A stretch of DNA of 64,000 bases from Brachybacterium faecium DSM 4810. Lineage in GTDB: Bacteria > Actinomycetota > Actinomycetes > Actinomycetales > Dermabacteraceae. The stretch is from the NCBI GenBank assembly GCA_000023405.1, contig CP001643.1, positions 1,488,001-1,552,000 on the forward strand, in the 5' to 3' direction. The notes beneath the pieces were generated by a model, which was given only the letters and a program-made list of their open reading frames with translations, was not told the origin of the DNA and made no database searches. Positions within the stretch are counted from its first letter, which is position 1. The number at the start of each line of letters is the position of its first letter. This document shows, piece after piece, positions 1-64,000 of the stretch. Position numbers and translations under genes: made by a program.

Positions 1-849
1 GAGGCCGAGGAGCAGGACACGGCCTCGGAGGTCGAGAAGTCGCCGAGCCTGTTCGAGAACCTCCGGGACCTGTCCAAGATCGGTCAGGGCCTCTTCAAGC
101 ACGTCACGACGTTCCGGAAGCTCATCGAGGACTTCCCCGCGCACATGAAGGAGTGGAAGGCCGCGTTCAAGGGCGGCCCCGGCGAGCTGTGGGCGAAGTA
201 CAAGGACGAGCTCGTCAAGGGGATGAAGAAGGGGCTGAACTTCGGCGAGGAGTACTCCTCGATCGCGAAGAAGCTCGTCGGGGAGCTCGGGTTCCCGGAT
301 TCTCTCGGGACCTGGGATCCGCTGAAGAAGCACCTCGACGGCGGCAAGTTCCCCTCGTGGCTCGGTGACGTCGCCCCGAAGGCCGCGACGCTCGGGAAGC
401 TCGGCGGCAAGCTCATCCCCGGATTCGACATCGGCGTGGGCATCCATCAGATGACCACCGGGGAGACCACCTTCGACAAGGTGAGCGGCGGGCTGTCCGC
501 CGTCGGCGGAGGGATGGTCCTCGCGGCCCCGCTGTTCGGCCCGGCCGCCCCGGTCGTGGCCGGGATCGGCGCGGCCGCCGGCGTGGTGTCCCTCGGCATG
601 GACCTGGGCAAGATGGCCTGGGAGAACCGCGAGGCGATCGGCGCGTTCGTCGGCGACGTCGCCGGGGGCGTCACGCATGCCGTCTCGAACGTCGCGGACG
701 GCGTCGCGGACGTCGCCTCGAACGTCGCCGGGGGTGTCGCGGACGCCGCCTCGAACGCCGCGGAGACGATCGGGAACGGGGTCGAGGCCGCCGGCGACGC
801 CGTGAAGAACGTCGGCGGAGCGATCGGCGACGCCCTCGGCTTCGGATGA
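1..849 (+). CDS. C-terminal part of a Gly/Ala-rich hypothetical protein, possibly secreted (5' end outside window)
   Basis: The frame is open from base 1, so the real start lies upstream; 282 residues are visible. The first half is charged and rich in Lys/Glu, with Trp and Phe, and looks helical. A hydrophobic Gly/Ala-rich stretch follows at about visible residues 160-205. The tail repeats a short amphipathic unit (SNVADGVADVASNVAGGVADAASN spread over visible residues about 226-250) and ends GDALGFG. No catalytic motif is seen. Such Gly/Ala helical tails occur in type VII (WXG/LXG) substrates and other exported actinobacterial proteins. With the EspG-like gene that follows, a type VII link is possible, but this is inference; the deciding N-terminus is missing. 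Confidence 0.6.
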   Translation, partial: EAEEQDTASEVEKSPSLFENLRDLSKIGQGLFKHVTTFRKLIEDFPAHMKEWKAAFKGGPGELWAKYKDELVKGMKKGLNFGEEYSSIAKKLVGELGFPDSLGTWDPLKKHLDGGKFPSWLGDVAPKAATLGKLGGKLIPGFDIGVGIHQMTTGETTFDKVSGGLSAVGGGMVLAAPLFGPAAPVVAGIGAAAGVVSLGMDLGKMAWENREAIGAFVGDVAGGVTHAVSNVADGVADVASNVAGGVADAASNAAETIGNGVEAAGDAVKNVGGAIGDALGFG

Positions 850-891
850 TCGCGCGTCGCGGGCGCGGGCGTGACCTCGGCGGGCGTGACC

Positions 892-897
892 TAGTCT
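892..897 (+). promoter_or_regulatory. Candidate -10 box (TAGTCT) for the gene at 983
   Basis: TAGTCT fits the TAnnnT -10 seen repeatedly in this window. It predicts a transcript start near 904 and a leader of about 80 nt. No convincing -35 is seen. A partial direct repeat of GCGTGACCT lies just upstream. Confidence 0.4.
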
Positions 898-982
898 GGG
901 CGCTGCCCAGCCCCCGACCGTCCGTGCCGCCCTGCAGGCCCGCACGATCCGCTGTCCACCCCTCAGGCCGAAGGAGCCGACG

Positions 983-1804
983 ATGACCACACCCACCGTG
1001 ACCGAGCGGGACGCCGCCGGGGCCATGGAGCTGCTCGCCGCGGCCTCCGCGGACCCGGAGCTGCTGATCGTCCTCACCGATGAGGAGATCGTCGCGCTCG
1101 CGGGCCGGGACGCGCTCTCCTTCGCCGGCAGCCCCTACCTCGACCAGGAGGGCGTGGACGAGACCGCGCACGCCTCCGCGGCGCTGCGCTCGCTCATCGC
1201 GCGGGGACTGGTGGTCACCACGGACGAGGCGCGGGAGGAGGAGGGCGAGGTCCTCATCGGCGCCGCGCCGGAGGGCGGGATGCAGATCGACCGCCCGATC
1301 GCGGGGCTGCTCATGCTGCGCACCACGGCGAGCGCGGTCGTGCACGTCACCCGACAGGTCGCCGAGCAGGCCACGCGTCTCGTGCTCCATGTGGAGGCGG
1401 ACGGGGGAGTGCTCGAGGAGTTCGTCTCCGCCGACGGCTTCCACCGCTTCTCGGTGCCCACGCCGGCCGCGGCCGTCGAGCGGCTCGCGCGCTACATCGA
1501 CCCCAGCGGCGTCGCCGGCGAGGAGGGCGGAGCGGCGGTGACCGCCCCGATCGCCGAGCTCGACGCCGGCGAGGGCGAGCTCGCCGAGACCCTCGCGGAC
1601 ACGCGCACCCTCAGCGTCCTCACCGCGGTCAGCGCCGCCGAGGCGAGCCAGGCCACGATCTTCGCGACCACCGGGTCCGTGCACGCGATGGACACCCCGC
1701 CCGAGGGCGCGACGGAGGGGACCGTGCGCGAGCTCTCCGCGACCGACCTGCGGGCGCTGCTGAGCGACCTCCTCGAGCGGAGCACGCGGCGCGCGGAGGC
1801 CTGA
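983..1804 (+). CDS. Hypothetical protein, weakly EspG-like
   Basis: 273 residues, starting at ATG with a strong AAGGAG Shine-Dalgarno 7 nt upstream. It is acidic and soluble, with no signal peptide or membrane segment. A helical N-terminal half carries a winged-helix-like stretch (ALRSLIARGLVVTTDEA), followed by alternating strands (AVVHVTR, RLVLHVEADGGVLEEF, DGFHRFSV) and a C-terminal helix. This order of helix then sheet with a 'DGFHRF' type strand recalls EspG, the cytosolic chaperone of type VII secretion substrates. The resemblance is from memory and weak. The Gly/Ala-rich gene upstream would fit as a partner. It converges with the mannosyltransferase gene 31 bp downstream. Confidence 0.7.
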   Translation: MTTPTVTERDAAGAMELLAAASADPELLIVLTDEEIVALAGRDALSFAGSPYLDQEGVDETAHASAALRSLIARGLVVTTDEAREEEGEVLIGAAPEGGMQIDRPIAGLLMLRTTASAVVHVTRQVAEQATRLVLHVEADGGVLEEFVSADGFHRFSVPTPAAAVERLARYIDPSGVAGEEGGAAVTAPIAELDAGEGELAETLADTRTLSVLTAVSAAEASQATIFATTGSVHAMDTPPEGATEGTVRELSATDLRALLSDLLERSTRRAEA

Positions 1805-1835
1805 GCCCCGGCGCGGCGCGGGCCCGTCGGTCCGC

Positions 1836-3446
1836 TCAGGTCCAGGACGGCAGCCACATGCGGTAGCGCCACTGGTCGAGGTCGAGCACCTGCCCGCTCC
1901 AGATCGGCCAGAAGAACGCCGAGACGAGCACGATCAGCACCAGCAGCGACCCGACGAACAGCGCCCCGGCCAGCCGCCCCTCGACGTCCACCCGGGCGGA
2001 GCCGATCAGCAGCGTCATGACGTAGGCGAGGCAGAGCATCAGCCACGGCGCGAACGCCACCGTGTAGAAGGTGAAGATCGTCCGGTCGGCGTACAGCAGC
2101 CACGGCACGTACCCGGCGAGGATCCCGGACAGCGCCGCCCAGGCGCGCCCGTCCCGCCGCACCACCGCGCACAGCACCGTGACCAGCAGGGCGAGGGTGC
2201 CCAGCCACCAGATCAGCGGGTTGCCGACGGAGAGGATGTGCGCGCCGCACTTGGCGACCTCGCAGCCCTGCTCCCCGTACTCGTAGGAGCGGTAGTAGAA
2301 GTTCGTGGGCCGCAGCTGCAGCAGCCAGCCCGCCGGATGCGCCGCATAGGGGTGCTCGGAGTCGAGGCCGACGTGGAAGGAGTACGCCTGGACGTGGTAC
2401 AGCCACAGCGAGTGCAGGGAGTCGATCACCCCGTTGCCGGTCGCCACGCCCTTCTCCGCCGCGAGGTGGCGGTTGTACCCGACCGCGGAGGCGAACCAGC
2501 CCGCGTAGGAGGCCACATAGGTCACCAGCGCCGTGCCGACCATCGCGAAGAAGGCCGGGATCGCATCCCGCAGCAGCCCGCCGAGCAGCCAGTCCCGCTG
2601 GGCGGCGGTGCGGCGCGCCCACCAGTCCCACAGCACCGTCATGATCCCGAACACGGCCACGAAGTACAGCCCGGACCATTTCACCGAGCAGGCCATGCCC
2701 AGGAGCAGACCGGCCACCAGCCGCCACGGGCGCACCCCTGCGGAGATCCCGAGCCGCGGCGGCGCCTCGCCGCTCGTGTGCAGCCTCGCGCTGGCCAGCG
2801 CGAGCCGTTCCCGGAAGCGATCGCGGTCGATGAGCAGAGCCCCGAAGGCCGCGAGGGCGAAGACCATGACGAAGGGGTCGAGCAGGCTGGTGCGCGAGTG
2901 GACGAGCGATTCCCCGTCGATCGCGAGCAGCAGCCCGGCGATCAGCCCCGCCGTGGTCGAGCGGAACAGGCGCCGCCCGATCCTCGCCAGCAGCAGCACC
3001 GCGACCGCGCCGAGCACGGCGGAGGAGATCCGCCAGCCCCACGGGTTCTCGGGCCCCAGCAGCAGCATGCCGGCGCCGATCACCCATTTGCCCAGCGGCG
3101 GGTGGACCACGTACGAGCCGTCGGCCTCGTAGGAGTCGACGTCTCCCGCCTCGAAGGCGGCGTCGGGCTCGTCGGGCCAGGCCATCTCCACGCCCTGCTG
3201 GGTGATCGTGTAGCCGTCCTTGACGTAGTACGTCTCGTCGAAGATCAGCTCGTCGATCGATCCGAGGCCCCACAGCCGCAGCACCAGCGCGAGGCCGAAC
3301 AGCGCCATCGCCCCGGCCCAGGCGACCCGGGAGAGGGGCAGGTCGAAGGTGTGCAGGCGTCGCCGGTAGGAGTCGAGCACGGCGCGCGGCTCGTCCTCGA
3401 CGGCGGCGCGATGGGCGTGGGGTGTCTCTTCCTCCTCCGTGGGCAC
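1836..3446 (-). CDS. Dolichyl/polyprenyl-phosphate-mannose--protein mannosyltransferase (PMT family)
   Basis: Membrane enzyme of the actinobacterial Pmt family (GT39), which moves mannose from polyprenyl-phosphate-mannose to Ser/Thr of exported proteins. 536 residues from GTG 3446. The first membrane span is at about residues 44-62, and the catalytic acidic pair sits in the first outer loop (IFDETYY, about 68-74). HPPLGKW at about 115-121 and nine to eleven further hydrophobic spans follow, ending in the typical short cytosolic tail. GTG 3446 lies exactly 6 nt after a TAGCAT -10 box, so a leaderless start is likely; an in-frame GTG at 3452 would add two residues. It is divergent from rsmI, the usual actinobacterial pairing. 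Confidence 0.93.
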   Translation of the reverse strand: MPTEEEETPHAHRAAVEDEPRAVLDSYRRRLHTFDLPLSRVAWAGAMALFGLALVLRLWGLGSIDELIFDETYYVKDGYTITQQGVEMAWPDEPDAAFEAGDVDSYEADGSYVVHPPLGKWVIGAGMLLLGPENPWGWRISSAVLGAVAVLLLARIGRRLFRSTTAGLIAGLLLAIDGESLVHSRTSLLDPFVMVFALAAFGALLIDRDRFRERLALASARLHTSGEAPPRLGISAGVRPWRLVAGLLLGMACSVKWSGLYFVAVFGIMTVLWDWWARRTAAQRDWLLGGLLRDAIPAFFAMVGTALVTYVASYAGWFASAVGYNRHLAAEKGVATGNGVIDSLHSLWLYHVQAYSFHVGLDSEHPYAAHPAGWLLQLRPTNFYYRSYEYGEQGCEVAKCGAHILSVGNPLIWWLGTLALLVTVLCAVVRRDGRAWAALSGILAGYVPWLLYADRTIFTFYTVAFAPWLMLCLAYVMTLLIGSARVDVEGRLAGALFVGSLLVLIVLVSAFFWPIWSGQVLDLDQWRYRMWLPSWT

Positions 3447-3458
3447 CCGCACATGCTA
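3447..3458 (-). promoter_or_regulatory. -10 box TAGCAT of the mannosyltransferase gene, leaderless arrangement
   Basis: On the minus strand TAGCAT (3458-3453) is followed by six bases and then GTG at 3446. With a start site 7 nt after the hexamer, transcription would begin at the start codon. No Shine-Dalgarno precedes this GTG. Confidence 0.6.
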
Positions 3459-3533
3459 GGACATCCCCGCAGCGCGAGCCGTGCGCAGGCAGGACGCGGA
3501 CGGGGCAGGGACCAGGCGGGGGAGCGGGGTGGC

Positions 3534-3545
3534 TAGCATGGCCGG
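3534..3545 (+). promoter_or_regulatory. -10 box TAGCAT of rsmI, leaderless arrangement
   Basis: TAGCAT at 3534-3539 is followed by exactly six bases and then ATG at 3546. There is no Shine-Dalgarno before the ATG. The divergent gene at 3446 has the same arrangement with the same hexamer. Confidence 0.6.
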
Positions 3546-4385
3546 ATGCTCGAACCCGGAGTCCTCGCCCTCGCCGCCACCCCGATCGGCAATCCGCTGG
3601 ATGCCTCGGTGCGGCTGATGCGCGCGCTCGGCGAAGCGGACCTCATCGCCGCCGAGGACACCCGGCGCCTCGCCCGCCTGGTGCGGGAGCTCGAGGTCGA
3701 GACCACCGGGACGATCCTCTCCTACCACGAGCACAACGAGGCGGAGCGGACCCCCGTGCTGCTCGAGGCGCTCGCGGAGGGCCGACGGGTCCTGATCGTC
3801 ACCGACGCCGGCATGCCGGTCGTCTCCGATCCCGGGTTCCGCGCGGTGTGCGCCGCGACCGACGCCGGGTTCCGCGTCACGGTGCTGCCCGGACCGTCCG
3901 CGGTGCTCACGGCCCTGGCCGCCTCCGGCATCGCCCCGGACCGCTTCACCTTCGAGGGCTTCCCGCCGCGGCGCGAGGGCCGACGGGCCGGGACGCTCGA
4001 GCCCCTCGCCGCGGAGCAGCGGACCATGGTGTTCTTCGAGTCGCCGCGCCGCACCGCCGCGACCCTCGCCGCGATGGCGGAGGCGTTCGGCCCGCAGCGG
4101 CACGCCGCGGTGGCGCGCGAGCTGACGAAGACCTACGAGGAGATCCGGCGCGGCACCCTCGAGGAGCTCGCCGCCTGGGCCGCCGACGGCGAGGTGCTCG
4201 GCGAGGTGGTCCTCGTCGTCGCGGGGGCGGAGCCGGTGGCGGCGAGCGCGGAGGACCTCGTCGAGCAGGTGCTGGCGCGTGCCGCGGCGGGCGAGCGGCT
4301 CAAGCAGGCGGCGAAGGAGGTCGCGCGCGGCCATGCCGGCGTCGGCGCGAGCGCGCTGTACGACCTCGCGCTGCAGCGGCGCTGA
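3546..4385 (+). CDS. rsmI: 16S rRNA (cytidine(1402)-2'-O)-methyltransferase RsmI
   Basis: SAM-dependent enzyme that methylates the ribose of C1402 in the 16S decoding centre. 279 residues, the family's normal length. The tetrapyrrole-methylase fold is clear: ATPIGNPLDASVRLMRAL at the N-terminus, IAAEDTRR at about 36-43, the SAM-binding LPGPSAVLTALAASGI around 117-132, then FEGFPPRR and FFESPRR. The C-terminal region with KEVARGHAG is typical of RsmI. It converges with rpmF through a long perfect hairpin. The start is fixed by the TAGCAT box 6 nt upstream. Confidence 0.96.
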   Translation: MLEPGVLALAATPIGNPLDASVRLMRALGEADLIAAEDTRRLARLVRELEVETTGTILSYHEHNEAERTPVLLEALAEGRRVLIVTDAGMPVVSDPGFRAVCAATDAGFRVTVLPGPSAVLTALAASGIAPDRFTFEGFPPRREGRRAGTLEPLAAEQRTMVFFESPRRTAATLAAMAEAFGPQRHAAVARELTKTYEEIRRGTLEELAAWAADGEVLGEVVLVVAGAEPVAASAEDLVEQVLARAAAGERLKQAAKEVARGHAGVGASALYDLALQRR

Positions 4386-4427
4386 CCGCGCTCACGCGCG
4401 GGGAGGTCTCGTCGACGCCCGCGGAGA

Positions 4428-4466
4428 CGACGACGCCCCCGGCACCAGGTGCCGGGGGCGTCGTCG
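4428..4466. terminator. Bidirectional terminator between rsmI and rpmF
   Basis: A perfect 19-bp inverted repeat, left arm 4428-4446 and right arm 4448-4466, centred on A4447. It lies between two genes that end toward each other, so one GC-rich hairpin can serve both. No long T run follows on either side, which is common in high-GC actinobacteria. Confidence 0.85.
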
Positions 4467-4500
4467 GAAGATCGCGCTGCGGGCGTGCCCGCAGGGGGAG

Positions 4501-4671
4501 TCAGTCCTCGATCTGGAGGAGGCCGCGCTGGTAGGCCTTCGCGAGGCGGCGCGGCACGGAGGCGGTGCGGCCGCGGACCGTGATCTGCACGAGGTCGGCG
4601 TTGTTGGCCTTCCACTGCGAACGACGGGAGTGCGTGCGCGCACGGGACATCTTGAACTTGGGCACTGCCAT
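4501..4671 (-). CDS. rpmF: Large ribosomal subunit protein bL32 (cysteine-free form)
   Basis: 56 residues beginning [20 protein letters not shown], the conserved bL32 N-terminus, and ending [12 protein letters not shown]. It lacks the zinc-ribbon cysteines of the C+ form and resembles the short cysteine-free L32 of mycobacteria. ATG 4671 is chosen because MAVPK is the family start and an AGGAG lies upstream (CAAGGAGCGTCCC before ATG). It stands alone on the minus strand. Confidence 0.96.
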
Positions 4672-4979
4672 GGGACGCTCCTTGACGGTCCGGAGGATGA
4701 ACGAGCGTTGGCATCCGCCCGAGCAGCGACCCGAACCCGGTGCGGTGGAACCGCTGCGATCGGGGCGCTCGGGTGCACGAAAGGACGCGCAACGACGACT
4801 CATCTTGCCACATCCCGCCGTCTCCCGCTCGCCCGCTCCCCGTGAGCTATCACACCGCAGGGGCGGCGCCGCCCCTGTCGGGCGTCCTCCACCGGCGGCA
4901 GGAGCGCGGCGAGGAGCACGAAGAGGTCACGGCCCCCGCGCCGATCGCGGGCGTGGCCCAGGAGGCCCGTCGGCCCTCC

Positions 4980-4991
4980 TACCATGGTCCC
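4980..4991 (+). promoter_or_regulatory. -10 box TACCAT of tatD, leaderless arrangement
   Basis: TACCAT at 4980-4985 is followed by GGTCCC and then ATG at 4992, with no Shine-Dalgarno. This predicts a transcript that starts at the codon. Confidence 0.55.
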
Positions 4992-5966
4992 ATGCCGTCA
5001 CCGCACGAGATCCCGTCCGGACCCGCCGCCCCGCCGCCGGTCCGCGACCGCGAGGACATCGATCCCCGGGGGAAGAAGCGCGACCGCTCCTGGCCCCCGG
5101 AGCCCGAGCCGCTGCCCTTCCCGGTGATCGACAACCACTGCCACCTCGACTTCGCCGACGGCGACGAGCAGCTGAGCGTGCCCGACCACGTCGCCCGGGC
5201 CGCAGCCGTCGGCGTCGACGCGCAGATCACCATCGGCTCGGACCTCGCGGCGGTGCGCTGGACCGCCGCGCTGCTGGCCGACGAGAACTGTCCGCCCAGC
5301 CTGCGCGGCGGCGTCGCCGTGCATCCCAACGAGGCGGCTCTCCATGCCCGCGGCCACGACCACGACGGCCGCGCGCTGCCCGGCCTCGACGCGGCGATCG
5401 CCGAGGTCTCCGAGCTGCTGCGCGGCCCCGGCATGGTCGTGGTGGGGGAGACGGGCCTGGACTGGTTCCGCACCTCCCGGAAGGACGAACAGGCCCGGAA
5501 CGCCCAGATCGAGTCGTTCCGCGCCCACATCGCCCTGGCGAAGGAGCTGGACCTGCCGCTGCAGATCCACGACCGCGACGCCCACCGCGACGTGCTCGAG
5601 GTGCTCGAGGCCGATGGCGCGCCCGAGCGCACCGTCTTCCACTGCTTCTCCGGCGACGCCGAGTTCGCACGGACCTGCGTGGACCGCGGCTGGTATCTCT
5701 CCTTCGCCGGCACCGTCACCTTCAAGAACGCCGCGGAGCTGCGCGGAGCGCTCGCCGAGGTGGGTCTGGGCCGGGTCATGGTCGAGACCGACGCCCCGTT
5801 CCTCACCCCGGTGCCCTACCGCGGCCGCCCGAACTCGTCCTACCTCATCCCGCACACGATGGAGACCATCGCCGAGGTGACCGGCACCGACCTCGAGCAC
5901 GCCTGCCGCACGATCCGCACCACCACGCAGGACGTGTACAGCTGGCCCGAGGTCGTGGCCGTATGA
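4992..5966 (+). CDS. tatD: TatD family metal-dependent hydrolase (DNase)
   Basis: Metal-dependent 3'-5' nuclease of the TIM-barrel amidohydrolase superfamily. 324 residues, with an N-terminal extension of about 45 polar residues before the barrel. Metal-binding motifs are present in order: IDNHCHLDF near the N-terminus, VVGETGLDWF with the bridging Glu, LQIHDRDAH, VFHCFSGD and VETDAPFL. ATG 4992 is preferred over longer frames because it follows a TACCAT -10 box by 6 nt. It overlaps rsmA by ATGA, so the two are translationally coupled. Many actinobacteria carry rpfB between tatD and rsmA; here it is absent. Confidence 0.95.
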   Translation: MPSPHEIPSGPAAPPPVRDREDIDPRGKKRDRSWPPEPEPLPFPVIDNHCHLDFADGDEQLSVPDHVARAAAVGVDAQITIGSDLAAVRWTAALLADENCPPSLRGGVAVHPNEAALHARGHDHDGRALPGLDAAIAEVSELLRGPGMVVVGETGLDWFRTSRKDEQARNAQIESFRAHIALAKELDLPLQIHDRDAHRDVLEVLEADGAPERTVFHCFSGDAEFARTCVDRGWYLSFAGTVTFKNAAELRGALAEVGLGRVMVETDAPFLTPVPYRGRPNSSYLIPHTMETIAEVTGTDLEHACRTIRTTTQDVYSWPEVVAV

Positions 5967-6850
5967 CGGGTCCCGAGGCCTCCGGCGCCGGCATGCTGCT
6001 GACGGCCCGCGACATCCGCGAGCTCGCCGAGGCCGCCGGCATCCGGCCCTCGAAGCAGCGCGGGCAGAACTTCGTCATGGATCCGAACACGGTGCGCACC
6101 ATCGTCGGCCGTGCCGGCGTCGAGCCCGGCCAAGCCGTGCTCGAGGTGGGCCCCGGGCTGGGGTCCCTGACTCTCGGGCTGCTCGAGGCGGGAGGCGAGG
6201 TGGTCGCCGTCGAGCTCGATCGCGGGCTCGCCGAGCTGCTCCCGCTCACCCTGCGCGCCCGCGGGGTCCAGGAGGACCGCTTCCGTCTCGTGCACGCCGA
6301 CGCCCTCCAGGTCACCGAGCTGCCGGCGCTGCCGGGCGCCGGTGCGCCGGCCTCGCTGGTCGCGAACCTCCCGTACAACGTCGCGACCCCCATCCTGCTG
6401 ACGATCCTCGAACGCTTCGACTCCATCCGCTCGGCCCTGGTGATGGTGCAGTCCGAGGTGGTGGACCGGCTCACCGCCGGCCCCGGCTCCCGCACCTACG
6501 GCGGCCCGAGCGTGAAGGCCGCCTGGTACGGCAGGGCGGTGCACGCCGGGCGGATCTCCCGGCAGATCTTCTGGCCGGTCCCCAACGTCGACTCCGCCCT
6601 GGTCGAGCTGGTGCGGCACGAGGAGCCCCTCGGCACCGCCGCGGAGCGGGAGACCGTCTTCGCGGTGGTCGACGCGGCCTTCGCCCAGCGCCGCAAGACG
6701 CTGCGCGCGGCGCTCGCCGGCTGGGCCGGCTCGGCGGCCCGCTCCGAGCAGATCCTCCGCGGCGCCGGCATCGATCCGGGCGCGCGCGGCGAGACCCTGG
6801 GCATCGAGGAGTTCCGGGCGATAGCCCGGGCGGAGAGGGAGATCGCCTGA
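5963..6850 (+). CDS. rsmA: 16S rRNA (adenine(1518)-N6/adenine(1519)-N6)-dimethyltransferase
   Basis: RsmA/KsgA dimethylates two adjacent adenines in the 3' hairpin of 16S rRNA. 295 residues. The SAM motif LEVGPGLGSLT is at about 60-70, the acidic motif VAVELD at about 81-86, and the catalytic NLPYNV at about 135-140. FWPVPNVDSALV and the C-terminal FAQRRKTLR are diagnostic of KsgA. It is the middle gene of tatD-rsmA-ispE, overlapping both neighbours (ATGA at 5963; its TGA shares the A of the next ATG). Confidence 0.97.
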   Translation: MTGPEASGAGMLLTARDIRELAEAAGIRPSKQRGQNFVMDPNTVRTIVGRAGVEPGQAVLEVGPGLGSLTLGLLEAGGEVVAVELDRGLAELLPLTLRARGVQEDRFRLVHADALQVTELPALPGAGAPASLVANLPYNVATPILLTILERFDSIRSALVMVQSEVVDRLTAGPGSRTYGGPSVKAAWYGRAVHAGRISRQIFWPVPNVDSALVELVRHEEPLGTAAERETVFAVVDAAFAQRRKTLRAALAGWAGSAARSEQILRGAGIDPGARGETLGIEEFRAIARAEREIA

Positions 6851-7776
6851 TGGCACAGGCGCTGCAGCGGGTGGTGGTGCGCGCCCCCGGGAAGATCAAC
6901 CTCTCGCTCGGGGTGGGGCCGGTCGATGACCGCGGCTATCACGCCCTGGCGACGGTGTTCCAGGCCGTGGATCTCTACGAGACGATCACCGCCACCCGGG
7001 CGGAGGCGCTGACCCTGGAGATGACCTCCGAGGTGGCGGGGGAGGTTCCGCTGGATGCCAGCAACCTCGCCCTGCGGGCGGCGGAGCTCCTGCGCGAGGA
7101 GTGCGCGCTCGGCGAGGGTGCTGCCCTGCACATCCACAAACAGGTCCCGATCGCCGGCGGGATGGGCGGAGGGTCGGCCGATGCCGCCGCCGTCCTGGTG
7201 GCGCTGGACCGCCTGTGGGGGCTCGACCTGGGTGCGGAGCGGCTGCGGCACCTCGGCGCGCGCCTCGGGGCCGACGTCCCCTTCGCCATGCTCGGCCACA
7301 CGGCGCTGGGCCGCGGCAACGGCGGGGACCTCACCACGGTGCTCACCCACGGGGAGTGGACCTGGCTGCTGGCCGTCCCCGGCGGGCATCTCTCCACCCC
7401 CGCGGTGTTCCGACGCTTCGACGAGATCGTCGCGCAGACGGGGCGGGTGCCCTCCTCCCACCCCGGCGTGGACGAGCGGCAGCTCCAGGCCCTCAGCAGC
7501 GGCAACATCGCCCTGCTCGCCGACACTCTGCACAACGATCTCCAGGCGGCCGCGTTCGCCCTGCACCCCGGGCTGGAGCCGGTGGTCGAGGAGGCCGAGC
7601 GGCTCGGGGCGCCGGCGGCCCTGGTGAGCGGCTCCGGGCCGACGGTCGCGGTGCTCGTCGAGGACGAGGCGCAGGCACGATCCCTCGCCGCCGGGCTGAG
7701 GCACGCCTCGCTGGTCGAGACCTGCCTCGTGGCACGCGGCTCCGCGCCGGGAGCGAGCGTGCTCGAGGAGGAATGA
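6850..7776 (+). CDS. ispE: 4-diphosphocytidyl-2-C-methyl-D-erythritol kinase
   Basis: GHMP kinase of the non-mevalonate (MEP) isoprenoid pathway; phosphorylates CDP-methylerythritol in the cytosol. 308 residues. Seen: APGKINLSLGVG at about 12-23, the ATP-binding IAGGMGGGSADAAAVL near 101-116, and the C-terminal LVSGSGPTVAVL. The ATG overlaps the rsmA stop by one base. It supplies precursors for carrier lipids used by the cell-wall genes elsewhere in the window. Confidence 0.96.
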   Translation: MAQALQRVVVRAPGKINLSLGVGPVDDRGYHALATVFQAVDLYETITATRAEALTLEMTSEVAGEVPLDASNLALRAAELLREECALGEGAALHIHKQVPIAGGMGGGSADAAAVLVALDRLWGLDLGAERLRHLGARLGADVPFAMLGHTALGRGNGGDLTTVLTHGEWTWLLAVPGGHLSTPAVFRRFDEIVAQTGRVPSSHPGVDERQLQALSSGNIALLADTLHNDLQAAAFALHPGLEPVVEEAERLGAPAALVSGSGPTVAVLVEDEAQARSLAAGLRHASLVETCLVARGSAPGASVLEEE

Positions 7777-7875
7777 GCGGCGCGACCCGTGGTCGCCCCT
7801 GTCGTGCAGGCGGCGGAGCGGTGCATCGATCACTGCGTGCCGGGCGTCCTCATCGAACTGGCACGTCGGATTCTC

Positions 7876-8004
7876 GGCGGGCAGCGGGAATCTGAGCGGA
7901 GCGGATGCGGCGAGGGAGAATACGGTCGGAGGGAATGCGGGAGGGCGGGCGGCAGCGGAAATTCAGGCGGGCAGCGGAAACTCGGGCGGGCCACGGGAAT
8001 GTGC
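7876..8004. repeat. Degenerate 19-22 bp direct repeats, GGCGGGCAGCGGGAA type
   Basis: Related units begin near 7876, 7944, 7966 and 7985, each with GGCGGGC followed by CAGCGGAA or a close variant; shorter partial copies follow. The last three are spaced 22 and 19 bp apart. The function is unknown. Confidence 0.6.
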
Positions 8005-8145
8005 GCGGCGGGAACGTGGGCGCAGTGAATGCGACGCGTTGATCCGGAAGGAATCTGCGCCCGGTGATGACCTCGATGCGCTCGGCAGTGCGGCGCTGAG
8101 CGCCCTCTGCGGGGCCAGGGCCGCGGGTCAGTCAATGAGCCATGT

Positions 8146-8251
8146 GTGCCGGGTGAGTCGGGGTGCCGGTGTGACGGGTGTGACGGGTGTGACGGGTGTG
8201 ACGGGTGTGCCGGGGGTGCCGGGTGAGCCGAGGGTGCCGGGTGAGCCAGGC
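8146..8251. repeat. 9-bp tandem repeat array (GTGACGGGT / GTGCCGGGT)
   Basis: Four identical GTGACGGGT units run from 8171 to 8206. They are flanked by variant units such as GTGCCGGGG, GTGCCGGGT and GAGCCGAGG, in 9-bp phase to about 8251 and in broken phase back to 8146. The period of 9 is a multiple of 3, so a reading frame through it gives collagen-like Gly-X-Y, but no credible gene contains it. Confidence 0.85.
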
Positions 8252-8478
8252 GATCCAGCTGAGGCAGATGTGCCGGACGCCCCAGGCGTCCGAGTGCGTG
8301 GTGGGGTCGTCGGCGGGGGAGTGGCGAGCTGCCGCCCCGCCGTGACAGAGGGCGTGATCCGCGAGCTCCCGCATCTCACTAGCCCTCCCCAGTTCGAGTT
8401 TTCCACATTCTCAAACTACTCATCGGTAGGGTGCGATCAGGTCTTCCGCATATCGAATCGGTGTGCGAAAATGGGTGC

Positions 8479-10269
8479 ATGGCACAGGATTCGCAGAGCG
8501 CGCACTCAGAGCCCGAGAGGACCTCACACGGCTCCGCTCGCAGCGCGTTCCGCCGCGCGGTCGCGGGGGAAGTGCCGCCGGAGGCGCCGGTGTCGGCGCG
8601 CCCGGGTCCCCGGAGTGCGCTGCCCATCGCGATGCGTGCTGAGCAGTTCCAGATCGGTGAGATCGATGTCGCCGCAGTGAGGTCGGCTCTGGCCGAGGTC
8701 GGGGCCTCCGGCTCTGTCGCACTCGACGGGTTCGCCCCGACCGAGACGATCGCGCTGCTGGTGCATCTCCAGGAGCTGTCCGGAGCGATCGCTGCGGTGC
8801 AAGCGCGAGCGCTCGTGCACCTCGAAGCAACGGTCAAGGAGGAGTGCCGCCGGCGCGAGGAGACGCCCCAGCAGGCGCTGAAGATCGCCCGCTCCGAGGC
8901 GTCGAAGGCGCTGAAGCAGTCGAAGTCCTGCGCCGGCCAGTCGATGGCCTCATGCCGCCGGCTCGTCCACTCCATGCCCGGGATGCTCGGCGCCCTGGCC
9001 CGAGGGCAGGTCGTCGCCCCGTCCGTGCACAGGGTCGCCCGCACGATGGGCCCGGCCACTCCGGAGCAGCGCACGCTCGTCGATGAGATCCTCACCGCCC
9101 ACCTGCCCCACCTCGAGGGCTGCGGGCCGGAGGAGTGGTCCGGCGAAGCGGAGCGGGTGCTCCACGGGATCGACCCCCGCGGTGCCGCCGCGCGTCACCG
9201 CACGGCGAAGAAGGAGCGCAGCGTCACGGTGCGCCGCTCCGAGCACGGCATGTGCACGGTCACCGCACGGCTGACGGGACTCGACGGGGCACGCATCCGC
9301 AAAGGACTCTCCCTTGCCGCGGAGAAGGCGCGCGCCCATGGAGACCGGCGCGGCCATCAGCAGATCATGGCGGACCTCTTCGCCGATGCGCTGATCGGCC
9401 GCGGCGAGGGGATCGACCCGTCCACCCTGGAGATCGGCGTGATCATCACCGACCGCTCGCTCCTCGCCCCGGACCACGCCGACTCCGCCACCATCGAGGG
9501 CTACGGCCCCGTGCCCTACGAGCACGTCCGAGAGGAGATGCGCAACGCGCTGACCTCCGCGAAGGACGACCCAGAACTTGCCATGACGCTGCGCCGGCTC
9601 TACACCGACATGGAGGACGGCCAGCTCGTCGCGGTCGAATCGACCTCTCGAGAGTTCCCGCCCGCCCTCGCCCGCTTCCTGCGGCTGGCCCACCAGACCT
9701 GCCGCGGTCCCTACTGCGACGCGAACATCCGCCAGAACGATCACATCGTCCCCTGGTCGCAGGGAGGCGCCACCTCGCTGGACAACGGCAACGGGGCGTG
9801 CGTCGGCGACAACCAGAAGGAGGAATCCGGCGAGAGCGCCCGTGTGATCCGCGATGAGCACGGGAAGCGCCGCACCGTCGAATGGACCAGCCGCTACGGC
9901 CAGAAAGTGCGGCGCAGAGGCATCAACTTCGACCCCCTCGGCACCGGCTCCAGAATCCTGGAGCAGGAACGGCGACGCGACCACGAGCGGGAGCAGCAGC
10001 GGGTACAGCAGCGAGAGGCGCAGGCGAAGCAGGCACCGGACCAGACGCCGGAACCGGGCCACGAGAGAGCACTCGACGAGGTGGGCGCGGCCTTCCACCG
10101 CTCCTTCGCCCGGATCGATCCGGAGGTCTTCGCCGACCTCGAGCTCCATCCCGCAGTGCTGCTCTCACGCTGCGATCAGCGCGTGCTGAGGAGCCGCCGC
10201 ATAGACCATGTGTTCCTCCGGCGCAGGAGCGCACGGCGATCGGGCCCGCCAGGGCGAGCCCGCCCCTGA
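8479..10269 (+). CDS. DUF222 / HNH endonuclease domain protein
   Basis: 596 residues from ATG 8479; an in-frame GTG at 8431 is the alternative. The central region is the helical DUF222 domain common in actinobacterial HNH proteins. The HNH site is at about residues 405-450: Cys-rich entry CRGPYC, then NDHIVPWSQGG with the catalytic His, then DNGNGACVGDNQK. The C-terminus is basic and Gln/Glu-rich with a coiled-coil look (QERRRDHEREQQRVQQREAQ). These multicopy genes are often linked to mobile DNA, though their role is unproven. It sits alone between repeats in an otherwise core neighbourhood, which suggests acquisition. Confidence 0.93.
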   Translation: MAQDSQSAHSEPERTSHGSARSAFRRAVAGEVPPEAPVSARPGPRSALPIAMRAEQFQIGEIDVAAVRSALAEVGASGSVALDGFAPTETIALLVHLQELSGAIAAVQARALVHLEATVKEECRRREETPQQALKIARSEASKALKQSKSCAGQSMASCRRLVHSMPGMLGALARGQVVAPSVHRVARTMGPATPEQRTLVDEILTAHLPHLEGCGPEEWSGEAERVLHGIDPRGAAARHRTAKKERSVTVRRSEHGMCTVTARLTGLDGARIRKGLSLAAEKARAHGDRRGHQQIMADLFADALIGRGEGIDPSTLEIGVIITDRSLLAPDHADSATIEGYGPVPYEHVREEMRNALTSAKDDPELAMTLRRLYTDMEDGQLVAVESTSREFPPALARFLRLAHQTCRGPYCDANIRQNDHIVPWSQGGATSLDNGNGACVGDNQKEESGESARVIRDEHGKRRTVEWTSRYGQKVRRRGINFDPLGTGSRILEQERRRDHEREQQRVQQREAQAKQAPDQTPEPGHERALDEVGAAFHRSFARIDPEVFADLELHPAVLLSRCDQRVLRSRRIDHVFLRRRSARRSGPPGRARP

Positions 10270-10316
10270 GCGCCCTCCCCACGGAGCATTCTCGCCAGAC
10301 CGCGCAGCCTCGAAAG

Positions 10317-10396
10317 ACAGCGCGGCCCCGCCAGGCGGTGCAGCCCCACTGGACAGCGCGACCCCGCCAGGCGGTGCAGCGCCGCCAGGCGGGGCC
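10317..10396. repeat. 28-bp direct repeats plus inverted arm between convergent genes
   Basis: Two copies of ACAGCGCGGCCCCGCCAGGC and its continuation lie at 10317-10344 and 10353-10380 (27 of 28 bases alike, period 36). A third element, CCGCCAGGCGGGGCC at 10382-10396, is an inverted match to the core of either copy, broken by one A-A mismatch. Lying between the ends of the HNH and ABC-F genes, it could act as a two-way terminator with alternative pairings. Confidence 0.6.
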
Positions 10397-10423
10397 GGTC
10401 CGCCAGCCAGAGCTGCTCCGCGC

Positions 10424-12316
10424 TCACCCCAGCAGTTCGGACAGCTCCAACCAGCGCTCCTCGAGACCCTCGATCTCCGTCTCGACCTCCCGCAGCTGCG
10501 CGGTGATCTCCGCGAGGCCCACGTAATCGGACTGGTCGTGCTCGGCGAGCGTCGAATGCAGCGTCGCGGTCTGCCGCTCCAGCTTCTGCATCCTGCGCTC
10601 CACCGCGCCCAGCTCCTTCTGTGCCGCGTGCGCTTCAGCCCCCGAGAGCGCCGGGGCCACAGCAGCAGAGGTCCCGCCACCCGACGAGGAACCCGCACCA
10701 CCGGAGGACGGCGCGGCCCCGCGGGCCGGGGCCGCCGTGGCGGCGGCCCCCGGCGCGGACCCACCACCCGTTGCGCGAGCACCGCCCCCGGCACGCGCAC
10801 CGCCGGCCGCCTCGCTCGCGGCCCGCAGCTGCAGATACTGCTCCACCCCGCCCGGCACATGCTGCACCGTCCCGTCGAGCACCGCGTACTGGATGTCGGT
10901 GACCCGCTCGAGCAGGTAGCGGTCGTGCGAGACCACGAGCAGGGGCCCGGGCCAGGTGTCCAGCAGATCCTCCATGGCCGCGAGCATGTCCGTGTCCATG
11001 TCGTTGGTCGGCTCGTCGAGCACCAGCACATTGGGCTCGTCGAGCAGCGTCAGCAACAGATCCAGCCGGCGCTGCTGGCCACCCGAGAGCGCCCCCACCT
11101 TCACCTTCAGATGCGCAGCGGTGAACCCGAGCCGCTCGAGCAGCTGCCCGGGCGTGACCTCGTCCTTCCCTGCCCGGAACGTGGTGCGGTACCGGCCCAC
11201 CACATCGCTGACCCGCGAGTCCAGATGCTCCTGCAGGCCCTCCAGGCGCTGCGTCACCTGCCGCACCGTCACCGTCTTGCCCTTCTTCACCCGGCCGGCC
11301 TGCGGCGGGACGTCCCCGGTGATCAGGCCCAGCAGCGTCGACTTGCCGGCGCCATTGGGGCCCAGCACCCCGATGCGATCCGCCGGCCCGACATGCAGGG
11401 TGACGTCGTGCAGCACGGTGCCGTCCCCGTACCCGGCATCCACGTCGAGCACATCGATGACATCGCGGCCCAGCCGGGAGGTCGCCAGCTGCGTCAGCGC
11501 GACCGAGTCCCGCACCGGCGGCTCCCCGGCGATCAGCTCGTTCGCGGCGTCGATGCGGAACTTCGGCTTCGAGGTGCGGGCCGGCGCACCGCGACGCAGC
11601 CACGCCAGCTCCTTGCGCATGAGGTTCTGCCGCTTCGACTCGATCGCCGCCGCCTGGCGATCTCGCTCCACCCGCTGCAGCACATAGGCCGCGTAGCCGC
11701 CCTCGAACGGTTCGACGAGCCCGTCATGCACCTCCCACATCCGGGTGCAGACCGCGTCGAGGAACCAGCGGTCGTGAGTGATCACCACGAGGCCGCCGTC
11801 CTTCGGGTTCCAGCGTCGGCGGAGATGCTCGGCCAGCCAGGCGATGCCCTCGACGTCCAGGTGGTTCGTCGGCTCGTCGAGCAGCAGCACGTCCCACTCG
11901 CCCACCAGCAGCTCTGCCAGGTGCACGCGACGCAGCTGCCCGCCCGAGAGGCCCGTGAGCGGCGCCTCGAGATCGATGCCGCCGAGCAGCCCCGCCAGCA
12001 CGTCCCGGATCCGCGGGTCCGAGGCCCACTCGAACTCCGGCCGGTCGCCGACCACGCGGTGACGGACGGTGGTGTCCGCCGTGGCCTCGTCCTGCTGGCT
12101 GAGCACCCCCACCCGCACACCGCCGCGCACGGTCACGCGGCCGTCGTCGGGCTCCTGCGTGCGGGCGAGCAGGCGCAGCAGCGTCGACTTGCCGTCGCCG
12201 TTGCGGCCGACCACACCGATGCGGTCGCCCTCGTCGATGCCGACCGTGATGTCGTCCAGCAGCACGCGGTCGGGCAGTGCGACGTGCAGGGACTGGGTGC
12301 CGAGCAGATGAGCCAT
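10424..12316 (-). CDS. ABC-F family ATP-binding protein, Uup-like
   Basis: 630 residues with two ABC ATPase domains and no membrane part, so a ribosome-associated or regulatory ABC-F ATPase rather than a transporter. The first Walker A is GRNGDGKST (about 38-46), with LSGGQLRR and LLLDEPTNHLD. The second is GPNGAGKST (about 318), with LSGGQQRR and LVLDEPTNDMD. An inter-domain linker and an Ala/Gly-rich stretch lead to a C-terminal coiled coil (QKELGAVERRMQKLERQ...), the feature of Uup, which binds DNA and junctions. ATG 12316 is chosen for MAHLLG and a GAGG upstream. In many relatives an ABC-F gene follows ispE; here the HNH island separates them. Confidence 0.93.
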   Translation of the reverse strand: MAHLLGTQSLHVALPDRVLLDDITVGIDEGDRIGVVGRNGDGKSTLLRLLARTQEPDDGRVTVRGGVRVGVLSQQDEATADTTVRHRVVGDRPEFEWASDPRIRDVLAGLLGGIDLEAPLTGLSGGQLRRVHLAELLVGEWDVLLLDEPTNHLDVEGIAWLAEHLRRRWNPKDGGLVVITHDRWFLDAVCTRMWEVHDGLVEPFEGGYAAYVLQRVERDRQAAAIESKRQNLMRKELAWLRRGAPARTSKPKFRIDAANELIAGEPPVRDSVALTQLATSRLGRDVIDVLDVDAGYGDGTVLHDVTLHVGPADRIGVLGPNGAGKSTLLGLITGDVPPQAGRVKKGKTVTVRQVTQRLEGLQEHLDSRVSDVVGRYRTTFRAGKDEVTPGQLLERLGFTAAHLKVKVGALSGGQQRRLDLLLTLLDEPNVLVLDEPTNDMDTDMLAAMEDLLDTWPGPLLVVSHDRYLLERVTDIQYAVLDGTVQHVPGGVEQYLQLRAASEAAGGARAGGGARATGGGSAPGAAATAAPARGAAPSSGGAGSSSGGGTSAAVAPALSGAEAHAAQKELGAVERRMQKLERQTATLHSTLAEHDQSDYVGLAEITAQLREVETEIEGLEERWLELSELLG

Positions 12317-12385
12317 GCGAAGAGGTCCTCGAGTGGTGCGGGGGAACGTGACGGGCCGACGGGCGGTTCTCACCGCCGCTTCTCC

Positions 12386-12919
12386 TCAGCGTTCGGGAGG
12401 GTCGTCCGCCTCGAAGGTCAGAAGCAGGGAGCGCAGCGTGTCGGCGAGGACCAGGCGACCCTCGGAGGCGAGGGGCTCGAGCAGCTCCTGCTCCGCCTCG
12501 AGCAGCCTCTCCATGGCCGCATCGACGCGGGCCACGCCATCGGGCCGCAGCCTCACCTCCACGGCGCGTCCGTCGTGCGGGCTGCGGTTCTTGCTCACCA
12601 GGCCGCGGGCCACGAGCTTGTCGATCCGCGTGGTCATGGTGCCGCTGGTCACGAGCGTCTCGTGCATGAGCGCGCCGGGGGAGAGCGCATCGTCCCCGCT
12701 GCGGCGCAGCGCGGAGAGCATGTCGAACTCCCAGCCCTCGAGTCCGGCGTCGGCGAAGGCGCCGCGACGGGCGACCTCGAGATACCTCGACAGCCGCGAG
12801 ATGCGGGAGAACACCGCCAGCGGCGCGACGTCCAGATCGGTGCGCGCGCGGCGCCAGCCCTCGACGATGCGGTCGACCTCGTCATTGCGCGAGGTGGCGG
12901 CGTCAGGCGTGGTGGGCAT
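12386..12919 (-). CDS. MarR family transcriptional regulator
   Basis: 177 residues. The winged helix-turn-helix lies mid-protein: LSPGALMHETLVTSGTMTTR is the recognition region, followed by DKLVARGLVSKNRSPHDGRAVEVRL, the wing. Long flanking helices form the dimer interface. The ligand and targets cannot be read from the sequence. The ATG at 12919 sits 6 nt after a TAGACT -10 box and has no Shine-Dalgarno. The ABC-F gene lies 69 bp downstream with its own ribosome site, so the two may share a transcript. Confidence 0.93.
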   Translation of the reverse strand: MPTTPDAATSRNDEVDRIVEGWRRARTDLDVAPLAVFSRISRLSRYLEVARRGAFADAGLEGWEFDMLSALRRSGDDALSPGALMHETLVTSGTMTTRIDKLVARGLVSKNRSPHDGRAVEVRLRPDGVARVDAAMERLLEAEQELLEPLASEGRLVLADTLRSLLLTFEADDPPER

Positions 12920-12931
12920 GGGGCGAGTCTA
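12920..12931 (-). promoter_or_regulatory. -10 box TAGACT of the marR gene, leaderless arrangement
   Basis: On the minus strand TAGACT (12931-12926) is followed by CGCCCC and then ATG at 12919. There is no Shine-Dalgarno. Confidence 0.6.
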
Positions 12932-12956
12932 GGTGCCCGTGCCTCCGCGGTGGCGG

Positions 12957-13604
12957 TCAGTCGTTGCTGGTCTCACGCAGGGAGGGCGTCTTCTGCAGCG
13001 CGCTGAGACCGAACCAAGAGAGGTTCACCATCCGGGCCGCGACGATCTCCTTCGACGGCATGCGGGTCTCCAGCCACCACTGACCCGTGTACGCCACCAT
13101 CCCCACCAGCATCTGGGCGTACAGCGCGGCGTCCTTCGGCGGATAGCGGTGCAGCGTGAGCTGCGTGGCGAGGATCTCCTCGACGCGCTGCGCCACATCG
13201 GTGAGCAGGGAGGAGAAGGTGCCGAGCGAATGGCTGACGGGGGAGTCGCGCACCAGGATCCGGAACCCGTCCTCGTTCTCGTCGATGTAGGAGAGGAAGG
13301 CCAGCGCCGCGCGCTCCATGAGCACGCGCGGATGGGCGCGCTGATCTGCGAGGGAGCGCTCCAGAGCCGCCAGCAGGGTGGAGACCTCGCGGTCCACCAC
13401 CACGGCATACAGGCCCTCCTTGCCGCCGAAGTGCTCGTACACGACGGGCTTGGAGACCTTCGCGCGGGCTGCGATCTCCTCGACGGTGGTCATGTCGAAG
13501 CCCTTGGCGGCGAACACCCGCCGCCCCACGGCGAGCAGCTGCTCGCGCCGCTCCTTGCCGGACATGCGGGTGGACCGACTGCGAGGGGCTTCCTTCTGGG
13601 CCAT
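12957..13604 (-). CDS. TetR family transcriptional regulator
   Basis: 215 residues. The N-terminal helix-turn-helix is clear: RREQLLAVGRRVFAAKGFDM, then TTVEEIAARAKVSKPVVYEH and FGGKEGLYAVVV at about 20-65. The remainder is the all-helical ligand-binding and dimer domain. ATG 13604 (MAQKEAP) is preferred over GTG 13622 because a GGGAG lies about 9 nt upstream of it. It lies 37 bp upstream of the marR gene on the same strand. Target genes are unknown. Confidence 0.93.
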   Translation of the reverse strand: MAQKEAPRSRSTRMSGKERREQLLAVGRRVFAAKGFDMTTVEEIAARAKVSKPVVYEHFGGKEGLYAVVVDREVSTLLAALERSLADQRAHPRVLMERAALAFLSYIDENEDGFRILVRDSPVSHSLGTFSSLLTDVAQRVEEILATQLTLHRYPPKDAALYAQMLVGMVAYTGQWWLETRMPSKEIVAARMVNLSWFGLSALQKTPSLRETSND

Positions 13605-13947
13605 GGCGGGAGTCTCCCACACCGGTCACACGGGGGACCGGAGCCGGTCACGGAGGCGGCCGGAGGCGCCACAGGCGACGACGCCCGGGGCCGCGACCGG
13701 CGGCGGGACTCCCGCGACCGGCGGGACTCCGGCAACCCCGGCCGCAGCGCTCCTGTGACCCGGGCGCCAGATCTCCTGCGATCCGGGCCGCGGGGCTCCG
13801 GTGGCCCGGCGGGAAGGACTCCCGCGGTCGGGAGCGGTCGTGCCCGGGCAGTGCTCCGCGGGCGATAGGATCGGGCCGCGCCCGCGGCGCCGCCTGCCCC
13901 CGCCGGCGCCCCTGGGGGCCCGGGAGGCGGCAGACCGGTGGTCGCGA
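13605..13947. other. 343-bp gene-free region upstream of tRNA-Gln
   Basis: Very GC-rich with short imperfect repeats (GCGACCGGCGG and GGGACTCC motifs repeated around 13697-13735). A TAGGAT hexamer at 13866-13871 could be a -10 for the tRNA or glmU transcript, but no -35 supports it. No gene is seen. Confidence 0.5.
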
Positions 13948-14018
13948 TCCGCCATGGTGTAATCGGCAACACCTCAGATTTTGGTTCTGAAGTTTCAGGT
14001 TCGAGTCCTGATGGCGGA
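13948..14018 (+). tRNA. tRNA-Gln (anticodon TTG)
   Basis: A 71-nt cloverleaf. The acceptor arm TCCGCCA pairs with TGGCGGA at the end. The anticodon stem TCAGA/TCTGA encloses the loop TTTTGGT with TTG at its centre. The T-arm has the GGTTCGAGTCC loop motif. CCA is not encoded. It lies 118 bp ahead of glmU. Confidence 0.95.
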
Positions 14019-14136
14019 ACGCCCGTCGCTGCAGCGGTCACCCTCATCTCCCGCAACGGTGATGCCGGGCGGCATCGCAGGACGACCGCGGCACCGCCGC
14101 ATGCCCCACCCGTCGAAGATCCGAGGAGCCGCAGAC

Positions 14137-15645
14137 GTGGGAACCGCCCAGACCACCGCCCCCGCCGCCGTGATCGTCCTGGCCGCTGGTGCCGGGACGC
14201 GCATGAAGTCCCGCAGACCCAAGGTGCTCCACGAGATCGGGGGCAGATCCCTCCTCGTGCACGCCGTGACCGCCGCCGAGGGCACGGGCCCCGCCGAGCT
14301 GGTGGTCGTGCTCCGCCACGAGCGCGAGCGCGTCGCCGAGCACCTCGCGGAGCACGCCTCCGAGGTGACCGTCGCCGACCAGGACGAGATCCCCGGCACG
14401 GGCCGCGCCGTCCAGTGCGGGCTCGAGAAGGTCACCGCCGGCGAGGGCACCGTGCTCGTCACCTACGGCGACGTCCCCCTGCTGGACCCCGCGACGCTGC
14501 GCGAGCTGGTCTCCGCCCACGAGTCGGCCGGCGCCGCCGCGACGGTCCTCAGCGCCCGCGTCCCCGACCCCACCGGCTACGGCCGCATCCTGCGCAGCGA
14601 CGACGGCGGCGAGGTGCTCGGCATCGTCGAGCACAAGGACGCCGACGAGACGCAGCGCGAGATCGACGAGATCAACTCCGGCATCTACGCCTTCGACCTC
14701 GCCGTGCTGCGCGACGCGCTGGGCCGCATCGGCACCGACAACGCACAGGGCGAGATGTACCTCACCGACGTGCTCGCCATCGCCCGGTCCGACGGCCGCT
14801 CCGTGCGCGCCGTCGTCACCGAGGACGTGATGATGGTCGAGGGCGTCAACGACCGCGTCCAGCTCGCGCAGCTCGGCGCCGAGATGAACCGGCGCACGCT
14901 CGAGCGTCACATGCGCGCCGGCGTCACCATTGTCGACCCCTCCACCACCTGGATCGACGCCGACGTGACCATCGGGCAGGACGCCGTGATCCTCCCCGGC
15001 GTCCAGCTCCACGGCGCCACCGACATCGGCGAGGAGGCCGTGATCGGGCCCGACACCACGCTGCGGGACACCGAGGTGGGCGCCGGCGCCGAGGTGCTCC
15101 GCTCCCATGCGCTGCTGGCCGTCGTCGGCCGCGGCGCGTCCGTCGGCCCGTTCTCCTATCTGCGGGCCGGGACGGACCTCGGCGCCGACGGCAAGATCGG
15201 CGGCTTCGTCGAGACCAAGAACGCCCGCATCGGCGAGGGGGCGAAGGTGCCGCACCTCAGCTACGTGGGCGACGCCGAGATCGGCGAGGGCACCAACATC
15301 GGCGCGGGCACGATCGTCGCGAACTACGACGGGGTGGAGAAGCACCGCACCACCGTGGGCCGGCACGTGCGCATCGGCTCCGACAACGTCCTGGTGGCAC
15401 CCCTCACCATCGGCGACGGCGCGGCGACGGGCGCGGGCACCACCGTGCGCAAGGACGTCCCGGCCGGGGCGCTGGGCGTGAACGCCGTCTCCCAGCGGAA
15501 CATGGAAGGATGGACGCTGCGACGCCGTGCGGGGACCGCGGCCGAGGACGCGGCACGTGCTGCCCTCGGCGCTGACGAGGGATCCGCTGCCAGGACGCCT
15601 GCAGGAACTGCCGCCGAGGAGCACAAGGAGCACGAGCAGCGATGA
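14137..15645 (+). CDS. glmU: Bifunctional GlmU: N-acetylglucosamine-1-phosphate uridyltransferase / glucosamine-1-phosphate acetyltransferase
   Basis: Makes UDP-GlcNAc, the wall precursor, in two steps. 502 residues. The N-terminal nucleotidyltransferase has the motif LAAGAGTRMKSRRPKVL at about 15-31. The C-terminal half is a left-handed beta helix of hexapeptide repeats, with IGGFVETKNARIGEGAKVPH and GTIVANYDGVEKHRT in the active-site region. GTG 14137 is chosen because a GAGGAG lies 9 nt upstream; ATG 14101 has none. The C-terminal 50 residues are a low-complexity Ala/Glu tail. It overlaps prs by ATGA. Confidence 0.95.
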   Translation: MGTAQTTAPAAVIVLAAGAGTRMKSRRPKVLHEIGGRSLLVHAVTAAEGTGPAELVVVLRHERERVAEHLAEHASEVTVADQDEIPGTGRAVQCGLEKVTAGEGTVLVTYGDVPLLDPATLRELVSAHESAGAAATVLSARVPDPTGYGRILRSDDGGEVLGIVEHKDADETQREIDEINSGIYAFDLAVLRDALGRIGTDNAQGEMYLTDVLAIARSDGRSVRAVVTEDVMMVEGVNDRVQLAQLGAEMNRRTLERHMRAGVTIVDPSTTWIDADVTIGQDAVILPGVQLHGATDIGEEAVIGPDTTLRDTEVGAGAEVLRSHALLAVVGRGASVGPFSYLRAGTDLGADGKIGGFVETKNARIGEGAKVPHLSYVGDAEIGEGTNIGAGTIVANYDGVEKHRTTVGRHVRIGSDNVLVAPLTIGDGAATGAGTTVRKDVPAGALGVNAVSQRNMEGWTLRRRAGTAAEDAARAALGADEGSAARTPAGTAAEEHKEHEQR

Positions 15646-16622
15646 GCGGAATCGTCACCACCGGGGAGAAGCGACTGGTCCTCGCTTCGGGACGGGCGCA
15701 TCCCGTCCTCGCGCAGGAGGTCGCCGCCGAGCTCGGCGTGGACGTCCTGCCGATGGATGCCTGGGACTTCGCCAACGGAGAGATCTATGTGCGCTACGGG
15801 GAGTCCGTGCGCGGCACCGACGTCTTCGTGCTCCAGTCGCATCCCGCCCCGATCAACACCTGGGTGATGGAGCACCTCATCATGATCGATGCGCTCAAGC
15901 GCGCATCGGCCAAGCGGATCACCGCGATCGCCCCGAGCTTCCCCTACGCGCGGCAGGACAAGAAGCACCGCGGCCGCGAGCCGATCTCCGCCCGCCTGGT
16001 CGCGGACCTGTACGAGACCGCCGGCGCGGACCGCATGATCTCCGTGGACCTCCACGCCCCGCAGGTGCAGGGCTATTTCGAGCGCCCGGTGGATCACCTC
16101 ATGGCCCTGCCGATCCTCGCCGAGTACATCCAGGCCAAGTACGGCCACGAGGACATCGCCGTGGTCTCCCCGGATGCGGGCCGGATCCGCGTCGCGGAGC
16201 AGTGGGCCAAGAAGCTCGGCGGCGTCAACCTCGCCTTCATCCACAAGTCCCGCGACCCCAAGCGCCCCAACCAGGCCGTGGCCAAGCGCGTGATCGGTGA
16301 CGTGACCGGCAAGACCTGCATCCTCGTCGACGACATGATCGACACCGCCGGCACCATCGTGCAGGCCGCGGATGCGCTCGTCGCCAACGGGGCGGAGTCG
16401 GTGGTCATCGCGACCACCCATCCGATCCTCTCGGACCCGGCGACCGAGCGCCTCAAGGCCAGCTCGGTGCGCGAGGTGGTGTGCACCAACACCCTCCCGG
16501 TGCCGCCCGAGAAGCAGTTCGACCGGCTCACCCAGCTGTCGATCGCCCCGCTGCTGGCCCGCGCGATCCGTGCGGTCTTCGATGACGGCTCGGTGACCAG
16601 CATCTTCGACGGCGAGGTCTGA
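15642..16622 (+). CDS. prs: Ribose-phosphate pyrophosphokinase (PRPP synthase)
   Basis: Makes PRPP from ribose-5-phosphate and ATP for nucleotides, His and Trp. 326 residues. Seen: the catalytic flexible loop ARQDKKHRGREPISARL at about 104-120, DLHAPQVQGYFERPVDHL near 130-147, and the PRPP-binding loop CILVDDMIDTAGTI near 227-240. The usual DLHAxQIQGFF motif here reads DLHAPQVQGYF, a conservative change. It is coupled to glmU by ATGA overlap, a common actinobacterial pair. Confidence 0.97.
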   Translation: MSGIVTTGEKRLVLASGRAHPVLAQEVAAELGVDVLPMDAWDFANGEIYVRYGESVRGTDVFVLQSHPAPINTWVMEHLIMIDALKRASAKRITAIAPSFPYARQDKKHRGREPISARLVADLYETAGADRMISVDLHAPQVQGYFERPVDHLMALPILAEYIQAKYGHEDIAVVSPDAGRIRVAEQWAKKLGGVNLAFIHKSRDPKRPNQAVAKRVIGDVTGKTCILVDDMIDTAGTIVQAADALVANGAESVVIATTHPILSDPATERLKASSVREVVCTNTLPVPPEKQFDRLTQLSIAPLLARAIRAVFDDGSVTSIFDGEV

Positions 16623-16635
16623 CCCGCCCTCGCCC

Positions 16636-16681
16636 CGCACGCAGAGCGACCCCGCCATCTGGCGGGGTCGTCCTGCGTGCG
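16636..16681 (+). terminator. Terminator after prs, shared with the convergent DoxX gene
   Basis: A long inverted repeat: CGCACGCAG, a two-base mismatch, then CGACCCCGCC pair around the loop ATCT with their complements. It lies just after the prs stop and 45 bp from the stop of the opposing gene. Confidence 0.85.
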
Positions 16682-16726
16682 GTCAGTGGGCGGGATGCCC
16701 GTCGGAACGCGCTGGCCCGCACGCCC

Positions 16727-17292
16727 TCAGAGGAGGAAGCGGTTGCCGCGGACCAGCCGGTGCCACTGCTTCCCGAGCCCCACATGGTCGCCGGCGGCGA
16801 GCCCGGCCATCGCGATCACGGCCACCGCCATCAGCAGGTGGGTGTCGTAGAGCGGGTTCGAGGCGATCGGGAACGCGGCCAGGTACATCAGGGTGTACAT
16901 CGCCGCCGCCGAGACCGCGGCCAGCCGGGTGCCGATGCCGAGCATGAAGGCGACGCCGACGCCCAGCAGGCCGAGCATGAACAGCACGTCCGTCAGCGGG
17001 TTGATCGAGAGGAAGAACTCCCAGGCCCCGAGAACGGGTTGCCGCCCGCGATCGAACCGCCGAGGAATCCGGCGGTGGGCGAGCCGCCGTTGAGCCAGGA
17101 GCCCTCGGCGGGCGTCGAGAAGTTCAGCCCGAAGGTCTTGTCGAGGAACGCCCACAGGAAGGTGAAGCCGACCATGAGCCGGGCGATGCCGAGGACGGTG
17201 TAGCCCCAGCTCTTCTTCTCGGCGCCGACGGAGGTGCCGACGCGAGCGGCGGGGGTGGGGAGTGCGGCGGGCGAGGCGGCGGTGGCAGTCAC
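16727..17292 (-). pseudogene. DoxX family membrane protein gene, broken by a -1 frameshift
   Basis: The GTG start at 17292 has a GAAAGG ribosome site 9 nt upstream. The first frame gives TVLGIARLMVGFTFLWAFLD, a DoxX N-terminal span, and runs to GGSIAGGNPFSG near 17028. There the match passes to another frame, AWEFFLSINPLTDVLFMLG and onward to the natural stop at 16727. Together they make a normal product of about 188 residues with four membrane spans. One extra C in the CCCC run at 17026-17029 would restore one frame. It is either a recent inactivation or a sequencing error in a homopolymer. DoxX proteins act in membrane redox systems; the exact role here is unknown. Confidence 0.85.
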
Positions 17293-17643
17293 GGCGGATG
17301 CCTTTCGATCGGTCCCGGAGGGACGCGGACGGGGGATGGTGTGACACCGACAGACTAGGTGCGCGCAGCCCCTCCGCAGCAGGGACCAAGGTCACCGAAA
17401 ACGCGCCATGACCTGCAGGGATGTAGGTCCCGGCGGAGTGTGCCGGAGAGCGCTCGTGCGGCGCCCCTCACCTCGCCGCGGTCGGTGCGGCATCTCCGTG
17501 CTATTCTCACCGGGTCACTTCGGCGAGGGAGCGGGCAGCGAGCCCCTCCGTGATCGACGCGGTGCGGACCTGGGGAGCAGAGCCTCCCGGTGCCCCGTGG
17601 CGTCGCTCACCGTCGAGCCACCGCATCCACGAGGAGCACCCCC
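17293..17643. other. 351-bp divergent promoter region between doxX and rplY
   Basis: No gene is seen. On the minus strand TAGTCT (17357-17352) is a likely -10 for doxX, giving a leader of about 53 nt. On the plus strand TATTCT at 17502-17507 is a likely -10 for rplY. Confidence 0.55.
17502..17507 (+). promoter_or_regulatory. Candidate -10 box (TATTCT) of rplY
   Basis: TATTCT fits TAnnnT and would start transcription near 17514. That leaves a leader of about 130 nt, unusually long here and large enough for control by structure. No -35 is clear. Confidence 0.4.
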
Positions 17644-18255
17644 ATGGCTGAGAAGCTGAACGTCGAGCTGCGCGAGGACTTCGGCAAGGGCGCGTCCCGC
17701 CGCCTCCGCGCCGAGAACCGCGTCCCCGCCGTCCTGTACGGACACGGCGAGGCCCCCCTCCACCTCTCGCTGCCGGGCCACGACACCGCCCTGGCCGCCC
17801 GCAACCCCAACGCGCTGCTCGAGCTCGCGCTCTCCGACGGCACCAAGCACCTGGCGCTGATCAAGGAGATCCAGCGCCACCCGCTCAAGCGCAGCCTGAA
17901 CCACCTCGACCTGATCACCGTCCGCAAGGGCGAGAAGGTCGAGGTCGAGATCCCGGTCATCCTCACCGGCGAGCCCGTCGCCCCGGCGGTCGCGTTCGTC
18001 GACCTGCAGACCCTCACCCTCTCGGTCGACGCGCTCAACGTCCCCGAGCAGGTCGAGATCTCCGTCGAGGACACCGAGGACGGCTACCAGCTGTTCGCGG
18101 GCGACGTCACCCTGCCGGAGGATTCCGAGCTGGTCACCGACGCCGAGATCCTCGTCGTCTCCGTCGCGGTGCCGCGCATCGAGGAGGAGCCCGAGGAGGG
18201 CGAGGAGGAGGCCGCCGAGGGCGAGTCCGCCGAGGAGCCCGCCGAGGAGGAGTGA
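17644..18255 (+). CDS. rplY: Large ribosomal subunit protein bL25 / general stress protein Ctc
   Basis: Binds 5S rRNA. 203 residues of the long two-domain Ctc form. The N-terminal L25 barrel has LNVELREDFGKGASRRLRAE and VPAVLYGHGE. The C-terminal TL5-type beta domain covers about residues 95-180. It ends in a tail of about 25 almost purely acidic residues (EEEPEEGEEEAAEGESAEEP). It lies upstream of pth, the usual order, with a strong inverted repeat between them. Confidence 0.96.
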   Translation: MAEKLNVELREDFGKGASRRLRAENRVPAVLYGHGEAPLHLSLPGHDTALAARNPNALLELALSDGTKHLALIKEIQRHPLKRSLNHLDLITVRKGEKVEVEIPVILTGEPVAPAVAFVDLQTLTLSVDALNVPEQVEISVEDTEDGYQLFAGDVTLPEDSELVTDAEILVVSVAVPRIEEEPEEGEEEAAEGESAEEPAEEE

Positions 18256-18331
18256 CCCGAGGAGGAGTGACCCTCGGGAGCGGCGGGGAGGGGCGTGGAA
18301 GCCCCTCCGCCCCGCTCCGTTGCTCACACAC

Positions 18332-18372
18332 CGGTACCGGGGCGTCGCGCACTGCGCGGCGCCCCGGTACCG
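18332..18372 (+). terminator. 19-bp inverted repeat between rplY and pth
   Basis: The arms 18332-18350 and 18354-18372 pair throughout with one G-T wobble, around the loop ACT. It is either the rplY terminator or an attenuator ahead of pth. There is no T run. A smaller GGAGGGGC/GCCCCTCC hairpin lies just before it, at about 18285-18308. Confidence 0.75.
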
Positions 18373-18514
18373 TATCCGGGGTCGTGCGACCGGCCTCGGG
18401 CCGCGTGCGCACCCCACGAAGCACGCCGATCCGGGCCAGCACGAGCGCAGGCCCGCACCCGGCCGCGCCGGCCCGCAGCACCGCGCCGGCGCCAGGCAAG
18501 CGAGGAGCAGCCCC

Positions 18515-19129
18515 ATGACCGCGAGCGGACGTCCCCGAGGCCCCTACCTGGTGGTGGGGCTCGGCAATCCCGGTCCCCGATACGCCGCCACCCGGCACAA
18601 CATCGGCCAGATGGTGCTGGACCACATCGCCGACGCCGGCGGCGGGCGCTTCGCCGCGGCGCGGCGCGCCCAGGCCGTGGTGCTCGAGGGCCGGCTCGGG
18701 AACCCGGGGGCCGACGAGCGCGTGATCCTCGCCAAGACCACGACCTTCATGAACGTCTCGGGCGGTCCGGTCAAGGCCCTGGCCGCGTACTACGACATCC
18801 CGCCGGCGCGCGTGGTGGCCGTGCACGACGAGGTCGACATCCCCTTCGACGCCGTGCGCCTCAAGCTCGGCGGCGGGGAGGGCGGCCACAACGGCCTGCG
18901 CGACATCACCAAGGCGCTCGGCACCAAGGACTACCTGCGCGTCCGCGTCGGCGTCGGCCGCCCGACCGGCGGCCGCGACACCGCCGACCACGTCCTGGCC
19001 CCGTTCAGCGCGACCGAGCGCAAGAGCCTCGACCTGCTCGTCGCCGATGCCGCCGACGCCGTGGAATCCCTGATCCTCGAGGGCCTCACCACCGCCCAGC
19101 AGCGCTTCCACTCCCGAGAGAGCCGATGA
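18515..19129 (+). CDS. pth: Peptidyl-tRNA hydrolase
   Basis: Frees stalled peptides from tRNA. 204 residues. The active-site regions are in order: GLGNPGPRYAATRHNIG with the catalytic His, FMNVSGGPV with the substrate-binding Asn, AVHDEVDIPF with the catalytic Asp, and GGEGGHNGLRDI. The ATG has GAGGAG upstream. It overlaps mfd by ATGA (19126-19129), so the two are coupled. Confidence 0.97.
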   Translation: MTASGRPRGPYLVVGLGNPGPRYAATRHNIGQMVLDHIADAGGGRFAAARRAQAVVLEGRLGNPGADERVILAKTTTFMNVSGGPVKALAAYYDIPPARVVAVHDEVDIPFDAVRLKLGGGEGGHNGLRDITKALGTKDYLRVRVGVGRPTGGRDTADHVLAPFSATERKSLDLLVADAADAVESLILEGLTTAQQRFHSRESR

Positions 19130-22100
19130 CCGCACAGACCACCGCCCCCCGCCCCACGACCGCCGAGGCCCCGCTGCGCCCGCTGCTGGACCAGCTCGCG
19201 CGCGGGCGCGACCTCACCGCGGTCCGCGACCTGGTCGAGGCCGGCGCCGAGTCCGGGGAGGGCGGCAGCATCGTCGCCGCCACCGGGCTGTTCCCCTTCC
19301 TCGTGGCGGACCTCGCCCGCCGCGCCACCGCCGAGCAGCCGCTCGTGATCGTCACCGCGACCACCCGCGCGACCGAGGACCTGCGCGCGGCGCTGTCGGC
19401 GCTCGTCGGCACCGAGCATCTGGTGGAGCTGCCCGCCTGGGAGACGCTGCCCCACGAACGGCTCTCCCCGCGCGCCGACACCGTCGCCAAGCGGCTGTCG
19501 ACCCTGCGCCGGATCGCCCATCCGGAGAGCGAGGACCCGGCGCACGTGGTGCTCATGCCGGTGCGCTCGCTGCTGCAGCCGATCGCCAAGGGCCTGGGCG
19601 AGCTGCGCCCGGTGCGCGCCGCGGTGGGGGACACCTACCCTCTCGAGGACCTCGAGCGCGACCTCACGGGCGCCGCCTACGCGCGGGTGGACATGGTCGA
19701 GAAGCGCGGCGAGTTCGCCGTGCGCGGCGGCATCCTGGACGTCTTCCCGCCCACCGAGCCGCATCCGGTGCGCGTGGACCTCTTCGGCGACGAGATCGAC
19801 GACGTGCGGTACTTCTCCGTCGCCGACCAGCGCTCCCTGGACCCCGCCCCCCGGGGCCTGGACGCCCCGCCCTGCCGCGAGATCCTCCTGACCCCCGCGG
19901 TGCGCGAGCGCGCCCGCGCCCGCGCCGAGGAGCTGCCCGGCGTGCGCGACCTGCTGCTGCGGATCGCCGACGGCATCGCGGCCGACGGCATGGAGTCGCT
20001 CAGCCCGGTCCTCGTCGACGGCATGGAGCAGGTCGCCGACGTGCTCCCGGCCGGTGCCCGCTTCCTCGTGATCGACCCCGAGAAGGCCCGCGCCCGGGCC
20101 GACGAGCTGGTCGCCACCACCGACGAGTTCCTCGCCGCCGCCTGGTCCAGCGCCGCCGCCGGCGGCGGGCTGCCGATCGACGTCGGCGCGGCGAGCTTCG
20201 TGCCGCTGTCCGAGGCGAAGGGCCACGCCCGCGAGGGCGGACGGCCCTGGTTCACCCTGGCCGCCTTCGGGCTGGACACGGACGTCGACCTCACCACGTC
20301 CTCCACCACGCATCCGGGCTACTCCGGGAAGCCGGGGGACGCCGCGAAGGACCTCGAGCGCCGCCGCGCCGAGGGCTGGTCGGTGCTGTCCACGATGGTC
20401 GGTCCGGGCGGGGCCCGCCACGTGGCCGAGAACCTGCGGGCCGAGGGGCTGCCGGCGGTGTTCTCCGCCGAGCTCGACGCCCCCGTGGCGCCCGGCGAGG
20501 CGGTGGTCACCGTCGGCCCCTTCGCCGAGGGGCTCGTCGACGAGGACCTCCAGCTGATCCTGGCCGCGGAGCGGGATCTCACCGGCAAGTCCGGGGCGCG
20601 CCGCGGCGAGGAGCGCAAGATGCCCTCGCGGCGCCGCAACGTCGTCGACCCGCTGCAGCTGCGCCCCGGGGACCACGTCGTCCACGCCCACCACGGCGTG
20701 GGCCGCTTCGTGGAGATGACCCGCCGCGCCGTGGGCAGCGGTGCCAAGCGCACCACGCGCGAGTACCTCGTCATCGAGTACGCGCCCTCGAAGAAGGGCC
20801 AGCCCGGTGACCGCCTCTACGTGCCCAGCGACCAGCTCGACCAGGTCACCAAGTACGTCGGCGGCGAGGAGCCGAGCGTCAACCGGATGGGCGGCGCCGA
20901 CTGGGCGAAGACCAAGTCCAAGGCCCGCAAGGCGATCCGGGAGATCGCCGACGAGCTGGTGCGGCTGTACTCCGCTCGGCAGTCCGCGCCCGGGCACGCC
21001 TTCGGCCCGGACACGCCGTGGCAGCGCGAGCTCGAGGACTCCTTCGAGTTCGTGGAGACCCCCGATCAGCTGGTGACGATCGACGACGTCAAGGCCGACA
21101 TGGAGAAGTCGGTCCCCATGGATCGCCTGATCCTCGGCGACGTCGGCTACGGCAAGACGGAGATCGCGGTCCGCGCCGCCTTCAAGGCGGTCCAGGACGG
21201 CAAGCAGGTCGCCGTGCTCGCCCCCACCACGCTGCTCGCCCAGCAGCACCTGGACACCTTCGCCGAGCGCTACACCGGCTTCCCGGTGACCGTGCGCGGG
21301 CTCTCCCGCTTCCAGAACCCGGCGGATTCCGAGGCGACCGTCGAGGGCCTGCGGGACGGCAGCGTGGACATCGTGATCGGCACCCACCGGCTGCTCACCG
21401 GCAATGTGCGCTTCAAGGACCTGGGCCTGCTGATCGTCGACGAGGAGCAGCGCTTCGGGGTCGAGCACAAGGAGACGCTCAAGGCGCTGCGCACCAACGT
21501 GGACGTGCTGTCGATGTCCGCCACCCCGATCCCGCGCACCCTCGAGATGGCGGTGACGGGGATCCGGGAGCTCTCGATCCTCGCGACCCCGCCGGAGGAG
21601 CGCCATCCCGTGCTCACCTACGTCGGCGCCCAGGAGGACAAGCAGGTCACAGCAGCGATCCGCCGTGAGCTGCTGCGCGAGGGCCAGGTGTTCTACATCC
21701 ACAACCGGGTCGAGGACATCGACCGGGTCGCCGCGCACCTGCGCGAGCTGGTGCCCGACGCGCGGGTGCAGGTCGCCCACGGCAAGATGAACGAGCACCA
21801 GCTCGAGCGGGTCCTCATCGACTTCTGGGAGCGGGACTTCGACGTGCTCGTGTGCACCACGATCGTGGAGACCGGGCTGGACATCTCCAACGCCAACACC
21901 CTCATCGTCGAGAATGCGGACAGGTTCGGCCTCTCGCAGCTGCATCAGCTGCGCGGCCGCGTGGGCCGCTCGAGCGAGCGCGCCTACGCGTACTTCCTCT
22001 ACAACGCCACCAAGCCCCTCACCGAGCTCGCGCACGACCGCCTCACCACGCTCGCCACCAACACCGACCTCGGTGCGGGCATGCAGGTGGCGATGAAGGA

Positions 22101-22758
22101 CCTCGAGATCCGCGGCGCCGGCAACCTGCTGGGCGGGGAGCAGTCCGGGCACATCGCCGGGGTGGGCTTCGACCTCTACGTGCGGATGGTGGGGGAGGCC
22201 GTGGCGGCGTTCCGCGGCGAGGGCAGGGCGCCTGAGAAGGAGATCCGGGTCGAGCTGCCGCTGGACGCCCACGTGCCGCACGACTACATCGGCTCCGAAC
22301 GGCTGCGGCTCGAGGCCTACTCGAAGCTCTCCGCCGTGCGCGAGGTCTCCGAGATCGCGCAGATCCGTGCCGAGCTCACCGACCGCTACGGCACCCCGCC
22401 CGCCCCGGTCGAGGTGCTGCTGGACGTGGCACGGTTCCGCATCGACGCCCGCACCGCCGGGATCGACGAGGTCCAAGCCCAGGGCAAGATGATCCGCTTC
22501 GCCCACCTCGAGGTGCCGGACTCCGCCGCGATGCGGATGAAGCGGCTGTACCCGGGCACGGTGCTGAAGCCCGCGATCCGTCAGGTGCTGGTGCCGCGGC
22601 CGATGACCTCCCGCCTGGGAGGCACGGAGCTGCGCGATCACGAGCTGCTGGAGTGGTCCCGCGACGTGCTGCGCACCCTCGTGCCCGCCGCCGCGGAGCA
22701 GATCTCCGCACCGACCGTGCAGGAGACGGACGGGGCGCAGGGCCGGGGCTCGGCGAAG

Positions 22759-22761
<3 letters not shown>
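19126..22761 (+). CDS. mfd: Transcription-repair coupling factor Mfd
   Basis: Removes stalled RNA polymerase at DNA damage and recruits UvrA. 1211 residues. The N-terminal UvrB-like part ends near 480. The RNA-polymerase-binding CarD-like domain begins near 515 (GDHVVHAHHGVGRFVEM). The translocase has Walker A GDVGYGKTE at about 671, the DEEQ box IVDEEQRFG near 771, SMSATPIPRTL, and the TRG region QLHQLRGRVGRSS. The C-terminal UvrA-inhibiting TRCF domain has VELPLDAHVPHDYI. Its TAG stop overlaps the -10 box of the next gene. Confidence 0.97.
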
Positions 22762-24909
<2,148 letters not shown>

Positions 24910-24928
24910 CGTCCCCAGGACGAGGCTG

Positions 24929-24940
24929 TAACCTGCTCGC
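24929..24940 (+). promoter_or_regulatory. Promoter of the ftsB-like gene: CTGACG-N17-TAACCT, leaderless arrangement
   Basis: The -10 TAACCT (24929-24934) is followed by six bases and ATG at 24941. A -35-like CTGACG lies at 24906-24911 with a 17-bp spacer, overlapping the eno stop. No Shine-Dalgarno is seen. Confidence 0.65.
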
Positions 24941-25621
24941 ATGAGCAGCAGACGACCGGGCGCCCCGCGATCGACGAGGCGCCCGGTCTCTGCGTCCGGG
25001 GGCAGGCGCCCCGGGACGCGGTCGACCTCCCGCCCCGGCTCCACGACCTCCCGCACGGCGTCCTCGGCCGGCACCCGCACCCGCGGTCCCGCCGCGGCCT
25101 CCCGGCCCGCGGCGACCCCGCCGAGCGCCCCCGAGGAGGACGGCCCCGGCATCACCATCACCCGGCGGATGCTCGCGCTCGTGGCCCTGGTGGTCATCGC
25201 GCTGGCCGCCCTCGTCCCCACCGTCAACACCTACGTCGCCCAGCGCCAGGAGCTCGCCGAGCTGCGCGCGCAGGTCGGGCAGCAGGAGCAGCAGGTCGAT
25301 GACCTGCGCGAGCAGGTGGCGCGCTGGGAGGACCCGACCTACGTCGCCGCGCGCGCCCGCGAGAGGCTGCTGTTCGCGATGCCGGGCGAGACCCAGTACC
25401 GCCTCACCGACACCTCCGGGCGGGACGTGCCCCTCACCGAGGCCGAGCGGGCCCAGGAGGAGGCGAAGGACGGCGAGTGGTTCTCCGTGCTCTGGGAGAG
25501 CCTGGAGGGCTCCAGCCGCGTCACCCCCGAGGACATCCCCGACGAGACCGGCTCCACCGAGGACGACGTCTCCGAGCAGGACCCCGCCGACGACACCACC
25601 GATCAGGACACCGACCAGTGA
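24941..25621 (+). CDS. Septum formation initiator, FtsB/DivIC-like
   Basis: 226 residues. An Arg/Pro/Ser-rich basic cytosolic region of about 75 residues leads to one membrane span (MLALVALVVIALAALVPTVN, about 77-96). A coiled coil follows outside the membrane (RQELAELRAQVGQQEQQVDD, about 100-130), then the DivIC motif WEDPTYVAARARERLLFAMPGE. The tail is acidic. FtsB/DivIC joins FtsL and FtsQ/DivIB in the divisome. It overlaps the next gene by GTGA. Confidence 0.92.
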   Translation: MSSRRPGAPRSTRRPVSASGGRRPGTRSTSRPGSTTSRTASSAGTRTRGPAAASRPAATPPSAPEEDGPGITITRRMLALVALVVIALAALVPTVNTYVAQRQELAELRAQVGQQEQQVDDLREQVARWEDPTYVAARARERLLFAMPGETQYRLTDTSGRDVPLTEAERAQEEAKDGEWFSVLWESLEGSSRVTPEDIPDETGSTEDDVSEQDPADDTTDQDTDQ

Positions 25622-26187
25622 GCACCCTTCCCCCTCTGCCCTACGAATCCCCGGCCACGGCGCGCGATCTGGAGATCATGCGCGAGCAGCTGGGACGGGA
25701 CATGCGCGGCGTCGTCTCGATCGCCCGCCGCTGCGGCTGCGGCCGGCCCGCCGTGGTGCGCACCGCCCCGCGCCTCGAGGACGGCACCCCGTTCCCCACT
25801 TCGCTCTACCTCACCCTGCCCTGGCTCACGCTCGAGCTCTCCCGCCTCGAGGCCACCGGTCTGATGGCCGAGCTCACCGAGCGGCTCGCCCAGGAGCCCG
25901 CGCTCGCGGCCGCGTACCGCACCGCCCATGAGCGCTACCTCGCCCGCCGCGAGGAGGTCGGCGAGGCGGAGGAGGTGCGCCACGTGAGCGCCGGCGGCAT
26001 GCCCACCCGGGTGAAGTGCCTGCACGCCCTCGCCGGCCAGGCGCTCGCGGAGGGGGAGGGGGTCAACCCGATCGCCGACGAGGTGCTGCCGGGGATCGAC
26101 GGCGCCGTGCCCGAGCTGCGCTGCCGCTGCACGGAGGTCGAGGGATCGGGGGCCGCCGCGCCCGCGGCCGGGACGGAGGAGCGATGA
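25618..26187 (+). CDS. DUF501 family protein
   Basis: 189 residues from GTG 25618, which overlaps the previous stop. Conserved Cys clusters suggest a metal site: RRCGCGRPAVV near 38-48, VKCLHAL, and LRCRC near the C-terminus. The core also has TPFPTSLYLTLPWLT. The family is found mainly in actinobacteria, almost always between the divIC-like gene and ppx, as here. Its function is unknown. Confidence 0.93.
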   Translation: MSTLPPLPYESPATARDLEIMREQLGRDMRGVVSIARRCGCGRPAVVRTAPRLEDGTPFPTSLYLTLPWLTLELSRLEATGLMAELTERLAQEPALAAAYRTAHERYLARREEVGEAEEVRHVSAGGMPTRVKCLHALAGQALAEGEGVNPIADEVLPGIDGAVPELRCRCTEVEGSGAAAPAAGTEER

Positions 26188-27137
26188 GCGCGCCCGTCGC
26201 CGCGATCGACTGCGGCACCAACTCCATCCGCCTGCTCATCGCCCGCCGCGACGAGGCCTCCGGCCGGCTCGTCGACCTCGAGCGGGAGCTCGAGATGGTG
26301 CGCCTGGGGCTGGGCGTGGACCGCACCGGGCGCTTCGACCCGGTGGCCGTGGAGCGCACCCTCGCCGCCGCACGCCGGTACCGCGAGCTGATCGAGCACC
26401 ACGGCGTCTCCGTCCAGGACGTCCGCTTCGTCGCCACGTCCGCGACCCGCGACGCCTCCAACCGCGACCTGTTCATCGACGGGATCCAGGAGATCCTCGG
26501 CGTCGAGCCCGAGGTGATCAGCGGGCAGGAGGAGGCGGCGCTCTCCTTCCGCGGCGCGGTGAGCACCGTGGCGGACCTGCCGCCGGGGCCCCATCTGGTG
26601 GTCGACATCGGGGGCGGCTCGACCGAGCTGGTGCTCGGCACCGACGCCCCCAGCCACCGCATCAGCATGGACATCGGCTCGGTGCGGATGACCGAGCGGC
26701 ACCTGCAGTCCGATCCGCCGACCGCCGCGGAGATCGCCGCCGCGACCGCCGACATCGACGCCCACCTCGACCGGGCCGCCGCGGCCGTGCCGCTCGAGGG
26801 GGCCACCGCTCTCGTCGGCGTCGCCGGGACAGTGACCACCGTCACGGCCGTCATGGCGGGCATCGAGGACTATCGTCCCGACGTCACCCACGGGGCCGCG
26901 GCCACCGTCGACGAGGTGCGCCGCACCTGCGCCACGCTGCTGGGGGAGACCCGTGAGCAGCGCGGCCGGCGCCGCATCATCCACCCTGGTCGCATCGATG
27001 TCATCGGTGCGGGCGCCCTGATCTGGTCGCGCATCGTGGAGCGGGTCGCGCAGGCCGCGGGGCTCAGCGAGACCCGCACCAGCGAGCACGACATCCTCGA
27101 CGGCCTCGCCCTGGACCTGCTGGACCGCGTCCCCTGA
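26184..27137 (+). CDS. Ppx/GppA family exopolyphosphatase
   Basis: 317 residues of the sugar kinase/Hsp70/actin fold. Phosphate-binding loops: AIDCGTNSIRLLIA at about 6-19 and VVDIGGGSTELVLG near 138-151. SATRDASN and SGQEEAALSF are also typical. It splits inorganic polyphosphate or pppGpp; which one cannot be decided here. The short form lacks the C-terminal HD-like domain. It is the last gene of the eno-divIC-DUF501-ppx block, overlapping DUF501 by ATGA. Confidence 0.93.
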   Translation: MSAPVAAIDCGTNSIRLLIARRDEASGRLVDLERELEMVRLGLGVDRTGRFDPVAVERTLAAARRYRELIEHHGVSVQDVRFVATSATRDASNRDLFIDGIQEILGVEPEVISGQEEAALSFRGAVSTVADLPPGPHLVVDIGGGSTELVLGTDAPSHRISMDIGSVRMTERHLQSDPPTAAEIAAATADIDAHLDRAAAAVPLEGATALVGVAGTVTTVTAVMAGIEDYRPDVTHGAAATVDEVRRTCATLLGETREQRGRRRIIHPGRIDVIGAGALIWSRIVERVAQAAGLSETRTSEHDILDGLALDLLDRVP

Positions 27138-27193
27138 GGGCCGCGCCGCGCCCGCGCGGGGCCGGGCGGGCGGATGTCACCCCTCGGCCCGCT

Positions 27194-27228
27194 TTGTGTC
27201 AGGCCGTCAGCAGTTCTAGTCTGTAGGT
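27194..27228 (+). promoter_or_regulatory. Promoter of ndh: TTGTGT-N17-TAGTCT, leaderless arrangement
   Basis: -35 TTGTGT at 27194-27199, 17-bp spacer, -10 TAGTCT at 27217-27222, then GTAGGT and ATG at 27229. This is the best-formed leaderless promoter in the window. No Shine-Dalgarno is present. Confidence 0.75.
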
Positions 27229-28602
27229 ATGACCAATACTTTCGGCGGCAAGCCCCATGTCCTCATCCTCGGAGGCGGTTCCGTCGGTCTGACGACCGCG
27301 TCCGAGCTGCGCAAGACCCTCGGTGCGGAGGTCGCGATCACGGTCGTCGACCCGCGGCCGTATATGACCTACGCTCCGTTCCTGCCCGAGGTCGGCGCCG
27401 GCAGCATCGACCCGCGCAACGTCCTCGCCCCGCTGCGCAAGATCCTCCCCGGCGCCAAGGTCGTCACGGGCTCGGTCTCCGCGATCCGCAGCGCCGAGAA
27501 CACCGTCGTGGTGGAGCTCGAGGACGAGGAGAAGCTCGAGATCACCTACGACTACCTCGTCGTCGGCCTCGGTGCCGTCCCGCGCCTGCTGCCCATCCCC
27601 GGCCTCGCGGAGAACGCGATCGGCTTCAAGCAGGTCGAGGAGGCGACCGCCGTGCGCGACCGCATCCTGGCGAACCTCGGCGAGGCCGCGACCACCAAGG
27701 ACCCGGCCCTCCGCAAGCGCCTGCTCACCTTCACCTTCATCGGCGGCGGCTTCGCCGGCGGCGAGGCGGTGTCCGAGGCGGAGGACATGGTCCGCGACGC
27801 CCTGCGCTACTACCCCGACCTGCACTCCTCGGACATCCGCTTCGTGCTCGTCGACGGTGCCCCCTTCATCTTCCCCGAGCTCACCGAGGACCAGCGCGCC
27901 TACGTGCTCAACCAGCTGCGCGAGCGCGGCATCGAGGTCAAGCTCGAGACCTTCCTGAACTCCGCCGAGAACGGCGTGATCAAGACGAGCGACGGCGACG
28001 AGTTCGAGAGCGATCTGCTGGTGTGGAACGCCGGCGTGAAGCCCGCTCCGGTGCTCTCCGACTCCGAGGTCTCCGACCTGCCGGTGGTCACCGAGCGCGG
28101 CCCGCTCATGGGCAAGCTCGAGGCCCTGCCGGACCTGCGTGTCAACGGCGCCGACGGTCCGCTGGACGACGTCTTCACCGGCGGCGACTGCGCCGCGGTG
28201 CCGGATCTCGCCTCGGGCGAGGGCAAGTTCTGCCCCCCGAACGCGCAGCACGCGGTGCGCCAGGCGAAGCGCCTGGCGGACAACATCGCGCGCTCCATCC
28301 AGGGCCGTCCGCTGGTGGACTACTACCACCGCAATCTCGGTGTGATGGCCACCCTGGGCATGTACAAGGGCGTGTGCCGTCTGCAGCTGGGCGAGAAGGA
28401 GGTCGACGTCCGCGGGCTCCCGGCCTGGGCGATGGCCCGTGCGTACCACGTGTACGCGATGCCGACCTTCGGGCGGAAGGCCTCCGTCGTCGCCGGCTGG
28501 GCGACCAACCTCATCTCCCGCCGCGACATCATCGGCATCCCGCAGACCGAGACCCCGCGCGCGGCCTTCGAGTACGCCGCGAACACCGGCAAGAAGAAGT
28601 GA
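27229..28602 (+). CDS. ndh: Type II NADH:quinone oxidoreductase (NDH-2)
   Basis: Non-proton-pumping flavoenzyme that feeds electrons from NADH into menaquinone. 457 residues. FAD-binding LILGGGSVGLTTASELRKTL at about 11-30, YDYLVVGLGAVPR, the NADH-binding TFIGGGFAGGEAV near 165-177, the second FAD motif VFTGGDCAAVPDL near 315-327, and quinone-side NAQHAVRQAKRLADN. C-terminal hydrophobic and amphipathic segments dock it to the membrane. The ATG is fixed by the leaderless promoter. Its partner menG at 33146 makes the quinone. Confidence 0.94.
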   Translation: MTNTFGGKPHVLILGGGSVGLTTASELRKTLGAEVAITVVDPRPYMTYAPFLPEVGAGSIDPRNVLAPLRKILPGAKVVTGSVSAIRSAENTVVVELEDEEKLEITYDYLVVGLGAVPRLLPIPGLAENAIGFKQVEEATAVRDRILANLGEAATTKDPALRKRLLTFTFIGGGFAGGEAVSEAEDMVRDALRYYPDLHSSDIRFVLVDGAPFIFPELTEDQRAYVLNQLRERGIEVKLETFLNSAENGVIKTSDGDEFESDLLVWNAGVKPAPVLSDSEVSDLPVVTERGPLMGKLEALPDLRVNGADGPLDDVFTGGDCAAVPDLASGEGKFCPPNAQHAVRQAKRLADNIARSIQGRPLVDYYHRNLGVMATLGMYKGVCRLQLGEKEVDVRGLPAWAMARAYHVYAMPTFGRKASVVAGWATNLISRRDIIGIPQTETPRAAFEYAANTGKKK

Positions 28603-28647
28603 GCCGGTCGGGAGCACCCGCCTGAGCGGGTCTCCCGCCGAGAGCAC

Positions 28648-28680
28648 GGACGCCGCCGCACAGCAGGTGCGGCGGCGTCC
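28648..28680 (+). terminator. Terminator after ndh
   Basis: A perfect 14-bp inverted repeat, GGACGCCGCCGCAC at 28648-28661 and its complement at 28667-28680, around the loop AGCAG. It lies 45 bp after the ndh stop. Confidence 0.8.
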
Positions 28681-28770
28681 GCGCGTCCGGGCCCGGGCCC
28701 CCGATCCCCCGGACGGCGGCGCCGTGTGCCCGGAGCGCGTCGCGCCCGCGGGGACGGGATCGTGAGCGGC

Positions 28771-28776
28771 TATGCT
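28771..28776 (+). promoter_or_regulatory. Candidate -10 box (TATGCT) of nagB
   Basis: TATGCT predicts transcription from about 28783 and a leader of about 100 nt that includes the 15-bp repeats. No -35 is clear. Confidence 0.4.
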
Positions 28777-28804
28777 CGGAACCAGCTGAGAACGCGCAGG
28801 AACG

Positions 28805-28862
28805 GCCGACGGGCCAGGCCCCGACAGGCCAGGCCCCGACAGGCCAGGCCCCGACGGGCCAC
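28805..28862 (+). repeat. 15-bp tandem repeats in the nagB leader
   Basis: CCGACAGGCCAGGCC repeats in tandem about 3.5 times. The outer copies read CCGACGGGCC. It lies in the predicted 5' untranslated region, 22 bp before the nagB start codon. Confidence 0.85.
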
Positions 28863-28884
28863 CGGAGCAGAAGGGCAGGACCGT

Positions 28885-29682
28885 ATGGAGATCCACATCG
28901 TGGCGGACGCCGAGGCGGGCGCGAAGGTCGTCGCGGACGTCTTCACCCGCACGCTGCAGGCGGCCGGGGACACCGGCGCCGTGCTCGGCCTGGCGACGGG
29001 ATCCTCGCCGGTGCCCGCCTACGAGGAGCTCATCCGCCGCCACCGCGAGGACGGGCTCTCCTTCGCCCGCAGCCGCGCCTTCCTGCTCGACGAGTACGTC
29101 GGCCTGCCGGCCGGCCACGAGCAGAGCTACCACCGCTTCATCCGCGAGAACTTCACCTCGCACGTCGACATCGACGACGCCGCCGTGGTCTCCCCGGACG
29201 GCACCGCCGTCGATCCGGTCGCCGAGGCGGCGTCCTACGACCGCCGGCTGCAGGAGGCCGGGGGAGTGGACCTGCAGATCCTCGGCATCGGCTCCAACGG
29301 CCACATCGCCTTCAACGAGCCCGGCAGCTCCCTCGCCTCCCGCACCCGCGTGGTGGGTCTCGCACGCTCCACGATCGAGGACAACTCCCGCTACTTCGCG
29401 AGCGCCGAGGACGTCCCCGTGCGAGCCCTCAGCCAGGGGCTGGGCACCATCCTCGAGGCGCGGCGCATCGTGCTCACCGCGACCGGCGCCGGCAAGGCGG
29501 AGGCGGTCGCGCAGCTCGCAGAGGGGCCGATCAGCGCGCGCTGGCCCGCGACCGCGCTGCAGATGCACCCGGACGTCACCGTGGTGGTCGACGAGGCGGC
29601 CGCCGCCCGGCTCGAGCTCGCCGACTACTACCGCTACTCGCGCCGGCTCGAGGCGGAGAACCCCCTCACCTCCGGCGCCTGA
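28885..29682 (+). CDS. nagB: Glucosamine-6-phosphate deaminase
   Basis: Converts glucosamine-6-phosphate to fructose-6-phosphate and ammonia, opposing the route to GlmU's product. 265 residues. Seen: GLATGSSPVPAYEEL, FLLDEYVGLP with the catalytic Asp, QILGIGSNGHIAFNEPGSS with the catalytic His, and LTATGAGKAEAVAQ. ATG 28885 has AGGGCAGGA upstream and matches the family start MEIHIV. A leader with tandem repeats precedes it. Confidence 0.96.
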   Translation: MEIHIVADAEAGAKVVADVFTRTLQAAGDTGAVLGLATGSSPVPAYEELIRRHREDGLSFARSRAFLLDEYVGLPAGHEQSYHRFIRENFTSHVDIDDAAVVSPDGTAVDPVAEAASYDRRLQEAGGVDLQILGIGSNGHIAFNEPGSSLASRTRVVGLARSTIEDNSRYFASAEDVPVRALSQGLGTILEARRIVLTATGAGKAEAVAQLAEGPISARWPATALQMHPDVTVVVDEAAAARLELADYYRYSRRLEAENPLTSGA

Positions 29683-29720
29683 GGGGCCCCCGGGCGGGCG
29701 AGGGGCAGGGCGCGGGCGGA

Positions 29721-29733
29721 TACGATCTCTCCC
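29721..29733 (+). promoter_or_regulatory. -10 box TACGAT of the purine permease gene, near-leaderless
   Basis: TACGAT at 29721-29726 is followed by seven bases (CTCTCCC) and ATG at 29734. No Shine-Dalgarno. Confidence 0.5.
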
Positions 29734-31242
29734 ATGCAGCAGGCTGACCCCTCCTCCCTCCCCTCCCCGGCGGCTCCGCCCGCCGCCCGCGCACCCCGTT
29801 CGGGGCTGGACCGCTACTTCCGGATCTCCGAGCGCGGCTCCACCGTCGGCCGCGAGATCCGCGGCGGTCTGGTGACGTTCTTCTCGATGTGCTACATCGT
29901 GGTGCTGAACCCGCTGATCATCGGCACCGTCCCGGACTCGACGGGGATGTACCTCGGCGGAGGCACCGAGCCGAACCTGCCCGCGGTCGCGGCCGGCACG
30001 GCACTGATCGCGGGACTGCTCAGCGTGGTGATGGGGGCATGGGCGAAGTTCCCCCTCGCCCTCGCCGCGGGCCTCGGGCTGAACGCCTATCTCGCCTACT
30101 CGGTCGTCCCGCTGCCCGGCATGACCTGGGGCGGCGCGATGGGGATGGTGCTGCTGGAGGGCGTGGTCATCCTGGCCCTGGTCCTCACCGGATTCCGCCG
30201 GGCCGTCTTCAGCGCCGTCCCGCCCTTCCTCAAGACGGCCATCGCCGTCGGCATCGGGCTGTTCATCGCCTTCCTGGGACTGTTCAACGCCAAGTTCGTG
30301 ACCACCGCCGCGGACACCCCGGTGCAGCTGGGCAACGACGGCTCCCTGATCGGCTGGCCCACCGCCGTCTTCGTCGTCGGCCTGCTGCTGATGTTCGTGC
30401 TGTGGATCCGCAAGGTGCCCGGCGCGATCCTCATCGCGATCGTGACCGCGACCGTGCTCTCGCTGATCGTCGAGCGGGTGCTGCACCTGGGCGCCTTCAG
30501 CGCGGCCGACGGCACCGACCCCGGCAACCCCGGCGGCTGGGCGATGAACGTCCCGGCGATGACGGAGTTCCCGGTGCGGATGCCCGACTTCGCGACCCTC
30601 TTCACCGTCGATCCGCTGGGCGGCATCACCGCCGCCGGCGTCATCGGCGCCACCGTCATCGTCTTCTCGCTGCTGCTGGCGGACTTCTTCGACACCATGG
30701 GCACCATGGTGGGCGTGGCCTCCGGCGCAGGCCTCGTCGACGAGGCGGGCGACATCCCGCACTCCCAGCGCATCCTCGTGGTCGACTCGGCGGCCGCGAT
30801 CGCCGGCGGCATCGGCGGGGTCTCCTCGAACACGAGCTTCGTGGAGTCCACCTCGGGAGTCGCCGAGGGCGCGCGGACGGGCCTCGCCGCCATCGTGGTG
30901 GGCGTGCTGTTCCTGCTGTCGACCTTCCTCTCCCCGCTGGTGGCGATGGTGCCCTACGAGGCGGCCACTCCGGCGCTGGTCATGGTCGGCTTCCTGATGA
31001 TGACCCAGATCACCGACATCGACTTCAGCGACGTCGAGGTGGCGGTGCCGTCCTTCCTCACCATCATCCTCATGCCCTTCGCCTACTCGATCACCGTGGG
31101 CATGGGCGCCGGCTTCGTGATGTACGTGCTGATCCGGGTGGTGCGCGGCAAGGCCCGCGAGGTCCACTGGCTGATGTACCTCATCGCCGTGCTGTTCGTC
31201 GCGTACTTCCTGCGCGGGGCGATCGAGGGCCTGCTGCTGTGA
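29734..31242 (+). CDS. NCS2 family permease, AzgA-like (purine uptake)
   Basis: 502 residues with about 12-13 membrane spans. The N-terminal ERGSTVGREIRGGLVTFFSM, FPLALAAGLGLNAYLAY and the family block LLADFFDTMGTMVGVASGAG match the AzgA branch of nucleobase:cation symporters. SSNTSFVESTSGVAEGARTG is also typical. The substrate is likely adenine, guanine or hypoxanthine; it cannot be fixed from sequence. It overlaps the downstream marR gene (GTGA), which may control it. Confidence 0.92.
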   Translation: MQQADPSSLPSPAAPPAARAPRSGLDRYFRISERGSTVGREIRGGLVTFFSMCYIVVLNPLIIGTVPDSTGMYLGGGTEPNLPAVAAGTALIAGLLSVVMGAWAKFPLALAAGLGLNAYLAYSVVPLPGMTWGGAMGMVLLEGVVILALVLTGFRRAVFSAVPPFLKTAIAVGIGLFIAFLGLFNAKFVTTAADTPVQLGNDGSLIGWPTAVFVVGLLLMFVLWIRKVPGAILIAIVTATVLSLIVERVLHLGAFSAADGTDPGNPGGWAMNVPAMTEFPVRMPDFATLFTVDPLGGITAAGVIGATVIVFSLLLADFFDTMGTMVGVASGAGLVDEAGDIPHSQRILVVDSAAAIAGGIGGVSSNTSFVESTSGVAEGARTGLAAIVVGVLFLLSTFLSPLVAMVPYEAATPALVMVGFLMMTQITDIDFSDVEVAVPSFLTIILMPFAYSITVGMGAGFVMYVLIRVVRGKAREVHWLMYLIAVLFVAYFLRGAIEGLLL

Positions 31243-31730
31243 CCGAGGGCGCCCACGGGGAGACGGAGCCGGTGCCGGCTGGGGAGGAGAGCGCCGGCGG
31301 CGGGGAGAACGTCGAGCTCGCCGCCGGCCTACAGCGGGTCCTGCTCGTCTCCTCGCGGATCCTGCGCTCGCACACCGCCTCGGAGGAGGTCTCGGCGCCG
31401 CAGTTCTCGGTGCTCGCCTACCTCCAGCGGACGGGGGAGTCGACGCCGGGAGCACTGGCGGAGTTCGACCACGTCAGCCCTCCGGTCATGACCCGGATCC
31501 TGGGACGTCTCGAGCACGCGGGCCTGGTGCGGCGCGACGCCCACCCCGGCGACGGCCGACAGGTGCGGGTCACGCTCACCGACAGGGGACAGCAGCTCGT
31601 GCTCGCCGGCCGCGAACGACGCCACGCCTGGCTGCGCAGCCGGATCGAGGAGGCCACCCCGGCGCAGCAGGCGGCCCTGCGCGACGCCTCGCGGGTGCTG
31701 CAGGAGATCCTCATCCCCCCGCGGGACTGA
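31239..31730 (+). CDS. MarR family transcriptional regulator
   Basis: 163 residues from GTG 31239, overlapping the permease stop by four bases. The winged helix-turn-helix is visible: VSAPQFSVLAYLQRTGEST, then PGALAEFDHVSPPVMTRILG, then LEHAGLVRRDAHPGDGRQVRVTLT. The coupled position suggests it may respond to a purine or related compound, but this is inference from position only. Confidence 0.92.
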   Translation: MTEGAHGETEPVPAGEESAGGGENVELAAGLQRVLLVSSRILRSHTASEEVSAPQFSVLAYLQRTGESTPGALAEFDHVSPPVMTRILGRLEHAGLVRRDAHPGDGRQVRVTLTDRGQQLVLAGRERRHAWLRSRIEEATPAQQAALRDASRVLQEILIPPRD

Positions 31731-31790
31731 GCAGCCGGGAGGGCGAGCCGCTGCGCGCCCGCGCCACCCGACGCTCACCGCCCGCACCAG

Positions 31791-31825
31791 GACGGCCGGA
31801 CCACCCCGAGGGCGGCCCGGCCGTC
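31791..31825. terminator. Bidirectional terminator between marR and serC
   Basis: GACGGCCGG at 31791-31799 pairs with CCGGCCGTC at 31817-31825, and the inner CCACCC/GGGCGG extends the stem. It lies between two convergent genes. Confidence 0.7.
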
Positions 31826-31852
31826 GTCATGCCGCGCCGTGGTCGGCGGCGC

Positions 31853-33016
31853 TCAGGCGCCGGCGGTGGCGTCCAGCACGTGATCGAGGACGGCGATGAG
31901 CGCGGCCACGTCCTCCTCGCCGACGGCGGGGAAGGTGGCGATGCGCAGCTGATTGCGGCCCAGCTTGCGGTACGGCTCGATGTCCACCACGCCGTGCTCG
32001 CGCAGCACCGAGGTGATGGCGGTCGCGTCGATCGACTCATCGACGTCCAGGGTGGTCACCACCTGCGAGCGCGCCGCGGGATCCTCCACGAACGGGGTGA
32101 TCTCCTCACGGCTCGCGGCCCAGCTCTGCAGCATCCCGCTCGTGGTGCGGGTGCGTGCATCGGCCCATGCCAGACCGCCCTGGTCGAGGATCCACTCGAT
32201 CTGCTCGGCGAGCAGCACCAGCGTCGCGACCGCGGGCGTGTTCAGCGTCTGCTCCTTGCGCGAGTTGTCGATCGCGCTGGTGAGCGAGAGGAACGAGGGG
32301 ATCCAGCGGGAGCCGTCCTGCGCCAGGCGCTGCGCACGCTCGATCGCCGCGGGGGAGAGCACGCTCAGCCACAGCCCGCCGTCCGAGGCGAAGGCCTTCT
32401 GCGGCGCGAAGTAGTACGCGTCGGTCTGGGAGATGTCCACGGCGGCGGCACCCGCGACCGAGGTCGCGTCCACGAGCACCAGCTGATCCTGCGTGGCACC
32501 GGCGGGACGGCGCACGGGCACCATCACGCCGGTCGAGGTCTCGTTGTGCGGCCAGGCGTATGCATCGACCTCGGCCGAGGCCACCGCCTGCGGGAACGAG
32601 CCCGGCGCGGAGCGCAGCACCTCGGGCTCGGCCAGATGCGGCGCCCCGGCGGACTCGGTGGCGAACTTCTGCGAGAACTCGCCGAGCACGAGATGCTGCG
32701 AGCGGCGCTCGATGAGGGAGAACACCGCGAGGTCCCAGAAGGCGGTGGACCCGCCGTTGCCGAGCACCACCTCGTAGCCCTCCGGCAGCTGGAACAGGGC
32801 GGCCAGGCCCGAGCGGACGCGGGAGACGAGCTGCTTCACCGGCGCCTGGCGGTGGGAGGTCCCCAGCACCGTGCGGGAGACGGACTGCAGCGTCTCCACC
32901 TGCTCCGCCCGGATGCGCGAGGGACCGGAACCGAATCGGCCGTCCGCCGGCAGCAGGTGCTGCGGGATGGACAGTGCGCGGAGGGCATCGGTGCGAGCAG
33001 AGCTGGCAGCGGTCAT
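31853..33016 (-). CDS. serC: Phosphoserine aminotransferase
   Basis: PLP enzyme of serine synthesis, 3-phosphohydroxypyruvate to phosphoserine. 387 residues of the actinobacterial/archaeal SerC type. Seen: FGSGPSRIR near the N-terminus, LGTSHRQAPVKQLV, VVLGNGGSTAFWD, and the PLP lysine in YYFAPQKAFASDGG (about 205). ATG 33016 has a TGAGGAG about 9 nt upstream. It is divergent from menG; a GACAAT hexamer (minus strand, 33081-33076) may be its -10. Confidence 0.95.
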   Translation of the reverse strand: MTAASSARTDALRALSIPQHLLPADGRFGSGPSRIRAEQVETLQSVSRTVLGTSHRQAPVKQLVSRVRSGLAALFQLPEGYEVVLGNGGSTAFWDLAVFSLIERRSQHLVLGEFSQKFATESAGAPHLAEPEVLRSAPGSFPQAVASAEVDAYAWPHNETSTGVMVPVRRPAGATQDQLVLVDATSVAGAAAVDISQTDAYYFAPQKAFASDGGLWLSVLSPAAIERAQRLAQDGSRWIPSFLSLTSAIDNSRKEQTLNTPAVATLVLLAEQIEWILDQGGLAWADARTRTTSGMLQSWAASREEITPFVEDPAARSQVVTTLDVDESIDATAITSVLREHGVVDIEPYRKLGRNQLRIATFPAVGEEDVAALIAVLDHVLDATAGA

Positions 33017-33133
33017 TCGAAGACTCCTCAGGAGGGATGAGACGAGGGCGCCGCCCGGACGGGGCGCCCGCCCCCATTGTCCCAGTGGCCGCGCGATCGG
33101 CCGAGCCCGGTCCGCGCAGACCGCCGTGCATGG

Positions 33134-33145
33134 CAGGATCGGGGC
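33134..33145 (+). promoter_or_regulatory. Weak -10-like box (CAGGAT) before menG, leaderless spacing
   Basis: CAGGAT at 33134-33139 lies exactly six bases before ATG 33146. It departs from TAnnnT at the first base. No clear Shine-Dalgarno is seen. Confidence 0.35.
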
Positions 33146-33844
33146 ATGAGCCGTGCCGATCTCGAGAAGCAGCCGTACGACGTCGCGACGATGTTCGACG
33201 GCATCGCCCAGCGCTACGACCTGATGAACGACATCGCCGCGATGGGGCAGGTGGGGATGTGGCGCGACCTCATGGTCCAGGCGCTCGAGATCGCACCCGG
33301 GGACGAGGTGCTCGACCTCGCCGCCGGCACCGGCACCTCGACCACCGCGATCGCCCGCGCCGGCGCGCGGGTGGCCGCCGCTGATTTCTCCCTGGGGATG
33401 ATGAGCGAGGGCCGCCGCCGCGGCGCGCCCGTGCCCTTCATCGGGGCGGACGCGCAGCGGCTGCCCTTCGCGGAGGACTCCTTCGACGCCGCCGTCATCT
33501 CCTTCGGCCTGCGCAACGTGCACGAGCCCCGGAGGGCGCTCGCGGAGATGGTGCGGGTGGTGCGCCCGGGCGGCCGGGTGGTGGTCTGCGAGTTCTCCAC
33601 CCCGTCCTGGCGACCGTTCCGCACGGTCTACGAGAAGTACCTGCTGCGCGCCCTGCCCGCGGTCGCCGGGATGGTGACGACCACGGCCGACGCCTACGAG
33701 TACCTCGCCGAGTCGATCCTCGAGTGGCCGGACCAGGAGGCCCTGCGCGGCTGGTTCCTCGCGGCGGGCATGGAGCGGGCCCAGTACCGCAACCTCAGCG
33801 GCGGGATCGTCGCGCTGCACCGCGGTGTCGTGCCCGTCTCGTGA
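33146..33844 (+). CDS. menG: Demethylmenaquinone methyltransferase
   Basis: Last step of menaquinone synthesis, C-methylating demethylmenaquinone with SAM. 232 residues. Seen: VATMFDGIAQRYDLMNDI (UbiE/MenG signature 1), the SAM motif VLDLAAGTGTSTTAIAR near 55-71, DSFDAAVISFGLRNV, and the second signature region VVRPGGRVVVCEFSTP. It supplies the quinone used by NDH-2. It is the last protein gene before the rRNA operon. Confidence 0.95.
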   Translation: MSRADLEKQPYDVATMFDGIAQRYDLMNDIAAMGQVGMWRDLMVQALEIAPGDEVLDLAAGTGTSTTAIARAGARVAAADFSLGMMSEGRRRGAPVPFIGADAQRLPFAEDSFDAAVISFGLRNVHEPRRALAEMVRVVRPGGRVVVCEFSTPSWRPFRTVYEKYLLRALPAVAGMVTTTADAYEYLAESILEWPDQEALRGWFLAAGMERAQYRNLSGGIVALHRGVVPVS

Positions 33845-34333
33845 GCCCGCCGGCCCGTGCGGCGCGAGCGACGCCGCAGTCCTCAGCTCGGGCCGCTGAC
33901 CTGCAGCGACGCCCCCGACGGCGCGGTGTGGTCGAGGACACCTCGGAAAGGGTCGTTCTGGCTTGACGGGGTGCCGCGGGGTGCGTAATGTTCTTCCTCG
34001 TGCCCCGGCAGAACGGGAACGAGGAACGGCCGCCGTGTCGGACTGAGTTTCCGGGACTGACCAGGGTGGAAGGATCTTCGGGATGAGGATCGCGGCGCGG
34101 ATCACACCGCCCCGATTTGACTCGGAGAACTGGAAGCCCTAAGTTAGAGGGGTTGCCTCGGAGCGAAGGCCCGGAAGGGTTCGGAGCGCTGAGTGCGCGT
34201 GTTGCTTGATATCTCAATAGCGTGTCTGTTTGTTGATGCCATTATTTTGAATGGCAATTTTGAAACGGATGATACAGCAGTTTAATTTGCTGGTTGTTTG
34301 TTTCTGTTGTCAGGATACTGTTTTTCATGTTTT
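33845..34333 (+). other. rRNA operon leader region (489 bp)
   Basis: No protein gene is seen. It holds the rrn promoter at 33963-33991. An AT-rich leader with a CTCAATAGCGTGTCTGTTTG segment (about 34214-34233) follows, resembling the boxA/antitermination region of actinobacterial rrn leaders. The last 110 bases before the 16S are strikingly AT-rich for this genome. Confidence 0.65.
33963..33991 (+). promoter_or_regulatory. rRNA operon promoter: TTGACG-N17-TAATGT
   Basis: -35 TTGACG at 33963-33968, 17-bp spacer, -10 TAATGT at 33986-33991. It is the closest match to the sigma-70-type consensus in the window and lies about 340 bp before the 16S gene. Confidence 0.85.
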
Positions 34334-39287
<4,954 letters not shown>

Positions 39288-39319
39288 CAACATTCTTTGT
39301 GTGTGTTGGTTGTTTGCTG

Positions 39320-39344
39320 TGCTTGCGTCCACTGTGCGGTTCTC
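39320..39344 (+). other. Right arm of the 23S processing stem
   Basis: TGCTTGCGTCCACTGTGCGG and the five bases after it are complementary to 36159-36183. It lies in the 23S-5S spacer. Confidence 0.8.
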
Positions 39345-39421
39345 TTGGAGCAACCCCGCCGCGTTGTCCGTCCCGTTCCGGGGTGGGTGGCGTGTTGGGG
39401 GCTGGTTGAGAGTCTCGTTGT

Positions 39422-39538
39422 GTTACGGCGGTCATAGCGTCGAGGAAACGCCCGGTTCCATTCCGAACCCGGAAGCTAAGCTCGATTGCGCCGATGGTAC
39501 TGCACTCGGGAGGGTGTGGGAGAGTAGGTCGCCGCCGG
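39422..39538 (+). rRNA. rrf: 5S ribosomal RNA
   Basis: About 117 nt. The ends GTTACGGCGG and GTCGCCGCCGGAC pair as helix I. CGCCCGGTTCCATTCCGAAC is the diagnostic loop B/C region. It completes the 16S-23S-5S order. Confidence 0.95.
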
Positions 39539-39549
39539 ACATCTTCATT

Positions 39550-39605
39550 GGGAGTGGAGGAGTGCTGAGCCCCTGCGGGGTGTTCGCCTCCTCCACTCCC
39601 TTTTT
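39550..39605 (+). terminator. Intrinsic terminator of the rRNA operon
   Basis: GGGAGTGGAGGAG at 39550-39562 pairs perfectly with 39588-39600, with a small inner hairpin (CCCTGCGGGG), and is followed at once by TTTTT. It is the only classical hairpin-plus-T-run terminator in the window. Confidence 0.95.
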
Positions 39606-39708
39606 CATGCCCGAAAGATGCCCGGTCACCGAATGCGTACGGACTGATGAATGCGCGCAGGATGACGGCCCCGGCGGTTCCCCGCCGGGGGCGCCGCTCC
39701 GGTTCCGC

Positions 39709-42264
39709 TCACAGCACGGGGACGCTCACCTCGGCGCTGCGCTCCACATCGTCAGAAGAGCGCGCGACGTGGAGGGTGACTGTGCCGGTCGGGGCGACGA
39801 AGTCTGCCGCCTCCTCGGACCACACACGCAGCCGCGTCCATGGGATCTCGAGCCGTGCACGCACCCCACCGGAGGCCGGCACCTCGACGACCCGGGACCC
39901 GATGAGGCGGAGCGCCGGCAGAGGGCCGAGGTCGTGGGGATACGCCGCCGCGTCGACGGTGGCATACACCTGCACCACCTCGTGCGCCGGCCATGCCCCG
40001 TCGCGCTCGAGCGTCACCGCCACCGAGACGCTCTGTCCGGAGGCCTCGAGGGCGACATCTGACCAGCGCGTCGGCTCGAGGGCCAGCCCGTGGCCGAAGG
40101 GATACAGCGCCTCCTGCCCGTACAGGTAGGTGGCCGCCGAGCTGATCACGTCGTAGTCCAGGATGTCCGTGAGCGCCCGCTCGCGGATCCACGCCTGCGC
40201 CAGGCGGCCGCTGAACTCCCGCTCTCCCCGCAGCAGGGACGCCAGAGCCGGTCCCTGACGCGCCCCGGCATGGCTGCTCCACACCACGGCCTGCGCAGCC
40301 TCCTCATGGCGACCCAGGTCGTAGGGGTAGGAGGAGAACAGCACCAGTGCCGTCTTCGTCGTCGGGGCAGCCTCCGCCAACAGGTCGACGAGCGACTGGT
40401 CAGGGCCTGCCAGGGACAGGGAGGCGCGATCCTCGGTCTCCCGGCCGTGCACATGGGGTTCGTTCCCGGCGACGAGGATCGCCAGGTCCGCACCATCCAT
40501 CGCCTCCCGTGCCTGCTGCAGGCCGGAGACCCGCACCTGCCAGGACAGCTCGAGCGCCTGCGCAGCCTCCGTGCCCCCGAGCACGAGGCGGCCGGTCTGC
40601 CGCTCGGCGCGGAGCCAGCGCCCGCTGCCCACGTGCTGCAGCCGCACCCGCCCGTCCGCACTGCGGAGAGGGCGGAACGTCTCCTGGACGACCCATCCTC
40701 CGATCCGCGGGGCCCGGGCGCGGAGATGACCGTGCGCGTCCGGCGCGAGCCAGAGGCCCGTCGACGTCTCCCGCAGGCTGAGCACCCCGTGGCCGTGATC
40801 CCGCACCTCGAAGCGGGCACCTCCGGCGTCGGAGCCCTCCGCGGCGTGCGAGGGCTCCCCGAGGCCGGGATGCTCGTCATCGACGGCGCCCACGTCATCC
40901 TTGAACGAGGCGGCGGCGAGCTCCAGGCGCTCCTGCGCGCCGCACAGCACGGGCACGCCGTCGGCCGAGAGCTGCACGATGTCGAGCCCTGCAGCGAAGC
41001 GCACCGGTCCGTCGTGACTGTCCTCGAGGGCCTCGCGCAGGGACACGGGGTCCATGAGCTCGCCGCTGTACCAGTCCTGCAGCACCGTCCCGCCGAGGTG
41101 GCCGATCACCGCGAGCGTCGAGCCCGGCCGGGCGGGCAGGGCCTCATCCTGGTGGCGCAGGAGCACTGCGGCGCGTGCAGCGACCTCCTGGGAGAGCTCC
41201 ACCGCCCGCGCGCGGTCGAATCCTGCTCCGGTGGGGGAGTTGGAGGTCCCCGTCGCGGTGTGTCCCGAGGCGTCGGCCGCTGCACCGAACTCGCCGGTGC
41301 GGGCCCGGGCGACGAGCTGACGCACGACGGCGTGATCGATGTGCTGCTCCTGGACGAGGCCGCGCGCGAGCGCCTCGCGCGCGGCGCGGAGCGTCGGCCC
41401 GGAGTCCCGACCGTGGTCGGTGAAGGAGTCCACGCCGGCCCGCAGCATCGCCGCGACCGCCTCGGTGAGATCCGCGGCCGCATCCTGGATCTGGACCAGG
41501 TTCGTCGGCGCCCCGGCATCGCTGACCACGAACAGCAGATCCGGATCCGCGACCACGCGGCGCAGGTGGTCGTTCACCAGCGGCGAGAGGTGCGCAGGGA
41601 CGCCGTCGACCAGGTTGTAGGACAGCATCACCGCACCGGCGGCCCCGCTGGCCAGTGCTTCCTCGTAGCCGGGCAGCTCGTACTCGTGCAGCACGCGGGG
41701 CGGGAGCGACGAGGAGGTCGCGGCGCGGTCGACCTCGTGGGAGTAGCCGAGGAAGTGCTTGAGCGTCGGGACCGTGGTCCAGCAGGGGCCCTCGCCGCGC
41801 AGCCCGCGGGCGATGGCGGTGCCCAGGCGCGCGTTCAGCAGGGGATCCTCGGACAGCCCCTCCTCGGTGCGTCCCCACAGCGGATGGCGCAGAGGGTTGA
41901 CCACGGGCGACCACACGTTCAGGCTCGCCGGGTCCTCCTGCGCGTGATGCTCCCTCACCTCCCGTGCGATCTGGTCGCCCACTGCGGCGAGGAGGTCCTC
42001 GTCCCACGTCGCGGCGAGACCGACAGGTTGCGGATAGGTCACGGCCGGGCCCCGCCACGCCACCCCGTGCAGCGCCTCGGTGCCGGTGGAGAACGGCCCG
42101 ATGCCCAGGCGCTCCAGGCCCGGGCTGTGCTGGTGCAGGAAGGGAAGCTTCTCCTCGAGCGTCATGGCCCTGACCAGGGACCGTGCGTGCTCGAGATGCG
42201 CGGAATCGGTGGCGCCGAGCTCGGGGCGAGCTTCCAGCCACATCGGGGGGACGGGGTGTGCCAT
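39709..42264 (-). CDS. Glycoside hydrolase family 3 enzyme with an inserted beta-trefoil-like domain
   Basis: 851 residues. N-terminal TIM barrel with EALHGVAWRGPAVTYPQPVG and the nucleophile Asp in LFVVSDAGAP (about residue 250). The C-terminal sandwich carries NEPHVHGRETEDRASLSLAG with the likely acid/base Glu. The FnIII-like end has PFGHGL and VVQVYATV. Between them, at about 475-580, lies a repeat-rich beta segment (FEVRDHGHGVLSLRETSTG, LQHVGSGRWLRAERQTGRL) that looks like a fascin/ricin-type trefoil. No signal peptide, so cytosolic and acting on imported oligosaccharides. The set of motifs fits the xylosidase/glucosidase branch; the substrate is unknown. ATG 42264 has GAGGA upstream. Confidence 0.92.
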   Translation of the reverse strand: MAHPVPPMWLEARPELGATDSAHLEHARSLVRAMTLEEKLPFLHQHSPGLERLGIGPFSTGTEALHGVAWRGPAVTYPQPVGLAATWDEDLLAAVGDQIAREVREHHAQEDPASLNVWSPVVNPLRHPLWGRTEEGLSEDPLLNARLGTAIARGLRGEGPCWTTVPTLKHFLGYSHEVDRAATSSSLPPRVLHEYELPGYEEALASGAAGAVMLSYNLVDGVPAHLSPLVNDHLRRVVADPDLLFVVSDAGAPTNLVQIQDAAADLTEAVAAMLRAGVDSFTDHGRDSGPTLRAAREALARGLVQEQHIDHAVVRQLVARARTGEFGAAADASGHTATGTSNSPTGAGFDRARAVELSQEVAARAAVLLRHQDEALPARPGSTLAVIGHLGGTVLQDWYSGELMDPVSLREALEDSHDGPVRFAAGLDIVQLSADGVPVLCGAQERLELAAASFKDDVGAVDDEHPGLGEPSHAAEGSDAGGARFEVRDHGHGVLSLRETSTGLWLAPDAHGHLRARAPRIGGWVVQETFRPLRSADGRVRLQHVGSGRWLRAERQTGRLVLGGTEAAQALELSWQVRVSGLQQAREAMDGADLAILVAGNEPHVHGRETEDRASLSLAGPDQSLVDLLAEAAPTTKTALVLFSSYPYDLGRHEEAAQAVVWSSHAGARQGPALASLLRGEREFSGRLAQAWIRERALTDILDYDVISSAATYLYGQEALYPFGHGLALEPTRWSDVALEASGQSVSVAVTLERDGAWPAHEVVQVYATVDAAAYPHDLGPLPALRLIGSRVVEVPASGGVRARLEIPWTRLRVWSEEAADFVAPTGTVTLHVARSSDDVERSAEVSVPVL

Positions 42265-42344
42265 GGAGTCCTCTTCGACGAACTGCGGATGGGCGGCAGG
42301 CTCCGACGGTCCGGGGCGGATGGTCTTGCCAGGAGCCGGGGTGG

Positions 42345-42350
42345 AGACTA
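42345..42350 (-). promoter_or_regulatory. Candidate -10 box (TAGTCT) of the GH3 gene
   Basis: On the minus strand TAGTCT is at 42350-42345. A -35 placed 17 bp upstream (42368-42373) would fall inside the operator palindrome, which fits repression by a LacI-type protein. Confidence 0.5.
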
Positions 42351-42362
42351 CTCTCACACCCT

Positions 42363-42378
42363 ATCGAAGCGCTTCGAT
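42363..42378. promoter_or_regulatory. LacI-family operator, perfect 16-bp palindrome ATCGAAGCGCTTCGAT
   Basis: A perfect palindrome with the central CG typical of LacI/GalR-family sites. It lies between the divergent GH3 gene and the ABC transporter genes, so one site can control both. The lacI-type gene at 46216-47217 is the natural candidate to bind it. Confidence 0.85.
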
Positions 42379-42482
42379 GCGGGCTAGTCGCCGTTCGACA
42401 TCCGCTTCTCGCCAGTCCGGCCCCTGAGGGTCGGCGGACGCCATGTCGGCGTTCCTCGTCGCCACAAGGAAGTGAGTGCCTC

Positions 42483-44141
42483 ATGAACAGCCCCCTCCAC
42501 ACCAACGCCGTCTCCCGTCGACGCCTTCTGGGATATCTCGGACTCGGTGCCGGCACGCTCGGCCTCGCCGCGTGCGGCGGCTCGGGAGGTGCGGGCGGCA
42601 CCGCGGCCGGCAGCGGGGGAGTGCTGACCGGTGCCGAGCTGGCCGCCGAGGTCGAGGCCTCCGTGCCGAACAGCTCTCTCGAGTTCCTCGTCGAGCCGGA
42701 CTTCCCGAGCGTGAACGGCTCCACGCCGGGCTACGTCACCATGCCTGATCCGCTGGTCGACGGCGTCTCCGAGGTGCCGGGATCCGGCGGCAGCTACACC
42801 GTGATGAGCCCGGCATGGTGGACGTCCCCGCCCGGGCTCGGCGACAACGCGTACTACGAGGCGGTCAACGAGGAGCTCGGGGCGACCCTCGAGTTCCAGG
42901 TCGCCGACGGCAACTCCTACGCCGACAAGGTCCAGACCGTCCTCGCCTCCCCGAAGAACGTCCCGGACTGGATGGTGATCCCCTCGTGGAACATCCCGCC
43001 GCGCTTCGTCGAGGGGGTCGGCAACGTCTTCCAGGACCTCACCGACCATCTCGCGGGCGAGGGGATCCTCGACTACCCGAACCTCGCCCGGCTGGATCCT
43101 GCCGCCTGGGAGTACTCGATGTTCAACGGGCGGATCTACGGGCTGCCCTATCCCTCGGAGCTGGTCACCGACGCGGTCTTCTACCGCCGCGACCTCTTCG
43201 AGGAGCTCGGGGTGGAGCCGCCCACCGATGCCGAATCGTTCCTCGAGGTGCTCAGCGAGATCACCGATCCGGGAGCGAACCGGTGGGGCTGCGAGAACCT
43301 GTGGAACACCGCTCAGCTGATGTATGCGCTCCCGCCCACCTTCGCCGAGCGGGACGGCGAGCTCGTCCACCGCTTCGAGATGGAGGAGTTCAAGGAGGCG
43401 ATCATCTGGCTCACCAAGGTCATCGAGTCCGGGGCGATGCATCCCGATGCGGTGGCGGGCAACGACGGCGCCGCGAAGGACCGCTTCGAGTCCGGCCAGA
43501 CCCTGGTGATGAACGACGGCGTCGGCGGGTGGCACGAGGCCCTCGCGCGGGTGCGTCCCTCCAACCCGGACTTCGACCAGATGGCGATGGACCTCTTCGC
43601 GCCCGACGGCGGTGCCCCCACCCTCTACCGCGGGGCGCCGGTGAACATCTTCTCCTTCCTCAAGAAGACCGATGACGAGGACCAGGTGCGCGAGATGCTC
43701 CGCATCGCCGACTGGTGCGCCTCGCAGTTCGGGACCAAGGAGTTCGACCTGCTCACCTACGGCATCGAGGGCACCCACTTCGAACGGGACGAGCACGGCA
43801 TCCCCCAGCTGAACGACCAGGGGCGCAGCGAGGTCACCTCCACCTACCAGTTCCTCGCACAGCCCGCGATCGTCAACGCCAAGGTGCAGTTCCCGGACTA
43901 TGTCGAGGCCTCCAGCGAGTGGATGGCCCGCCAGTCGGAGCATGTGGTGGACCCGCTGTTCTACGGCATCCAGATCCAGGAGCCCGCGGAGTTCGGCTCG
44001 CTCGGCCAGCCGCTCGACGACCTGGTCGTGGACATCAGCCGCGGCCGCAAGGACATCAGCGAGCTCGACGCGGCGGTGGAGAACTGGCGCACCTCGGGCG
44101 GCGACAAGCTGCGCGAGTTCTACGGCGAGTTCATGGCCTGA
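42483..44141 (+). CDS. Extracellular solute-binding lipoprotein of a sugar ABC transporter
   Basis: 552 residues. The signal is a Tat-type lipoprotein leader: SRRRLLGYLGLGAGTLGLAACGG, with twin Arg and the lipobox LAAC giving Cys near 31. The mature protein is a large family 1 (LipO/YtcQ-like) binding protein, with LYYEAVNEEL-like and ENLWNTAQLMYALP segments. It is likely anchored outside to catch oligosaccharides. Its two permeases follow at once. ATG 42483 has AAGGAAG about 10 nt upstream. The LacI-type operator lies 105 bp upstream. Confidence 0.93.
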   Translation: MNSPLHTNAVSRRRLLGYLGLGAGTLGLAACGGSGGAGGTAAGSGGVLTGAELAAEVEASVPNSSLEFLVEPDFPSVNGSTPGYVTMPDPLVDGVSEVPGSGGSYTVMSPAWWTSPPGLGDNAYYEAVNEELGATLEFQVADGNSYADKVQTVLASPKNVPDWMVIPSWNIPPRFVEGVGNVFQDLTDHLAGEGILDYPNLARLDPAAWEYSMFNGRIYGLPYPSELVTDAVFYRRDLFEELGVEPPTDAESFLEVLSEITDPGANRWGCENLWNTAQLMYALPPTFAERDGELVHRFEMEEFKEAIIWLTKVIESGAMHPDAVAGNDGAAKDRFESGQTLVMNDGVGGWHEALARVRPSNPDFDQMAMDLFAPDGGAPTLYRGAPVNIFSFLKKTDDEDQVREMLRIADWCASQFGTKEFDLLTYGIEGTHFERDEHGIPQLNDQGRSEVTSTYQFLAQPAIVNAKVQFPDYVEASSEWMARQSEHVVDPLFYGIQIQEPAEFGSLGQPLDDLVVDISRGRKDISELDAAVENWRTSGGDKLREFYGEFMA

Positions 44142-44185
44142 GCCCCGTGCCCGTCGACCTCCCCTCGCACTCCCCGGAGAGAATC

Positions 44186-45184
44186 ATGTCCACCGACACC
44201 GCACCGCCCGTGCGCGCGGCCCGTCCCGCCCGCGCACGGGGGAAGCGCGGGGCCTCCCGTCCCGCTCCGCGTCGCGTCAGCCTCGCCAGCCGGCTGCGCC
44301 GCGACCGCACGCTGATCCTCATGGCGCTGCCGATGGTGGTGCTGCTGCTGATCTTCGCGTACATCCCGATCCTGGGGAACGTGATCGCCTTCCAGGACTA
44401 CTCGCCCTTCATCGGGATCCGCGACAGCCCGTGGCTGGGGATGCAGCAGTTCGAACGGGTCATCGCGGATCCGCTGTTCTGGAACGCCGTGAAGAACACG
44501 TTGGTCATCACTGCGTTCCAGCTGGTGTTCTACTTCCCGATCCCGATCGCGCTGGCGATCCTGCTGAACTCGGTGCTCAGCGAGAAGGTCCGCACCGTGA
44601 TCCAGTCGATCGTGTACCTGCCGCACTTCTTCTCCTGGGTGGTGGTGGTGTCCGTCTTCCACCAGATCCTGGGCGGTGCGGGCCTGCTGAGCCAGTTCAC
44701 CCGCGAGTTCGGGCTGGGGTCGATGAACGTGATGACGAACCCGGACACGTTCCTGTTCCTCATCACCTCGCAGGTGGTGTGGAAGGACGCCGGCTGGGGG
44801 ATCATCGTGTTCCTCGCCGCGCTGAACGCCATCGATCCGGCGCTGTACGAATCCGCGGCGATGGACGGCGCGGGCAAGTGGCGTCGCATCTGGCACATCA
44901 CGCTGCCCGGGATGCGTGCGGTGATCGTGCTGCTGCTCATCCTCAACCTCGGCAACGCGCTGACGGTCGGGTTCGAACAGCTGATCCTGCAGCGGGACGC
45001 CGTCGGCGCCGGGCGCGCAGAAGTCCTCGACACCTTCGTCTATTACACCGGTGTGCAGAACGGCGACTGGAGCTATGCCGCCGCTGCCGGTCTGCTCAAG
45101 GGAGTGGTCAGCATGATCCTGGTGCTCGGCGCGAACAAGGTCGCGCATCTCTTCGGCGAGGCGGGGGTGTATCAGAAGGCATGA
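44186..45184 (+). CDS. Sugar ABC transporter permease, LplB-like
   Basis: 332 residues with a basic N-terminal region and six membrane spans, the first at about 48-68. The EAA loop that contacts the ATPase reads ESAAMDGAGKWRRIWHITLP. It resembles the LplB branch, which works with large binding proteins. ATG 44186 has GGAGAGAATC upstream. It overlaps the second permease by ATGA. Confidence 0.93.
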   Translation: MSTDTAPPVRAARPARARGKRGASRPAPRRVSLASRLRRDRTLILMALPMVVLLLIFAYIPILGNVIAFQDYSPFIGIRDSPWLGMQQFERVIADPLFWNAVKNTLVITAFQLVFYFPIPIALAILLNSVLSEKVRTVIQSIVYLPHFFSWVVVVSVFHQILGGAGLLSQFTREFGLGSMNVMTNPDTFLFLITSQVVWKDAGWGIIVFLAALNAIDPALYESAAMDGAGKWRRIWHITLPGMRAVIVLLLILNLGNALTVGFEQLILQRDAVGAGRAEVLDTFVYYTGVQNGDWSYAAAAGLLKGVVSMILVLGANKVAHLFGEAGVYQKA

Positions 45185-46170
45185 GCGTCTCGACCGGAAC
45201 CGAACCCGATCCGCGCGGTGCACCCGTCCGCCAGGGCGTCGCCACCGCGGCCGTCTCCGACATCCGGCGCACCCCGCGCCGGCGCAGGTCCTCGCGTCCC
45301 GTATGGGACGAGGCGCCTTCGATCCCGGCCCAGGGGGCCAAGGGCGTCGTGCTGGTGATGATCTGCCTGGCGGTGCTGGTGCCGCTGTACACGATCATCC
45401 TCACCAGCCTGTCCCCGCAGGCGGCGATCACCCGGGCCGGCGGTCTCGTGCTGGTGCCGGACGGCCTCACGCTGGACGCCTACCGGCAGGTCCTCTCCGG
45501 CGGCATCGTCACCCGCGCCGTGCTGGTCAGCCTCGGGGTGACGGGGGTGGGCACCGCCATCTCGCTCGTCGTCTCGGTGCTCGCTGCGTATGGGCTGTCC
45601 CGTCCCGGGAGCCTGCTGCACACGCCGATCCTCTTCCTGATGCTGGGCACGATGTTCTTCGGCGCCGGCATGATCCCGATGTACCTGCTGGTCTCCGGGC
45701 TCGGCCTGATCGACAGCTATTGGGCGCTGATCCTGCCCACGGCGGTCTCCGCCTTCAACATCGTGATCATGCGCGGCTTCTTCCAGGGCATCGACCAGGG
45801 GATCCTCGAATCGGCGCGGATCGACGGCGCCTCGGACTGGCGGATCCTGTTCCAGATGGTGCTGCCGATGTCGAAGGCCGTGGTGGCCGTGGTGGCGCTG
45901 TTCTACGCGGTCGGCTACTGGAACGCCTTCTTCAACGCGATCCTGTACATCAACGATTCCGCCAAGCAGCCGCTGCAGGTGGTGCTGCGCAGCTTCGTGC
46001 TGCAGGGGGTCTCGGTGCCGGGCCAGGTGGACGTGGGCTCCGGTCAGGTGGCCACGCTCGCCGTGCAGATGGCGGTGATGGTGATCGCCCTGGTGCCCGT
46101 GGTGCTCGTGTATCCGTTCATCCAGCGGCACTTCAAGTCCGGCGTCATGATCGGCGCGGTCAAGGGCTGA
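45181..46170 (+). CDS. Sugar ABC transporter permease, YtcP-like
   Basis: 329 residues, basic N-terminus and six membrane spans, the first at about 55-75. The EAA loop is ESARIDGASDWRILFQMVLP. It is paired with the LplB-like gene. No ATPase gene is present in the cassette, so a shared MsiK-type ATPase elsewhere in the genome is needed. This is known for many actinobacterial sugar systems and is inferred here. Confidence 0.93.
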   Translation: MSVSTGTEPDPRGAPVRQGVATAAVSDIRRTPRRRRSSRPVWDEAPSIPAQGAKGVVLVMICLAVLVPLYTIILTSLSPQAAITRAGGLVLVPDGLTLDAYRQVLSGGIVTRAVLVSLGVTGVGTAISLVVSVLAAYGLSRPGSLLHTPILFLMLGTMFFGAGMIPMYLLVSGLGLIDSYWALILPTAVSAFNIVIMRGFFQGIDQGILESARIDGASDWRILFQMVLPMSKAVVAVVALFYAVGYWNAFFNAILYINDSAKQPLQVVLRSFVLQGVSVPGQVDVGSGQVATLAVQMAVMVIALVPVVLVYPFIQRHFKSGVMIGAVKG

Positions 46171-46179
46171 GCGGCAGGA

Positions 46180-46205
46180 GATCAGCGCATCCGGCAGCGC
46201 TGATC
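46180..46205. terminator. Bidirectional terminator between the permease and lacI genes
   Basis: GATCAGCGC at 46180-46188 pairs perfectly with GCGCTGATC at 46197-46205 around an 8-base loop, between convergent genes. There is no T run. Confidence 0.7.
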
Positions 46206-46215
46206 GACGTGTGGT

Positions 46216-47217
46216 TCAGCCGTGCACGGGATGGGTCGTGTCGCGGGCGATCAGAGCGGGGGCGATCAGCTGGTCGCGCGGTCCGTCCCGGCCCTCGATG
46301 AGGTCGGTCGCGACGGCGACGGCGGTCTGACCGATCTCCTCGACGGGGATCTGCACGGCGGTGTACTCCACGGCCCCCAGCAGGGTCGTCTCCCGCGGGG
46401 CGATCGCCACCACCTGCAGATCCCCGGGCATCTCGACGCCCTCCGCGGTGAGAGCCCGGTGGATCGCCGGCAGCGCGCTCTCATTGTGGATGATCAGCGC
46501 GTCGGGACGATCCTGGGCGAGCACGGAGTGGATCAGCTCGCGGGTGGGATCGACCTCGTGGTCGTGGACCACGTGGCGGGCCGACAGGCCAAGGCGGCTG
46601 CACGCGGTGCGGAAGCCGCGGGTCGCGCGGTCTGCGTAGGTGGCGTGCCGGGACTGCGTGGCCGCCGGCGAGCCGATCATCACCAGGCGGCGCGCGCCGC
46701 GGCGGTGCAGCTCGGTCACCGCCAGGATGGACGCCTCCTCGAAGTCGAAGTCGACCCGCGGGATGCCTCGGGCGTCGCTGGGGTAGCCGAGCAGCACCAC
46801 CGGCCGGGTCGCCTCCGCGAGGACGGGGATGCGCGGGTCGTCCTCGACCACGTCCATCACCACGAGCGCGTCGACCCTGCCCTCGGCGAGCACCCGCTCG
46901 GTCGCCTCGTGGTCCTCGCCCGCGATGAGCAGGATCTCGCTGGAGGCGTCGTGGGCTGCGCGCATGAGGGAGCGCACGAACATCATCACCACGTGCGCGT
47001 CGACATCCTCGGCCAGCGGCACGGCCAGGCCGATCGCGCCGGCGCGCTGGGAGGCGAGCGCGCGGGCTCCCGCGTGCGGGTGGTAGCTCAGGCGGGTGAT
47101 CGCCGCGTTGATCCGTTCGCGGGTGCTCTCCGAGATGGTTCGCTTCCCGCTGAGCGCGTAGGAGACGGTGCTCAGGGAGACCCCTGCCTCCCGCGCGATG
47201 TCCGACATGGTGGCCAT
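46216..47217 (-). CDS. LacI family transcriptional regulator
   Basis: 333 residues. The N-terminal helix-turn-helix is classic: MSDIAREAGVSLSTVSYALS with hinge region YHPHAGARALAS. The rest is a periplasmic-binding-protein-like sensor domain (VVLLGYPSDARGIPRVDFDF, LVMIGSPAA). It is likely the repressor of the adjacent GH3/ABC genes, using the 16-bp palindrome at 42363. The ligand is probably the imported sugar. ATG 47217 has GGAGAGG upstream; ATG 47208 is an alternative. Confidence 0.95.
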   Translation of the reverse strand: MATMSDIAREAGVSLSTVSYALSGKRTISESTRERINAAITRLSYHPHAGARALASQRAGAIGLAVPLAEDVDAHVVMMFVRSLMRAAHDASSEILLIAGEDHEATERVLAEGRVDALVVMDVVEDDPRIPVLAEATRPVVLLGYPSDARGIPRVDFDFEEASILAVTELHRRGARRLVMIGSPAATQSRHATYADRATRGFRTACSRLGLSARHVVHDHEVDPTRELIHSVLAQDRPDALIIHNESALPAIHRALTAEGVEMPGDLQVVAIAPRETTLLGAVEYTAVQIPVEEIGQTAVAVATDLIEGRDGPRDQLIAPALIARDTTHPVHG

Positions 47218-47552
47218 GGCGCCGCCTCTCCGAGTCCTGACGTGAACGATGGTGGGCAGGAGCGCCCGCCCCCGTCCCCGGTGACCGATTGTCCCAGGTG
47301 CGTGGGCTGCACGCGTCAGCCGCCCCGCCCTCGGCGCAGAGTACAACTCCGTGCCGCGCACGGGGCCGGCTCCGCGCCGGGCACGGGGGCCGACGCCGGG
47401 TGACCGGGCTGCGGACGGTGTGCCGAGGGCTCTGTTCCGCCTGGTGAAAGCTGTCACGGATCGAGCTGTTACCAGCGGGTCAATCACCCGTGGTCACTTA
47501 GGCTTCTGGATGACAAAGTCATAGCGCGAGACGAAGAGACGGACGGTCCAGG
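47218..47552. other. 335-bp divergent intergenic region
   Basis: No gene seen. On the plus strand TAGGCT at 47499-47504 may be the -10 for the RD-rich gene, with a leader of about 42 nt. On the minus strand GACAAT at 47293-47288 is a weak -10 candidate for lacI. CGGGT/ACCCG at 47477-47491 forms a small hairpin. No copy of the 16-bp LacI-type palindrome is present, so lacI is probably not self-repressed through that site. Confidence 0.5.
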
Positions 47553-49418
47553 GTGGCTGAGCACAGCAACAGCAGGGGCGACCGCGGTCACGGCGACGAG
47601 CGCCGGGACGACCGGCGGCGCGACGAGCGCTCCACGACGTCGCCATCGCGCCCGCCGGCCGGTGGTGGGCGAGGACGTGCCGAGGGCGCATGGGACCACG
47701 GCGGTCCGCGGCGCGGACGGCAGGATCGCCCCCGCTCGGTGGCAGACGTCCCGGGGACTGCGCGGAAGCGTCCCTACCGGCCCACCGAGGGCGGCTCCCG
47801 TGCGAGCGACGACTCCCGCGAGGATCGCGGTGCCTCGTGGTCCCGCCGTCCCCAGCGTTCCGACGATCGCGGATACCGCGGCGAGCGGGGCCAGTGGCGG
47901 AACGACTCTCGCGGGCGCGGCGATGACCGTCGGCGTGATGACGACCGTGGTCGCGGCGAGAGCAGAGGGCCCCGCGAGGATCGCGGGCGCCGCGAGGACC
48001 GTCCATGGGAGAAGCGCGATCGGAAGGACGTCCGGCCGCGCGAGGACCGTCCGGGCCGCGAGGACCGTCCGCGGCGCGATGACCGGCCCCGCCGCGACGA
48101 TCGCCCGTACTCCTCCGACCGGCCTCGCCGTGACGACCGCCCCCGTCGGGATGATCGCCCGCGCCGGGATGACCGGCCGTGGACCCCGGACCGCCCTCGC
48201 CGTGACGACCGGCCGCGCCGGGAGGACCGCCCGCGCCGGGAAGACCGGCAGCGGCGCGATGATCGCCCGTACGCGTCTGACCGGCCTCGCCGGGATGCCC
48301 GTCCCCGTCGGGATGACCGTCCGTACTCCTCCGACCGTCCTCGACGCGACGACCGCCGCGAGGGCCGTCCCGGACAGGAGGCGCGCGCCGATCGCCCGAT
48401 CGAGCCCCGCATCCCGGACAGCATCACCGGTCGCGAGCTCGACAAGGACGTGCGCGCAGAGCTGCAGAGCCTGAGCCGGGAGACCGCGGAGCGCGTGGCC
48501 CGCCACATGGTCGCCGCGCACCTCCTCGAGGACTCGGACAACGAGACCGCCCGCGCCCACGCACGCTTCGCGGCCCGGCTCGGCGGTCGCGTCGGCGCCG
48601 TCCGCGAGACCTACGGCGTGATCGCGTACCGGGCCGGCGACTTCCGCACCGCCTCGCGCGAGCTGCGCACCGCCCTGCGCATCACCGGCCGCACCGACAT
48701 GCTCCCGCTGATCGCCGATTCCGAGCGCGGGCTCGGACGGCCCGAACGTGCGCTGGACATCGCCGCCTCCGAGGACGCCTCCTCGCTCGGCGTGGACGCG
48801 GCCATCGAGCTGATGATCGTGGTGGCCGGCGCCTATGCCGACACCGGCGACATCGGCACCGCGCTGCGCACCCTCGAGATCCCGGCCCTGCGGCACAAGG
48901 TCGACGGGCGCTGGCAGGTCCGGCTCTGGGTCGCCTACGCGGACCTGCTCGAGCGGGCGGGCCGACAGGAGGAGGCGCGGCGCTGGATCACCCTCGCCGC
49001 GGACGCCGACACCGAGGGCCTCACCGACGCCGCCGAACGGCTCGGCCGCCCGGCACCGGTCCCCGCGGAGGAGCCCGCCTGGGAGGACGACGAGCAGATC
49101 GCCGTCCTGGACGCCTACGACCCCGACGCGGAGGAGCCCGAGGACTCGACCGACGAGGATCCCATGGTCGGAGACGCGACCGGCGCGGACTCGACCGGCG
49201 GGGACTCGACCGGCGGGGACTCGACCGGCGACGAGCCGGCCGCCGAGGGCTCTCCCGAGACCGCCGGTGAGGAGGCACGCGCCGCCTCGCCCGAGGCGGA
49301 CCCCGCCGAGGACCCGGCGCACCAGGACCGCACCGATGACGACACCGCCGCCGGCACCGCGGAGCCGATCACCGCCCCGGACCCGGAGGACGCACAGACG
49401 ACGGAGGAGCCCGCATGA
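47553..49418 (+). CDS. Arg/Asp-repeat protein with a helical TPR-like core and acidic tail
   Basis: 621 residues from GTG 47553. Residues 1-285 are low complexity, dominated by Arg, Asp, Gly and Pro. About 20 units of the RRDDRP type repeat, with interspersed YSSDRP, WTPDRP and YASDRP. Residues about 286-500 are a normal helical domain (ELDKDVRAELQSLSRETAER, YRAGDFRTASRELRTALRIT, AGAYADTGDIGTALRTLEIP) that looks like tetratricopeptide-type repeats. Residues 500-621 are acidic, with DSTGGDSTGG repeats. The core family is found upstream of the HAD-tlyA-nadK-recN genes in actinobacteria; its function is not known to me. It overlaps the HAD gene by ATGA. Confidence 0.88.
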   Translation: MAEHSNSRGDRGHGDERRDDRRRDERSTTSPSRPPAGGGRGRAEGAWDHGGPRRGRQDRPRSVADVPGTARKRPYRPTEGGSRASDDSREDRGASWSRRPQRSDDRGYRGERGQWRNDSRGRGDDRRRDDDRGRGESRGPREDRGRREDRPWEKRDRKDVRPREDRPGREDRPRRDDRPRRDDRPYSSDRPRRDDRPRRDDRPRRDDRPWTPDRPRRDDRPRREDRPRREDRQRRDDRPYASDRPRRDARPRRDDRPYSSDRPRRDDRREGRPGQEARADRPIEPRIPDSITGRELDKDVRAELQSLSRETAERVARHMVAAHLLEDSDNETARAHARFAARLGGRVGAVRETYGVIAYRAGDFRTASRELRTALRITGRTDMLPLIADSERGLGRPERALDIAASEDASSLGVDAAIELMIVVAGAYADTGDIGTALRTLEIPALRHKVDGRWQVRLWVAYADLLERAGRQEEARRWITLAADADTEGLTDAAERLGRPAPVPAEEPAWEDDEQIAVLDAYDPDAEEPEDSTDEDPMVGDATGADSTGGDSTGGDSTGDEPAAEGSPETAGEEARAASPEADPAEDPAHQDRTDDDTAAGTAEPITAPDPEDAQTTEEPA

Positions 49419-50446
49419 TCCGCCGCCCCGATCCCTCCCTGCTCGACCTCTACGACGCGCTGCTGTTCGACCTCGACGGCACCCTCATGCACGGCGCCCA
49501 GCCGATCCCGCATGCCGCCGAGTCCGTCGAGAAGGCCCGCGCGGCCGGACGCAGCGTCGTCTTCGCCACCAACAACGCCTCCCGCACGCCGCAGCAGGCG
49601 GCAGAGCACCTCGCCGTGGTCGGCATCCCGGCCCGCCCCGAGGAGTTCGTGACCTCCCCGCAGGTCGCCTCCCGGCTGCTCGCCGACCGGCTCGACCCCG
49701 GCGCGAAGGTCCTCGTCGTGGGCGGGCCGAGCCTCGCCGCTCAGGTGCGCGAGGCCGGTCTCACACCGGTGGAGACCGACGAGCCGGACGTCGTCGCCGT
49801 CGTCCAGGGCTGGTCACCGGACCTGGACTGGTCGCGCCTGGCCGAGGGCGCGTACGCGATCCGGCACGGCGCCTACTGGATGGCCACCAACGTCGACGCC
49901 ACCCTGCCCACCGAACGCGGCCTGGCACCCGGCAACGGCTCGCTCGTCGCCGCCGTGCGGCACGCCACGGGCGCGGAGCCGGCCGTCGCCGGCAAACCCG
50001 AGCCGGGCATGTTCGAGGTGGCCGCCCGCGAGCACCGGGCCCGCCGACCGCTGATCATCGGCGACCGGCTGGACACCGACATCGAGGGCGCGGTGCGAGC
50101 CGGGATGGACTCGCTGCTCGTCCTCACCGGCGTCGACGGGATCGAGGCCGCGCTCCGCGCCGAGCCCGTCCGTCGGCCCACGTTCATCCTGCCCGACCTC
50201 GCCGAGATCGCCGCGCCGTTCCCGCTCCCGGTCGTCACCGGCGACCGGGCCCGCTGCGGCGCGGTCAGCGCCGCGTGGAGCGACGGCGACATCACCGTGC
50301 ACGGCGAGGCGGACGATCCCCGCGTGCTGCGTGCCGTGCTCGCCCTGCTGACCAGCCACAGCGCGGACACCGCCTGGACCGGCCGGCTGCGCGACGCGGA
50401 CGGCGCCGAGCTGCAGGTCGAGTCGCCGCCCTCCGCGACCCGGTGA
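49415..50446 (+). CDS. HAD-superfamily phosphatase, NagD-like
   Basis: 343 residues. HAD motif I LLFDLDGTLMHG (about 16-27), motif II NNASRTP, and the C2-cap region; motif III/IV appear as AGKPEPGMFE and IIGDRLDTDIEGAVRAGMDS. The family dephosphorylates sugar phosphates or nucleotides. A C-terminal extension of about 80 residues after the phosphatase domain is of unknown use. It sits between the RD-rich gene and tlyA with ATGA and GTGA overlaps. Confidence 0.93.
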   Translation: MIRRPDPSLLDLYDALLFDLDGTLMHGAQPIPHAAESVEKARAAGRSVVFATNNASRTPQQAAEHLAVVGIPARPEEFVTSPQVASRLLADRLDPGAKVLVVGGPSLAAQVREAGLTPVETDEPDVVAVVQGWSPDLDWSRLAEGAYAIRHGAYWMATNVDATLPTERGLAPGNGSLVAAVRHATGAEPAVAGKPEPGMFEVAAREHRARRPLIIGDRLDTDIEGAVRAGMDSLLVLTGVDGIEAALRAEPVRRPTFILPDLAEIAAPFPLPVVTGDRARCGAVSAAWSDGDITVHGEADDPRVLRAVLALLTSHSADTAWTGRLRDADGAELQVESPPSATR

Positions 50447-51288
50447 GCGGGGACCGTCTCGACGTCGCGCTGCTCGCCGCCGGCCTCGCCCGGTCCCGCA
50501 GCCACGCCCGGCGCATCATCGAGGAGGGGCGCGCCCGCGCGGACGGCCGCGCGGTCACCAAGCCCTCCACCCCGATCCCGCCCGGCACCGGCCTCGCGGT
50601 CGTCGACGTGCCCGACGGGGTCGAGTTCGCCTCCCGCGCCGCACACAAGCTCGCCGGCGCCCTCGACGCGCTGGGGCTCGACCCCGCCGGACTGCTCTGC
50701 CTCGACGCCGGCGCCTCCACCGGCGGGTTCAGCGACGTGCTGCTGCGCCGGGGCGCGGCCGCGGTGATCGCGGTCGACATCGGCCACGACCAGCTCGCCG
50801 AGCACGTCCGCAGCGACCCGCGCGTGACGGTCCGGGACGGCACGAGCGTGCGTGATCTCACCCCGGAGCTGCTGGGCACCGCGGTGGATCTGCTCGTCGC
50901 GGATCTGTCCTTCATCTCCCTGCGCACCGTGATCGCGGCGCTCGGCGGCGTCGTCCGCCCCGGCGGGGAGCTGCTCCTCATGGTGAAACCCCAGTTCGAG
51001 GTGGGCAGAGCCGCGCTGCCGAAGTCCGGCGTGGTCACCGATCCCGCGGCCCGTCAGGAGGCGGTGCGCGCCGTGGCGGAGGCCGCCGCGCACGCCGGTC
51101 TGCGCCTGGCGGCCGTGGGCCCCAGCACCCTGCCCGGTCAGGACGGCAACCGCGAGTACTTCCTGCAACTGCGGCCGCACGGCGCGACCTCCGCGCTCGA
51201 CGCCGAGGCCTGTGACATGATCGTGTCGGCCGTGCGCGGGGACGGTCCGCGGCAGCGCCGCGACCGGCACATCAGCGAGGAGGAATGA
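50443..51288 (+). CDS. tlyA: TlyA family rRNA (cytidine-2'-O)-methyltransferase
   Basis: 281 residues from GTG 50443. The N-terminal S4 RNA-binding domain (RLDVALLAAGLARSRSHARR) is followed by an RrmJ-like methyltransferase with LDAGASTGGFSDVLL and VDIGHDQL, then LVADLSFISL and LLMVKPQFEVGR. TlyA methylates C1409 of 16S and, in long forms, C1920 of 23S rRNA, and so affects capreomycin action in mycobacteria. It overlaps both neighbours, in the conserved order tlyA-nadK-recN. Confidence 0.95.
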   Translation: MSGDRLDVALLAAGLARSRSHARRIIEEGRARADGRAVTKPSTPIPPGTGLAVVDVPDGVEFASRAAHKLAGALDALGLDPAGLLCLDAGASTGGFSDVLLRRGAAAVIAVDIGHDQLAEHVRSDPRVTVRDGTSVRDLTPELLGTAVDLLVADLSFISLRTVIAALGGVVRPGGELLLMVKPQFEVGRAALPKSGVVTDPAARQEAVRAVAEAAAHAGLRLAAVGPSTLPGQDGNREYFLQLRPHGATSALDAEACDMIVSAVRGDGPRQRRDRHISEEE

Positions 51289-52238
51289 CCACCATGCGAC
51301 GGTTCCTCCTGTATGTGCACACGGGCCGCCGCGCCGCGCTGCGCGCGATGCTCAGCGTGCTCGAGGAGCTCCGGCTGCGGAACGTGCGGGCGGTCGTGGT
51401 CGACGAGCAGGTCGAGGAGATCCTCGCCCTGCCCGAGGACATGGCCCCGCCGAAGCTGATCACCTTCCTCACCAACGGCGCCGTGGACGTGCGCGCCGCG
51501 GTCTCCGCGGCGGACGTCGTCGAGCTCGGCATCGTGCTCGGCGGCGACGGGACCATCCTGCGAGCGCTCGAGGCGGTGCGCGAGGCGGACATCCCCGTCC
51601 ACGGCGTGAACCTCGGGCACGTGGGCTTTCTCGCCGAGAGCGAGGTGGAGGACCTCTCGATCACCGTCGCGCGACTGCTGGACGGCGACTACGACATCGA
51701 GAAGCGCTCCACGCTGGACATCACCGTCCTGGACTCCGAGGACGAGCTGGTCGACCACCACTGGGCGCTGAACGAGGCCTCCCTCGAGAAGGCCGACCGG
51801 CAGAAGATGATCAACGTCGCGATCGAGATCGACGGCCGGCCCGTCTCCTCCTTCGGCGCCGACGGCGTGCTGCTGTCCACCTCCACCGGATCGACCGCCT
51901 ACGCCTTCAGCGCCGGGGGACCGGTGATCTGGCCCGAGGTGGACGCGATGATGCTGATCCCCCTGGCGGCCCACGCGCTGTTCGCGCGTCCGCTCGTGCT
52001 GGGACGCTCCTCCGAGGCGGCGGTCGAGATGACGCTCGACAACCGCGAGGACGGCATCCTCACGCTCGACGGCCGCCGCGGTGCGGACATCACCGCCGGC
52101 ATGCGCATCGAGGCCCGGCTCTCCCCGCGGTCGGTGCGCCTGGCCCGGCTGGCACCGACACCCTTCGCGGACCGGCTGGTCGAGAAGTTCCAGCTGCCCG
52201 TCGTGGGATGGCGGGGGCGCGGCCCCCGCACCCGCTGA
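51285..52238 (+). CDS. nadK: NAD kinase
   Basis: Makes NADP from NAD with ATP or polyphosphate. 317 residues. The catalytic GGDGTILRALEAVREADIPV, VNLGHVGFLAE, the NE motif in LNEASLEKADRQ, and the glycine-rich STGSTAYAFSAGGPVIWPEV are all intact. ATG 51285 overlaps the tlyA stop by four bases. Confidence 0.97.
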   Translation: MTTMRRFLLYVHTGRRAALRAMLSVLEELRLRNVRAVVVDEQVEEILALPEDMAPPKLITFLTNGAVDVRAAVSAADVVELGIVLGGDGTILRALEAVREADIPVHGVNLGHVGFLAESEVEDLSITVARLLDGDYDIEKRSTLDITVLDSEDELVDHHWALNEASLEKADRQKMINVAIEIDGRPVSSFGADGVLLSTSTGSTAYAFSAGGPVIWPEVDAMMLIPLAAHALFARPLVLGRSSEAAVEMTLDNREDGILTLDGRRGADITAGMRIEARLSPRSVRLARLAPTPFADRLVEKFQLPVVGWRGRGPRTR

Positions 52239-52252
52239 GAGAGGAGGCACCT

Positions 52253-54025
52253 GTGCTGTCCACTCTGCGCATCCGCCATATCGGCGTGATCGACGACGCC
52301 ATGCTCGACTTCGGTCCCGGCTTCACCGCCCTGACCGGCGAGACCGGCGCCGGCAAGACCATGATCGTCACCGGGCTGAGCATGCTGCTCGGCGGCCGGC
52401 TGGACCGCGGGCGCACCCGCGGCTCGAGCACCGTCGACGGCACGCTGTCGCTGACCGGCCACACCGAGCTCGCCGCCGCGCTCGACGAGCTCGGCGCCGA
52501 CGAGGACGACGGCGAGGTGCTCGTGGTCCGGCGCGTCACCCGCGACGGCCGCTCGCGAGCCCAGATCGGCGGGGTCCCCGTCCCCATCGGCACGCTCTCC
52601 CGCCTGGTGGGCACCGCCGTCACCGTGCACGGCCAGTCCGATCAGCAGCGGCTGCGGGACCCGGAGGCGCAGCGGGAGGCGCTGGACCGCTTCGCCGAGG
52701 CCGAGGTCGGCACGCTGCTCAGACGGCACCGCGAGATCTGGCGCGAGCGCTCCGCCCTCGCCGCACGGGTCACCGAGCTCGAGGAGCTGCTCGCCGAGCG
52801 GGACCGCCGCGGCACCATGCTCCGCGACGCCCTCGAACGGCTCGAGCAGGCCGACCCGCAGGAGGACGAGGACGTCTCGCTGCGCGCCGAGATCGAACGG
52901 CTCGGCAACGCGGAGGAGCTGCGCGGTGCCGCCGGACAGGCCGCCCTGGCCCTGGTGGGCGACGACGACGGCCCGGCCGCGGCACCGCTGCTCGCCGTCG
53001 CGGCGGAGGCGCTCGGACGTGCGGCCCGCACCGACCCGACGCTCGAACCGCTCGTCGAACGGCTGGATTCCGTGCGCATCGAGCTCTCGGACGTCGCCGC
53101 GGAGATCTCCCGCTACGCCGAGGACATCGACGCCTCGCCCGGCCGGATGGAGGAGGCCAACGAGCGCCTCCACGAGCTGACGGTGCTGGTGCGGGACCTC
53201 GGCGCGATGCTCCCCGGCCCCGAGGGGCCGGCCGAGGAGATCAGCACGCTGCTGGCCACCTCCCGCACCGCCGCCATCGACCTGGACCGCTACGACGGCG
53301 CCGAGAGCGAACGCGCCGAGGCCGCCTCCCGCCTCGCCCAGCTCGAGACCGAGCTCGACGACGCCGCCGAGGCCCTCACCGCGGCCCGCACGGCCGCCGC
53401 CTCCGCCCTCTCCGCCGCCGTGCAGGAGGAGCTGCACCACCTCGAGATGCCGGATGCGGAGATCCGCGTGGACGTCACCGCGCAGAGCCACCGCTCCCAC
53501 GGCCGCGACGCGGTCGCGATCCTGCTGGCCCCGCATCCGGGGGCGCAGCACCTGCCGGTCGCCCAGGCGGCCTCCGGCGGCGAGCTCTCCCGGGTGATGC
53601 TCGCCCTCGAGGTCGCGCTGTCCTCCTCACGCAACGACCGCACCGCTGCACCGGTGTTCGTCTTCGACGAGATCGACGCCGGGATCGGGGGCCGGGCCGC
53701 GCTCGCGGTGGGGCAGCGCCTCGCCCGGCTCGCCCGCCACGCCCAGGTGATCGTGGTGACCCACCTGCCGCAGGTCGCCGCCCACGCGAGCACCCACCTG
53801 CAGATCGTGAAGTCCTCCCACGACGGCACCACCAGCTCCACGGTGGAGACCCTCGACCGCCCCGACCGGATCCGCGAGCTGGCCCGGATGCTCGCCGGCG
53901 ACGACGCCTCCGACGTCGCCCTCGCCCATGCGGAGGAGCTGCTGGACGAGGCCCGCGCCGTCACCGCGGAGCACGGCACCGGCCGTGCCGCCGCGCACAG
54001 CGCCGGCCGGGGAGCGGAGCGATGA
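52253..54025 (+). CDS. recN: DNA repair protein RecN
   Basis: SMC-like ATPase for double-strand break repair. 590 residues from GTG 52253, with a GAGGAGG 5-6 nt upstream. Walker A GETGAGKTM at about 29-37. A long coiled-coil middle contains LERLEQADPQEDEDVSLRAE and QLETELDDAAEALTAARTAA. The C-terminal lobe has the signature ASGGELSRVMLALE and Walker B PVFVFDEIDAGIGG. It overlaps steA by ATGA. Confidence 0.97.
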   Translation: MLSTLRIRHIGVIDDAMLDFGPGFTALTGETGAGKTMIVTGLSMLLGGRLDRGRTRGSSTVDGTLSLTGHTELAAALDELGADEDDGEVLVVRRVTRDGRSRAQIGGVPVPIGTLSRLVGTAVTVHGQSDQQRLRDPEAQREALDRFAEAEVGTLLRRHREIWRERSALAARVTELEELLAERDRRGTMLRDALERLEQADPQEDEDVSLRAEIERLGNAEELRGAAGQAALALVGDDDGPAAAPLLAVAAEALGRAARTDPTLEPLVERLDSVRIELSDVAAEISRYAEDIDASPGRMEEANERLHELTVLVRDLGAMLPGPEGPAEEISTLLATSRTAAIDLDRYDGAESERAEAASRLAQLETELDDAAEALTAARTAAASALSAAVQEELHHLEMPDAEIRVDVTAQSHRSHGRDAVAILLAPHPGAQHLPVAQAASGGELSRVMLALEVALSSSRNDRTAAPVFVFDEIDAGIGGRAALAVGQRLARLARHAQVIVVTHLPQVAAHASTHLQIVKSSHDGTTSSTVETLDRPDRIRELARMLAGDDASDVALAHAEELLDEARAVTAEHGTGRAAAHSAGRGAER

Positions 54026-55191
54026 GCCCCTCCCTCGCGGGCACCGCGCGCCTCGGCAAGCGCACCAAGGACCTCACCAAGCGCCTCCAGCCCGGCGACA
54101 TCGCCGTGATCGACCACGAGGACATCGACCGGGTCGCCGCCGAGGCCCTCGTGGAGCGGCAGCCGGCCGCGGTGCTCAACGTCGCCGCCTCCACCTCCGG
54201 CAGGTACCCCAACGCCGGTCCGCGGATCCTCGTGGACGCCGGCATCGTGCTGGTCGACGGCCTGGGCCCCGCCGTCTTCGAGGAGGTCCGCGACGGCGAG
54301 CAGCTCACGATCGCCGGGCACGAGGTGCTCCTCGAGGACAGGCCCATCGCCGCCGGCACCCGGCAGGACGACGCGACGGTGACCGCCTCCCTCGAGATCG
54401 CGCGCGAGGGCCTGTCCGAACAGCTCGAGCTGTTCGCGCAGAACACCATGGAGTACATGCTGCGCGAACGGGACCTGCTGCTGGACGGCATCGGCGCCCC
54501 GGACGTGGCCACCCGCATGGACGGCCGCCCGGTGCTCATCGTCGTGCGCGGCTACCACTACAAGGAGGACCTCGCCACCCTCAAGCCGTTCCTGCGCGAG
54601 AACCGCCCCATCATCATCGGCGTCGACGGCGGTGCCGATGCCGTGCTCGAGGCGGGCTTCCACCCCGACATGATCATCGGCGACATGGACTCCGTCTCCG
54701 ACCGCGCGCTGCGCGGCGGCTCCGAGCTGGTGGTGCACGCCTATCGCGATGGCCGCGCCCCGGGGATGGAGCGGCTCGCCGCGCTGGGGATCGAGGACGG
54801 CGCGATCGCCTTCCCCGCCTCCGGCACCAGCGAGGACATCGCGATGCTGCTGGCCGACGAGAAGGGCGCCTCCGTGATCGTCGCCGTCGGCACCCACGGC
54901 ACCCTCGAGGAGTTCCTCGACAAGGGCCGCGCCGGCATGAGCTCCACCTTCCTCACCCGGCTGCGGATCGGCTCGAAGCTCGTCGACGCGAAGGGCGTCT
55001 CCCGCCTGTACCGTCAGAGGATCTCCACCTTCCAACTGGTGCTGCTGGCCCTGGCCGGGCTGGCGGCGCTCGCCGTCGCACTCTGGGCGACCCCCGGCGG
55101 GCAGGCGCTGGTCCAGATCCTCGGCGCCCGCCTGGACGGGGTCCTGTCCTGGTTCACCATGCTGTTCTCACCCCGGGTCACCGGGGCGTAG
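54022..55191 (+). CDS. steA: SteA-like cytokinetic ring protein (thiamin pyrophosphokinase-like fold)
   Basis: 389 residues. The N-terminal half is the SteA-specific domain (LQPGDIAVIDHEDIDRVAAE). The middle resembles the thiamin-pyrophosphokinase catalytic domain, with GVDGGADAVLEAGFHPDMII and GDMDSVSDRAL, but that role is doubtful. One membrane span lies near the C-terminus (FQLVLLALAGLAALAVALWA, about 342-361). In corynebacteria SteA and SteB work together at the septum in daughter-cell separation. It is followed 15 bp later by steB, the same order as Rv1697-Rv1698. Confidence 0.9.
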   Translation: MSPSLAGTARLGKRTKDLTKRLQPGDIAVIDHEDIDRVAAEALVERQPAAVLNVAASTSGRYPNAGPRILVDAGIVLVDGLGPAVFEEVRDGEQLTIAGHEVLLEDRPIAAGTRQDDATVTASLEIAREGLSEQLELFAQNTMEYMLRERDLLLDGIGAPDVATRMDGRPVLIVVRGYHYKEDLATLKPFLRENRPIIIGVDGGADAVLEAGFHPDMIIGDMDSVSDRALRGGSELVVHAYRDGRAPGMERLAALGIEDGAIAFPASGTSEDIAMLLADEKGASVIVAVGTHGTLEEFLDKGRAGMSSTFLTRLRIGSKLVDAKGVSRLYRQRISTFQLVLLALAGLAALAVALWATPGGQALVQILGARLDGVLSWFTMLFSPRVTGA

Positions 55192-55206
55192 GAGGGTCAC
55201 CGCCCC

Positions 55207-56364
55207 GTGATCGATTTCCGATACCACCTCGTCTCGCTGATCTCCGTGTTCCTCGCGCTCGCCGTGGGCATCGTCCTCGGCGCCGGGCCGCTGCGCGAGA
55301 ACCTCGGCGACCAGCTGGCCGGCCAGGTCGAGCAGCTGCGCACCGAGCAGGAGCAGCTGCGCTCCGACGCCGAGTCCCTCTCCACCAAGCACGACCAGCT
55401 CGCCACCTTCGTCGCGGACCTCGGCCCGGAGCTCGTCGAGGGCACCCTCGAGGGCAAGCAGATCGCGGTGCTCACCGACGACCGCTCCACCCGTCCCGGC
55501 ATCGAGCGCATGATGTCGCTGCTCACCGCGTCGGGCGTCGAGTCGCCGACGCGGATCGGGATGGAGACCTCGCTGTGGTCCCCGGAGGGCGCCTCCGAGC
55601 GGGCGGCGGCGCTCGAGGAGATCCGCGCCATCGCCCCGGAGACGCTCACCGCCGATCCCGATGACGAGCTCACCGATGCCGCCCAGCTCGCCGGTCTCCT
55701 CCCCACGCTCCTGCACGGCGGCGGCGACCTCTCGCCCGAGCTGCGCCAGCAGCTGTGGGACGTGCTGGTGGACCATCAGCTCGTGGTCGTCGACGGCACG
55801 GTCCCCGCGCAGGTCGATGCCGTGATCTACACCGGTGCGGCGCCGGAGGAGCTCGCCGTCGACACCGAGGACGAGGAGGTCGCGACGGAGCGTGCACAGA
55901 GCCTGCTCGCCCTGCAGACGCATCTGCTGCGCGTGCTCGCCGACACCGGCCTGCCCGCCGTGGTCTCCGCCGACACGCCCGGCAACGACGCCTCCAACGG
56001 CATCCTGCGCACGGTGCGGGGCGATGCCGACTTCGACGACCTCTCGACCACCGACCGCCTGCAGGAGGCCGACGGGCCGCTGCTGTCCGTGCTCGCCCTG
56101 ATCGAGCAGGTCCGCGGCGGGGCGGGGGCCTACGGCACCACCGCCGACGCCGAGGACCGCCTCCCGTCCCTGCCCGAGACGCAGGGGGTCGAGGAGCAGG
56201 CCGCCGCGCAGGACCAGCCCCAGGACGAAGCGCAGGGCGAGGCACAGGACGCAGCCGAGGGCGAGAGCCAGGACACGGGCCAGGGCGAGGCCCAGGGACA
56301 GCCCGCAGGGCAGGACGCCGGGGACGGCTCCGTGACGCCCTCGGACGACGGGGGAGAGGGATGA
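55207..56364 (+). CDS. steB: SteB/MctB-like membrane-anchored protein (annotated as copper transporter family)
   Basis: 385 residues from GTG 55207. A short N-terminal membrane span (YHLVSLISVFLALAVGIVLG) leads to an external coiled coil (QLAGQVEQLRTEQEQLRSDA) and a globular domain. The last 60 residues are a Gln/Glu/Gly/Ala repeat (EAQGEAQDAAEGESQDTGQG) of low complexity. The family includes mycobacterial MctB, linked to copper, and corynebacterial SteB, linked to division with SteA. Adjacency to steA favours the division role. It overlaps the next gene by ATGA. Confidence 0.9.
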   Translation: MIDFRYHLVSLISVFLALAVGIVLGAGPLRENLGDQLAGQVEQLRTEQEQLRSDAESLSTKHDQLATFVADLGPELVEGTLEGKQIAVLTDDRSTRPGIERMMSLLTASGVESPTRIGMETSLWSPEGASERAAALEEIRAIAPETLTADPDDELTDAAQLAGLLPTLLHGGGDLSPELRQQLWDVLVDHQLVVVDGTVPAQVDAVIYTGAAPEELAVDTEDEEVATERAQSLLALQTHLLRVLADTGLPAVVSADTPGNDASNGILRTVRGDADFDDLSTTDRLQEADGPLLSVLALIEQVRGGAGAYGTTADAEDRLPSLPETQGVEEQAAAQDQPQDEAQGEAQDAAEGESQDTGQGEAQGQPAGQDAGDGSVTPSDDGGEG

Positions 56365-57170
56365 GCGCCTCGCTGCGCGCCGAGCTGCGCCGCACCAACT
56401 TCGCCGGCCGCCGGGTGAGCCTGCTCGAGGGCGCCCTCGTCGTCGGCGGTGTCACCGTGCTCGCCACCCGCACCGGGCGGGCCGCGGACGCCGCCGTCCT
56501 CGCAGGGATCGGCGCGCTGGGCCTGATCGACGACGTGTGGGAGCCCCGTCAGCGCCGTGCCGGCCGCCCCGTCAGCAAGGGGCTGCGCGGACACCTCGGC
56601 GCCCTGCGCTCCGGACGCCTGACCACCGGCGCCGCCAAGGCGCTGGGGATCCCGCTGCTCGCCCTCGGCGGCGCCGCCGCCGCACCCGGCCCGCGCCGCG
56701 GGGCGATGGTGCTCGCGGACGCCGCGCTCGTCGCCGGCAGCGCGAACCTCGCCAACCTGCTCGATCTGCGGCCCGGCCGTGCGCTCAAGGCGGTGCTGCC
56801 CGGCGCGGTCGTGCTCGCCGCCGCTCCCGGCGGCGACCCGCGCGACGAGAGCGGCCGCCGGCTCGGCCTGGCCGCCGCCCTGCCCGCGCTCCTCGCCCTG
56901 CCCGCCGATCTGCGCGAGCACGGCATGCTGGGCGATGCCGGCGCCAACATCCTGGGCGCGGCCGTGGGCGGCGCCGCGAGCCGCCGCCTGCCCGTCCCGG
57001 CCCGGCTGTGCCTGCTCGGCGGGATCGTCGCCCTCACCTTGACGAGCGAACGCGTGAGCTTCAGCGCGGTCATCGACCGCAGCCCCGCCCTGCGCGCCCT
57101 GGACCAGCTCGGCCGCCGGCCCGCGCCCCGTCCAGAGGACACCGGCCCGGCAATGGGGGAGCAGCGATGA
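56361..57170 (+). CDS. MraY/WecA-like phospho-sugar transferase (short form)
   Basis: 269 residues of an integral membrane protein in the polyprenyl-phosphate phosphosugar transferase family. The family motifs remain: NFAGRRV near 13-19, the Mg-binding Asp pair in LGLIDDVWE (57-58), the NLANLLDLRPGRALK motif near 130-144, and HGMLGDAGANILG near 192-204. It lacks the first one or two spans of MraY and is about 60-80 residues shorter. It may load a sugar phosphate onto a carrier lipid for wall glycan or another polymer. It is coupled by ATGA to both steB and murJ. Confidence 0.8.
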   Translation: MSASLRAELRRTNFAGRRVSLLEGALVVGGVTVLATRTGRAADAAVLAGIGALGLIDDVWEPRQRRAGRPVSKGLRGHLGALRSGRLTTGAAKALGIPLLALGGAAAAPGPRRGAMVLADAALVAGSANLANLLDLRPGRALKAVLPGAVVLAAAPGGDPRDESGRRLGLAAALPALLALPADLREHGMLGDAGANILGAAVGGAASRRLPVPARLCLLGGIVALTLTSERVSFSAVIDRSPALRALDQLGRRPAPRPEDTGPAMGEQR

Positions 57171-58933
57171 GCCCCGCGGATTCCCGGCCCTCCCGCGCCG
57201 CGACCCGTCGCGGCGGGATCGCGCGCTCCGTGCTGCGGGGCGCGGGCGTGATCCTCGTGGTGACCGTCTTCGCCCGTATCGCCGGGTTCGTGCGCTACCT
57301 CGTCTTCGGCGCGAGCGTGGGCGCCGGTGACGTGGGCACCGCCTACACCACCGCGAACATGCTCCCGAACGTGCTGTTCGAGGTGGTCGCCGGCGGGATG
57401 CTCGCCGCCGTGGTGGTCCCGCTCATCGCGGGACTGGTCCCCGAGGGCGACCCGGGCGGACCGCTCGAGGCCGACGCGACGGCAGACCCCCGCACCGTCG
57501 AGCAGCTGCGCTCGGAGGAGACGTCCCGCACCGCCGAGGAGGGTGCGGCGCTCGCCGACCGGATCACCTCCACGCTGCTGACCTGGACCCTGCTGGGCAC
57601 CGGCGTGCTCGCGGTCGTGGTGATCGCGCTGTCGGGCCCGCTGGCCCAGCTGCTGCTGGCCGCGGAGTCGCCCGGCGCCGCCGGGGTGCCGCTGGGGGCG
57701 ACGCTGCTGCGCATCTTCGCGCTCCAGCTGCCGCTGTACGGGATCGCGGTGGTGCTGGCCGCCTACCTGCAGGCCCGCAAGCGCTTCCTGTGGCCCGCGA
57801 TGATGCCGCTGCTGTCCTCGGTGACGGTGATGATCGCCTACCGGGCCTACGCCCACCTGGTGCCCCCGGTCGCCACCGCCACCACGATCGACCGGGCCCC
57901 GGTGTGGTGGCTCGGCTGGGGCACCACCGCCGGGGTCGCGATCATGGCGGTCCCCGTGGTCGTGACCGCGGTGCGCTCCGGGCTGCGGCTGCGCCCCTCG
58001 CTGTCCATGCCGCCCGGCTACGGCCGGCGCGCCCTCGCCCTGGGCGGGGCGGGCCTCGGAGCCGTCGGCGCACAGCAGGCGGTGCTCGCACTGGTGATGC
58101 TGCTCGCCATGCGCGCCGGGGGAGTGGGCACCCTGCCCGTCTTCCAGTACGCGCAGGCGCTGTACCTCCTGCCCTACGCGGTGCTCGTCGTCCCCCTGGT
58201 CACGTCGGTGTTCCCGCATCTGTCGGAGCTGCGTCTGGTGGGGGACCGCTCGGGCTTCGCGAAGATCGCCGCCGCCTCCGTCCGCACCGTCATGGTCGTC
58301 TCCGTGATCGGTGCCGCGATGCTCGTGGCCGCCGGGCCGGCGCTCGAGCACTTCTTCCACCTCATCGACCGTGCCGGCGCGACCGGCGTCGGCTCCACCA
58401 CGGCCGGGCTCGCGCTGGGCCTGGTCGGCTTCGCGGTCTCGTTCCAGTGCACCCGGATCCTCTCGGCCGCGCTGCGCGCCCGGGACGCTCTGCTCGTCGG
58501 CTCCGTCGGCTGGGTGATCGCCGGCGTGGTGATCCTCCTGGTGGTGCTGCCCAGCCCCGAACGCACCGCGGCGGAGGCCTCGACGGCCTTCGGGCTGGCG
58601 ATGGCGCTCGGCATGGCCGTGGCCGGGCTGGTGGGCCTGGCCCGGATCGCGGACGTGCTCGAGCACGGCGGCCATCTCCCTCTGGTGCGGCGCACCGCGA
58701 TCATGGTCCCGCTCGCCGTGCTCGGCGGCGGGGTCCCCGGCCTCCTGCTCGCCCGCCGCCTGGTGACCAGCGACGCCGGCGAGCTGCGCACGGTGCTGCT
58801 GGGGGCGCTGTGCGGCCTGGCCGCCGGGCTGCTCGCCGCGGCGCTGATGGCCGCCGCCGATCCGGAGACCACCCGGAGGATGCTGCGGCGCCTGCGCGCA
58901 GGTCGCCACGGCGTGGCGAGGGCCGAGGGATGA
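57167..58933 (+). CDS. murJ: MurJ-like lipid II flippase
   Basis: 588 residues with about 14 membrane spans of the MOP/MviN superfamily. Seen: VTVFARIAGFVRYLVFGASV, TTANMLPNVLFEVVAGGMLA (the family N-terminal signature) and FALQLPLYGIAVVLAAYLQA. An acidic loop of about 55 residues (near 95-145) between early spans is unusual. It flips lipid-linked wall precursors outward. Here it is coupled to a phosphosugar transferase and a glycosyltransferase and not near an origin. It could be the genome's main MurJ or a second copy; this cannot be told here. Confidence 0.9.
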   Translation: MSPADSRPSRAATRRGGIARSVLRGAGVILVVTVFARIAGFVRYLVFGASVGAGDVGTAYTTANMLPNVLFEVVAGGMLAAVVVPLIAGLVPEGDPGGPLEADATADPRTVEQLRSEETSRTAEEGAALADRITSTLLTWTLLGTGVLAVVVIALSGPLAQLLLAAESPGAAGVPLGATLLRIFALQLPLYGIAVVLAAYLQARKRFLWPAMMPLLSSVTVMIAYRAYAHLVPPVATATTIDRAPVWWLGWGTTAGVAIMAVPVVVTAVRSGLRLRPSLSMPPGYGRRALALGGAGLGAVGAQQAVLALVMLLAMRAGGVGTLPVFQYAQALYLLPYAVLVVPLVTSVFPHLSELRLVGDRSGFAKIAAASVRTVMVVSVIGAAMLVAAGPALEHFFHLIDRAGATGVGSTTAGLALGLVGFAVSFQCTRILSAALRARDALLVGSVGWVIAGVVILLVVLPSPERTAAEASTAFGLAMALGMAVAGLVGLARIADVLEHGGHLPLVRRTAIMVPLAVLGGGVPGLLLARRLVTSDAGELRTVLLGALCGLAAGLLAAALMAAADPETTRRMLRRLRAGRHGVARAEG

Positions 58934-59985
58934 GCATCCTCCTGGTGCGCCCCGCCGCGAGCGGCGGCCTCGCCGCGCACGTCGACCACGAGCTCGCCCT
59001 GCTGCGCGCCGCGGGCCGGGACGTGGCCGAGGCGCCGGTGCGGATCCAGGAGCGCCCCCACTCGCTGGCGGATCTGCGCACGCTGCGCACCCTCCGCGCG
59101 GCGGCACGCGCCGCGACCCCGCCCGTGACGCTGCACGCCCACGGGCTGCGCGCAGGAGCGCTGGCCGCCCTCGCCCTCATCGGCCGCAGGCGGGAGCGCC
59201 TCGTGGTCACGCTGCACAACCGCACCGTCGGCTCCCGCGCGACGCGCACCGTCGGCGCCCTGCTGCTGCGGATCCTCGCGGGCCGCGCCGATGCCGTGCT
59301 CGCCGTGTCCCCCGACCTCGCCGAGATGGCGCGCCGGGCCGGCGCCCGCGACGTGCGGCACGCCGTCATCCCCGCGCCCGGGACGGCGCCAGAGAGCTCG
59401 GCCGAGCCCGCGCCGGAGCCCGCCCCCGATCCCGCACCGCCGACCGCGCACGCCGCCGAGCGTCTCGAGATCCTCGTGATCGCCCGCCTCGCCCCGCAGA
59501 AGGGGCTGCACGACCTGCTCGACGTCGCCGACGCGCTGCGGAGGCAGGCTCCGGTGAGGATCCGCGTGGCCGGGGACGGGCCGCTGCACGAGGAGCTCGC
59601 CGCGAGGATCCGTGCCGAGCGCCTCCCCGTGGAGCTGCTCGGTCGCCGCAGCGACGTGCCCGCGCTGCTGTCCGCGGCCGATCTGCTGGTCTCCACCGCG
59701 CACTGGGAGGGCCAGCCCGTGTCCCTGCAGGAGGCGCTGCGGTCCGGGATCGCGATCGTGGCCACTGACGCGGGCGGGACCCGGTGGGTCACCGGGGACG
59801 CCGCCCACCTGGTGCCCGTCGGCGACGTGCGCGCGCTCGCGGCGGCGATCACGGCGCTGCGCGAGAGCGGGACCCGTGATATGGCCGCGGCCGCCTCCCG
59901 CCGCCGTGCCCGCGAGCTGCCCACCGCGCAGGACCTCCTCGCCCAGCTCGATGAGGTGCTCGCCGCCGACCCCCGCGGCTGGTAG
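58930..59985 (+). CDS. Glycosyltransferase family 4 (GT-B)
   Basis: 351 residues. The N-terminal half shows LLVRPAASGGLAAHVDHELA, a GT4-type acceptor domain. The donor domain has VIARLAPQKGLHDLLDVADA, VRIRVAGDGPLHEEL and the retaining-enzyme motif EGQPVSLQEALRSG (E-x7-E). An Ala/Pro/Glu linker of about 30 residues joins the halves. It probably adds a sugar to the lipid-linked product of the neighbouring transferase; the sugar is unknown. It overlaps murJ by ATGA, and its TAG stop lies within the -10-like box before pyrG. Confidence 0.9.
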   Translation: MSILLVRPAASGGLAAHVDHELALLRAAGRDVAEAPVRIQERPHSLADLRTLRTLRAAARAATPPVTLHAHGLRAGALAALALIGRRRERLVVTLHNRTVGSRATRTVGALLLRILAGRADAVLAVSPDLAEMARRAGARDVRHAVIPAPGTAPESSAEPAPEPAPDPAPPTAHAAERLEILVIARLAPQKGLHDLLDVADALRRQAPVRIRVAGDGPLHEELAARIRAERLPVELLGRRSDVPALLSAADLLVSTAHWEGQPVSLQEALRSGIAIVATDAGGTRWVTGDAAHLVPVGDVRALAAAITALRESGTRDMAAAASRRRARELPTAQDLLAQLDEVLAADPRGW

Positions 59986-59996
59986 GTTGACAGTCC
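59983..59996 (+). promoter_or_regulatory. -10-like box TAGGTT before pyrG, sharing the upstream stop codon
   Basis: TAGGTT at 59983-59988 begins with the stop codon of the glycosyltransferase gene and is followed by eight bases and GTG 59997. No -35 or Shine-Dalgarno is clear. Confidence 0.35.
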
Positions 59997-61871
59997 GTGG
60001 CAGATACCAGCGCGAACACCTCCCAGCCGGGCACCGGACCCATTCCGCGGATCGGCGCGGCCGCCGCGGGCAAGCCCTTCCGGAACCCGGGCATCACCAA
60101 GCACATCTTCGTCACCGGCGGCGTGGTCTCGAGCCTCGGCAAGGGGCTGACCGCCTCCTCGCTCGGCATGCTGCTGCGCAGCCGCGGCCTGCGGGTGACG
60201 ATGCAGAAGCTCGATCCGTACCTCAACGTGGACCCGGGCACCATGAACCCCTTCCAGCACGGCGAGGTGTTCGTCACCGAGGACGGCGCCGAGACCGACC
60301 TGGACATCGGCCACTACGAGCGGTTCCTCGACGAGGACCTCACCGCCCACGCGAACGTCACCACCGGGCAGGTGTACTCCACCGTGATCGCCCGGGAGCG
60401 GCGCGGCGAGTACCTCGGCGACACGGTGCAGGTGATCCCCCACATCACCGACGCGATCAAGGAGTCGATGCGCTCCCAGGCCGGGGACGACGTGGACGTC
60501 GTCATCACCGAGATCGGCGGCACCGTGGGCGACATCGAGTCGCAGCCCTTCCTCGAGGCTGCCCGGCAGGTGCGCCAGGACCTCGGCCGCGACAGCGTGT
60601 TCTTCGTGCACGTCTCCCTCGTGCCCTTCATCGGCCCCTCCCAGGAGCTGAAGACCAAGCCCACCCAGCACTCCGTGGCCGCACTGCGCTCGATCGGCAT
60701 CCAGCCCGACGCGATCGTGCTGCGCAGCGACCGCGAGCTGCCCACCTCGGTGAAGGCGAAGATCTCCTCGATGTGCGACGTGGACCTCGATGCGGTGGTC
60801 ACCTGCGCGGATGCGCCGTCGATCTACGAGATCCCGCTCGTGCTGCACGCCGAGGGCCTGGACGCCTACGCGATCCGGCGCCTCGACCTGCTCAGCCGCG
60901 ACGTGGACTGGACGCAGTGGGAGGAGCTGCTGCGCCGGGTGCACGAGCCCGCGTACGAGGTGACCGTCGCACTGGTCGGCAAGTACGTCGACCTGCCCGA
61001 TGCCTACCTCTCCGTGACCGAGGCCCTGCGCGCCGGCGGCTTCCACCACCGCACGCGGGTGAGCATCCGCTGGGTCGAATCCGATCGGTGCGCGAGCGGG
61101 GAGGGTGCGGCCGAACAGCTGCGCGACGTCGAGGCGATCGTCGTGCCCGGCGGGTTCGGCATCCGCGGGGTCGACGGCATGGTGGGGGCCCTGCACCATG
61201 CGCGCAGGCACGGCATCCCCACCCTCGGGCTGTGCCTGGGCATGCAGGCGATGGTGATCGAGCACGCCCGGCACGAGCTCGCCCTCGCCACCGCCCACTC
61301 CACCGAGTTCGATCCCGCCACCGAACACCCCGTGGTCGCGACCATGGCCGAGCAGGAGGGCATCCTCGCCGGGCAGGGCGATCTGGGCGGCAGCATGCGC
61401 CTGGGGTCCTACCCGCACACCCTCGTCGAGGGCTCGCTCGCCGCCCGCACCTACGGCACCACGGAGGTCGCCGAGCGGCACCGCCACCGCTACGAGGTCA
61501 ACAACGCCTACCGCGAGAGGCTCGAGGAGGCGGGGCTGCGCCTCTCCGGCACCTCCACCCTCGAGGACGGCCGCTCCCTGGTGGAGTTCGTCGAGCTGGA
61601 TCCCGCGGTGCATCCGTTCTACCTCGGCACGCAGGCCCATCCCGAGTTCACGTCCCGCCCCACCCGGGCGCATCCGCTGTTCGCGGGGCTGATCGGCGCG
61701 GCGGTCGAGCGGCAGAAGTCGACCCGGCTGCTCGAGGTGCTCCCGGAGGCGGCCGGCACCGCGCCTCCTGCAGCGTCGTCGCCCGTCGCGCCGTCGGCTG
61801 CAGCGTCGGCGCCCGCCGCGCCGGCGGGCATCGAGGACATCATGGACACCGGAGGGAAGGAGCACGCATGA
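59997..61871 (+). CDS. pyrG: CTP synthase
   Basis: Makes CTP from UTP, ATP and glutamine. 624 residues against about 550 usual. The synthetase domain has [38 protein letters not shown] and [15 protein letters not shown]. The glutaminase domain has GLCLGMQAM (nucleophile Cys near 413) and [10 protein letters not shown]. The extra length is an N-terminal segment of about 30 residues and an Ala/Pro/Ser tail of about 40. It follows the wall-lipid genes and overlaps the NUDIX gene by ATGA, as in mycobacteria (pyrG-Rv1700). Confidence 0.96.
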
Positions 61872-62515
61872 GCATCGAGGAGAGCACGCCGCTGCGCGAC
61901 GAGCCCGGGCAACGGCCCGTCGCCGCCCGCCGCCGGCTGCACGAGGGGATGGTCTTCGACCTCGTGCGCGACACCGTCGACTTCGCCGAGGGGGTGCGCT
62001 TCGACCGCGAGTACGTCTGGCACACCGGCGCCGTGGCGGTCCTCGCCGTCGACGACCGCGACCGGGTGCTGATGATCCGCCAGTACCGCCACCCGGTGGG
62101 CCACGAGCTCTGGGAGATCCCGGCGGGCCTGCTCGACCTCGACGGCGAGCCGCCCCACGTGGCCGCCGCCCGCGAGCTCGCCGAGGAGACCGGCTACGAT
62201 CCCGCGAGCCCGCTGCGCACCCTGGTGGATCTGCGCCCCAGCCCCGGCGGGAACGACGAGGTGATCCGCGTGTATCTCGCCGAGAGCGTCCGTGAGAACA
62301 CCGAGGAGTTCGAGCGCAGCGACGAGGAGGCCGAGCTGCTCCACCGCTGGGTCCCGCTGGGCGAGGCCGTCACCGCGGTGCTCGAGGGGCGGATCACCAA
62401 CGCCACGACGGTCTCCGCGCTGCTCGCTCTCCAGACGCTGCGCGCCCAGGGGCAGGGCACCGCGGCGCTGCGTGCGGCCGACGCCCCGTTCATGGCGCGG
62501 CCCGGGCGGGACTGA
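61868..62515 (+). CDS. NUDIX hydrolase, ADP-ribose pyrophosphatase-like
   Basis: 215 residues. The NUDIX box is seen as [19 protein letters not shown] at about 98-116, preceded by [20 protein letters not shown], a hallmark of ADP-ribose pyrophosphatases. The start ATG overlaps the pyrG stop. Mycobacterial orthologues next to pyrG split ADP-ribose. It converges on rnd with only 13 bp between. Confidence 0.93.
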
Positions 62516-62526
62516 GGACCTCCCGC
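62506..62526. terminator. Small hairpin between convergent NUDIX and rnd genes
   Basis: GCGGGA at 62506-62511 pairs with TCCCGC at 62521-62526 around a 9-base loop, and overlaps the NUDIX stop codon. It is weak, but the only candidate in the 13-bp gap. Confidence 0.4.
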
Positions 62527-62528
62527 GG

Positions 62529-63728
62529 TCAGCCCTGCTCGGTGAGGGCCCGGTGGATCACCGGGGCGGACTGTTCCACCTGCCAGGGGCGGGCGCCCAG
62601 CTCCGCGAGCTGGGCGGCGATCTCGCTCTCCGCCGGCGCCTGCTCGTGCTCCCACACCCACTGCCGCAGCAGTGCGGGCTGGAGCAGGTTCTCCGGCGGC
62701 ATCTCGAGATCCTCGGCGCGCTCGGCGGTCGCGGCGCGCACGAGCTGATAGCGCTCGGCCACCTCGGGATACTTCTTCGACCAGAGCTTGTGGGGCGGCG
62801 GGTAGGAGCGTTCGGTGCGCTCGGGCAGATGCGCCGGGGGCAGCTCGATCCCGGTCCGCGCCGCCTGCCACCACATGTCCTTGCGACGGAGCTTCGCCGG
62901 CAGCGCCCGATCGAACGCTTCGCGCCCGCGCGGCGCCTCCTTGGCCCCGGCCACGAGGTCGCGGTCCTTGATCACGCGATGCGGGGAGAGGTCTTCCCCG
63001 GCGGCGATCTCGTCGCGGCGCTGCCACATCTCGCGTGCCGCGGCCAGCTGCCGCGGTGTGCGGAGCCCGCCGAGGCCGTGCAGGCCGCGCCAGCTCGAGG
63101 AGCGGGTTGGGCCGTGCTCGCGCACCCGTTCGTGCTCGAACTCCTGACGGGCCCAGTCCTCCTTGCACGCCTCCCGCAGGCGCTCGCGGAGCACGTCGCG
63201 CACCTCGACGAGCACCTCGACGTCGAGGGCCGCGTAGGTGAGCCAGCCCTCCGGCAGCGGCCGCCGCGACCAGTCGGCGGCGGAGTGCTCCTTCGCCAGG
63301 CGCAGCCCCAGGGTGTCCTCGACGACGGCGCCGAGCCCCACTCGCTCCATGCCCAGCAGGCGGGCGGCGAGCTCGGTGTCGAACAGCCCGCCCGGCTCGA
63401 GGCCGATCTCGGCGAGGCTCGGCAGGTCCTGCCCGGCGGCGTGGAGCACCCATTCCCGCTCGGCGAGCAGGCTGCGCAGCGTGGCCGGCATGGTGAAGGC
63501 GAGCGGGTCGATGAGCGCGGTGCCCGCCGCCTCGGTGCGCAGCTGCACCAGGTAGGCGCGGGAGCTGTAGCGATAGCTCGAGGCACGCTCAGCGTCCACG
63601 GCGACCGGCTCCTCGGGCGCGGACGCCGCGGCCTCGCACCACGCCAGCAGAGGCTGGATGCGGTCGATGACGGGCACCAGGCCGCCGCGCGGTGCCTTCA
63701 GGTCAGTGGCGGCGGGGGTCTCTGTCAC
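62529..63728 (-). CDS. rnd: Ribonuclease D (DEDD exonuclease with HRDC domain)
   Basis: 399 residues from GTG 63728. The DEDD 3'-5' exonuclease domain has VAVDAERASSYRYSSRAYLV (Exo I, DxE), GGLFDTELAARLLG (Exo II region) and LTYAALDVEVLVEV (Exo III, YxxxD). HRDC-type helices follow (RQLAAAREMWQRRDEIAAGE). It acts in tRNA/RNA 3' maturation. It overlaps the DUF3000 gene by GTGA, a common actinobacterial pair. Confidence 0.93.
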   Translation of the reverse strand: MTETPAATDLKAPRGGLVPVIDRIQPLLAWCEAAASAPEEPVAVDAERASSYRYSSRAYLVQLRTEAAGTALIDPLAFTMPATLRSLLAEREWVLHAAGQDLPSLAEIGLEPGGLFDTELAARLLGMERVGLGAVVEDTLGLRLAKEHSAADWSRRPLPEGWLTYAALDVEVLVEVRDVLRERLREACKEDWARQEFEHERVREHGPTRSSSWRGLHGLGGLRTPRQLAAAREMWQRRDEIAAGEDLSPHRVIKDRDLVAGAKEAPRGREAFDRALPAKLRRKDMWWQAARTGIELPPAHLPERTERSYPPPHKLWSKKYPEVAERYQLVRAATAERAEDLEMPPENLLQPALLRQWVWEHEQAPAESEIAAQLAELGARPWQVEQSAPVIHRALTEQG

Positions 63729-64000
63729 CGGGCGTCACCGGCTTCCTCGGGGCGCGGGGCCCTCGCATAGTGGGTGGGGGCGATCGGGGCGATGCGGGGC
63801 GGTGCCGGAGGCAGGCCCCCGGCGGCGGCGAGCATCGCCGTCCAGGCCGCGAAGTGCGGTGCCAGATCGATCTGCTCCGCCTCGGCGTCCCCGGACTCCT
63901 CCGGGACGGGCGGGGTCGCCTCCTCCGCTGCGGCGGCCTCCGGCGGCTCGGGCGTCCACGACACCCGCATCTCGACGTCCACCGTCGAGGGCCGCGAGGC
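63725..64000 (-). CDS. DUF3000 family protein, C-terminal part (start outside window)
   Basis: The frame is open to the last base, so the gene begins beyond the window; 91 residues are visible. The run VDVEMRVSWTPEP followed by HFAAWTAMLAAAGGLPPAP matches the C-terminus of DUF3000 proteins as I recall them. A Glu/Ala/Pro stretch lies between. The family is actinobacterial and of unknown function, usually beside rnd. It overlaps the rnd start by four bases. Confidence 0.75.
   Translation of the reverse strand, partial: ASRPSTVDVEMRVSWTPEPPEAAAAEEATPPVPEESGDAEAEQIDLAPHFAAWTAMLAAAGGLPPAPPRIAPIAPTHYARAPRPEEAGDAR

Follow-up and report, generated by a model that had tools for sequence, protein, structure and literature searches.

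The cell-separation proteins SteA and SteB have recently been studied in detail, and in a 2026 report CgSteA was stabilised by UDP or GDP and its pocket was predicted to bind carbohydrate, the ligand of SteA being unknown (PMC12977500). According to the same study steAB lies downstream of spo0A in Clostridia, and its main text makes no mention of MurJ, MraY or a flippase (PMC12977500). A second system to be considered is the Clostridioides difficile cluster CDR20291_1053-1057, which encodes a pyrophosphokinase (373 amino acids), an exported protein (291), a family 2 glycosyltransferase (230), a 'glycosyl transferase family protein' (274) and a DUF3866 protein (355) (PMC12548448). Tn-seq identified every one of these genes as essential, their function being unknown, and their knockdown results in chained, short, swollen and phase-bright cells, a description nearly identical to that given for knockdown of genes of the PS-II wall polymer in the same species (PMC12548448). 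The PS-II cluster has a MurJ1 of its own, proposed to be the flippase for a non-peptidoglycan precursor (PMC12548448). It is a precedent for a MurJ paralogue with a proposed non-peptidoglycan cargo, but its genes are different and PS-II has not been reported to be linked to steAB.

Here we describe a locus of Brachybacterium faecium DSM 4810, whose genome consists of one contig (3,614,992 bases). The whole stretch of DNA that was analysed, 64,000 nucleotides in length, is called the window. At this locus the SteA protein, recognised by NF040608, adjoins an MctB/SteB protein, as expected of a SteAB system, and three further genes lie between steB and pyrG (Table 1). The steB/transferase, transferase/murJ2 and murJ2/GT4 junctions, read from the sequence, are each a 4-base ATGA overlap; the initial annotation had reported this ATGA-coupled triplet, and its coordinates and coupling proved exact. 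Its comparison with the mycobacterial gene order was likewise correct, since a genome of the Mycobacteriales-like family f22 has nadK-recN-steA-steB-pyrG with nothing inserted. The steA and steB genes occupy the same place in the genome as in Corynebacterium and Mycobacterium, but Mycobacteriales have no transferase, MurJ2 or GT4. As they keep steAB without the triplet, the triplet is not a general requirement for SteAB function. In each of the three genes it is the third codon positions that vary most, which indicates purifying constraint.

Table 1. Features of the steAB-pyrG locus, in window coordinates
Feature	Position	Strand	Evidence
nadK	51285-52238	+	
recN	52208-54025	+	
steA; cytoplasmic/membrane partner in the SteAB cell-separation complex	54022-55191	+	NF040608 501.8 bits (cut-off 150); PF12555
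steB (MctB family); extracytoplasmic partner of SteA	55207-56364	+	PF11382 239.6 bits
Divergent polyprenyl-phosphate sugar-1-phosphate transferase-like membrane protein, 269 aa (putative)	56361-57170	+	Motifs, relatives, predicted PNPT fold (MraY/DPAGT1-like)
murJ2; paralogue within the MurJ flippase family, in its own clade, 588 aa	57167-58933	+	PF03023 108.3 bits
GT4 retaining glycosyltransferase, 351 aa	58930-59985	+	PF13692 91 bits, PF00534 87 bits
pyrG (CTP synthase); conserved right-hand neighbour, thought to lie outside the module	59997-61871	+	PF06418 407 bits
NUDIX gene	after pyrG		

We favour the reading, with a probability of about 0.6, that the triplet provides the biosynthetic part of a dedicated pathway for a lipid-linked glycan, one which is tied to SteA-SteB both physically and in evolution. 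It is built on gene content, the predicted fold and conserved catalytic aspartates of the transferase, the separate MurJ clade, synteny and co-occurrence.

The initial annotation had proposed counting the murJ and mraY genes of the genome, and had noted that the module would not be a separate pathway if its murJ was the only one and the transferase was inactive or absent in relatives. A genome search with PF03023 gave two MurJ proteins. The canonical-type copy lies near the contig end (C1:3598969, 197 bits), and the MurJ2 of the window is the weaker match, at about 107-108 bits. The PF00953 search gave two strong members, a MraY with a QHHFE loop and an enzyme of the WecA/TagO type with HLHH, and the profile did not detect the window transferase. 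Because a canonical MraY, a WecA-like enzyme and a canonical MurJ are also encoded, the triplet is not the housekeeping set. A third, weak PF00953 match at C1:1979515 was rejected, its sequence being that of a POT-type transporter.

The window transferase taken alone matched no Pfam or NCBIfam family, and PDB sequences searched with a profile of the transferase alignment gave no match either; the protein being too divergent for these searches, its fold was predicted. The 52 aligned relatives gave matches to a single Pfam family, PF00953, weakly and in 23 of them (E up to 0.1, best 7.7e-6). Two Bacillota relatives cover the whole PF00953 profile with 25.6 and 24.8 bits, so that the Pfam gathering threshold of 27 for the PNPT superfamily was not reached. 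Profile comparison with MraY and WecA aligned the DD, N..NL.D and GD.G motifs (probability 58.8, E 9.4e-5). The residues D57, D58, N129, N132, D135, G191, D192 and N196 are invariant in the 52 relatives, and the catalytic aspartates expected for the superfamily (D57, D58 and D192) are thus found across two phyla. An AlphaFold2 model of the window protein had a mean pLDDT of 94.2. The 21 best Foldseek matches to this model were all MraY or DPAGT1, with weak E-values (best 0.023) that are not significant by themselves; a structural aligner was therefore used to obtain Z scores. After realignment 17 MraY/DPAGT1 entries reached Z scores of 14.7-19.2 (206-226 aligned residues), against 5.5 for the next entry, which is unrelated. 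As MraY and DPAGT1 are the only strong structural matches, the model predicts the fold of polytopic sugar-1-phosphate transferases (MraY/GPT membrane fold). We call the protein a putative divergent branch of the superfamily, neither MraY nor WecA.

Compared with MraY, WecA and DPAGT1, with which it has the predicted fold and the three motifs in common, the window protein is short (269 amino acids), remains below the Pfam cut-off and lacks TM1, TM10 and the HHH or HxH loop. A hydrophobic segment is present at the place of TM1 in the N-terminus of deep-branching and Bacillota copies. The C-terminal His motif (HHH in MraY, HxHH in WecA) was absent from every full copy read, and a conserved tail, SE..S...I...P.L..LD..GR, with the variant SERVSF..VI..TP.LR.LD.LGR, takes its place in full copies. 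The second aspartate of the DG.DG motif is replaced as well, the transferase having DLRPGR. With the His motif, TM10 and this aspartate missing, catalysis could be lost or altered. The PNPT-like protein might even be a dead scaffold, or a sensor of nucleotide or lipid which regulates SteAB or wall synthesis, with MurJ2 and the glycosyltransferase as separate accessories. The replacement of the His loop and TM10 by an invariant SE(R/K)xS(F)..I...P.L..LD..GR tail would fit this explanation, as would the scores, all below the Pfam cut-off, and the further degenerated transferase retained by Streptomyces-like genomes without steA. However, invariance of the DD pair, D135 and D192 in 52 relatives from two phyla would be unusual for a dead enzyme. 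In addition, a glycosyltransferase nearly always adjoins the transferase gene, and its type swaps between GT2 and GT4 while the PNPT stays constant. We consider a scaffold or sensor quite unlikely and retain the pathway reading. An inactive or absent transferase in relatives, which had been named as an argument against a separate pathway, is not what the alignment suggests, the predicted catalytic aspartates being kept in 52 of 52.

MurJ2 clearly exceeds the PF03023 cut-off (27.4 bits) but remains below the TIGR01695 equivalog cut-off (109.5 versus 235.55 bits). We aligned 81 MurJ2 and 15 canonical MurJ (MurJ1) sequences of the same phylum with Escherichia coli MurJ, the numbering of which is used here. 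An equivalent of Arg18 is present in all 81 MurJ2 proteins, as is Arg or Lys at position 24. The Asp39 equivalent was found in 10 of 81 MurJ2 against 9 of 15 MurJ1. Arg52 has an equivalent in none of the 81, but actinobacterial MurJ1 proteins also lack it, so that of these two positions only Asp39 is informative. At the position of Arg53, variable in the 15 MurJ1, all 81 MurJ2 carry Glu or Asp. In a quick tree the MurJ2 copies of the locus cluster apart from canonical MurJ, with two changes per label, and the copy of the deep-branching genome G351 lies between. MurJ2 thus resembles the lipid II flippase MurJ in its PF03023 membership and its Arg18 and Arg24 equivalents, and differs in its own clade, its score, its mostly missing Asp39 and its invariant acidic residue. 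It appears to be a constrained flippase paralogue, and the residue pattern is consistent with a different cargo. It is very improbable that MurJ2 instead serves as a redundant flippase for lipid II and that the transferase and glycosyltransferase are peripheral peptidoglycan enzymes: family membership and the two conserved basic positions would agree with such a role, but the differences just listed speak against it, and MurJ2 is genetically linked to the PNPT-type gene and not to peptidoglycan genes. Counts of MurJ homologues per genome were also tried as a co-occurrence test and discarded, being inflated by distant transporters of the MOP superfamily.

The third protein has a Glycos_transf_1 domain together with the E-x7-E motif of GT4, and the motif was present in 60 of 60 orthologues read.

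The transferase was found in 48 of 58 related genomes. A scan of named genomes with the transferase alignment gave 571 confirmed places, and the best 80 of these were examined for their neighbours. Among these best 80 of 571 loci steA and steB were present in 78 and murJ2 in 77, and a GT4 was recognised by sequence, within the retrieved stretch, in 61. The 80 loci span nine actinobacterial orders (Micrococcales, Streptosporangiales, Propionibacteriales, Micromonosporales, Kineosporiales, Frankiales, Geodermatophilales, Actinomycetales and Allobogoriellales) and include two Bacillota. Since the scan used the transferase only and not its neighbours, the synteny with steAB is not circular, and conservation of the gene order over so many orders excludes a chance arrangement. 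Conservation across Micrococcales, proposed earlier as a check of the module, was indeed observed, but that frame was too narrow, the arrangement being much older and extending over Actinomycetota and Bacillota.

Among 396 Actinomycetota genomes, strong matches to both the transferase and SteA were found in 119, to SteA only in 24, to the transferase only in 10 and to neither in 243 (Fisher p 1.9e-63, a value which ignores the relatedness of the genomes). The 119 genomes span about 41 families, as tallied by family codes. The link to the SteA/SteB pair suggested by the initial annotation is therefore supported by both synteny and co-occurrence. Genomes with SteA only belong mostly to f22 and have the order recN-steA-steB-pyrG (L213), and those with the transferase only represent one Streptomyces-like genus (f21/g28) with genomes of Streptomyces size. 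In the one genome of this genus that was read, G177, steA, steB and murJ2 are missing between recN and GT4 and the transferase remains (L214:8807-9559). This copy has neither the conserved tail at its C-terminus nor the Lys of RPGRALK, and it looks as if the transferase decays where SteA is absent. Losses were also seen within Micrococcales: in the relative G052, which keeps steA, steB and GT4, both the transferase and murJ2 are missing from the interval between steB and pyrG (L210:6948-8261), and in another relative (L209) the transferase, murJ2 and GT4 are all lost.

Other forms of the locus were also found. Two Bacillota loci start with a spo0A-like regulator followed by steA-steB-GT2-transferase, which in one of them (L084, not L119) continues with DUF3866-NUDIX; neither has a murJ. 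Deep Actinomycetota have steA-steB-GT2-transferase-pyrG, with DUF3866 and NUDIX genes nearby and murJ2 in some. From these gene orders, the most constant core consists of the SteA/SteB pair together with the transferase and a glycosyltransferase, MurJ2 and GT4 being features of the actinobacterial form. The ancestral glycosyltransferase partner seems to have been a GT2 rather than a GT4. Two deep actinomycetes carry additional genes at the locus. In G351 (L215:7036-9906) a long frame lies between GT2 and the transferase; its product begins like a phosphatase, VVVVGVPGLGLDQV, contains many hydrophobic segments and might be an extra pathway enzyme. The other (L220:9422-10948) has, between the transferase gene and pyrG and on the opposite strand, a gene for a GT-C-like membrane protein with many helices, which is a candidate user of the lipid-linked sugar.

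The locus of the Bacillota member Mahella has the order of CDR20291_1053-1057, pyrophosphokinase (SteA-like)-exported protein-GT2-transferase-DUF3866, with proteins of 372, 277, 239, 273 and 350 amino acids. Because order and protein sizes match, we take them as one cluster; judged by order, size and annotation, the C. difficile genes appear to be the Bacillota steAB-GT2-transferase locus. They differ from the window in having a GT2 in place of the GT4 and no MurJ. This match bears on a further explanation, in which an ordinary wall polymer receives its linkage unit or precursor from the triplet, the polymer being of the teichoic or teichuronic acid type or PS-II-like, and its adjacency to steAB is merely historical. 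The minimal set for a linkage disaccharide is a PNPT, one glycosyltransferase and a flippase (compare WecA with WbbL, and TagO with TagA), and the triplet corresponds to it; the resemblance between the C. difficile cluster and PS-II knockdowns points in the same direction (PMC12548448). We nevertheless regard this explanation as unlikely, because the genome already has an enzyme of the WecA/TagO type, the steAB link spans Bacillota to Actinomycetota, which is long for a mere accident, and the transferase is degenerate in the sole genus found to have it without steA.

A dedicated lipid-linked glycan pathway tied to SteA-SteB thus remains the preferred reading. The enzymatic activities, the sugar, the flipping of the module's substrate and the connection with SteA are what we infer, with the protein families as the basis for the loading, extension and flipping steps. 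The PNPT-type enzyme would use a UDP-sugar to charge polyprenyl phosphate with a sugar-1-phosphate, and one or more sugars would be added by the GT4 (by a GT2 in Bacillota and deep Actinomycetota). The resulting short glycan, still lipid-linked, would be flipped outward by MurJ2 and could there be used by enzymes from other loci for a wall glycan, its linkage unit or a glycosylated surface molecule. Based on the published effect of UDP and GDP and on the synteny, SteA may read a nucleotide of the pathway, product or substrate, and pass this on to SteB and the wall hydrolase. More tentatively, and with doubt prevailing, we propose that this is an ancestral glycolipid pathway of Actinomycetota and Bacillota, the nucleotide substrate or product of which is the UDP/GDP ligand of SteA, so that glycan synthesis would license SteB and the hydrolase to split the daughter cells. 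The initial annotation had suggested a separate lipid-carrier route for a wall polymer or septal glycan. The separate route is the best reading, given the additional MurJ, MraY and WecA/TagO-type proteins and the retained catalytic aspartates; the 'septal glycan' is still a guess, the cluster containing no polymerase, ligase or LCP gene.

The module is apparently unassigned and consists of known types of parts with one divergent enzyme branch. A search of the open-access literature for the recN/pyrG/murJ neighbourhood and for a second actinobacterial MurJ found nothing on the locus, absence there not being equivalent to undescribed. The conserved order joins two questions, the nucleotide ligand of SteA (PMC12977500) and the essential C. 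difficile cluster (PMC12548448), in that an enzyme set expected to consume UDP-sugars adjoins a protein stabilised by UDP or GDP. If the proposal is true, Gram-positive bacteria would in large part have a further wall-related lipid-carrier pathway, which the mycobacterial and corynebacterial models used to study SteAB lack.

A minor observation concerns the SteB of the window, which has 385 amino acids, compared with about 350 in most of the genus, and ends in a low-complexity tail rich in Gln, Glu, Gly and Ala, AQGEAQDAAEGESQDTGQGEAQGQ.
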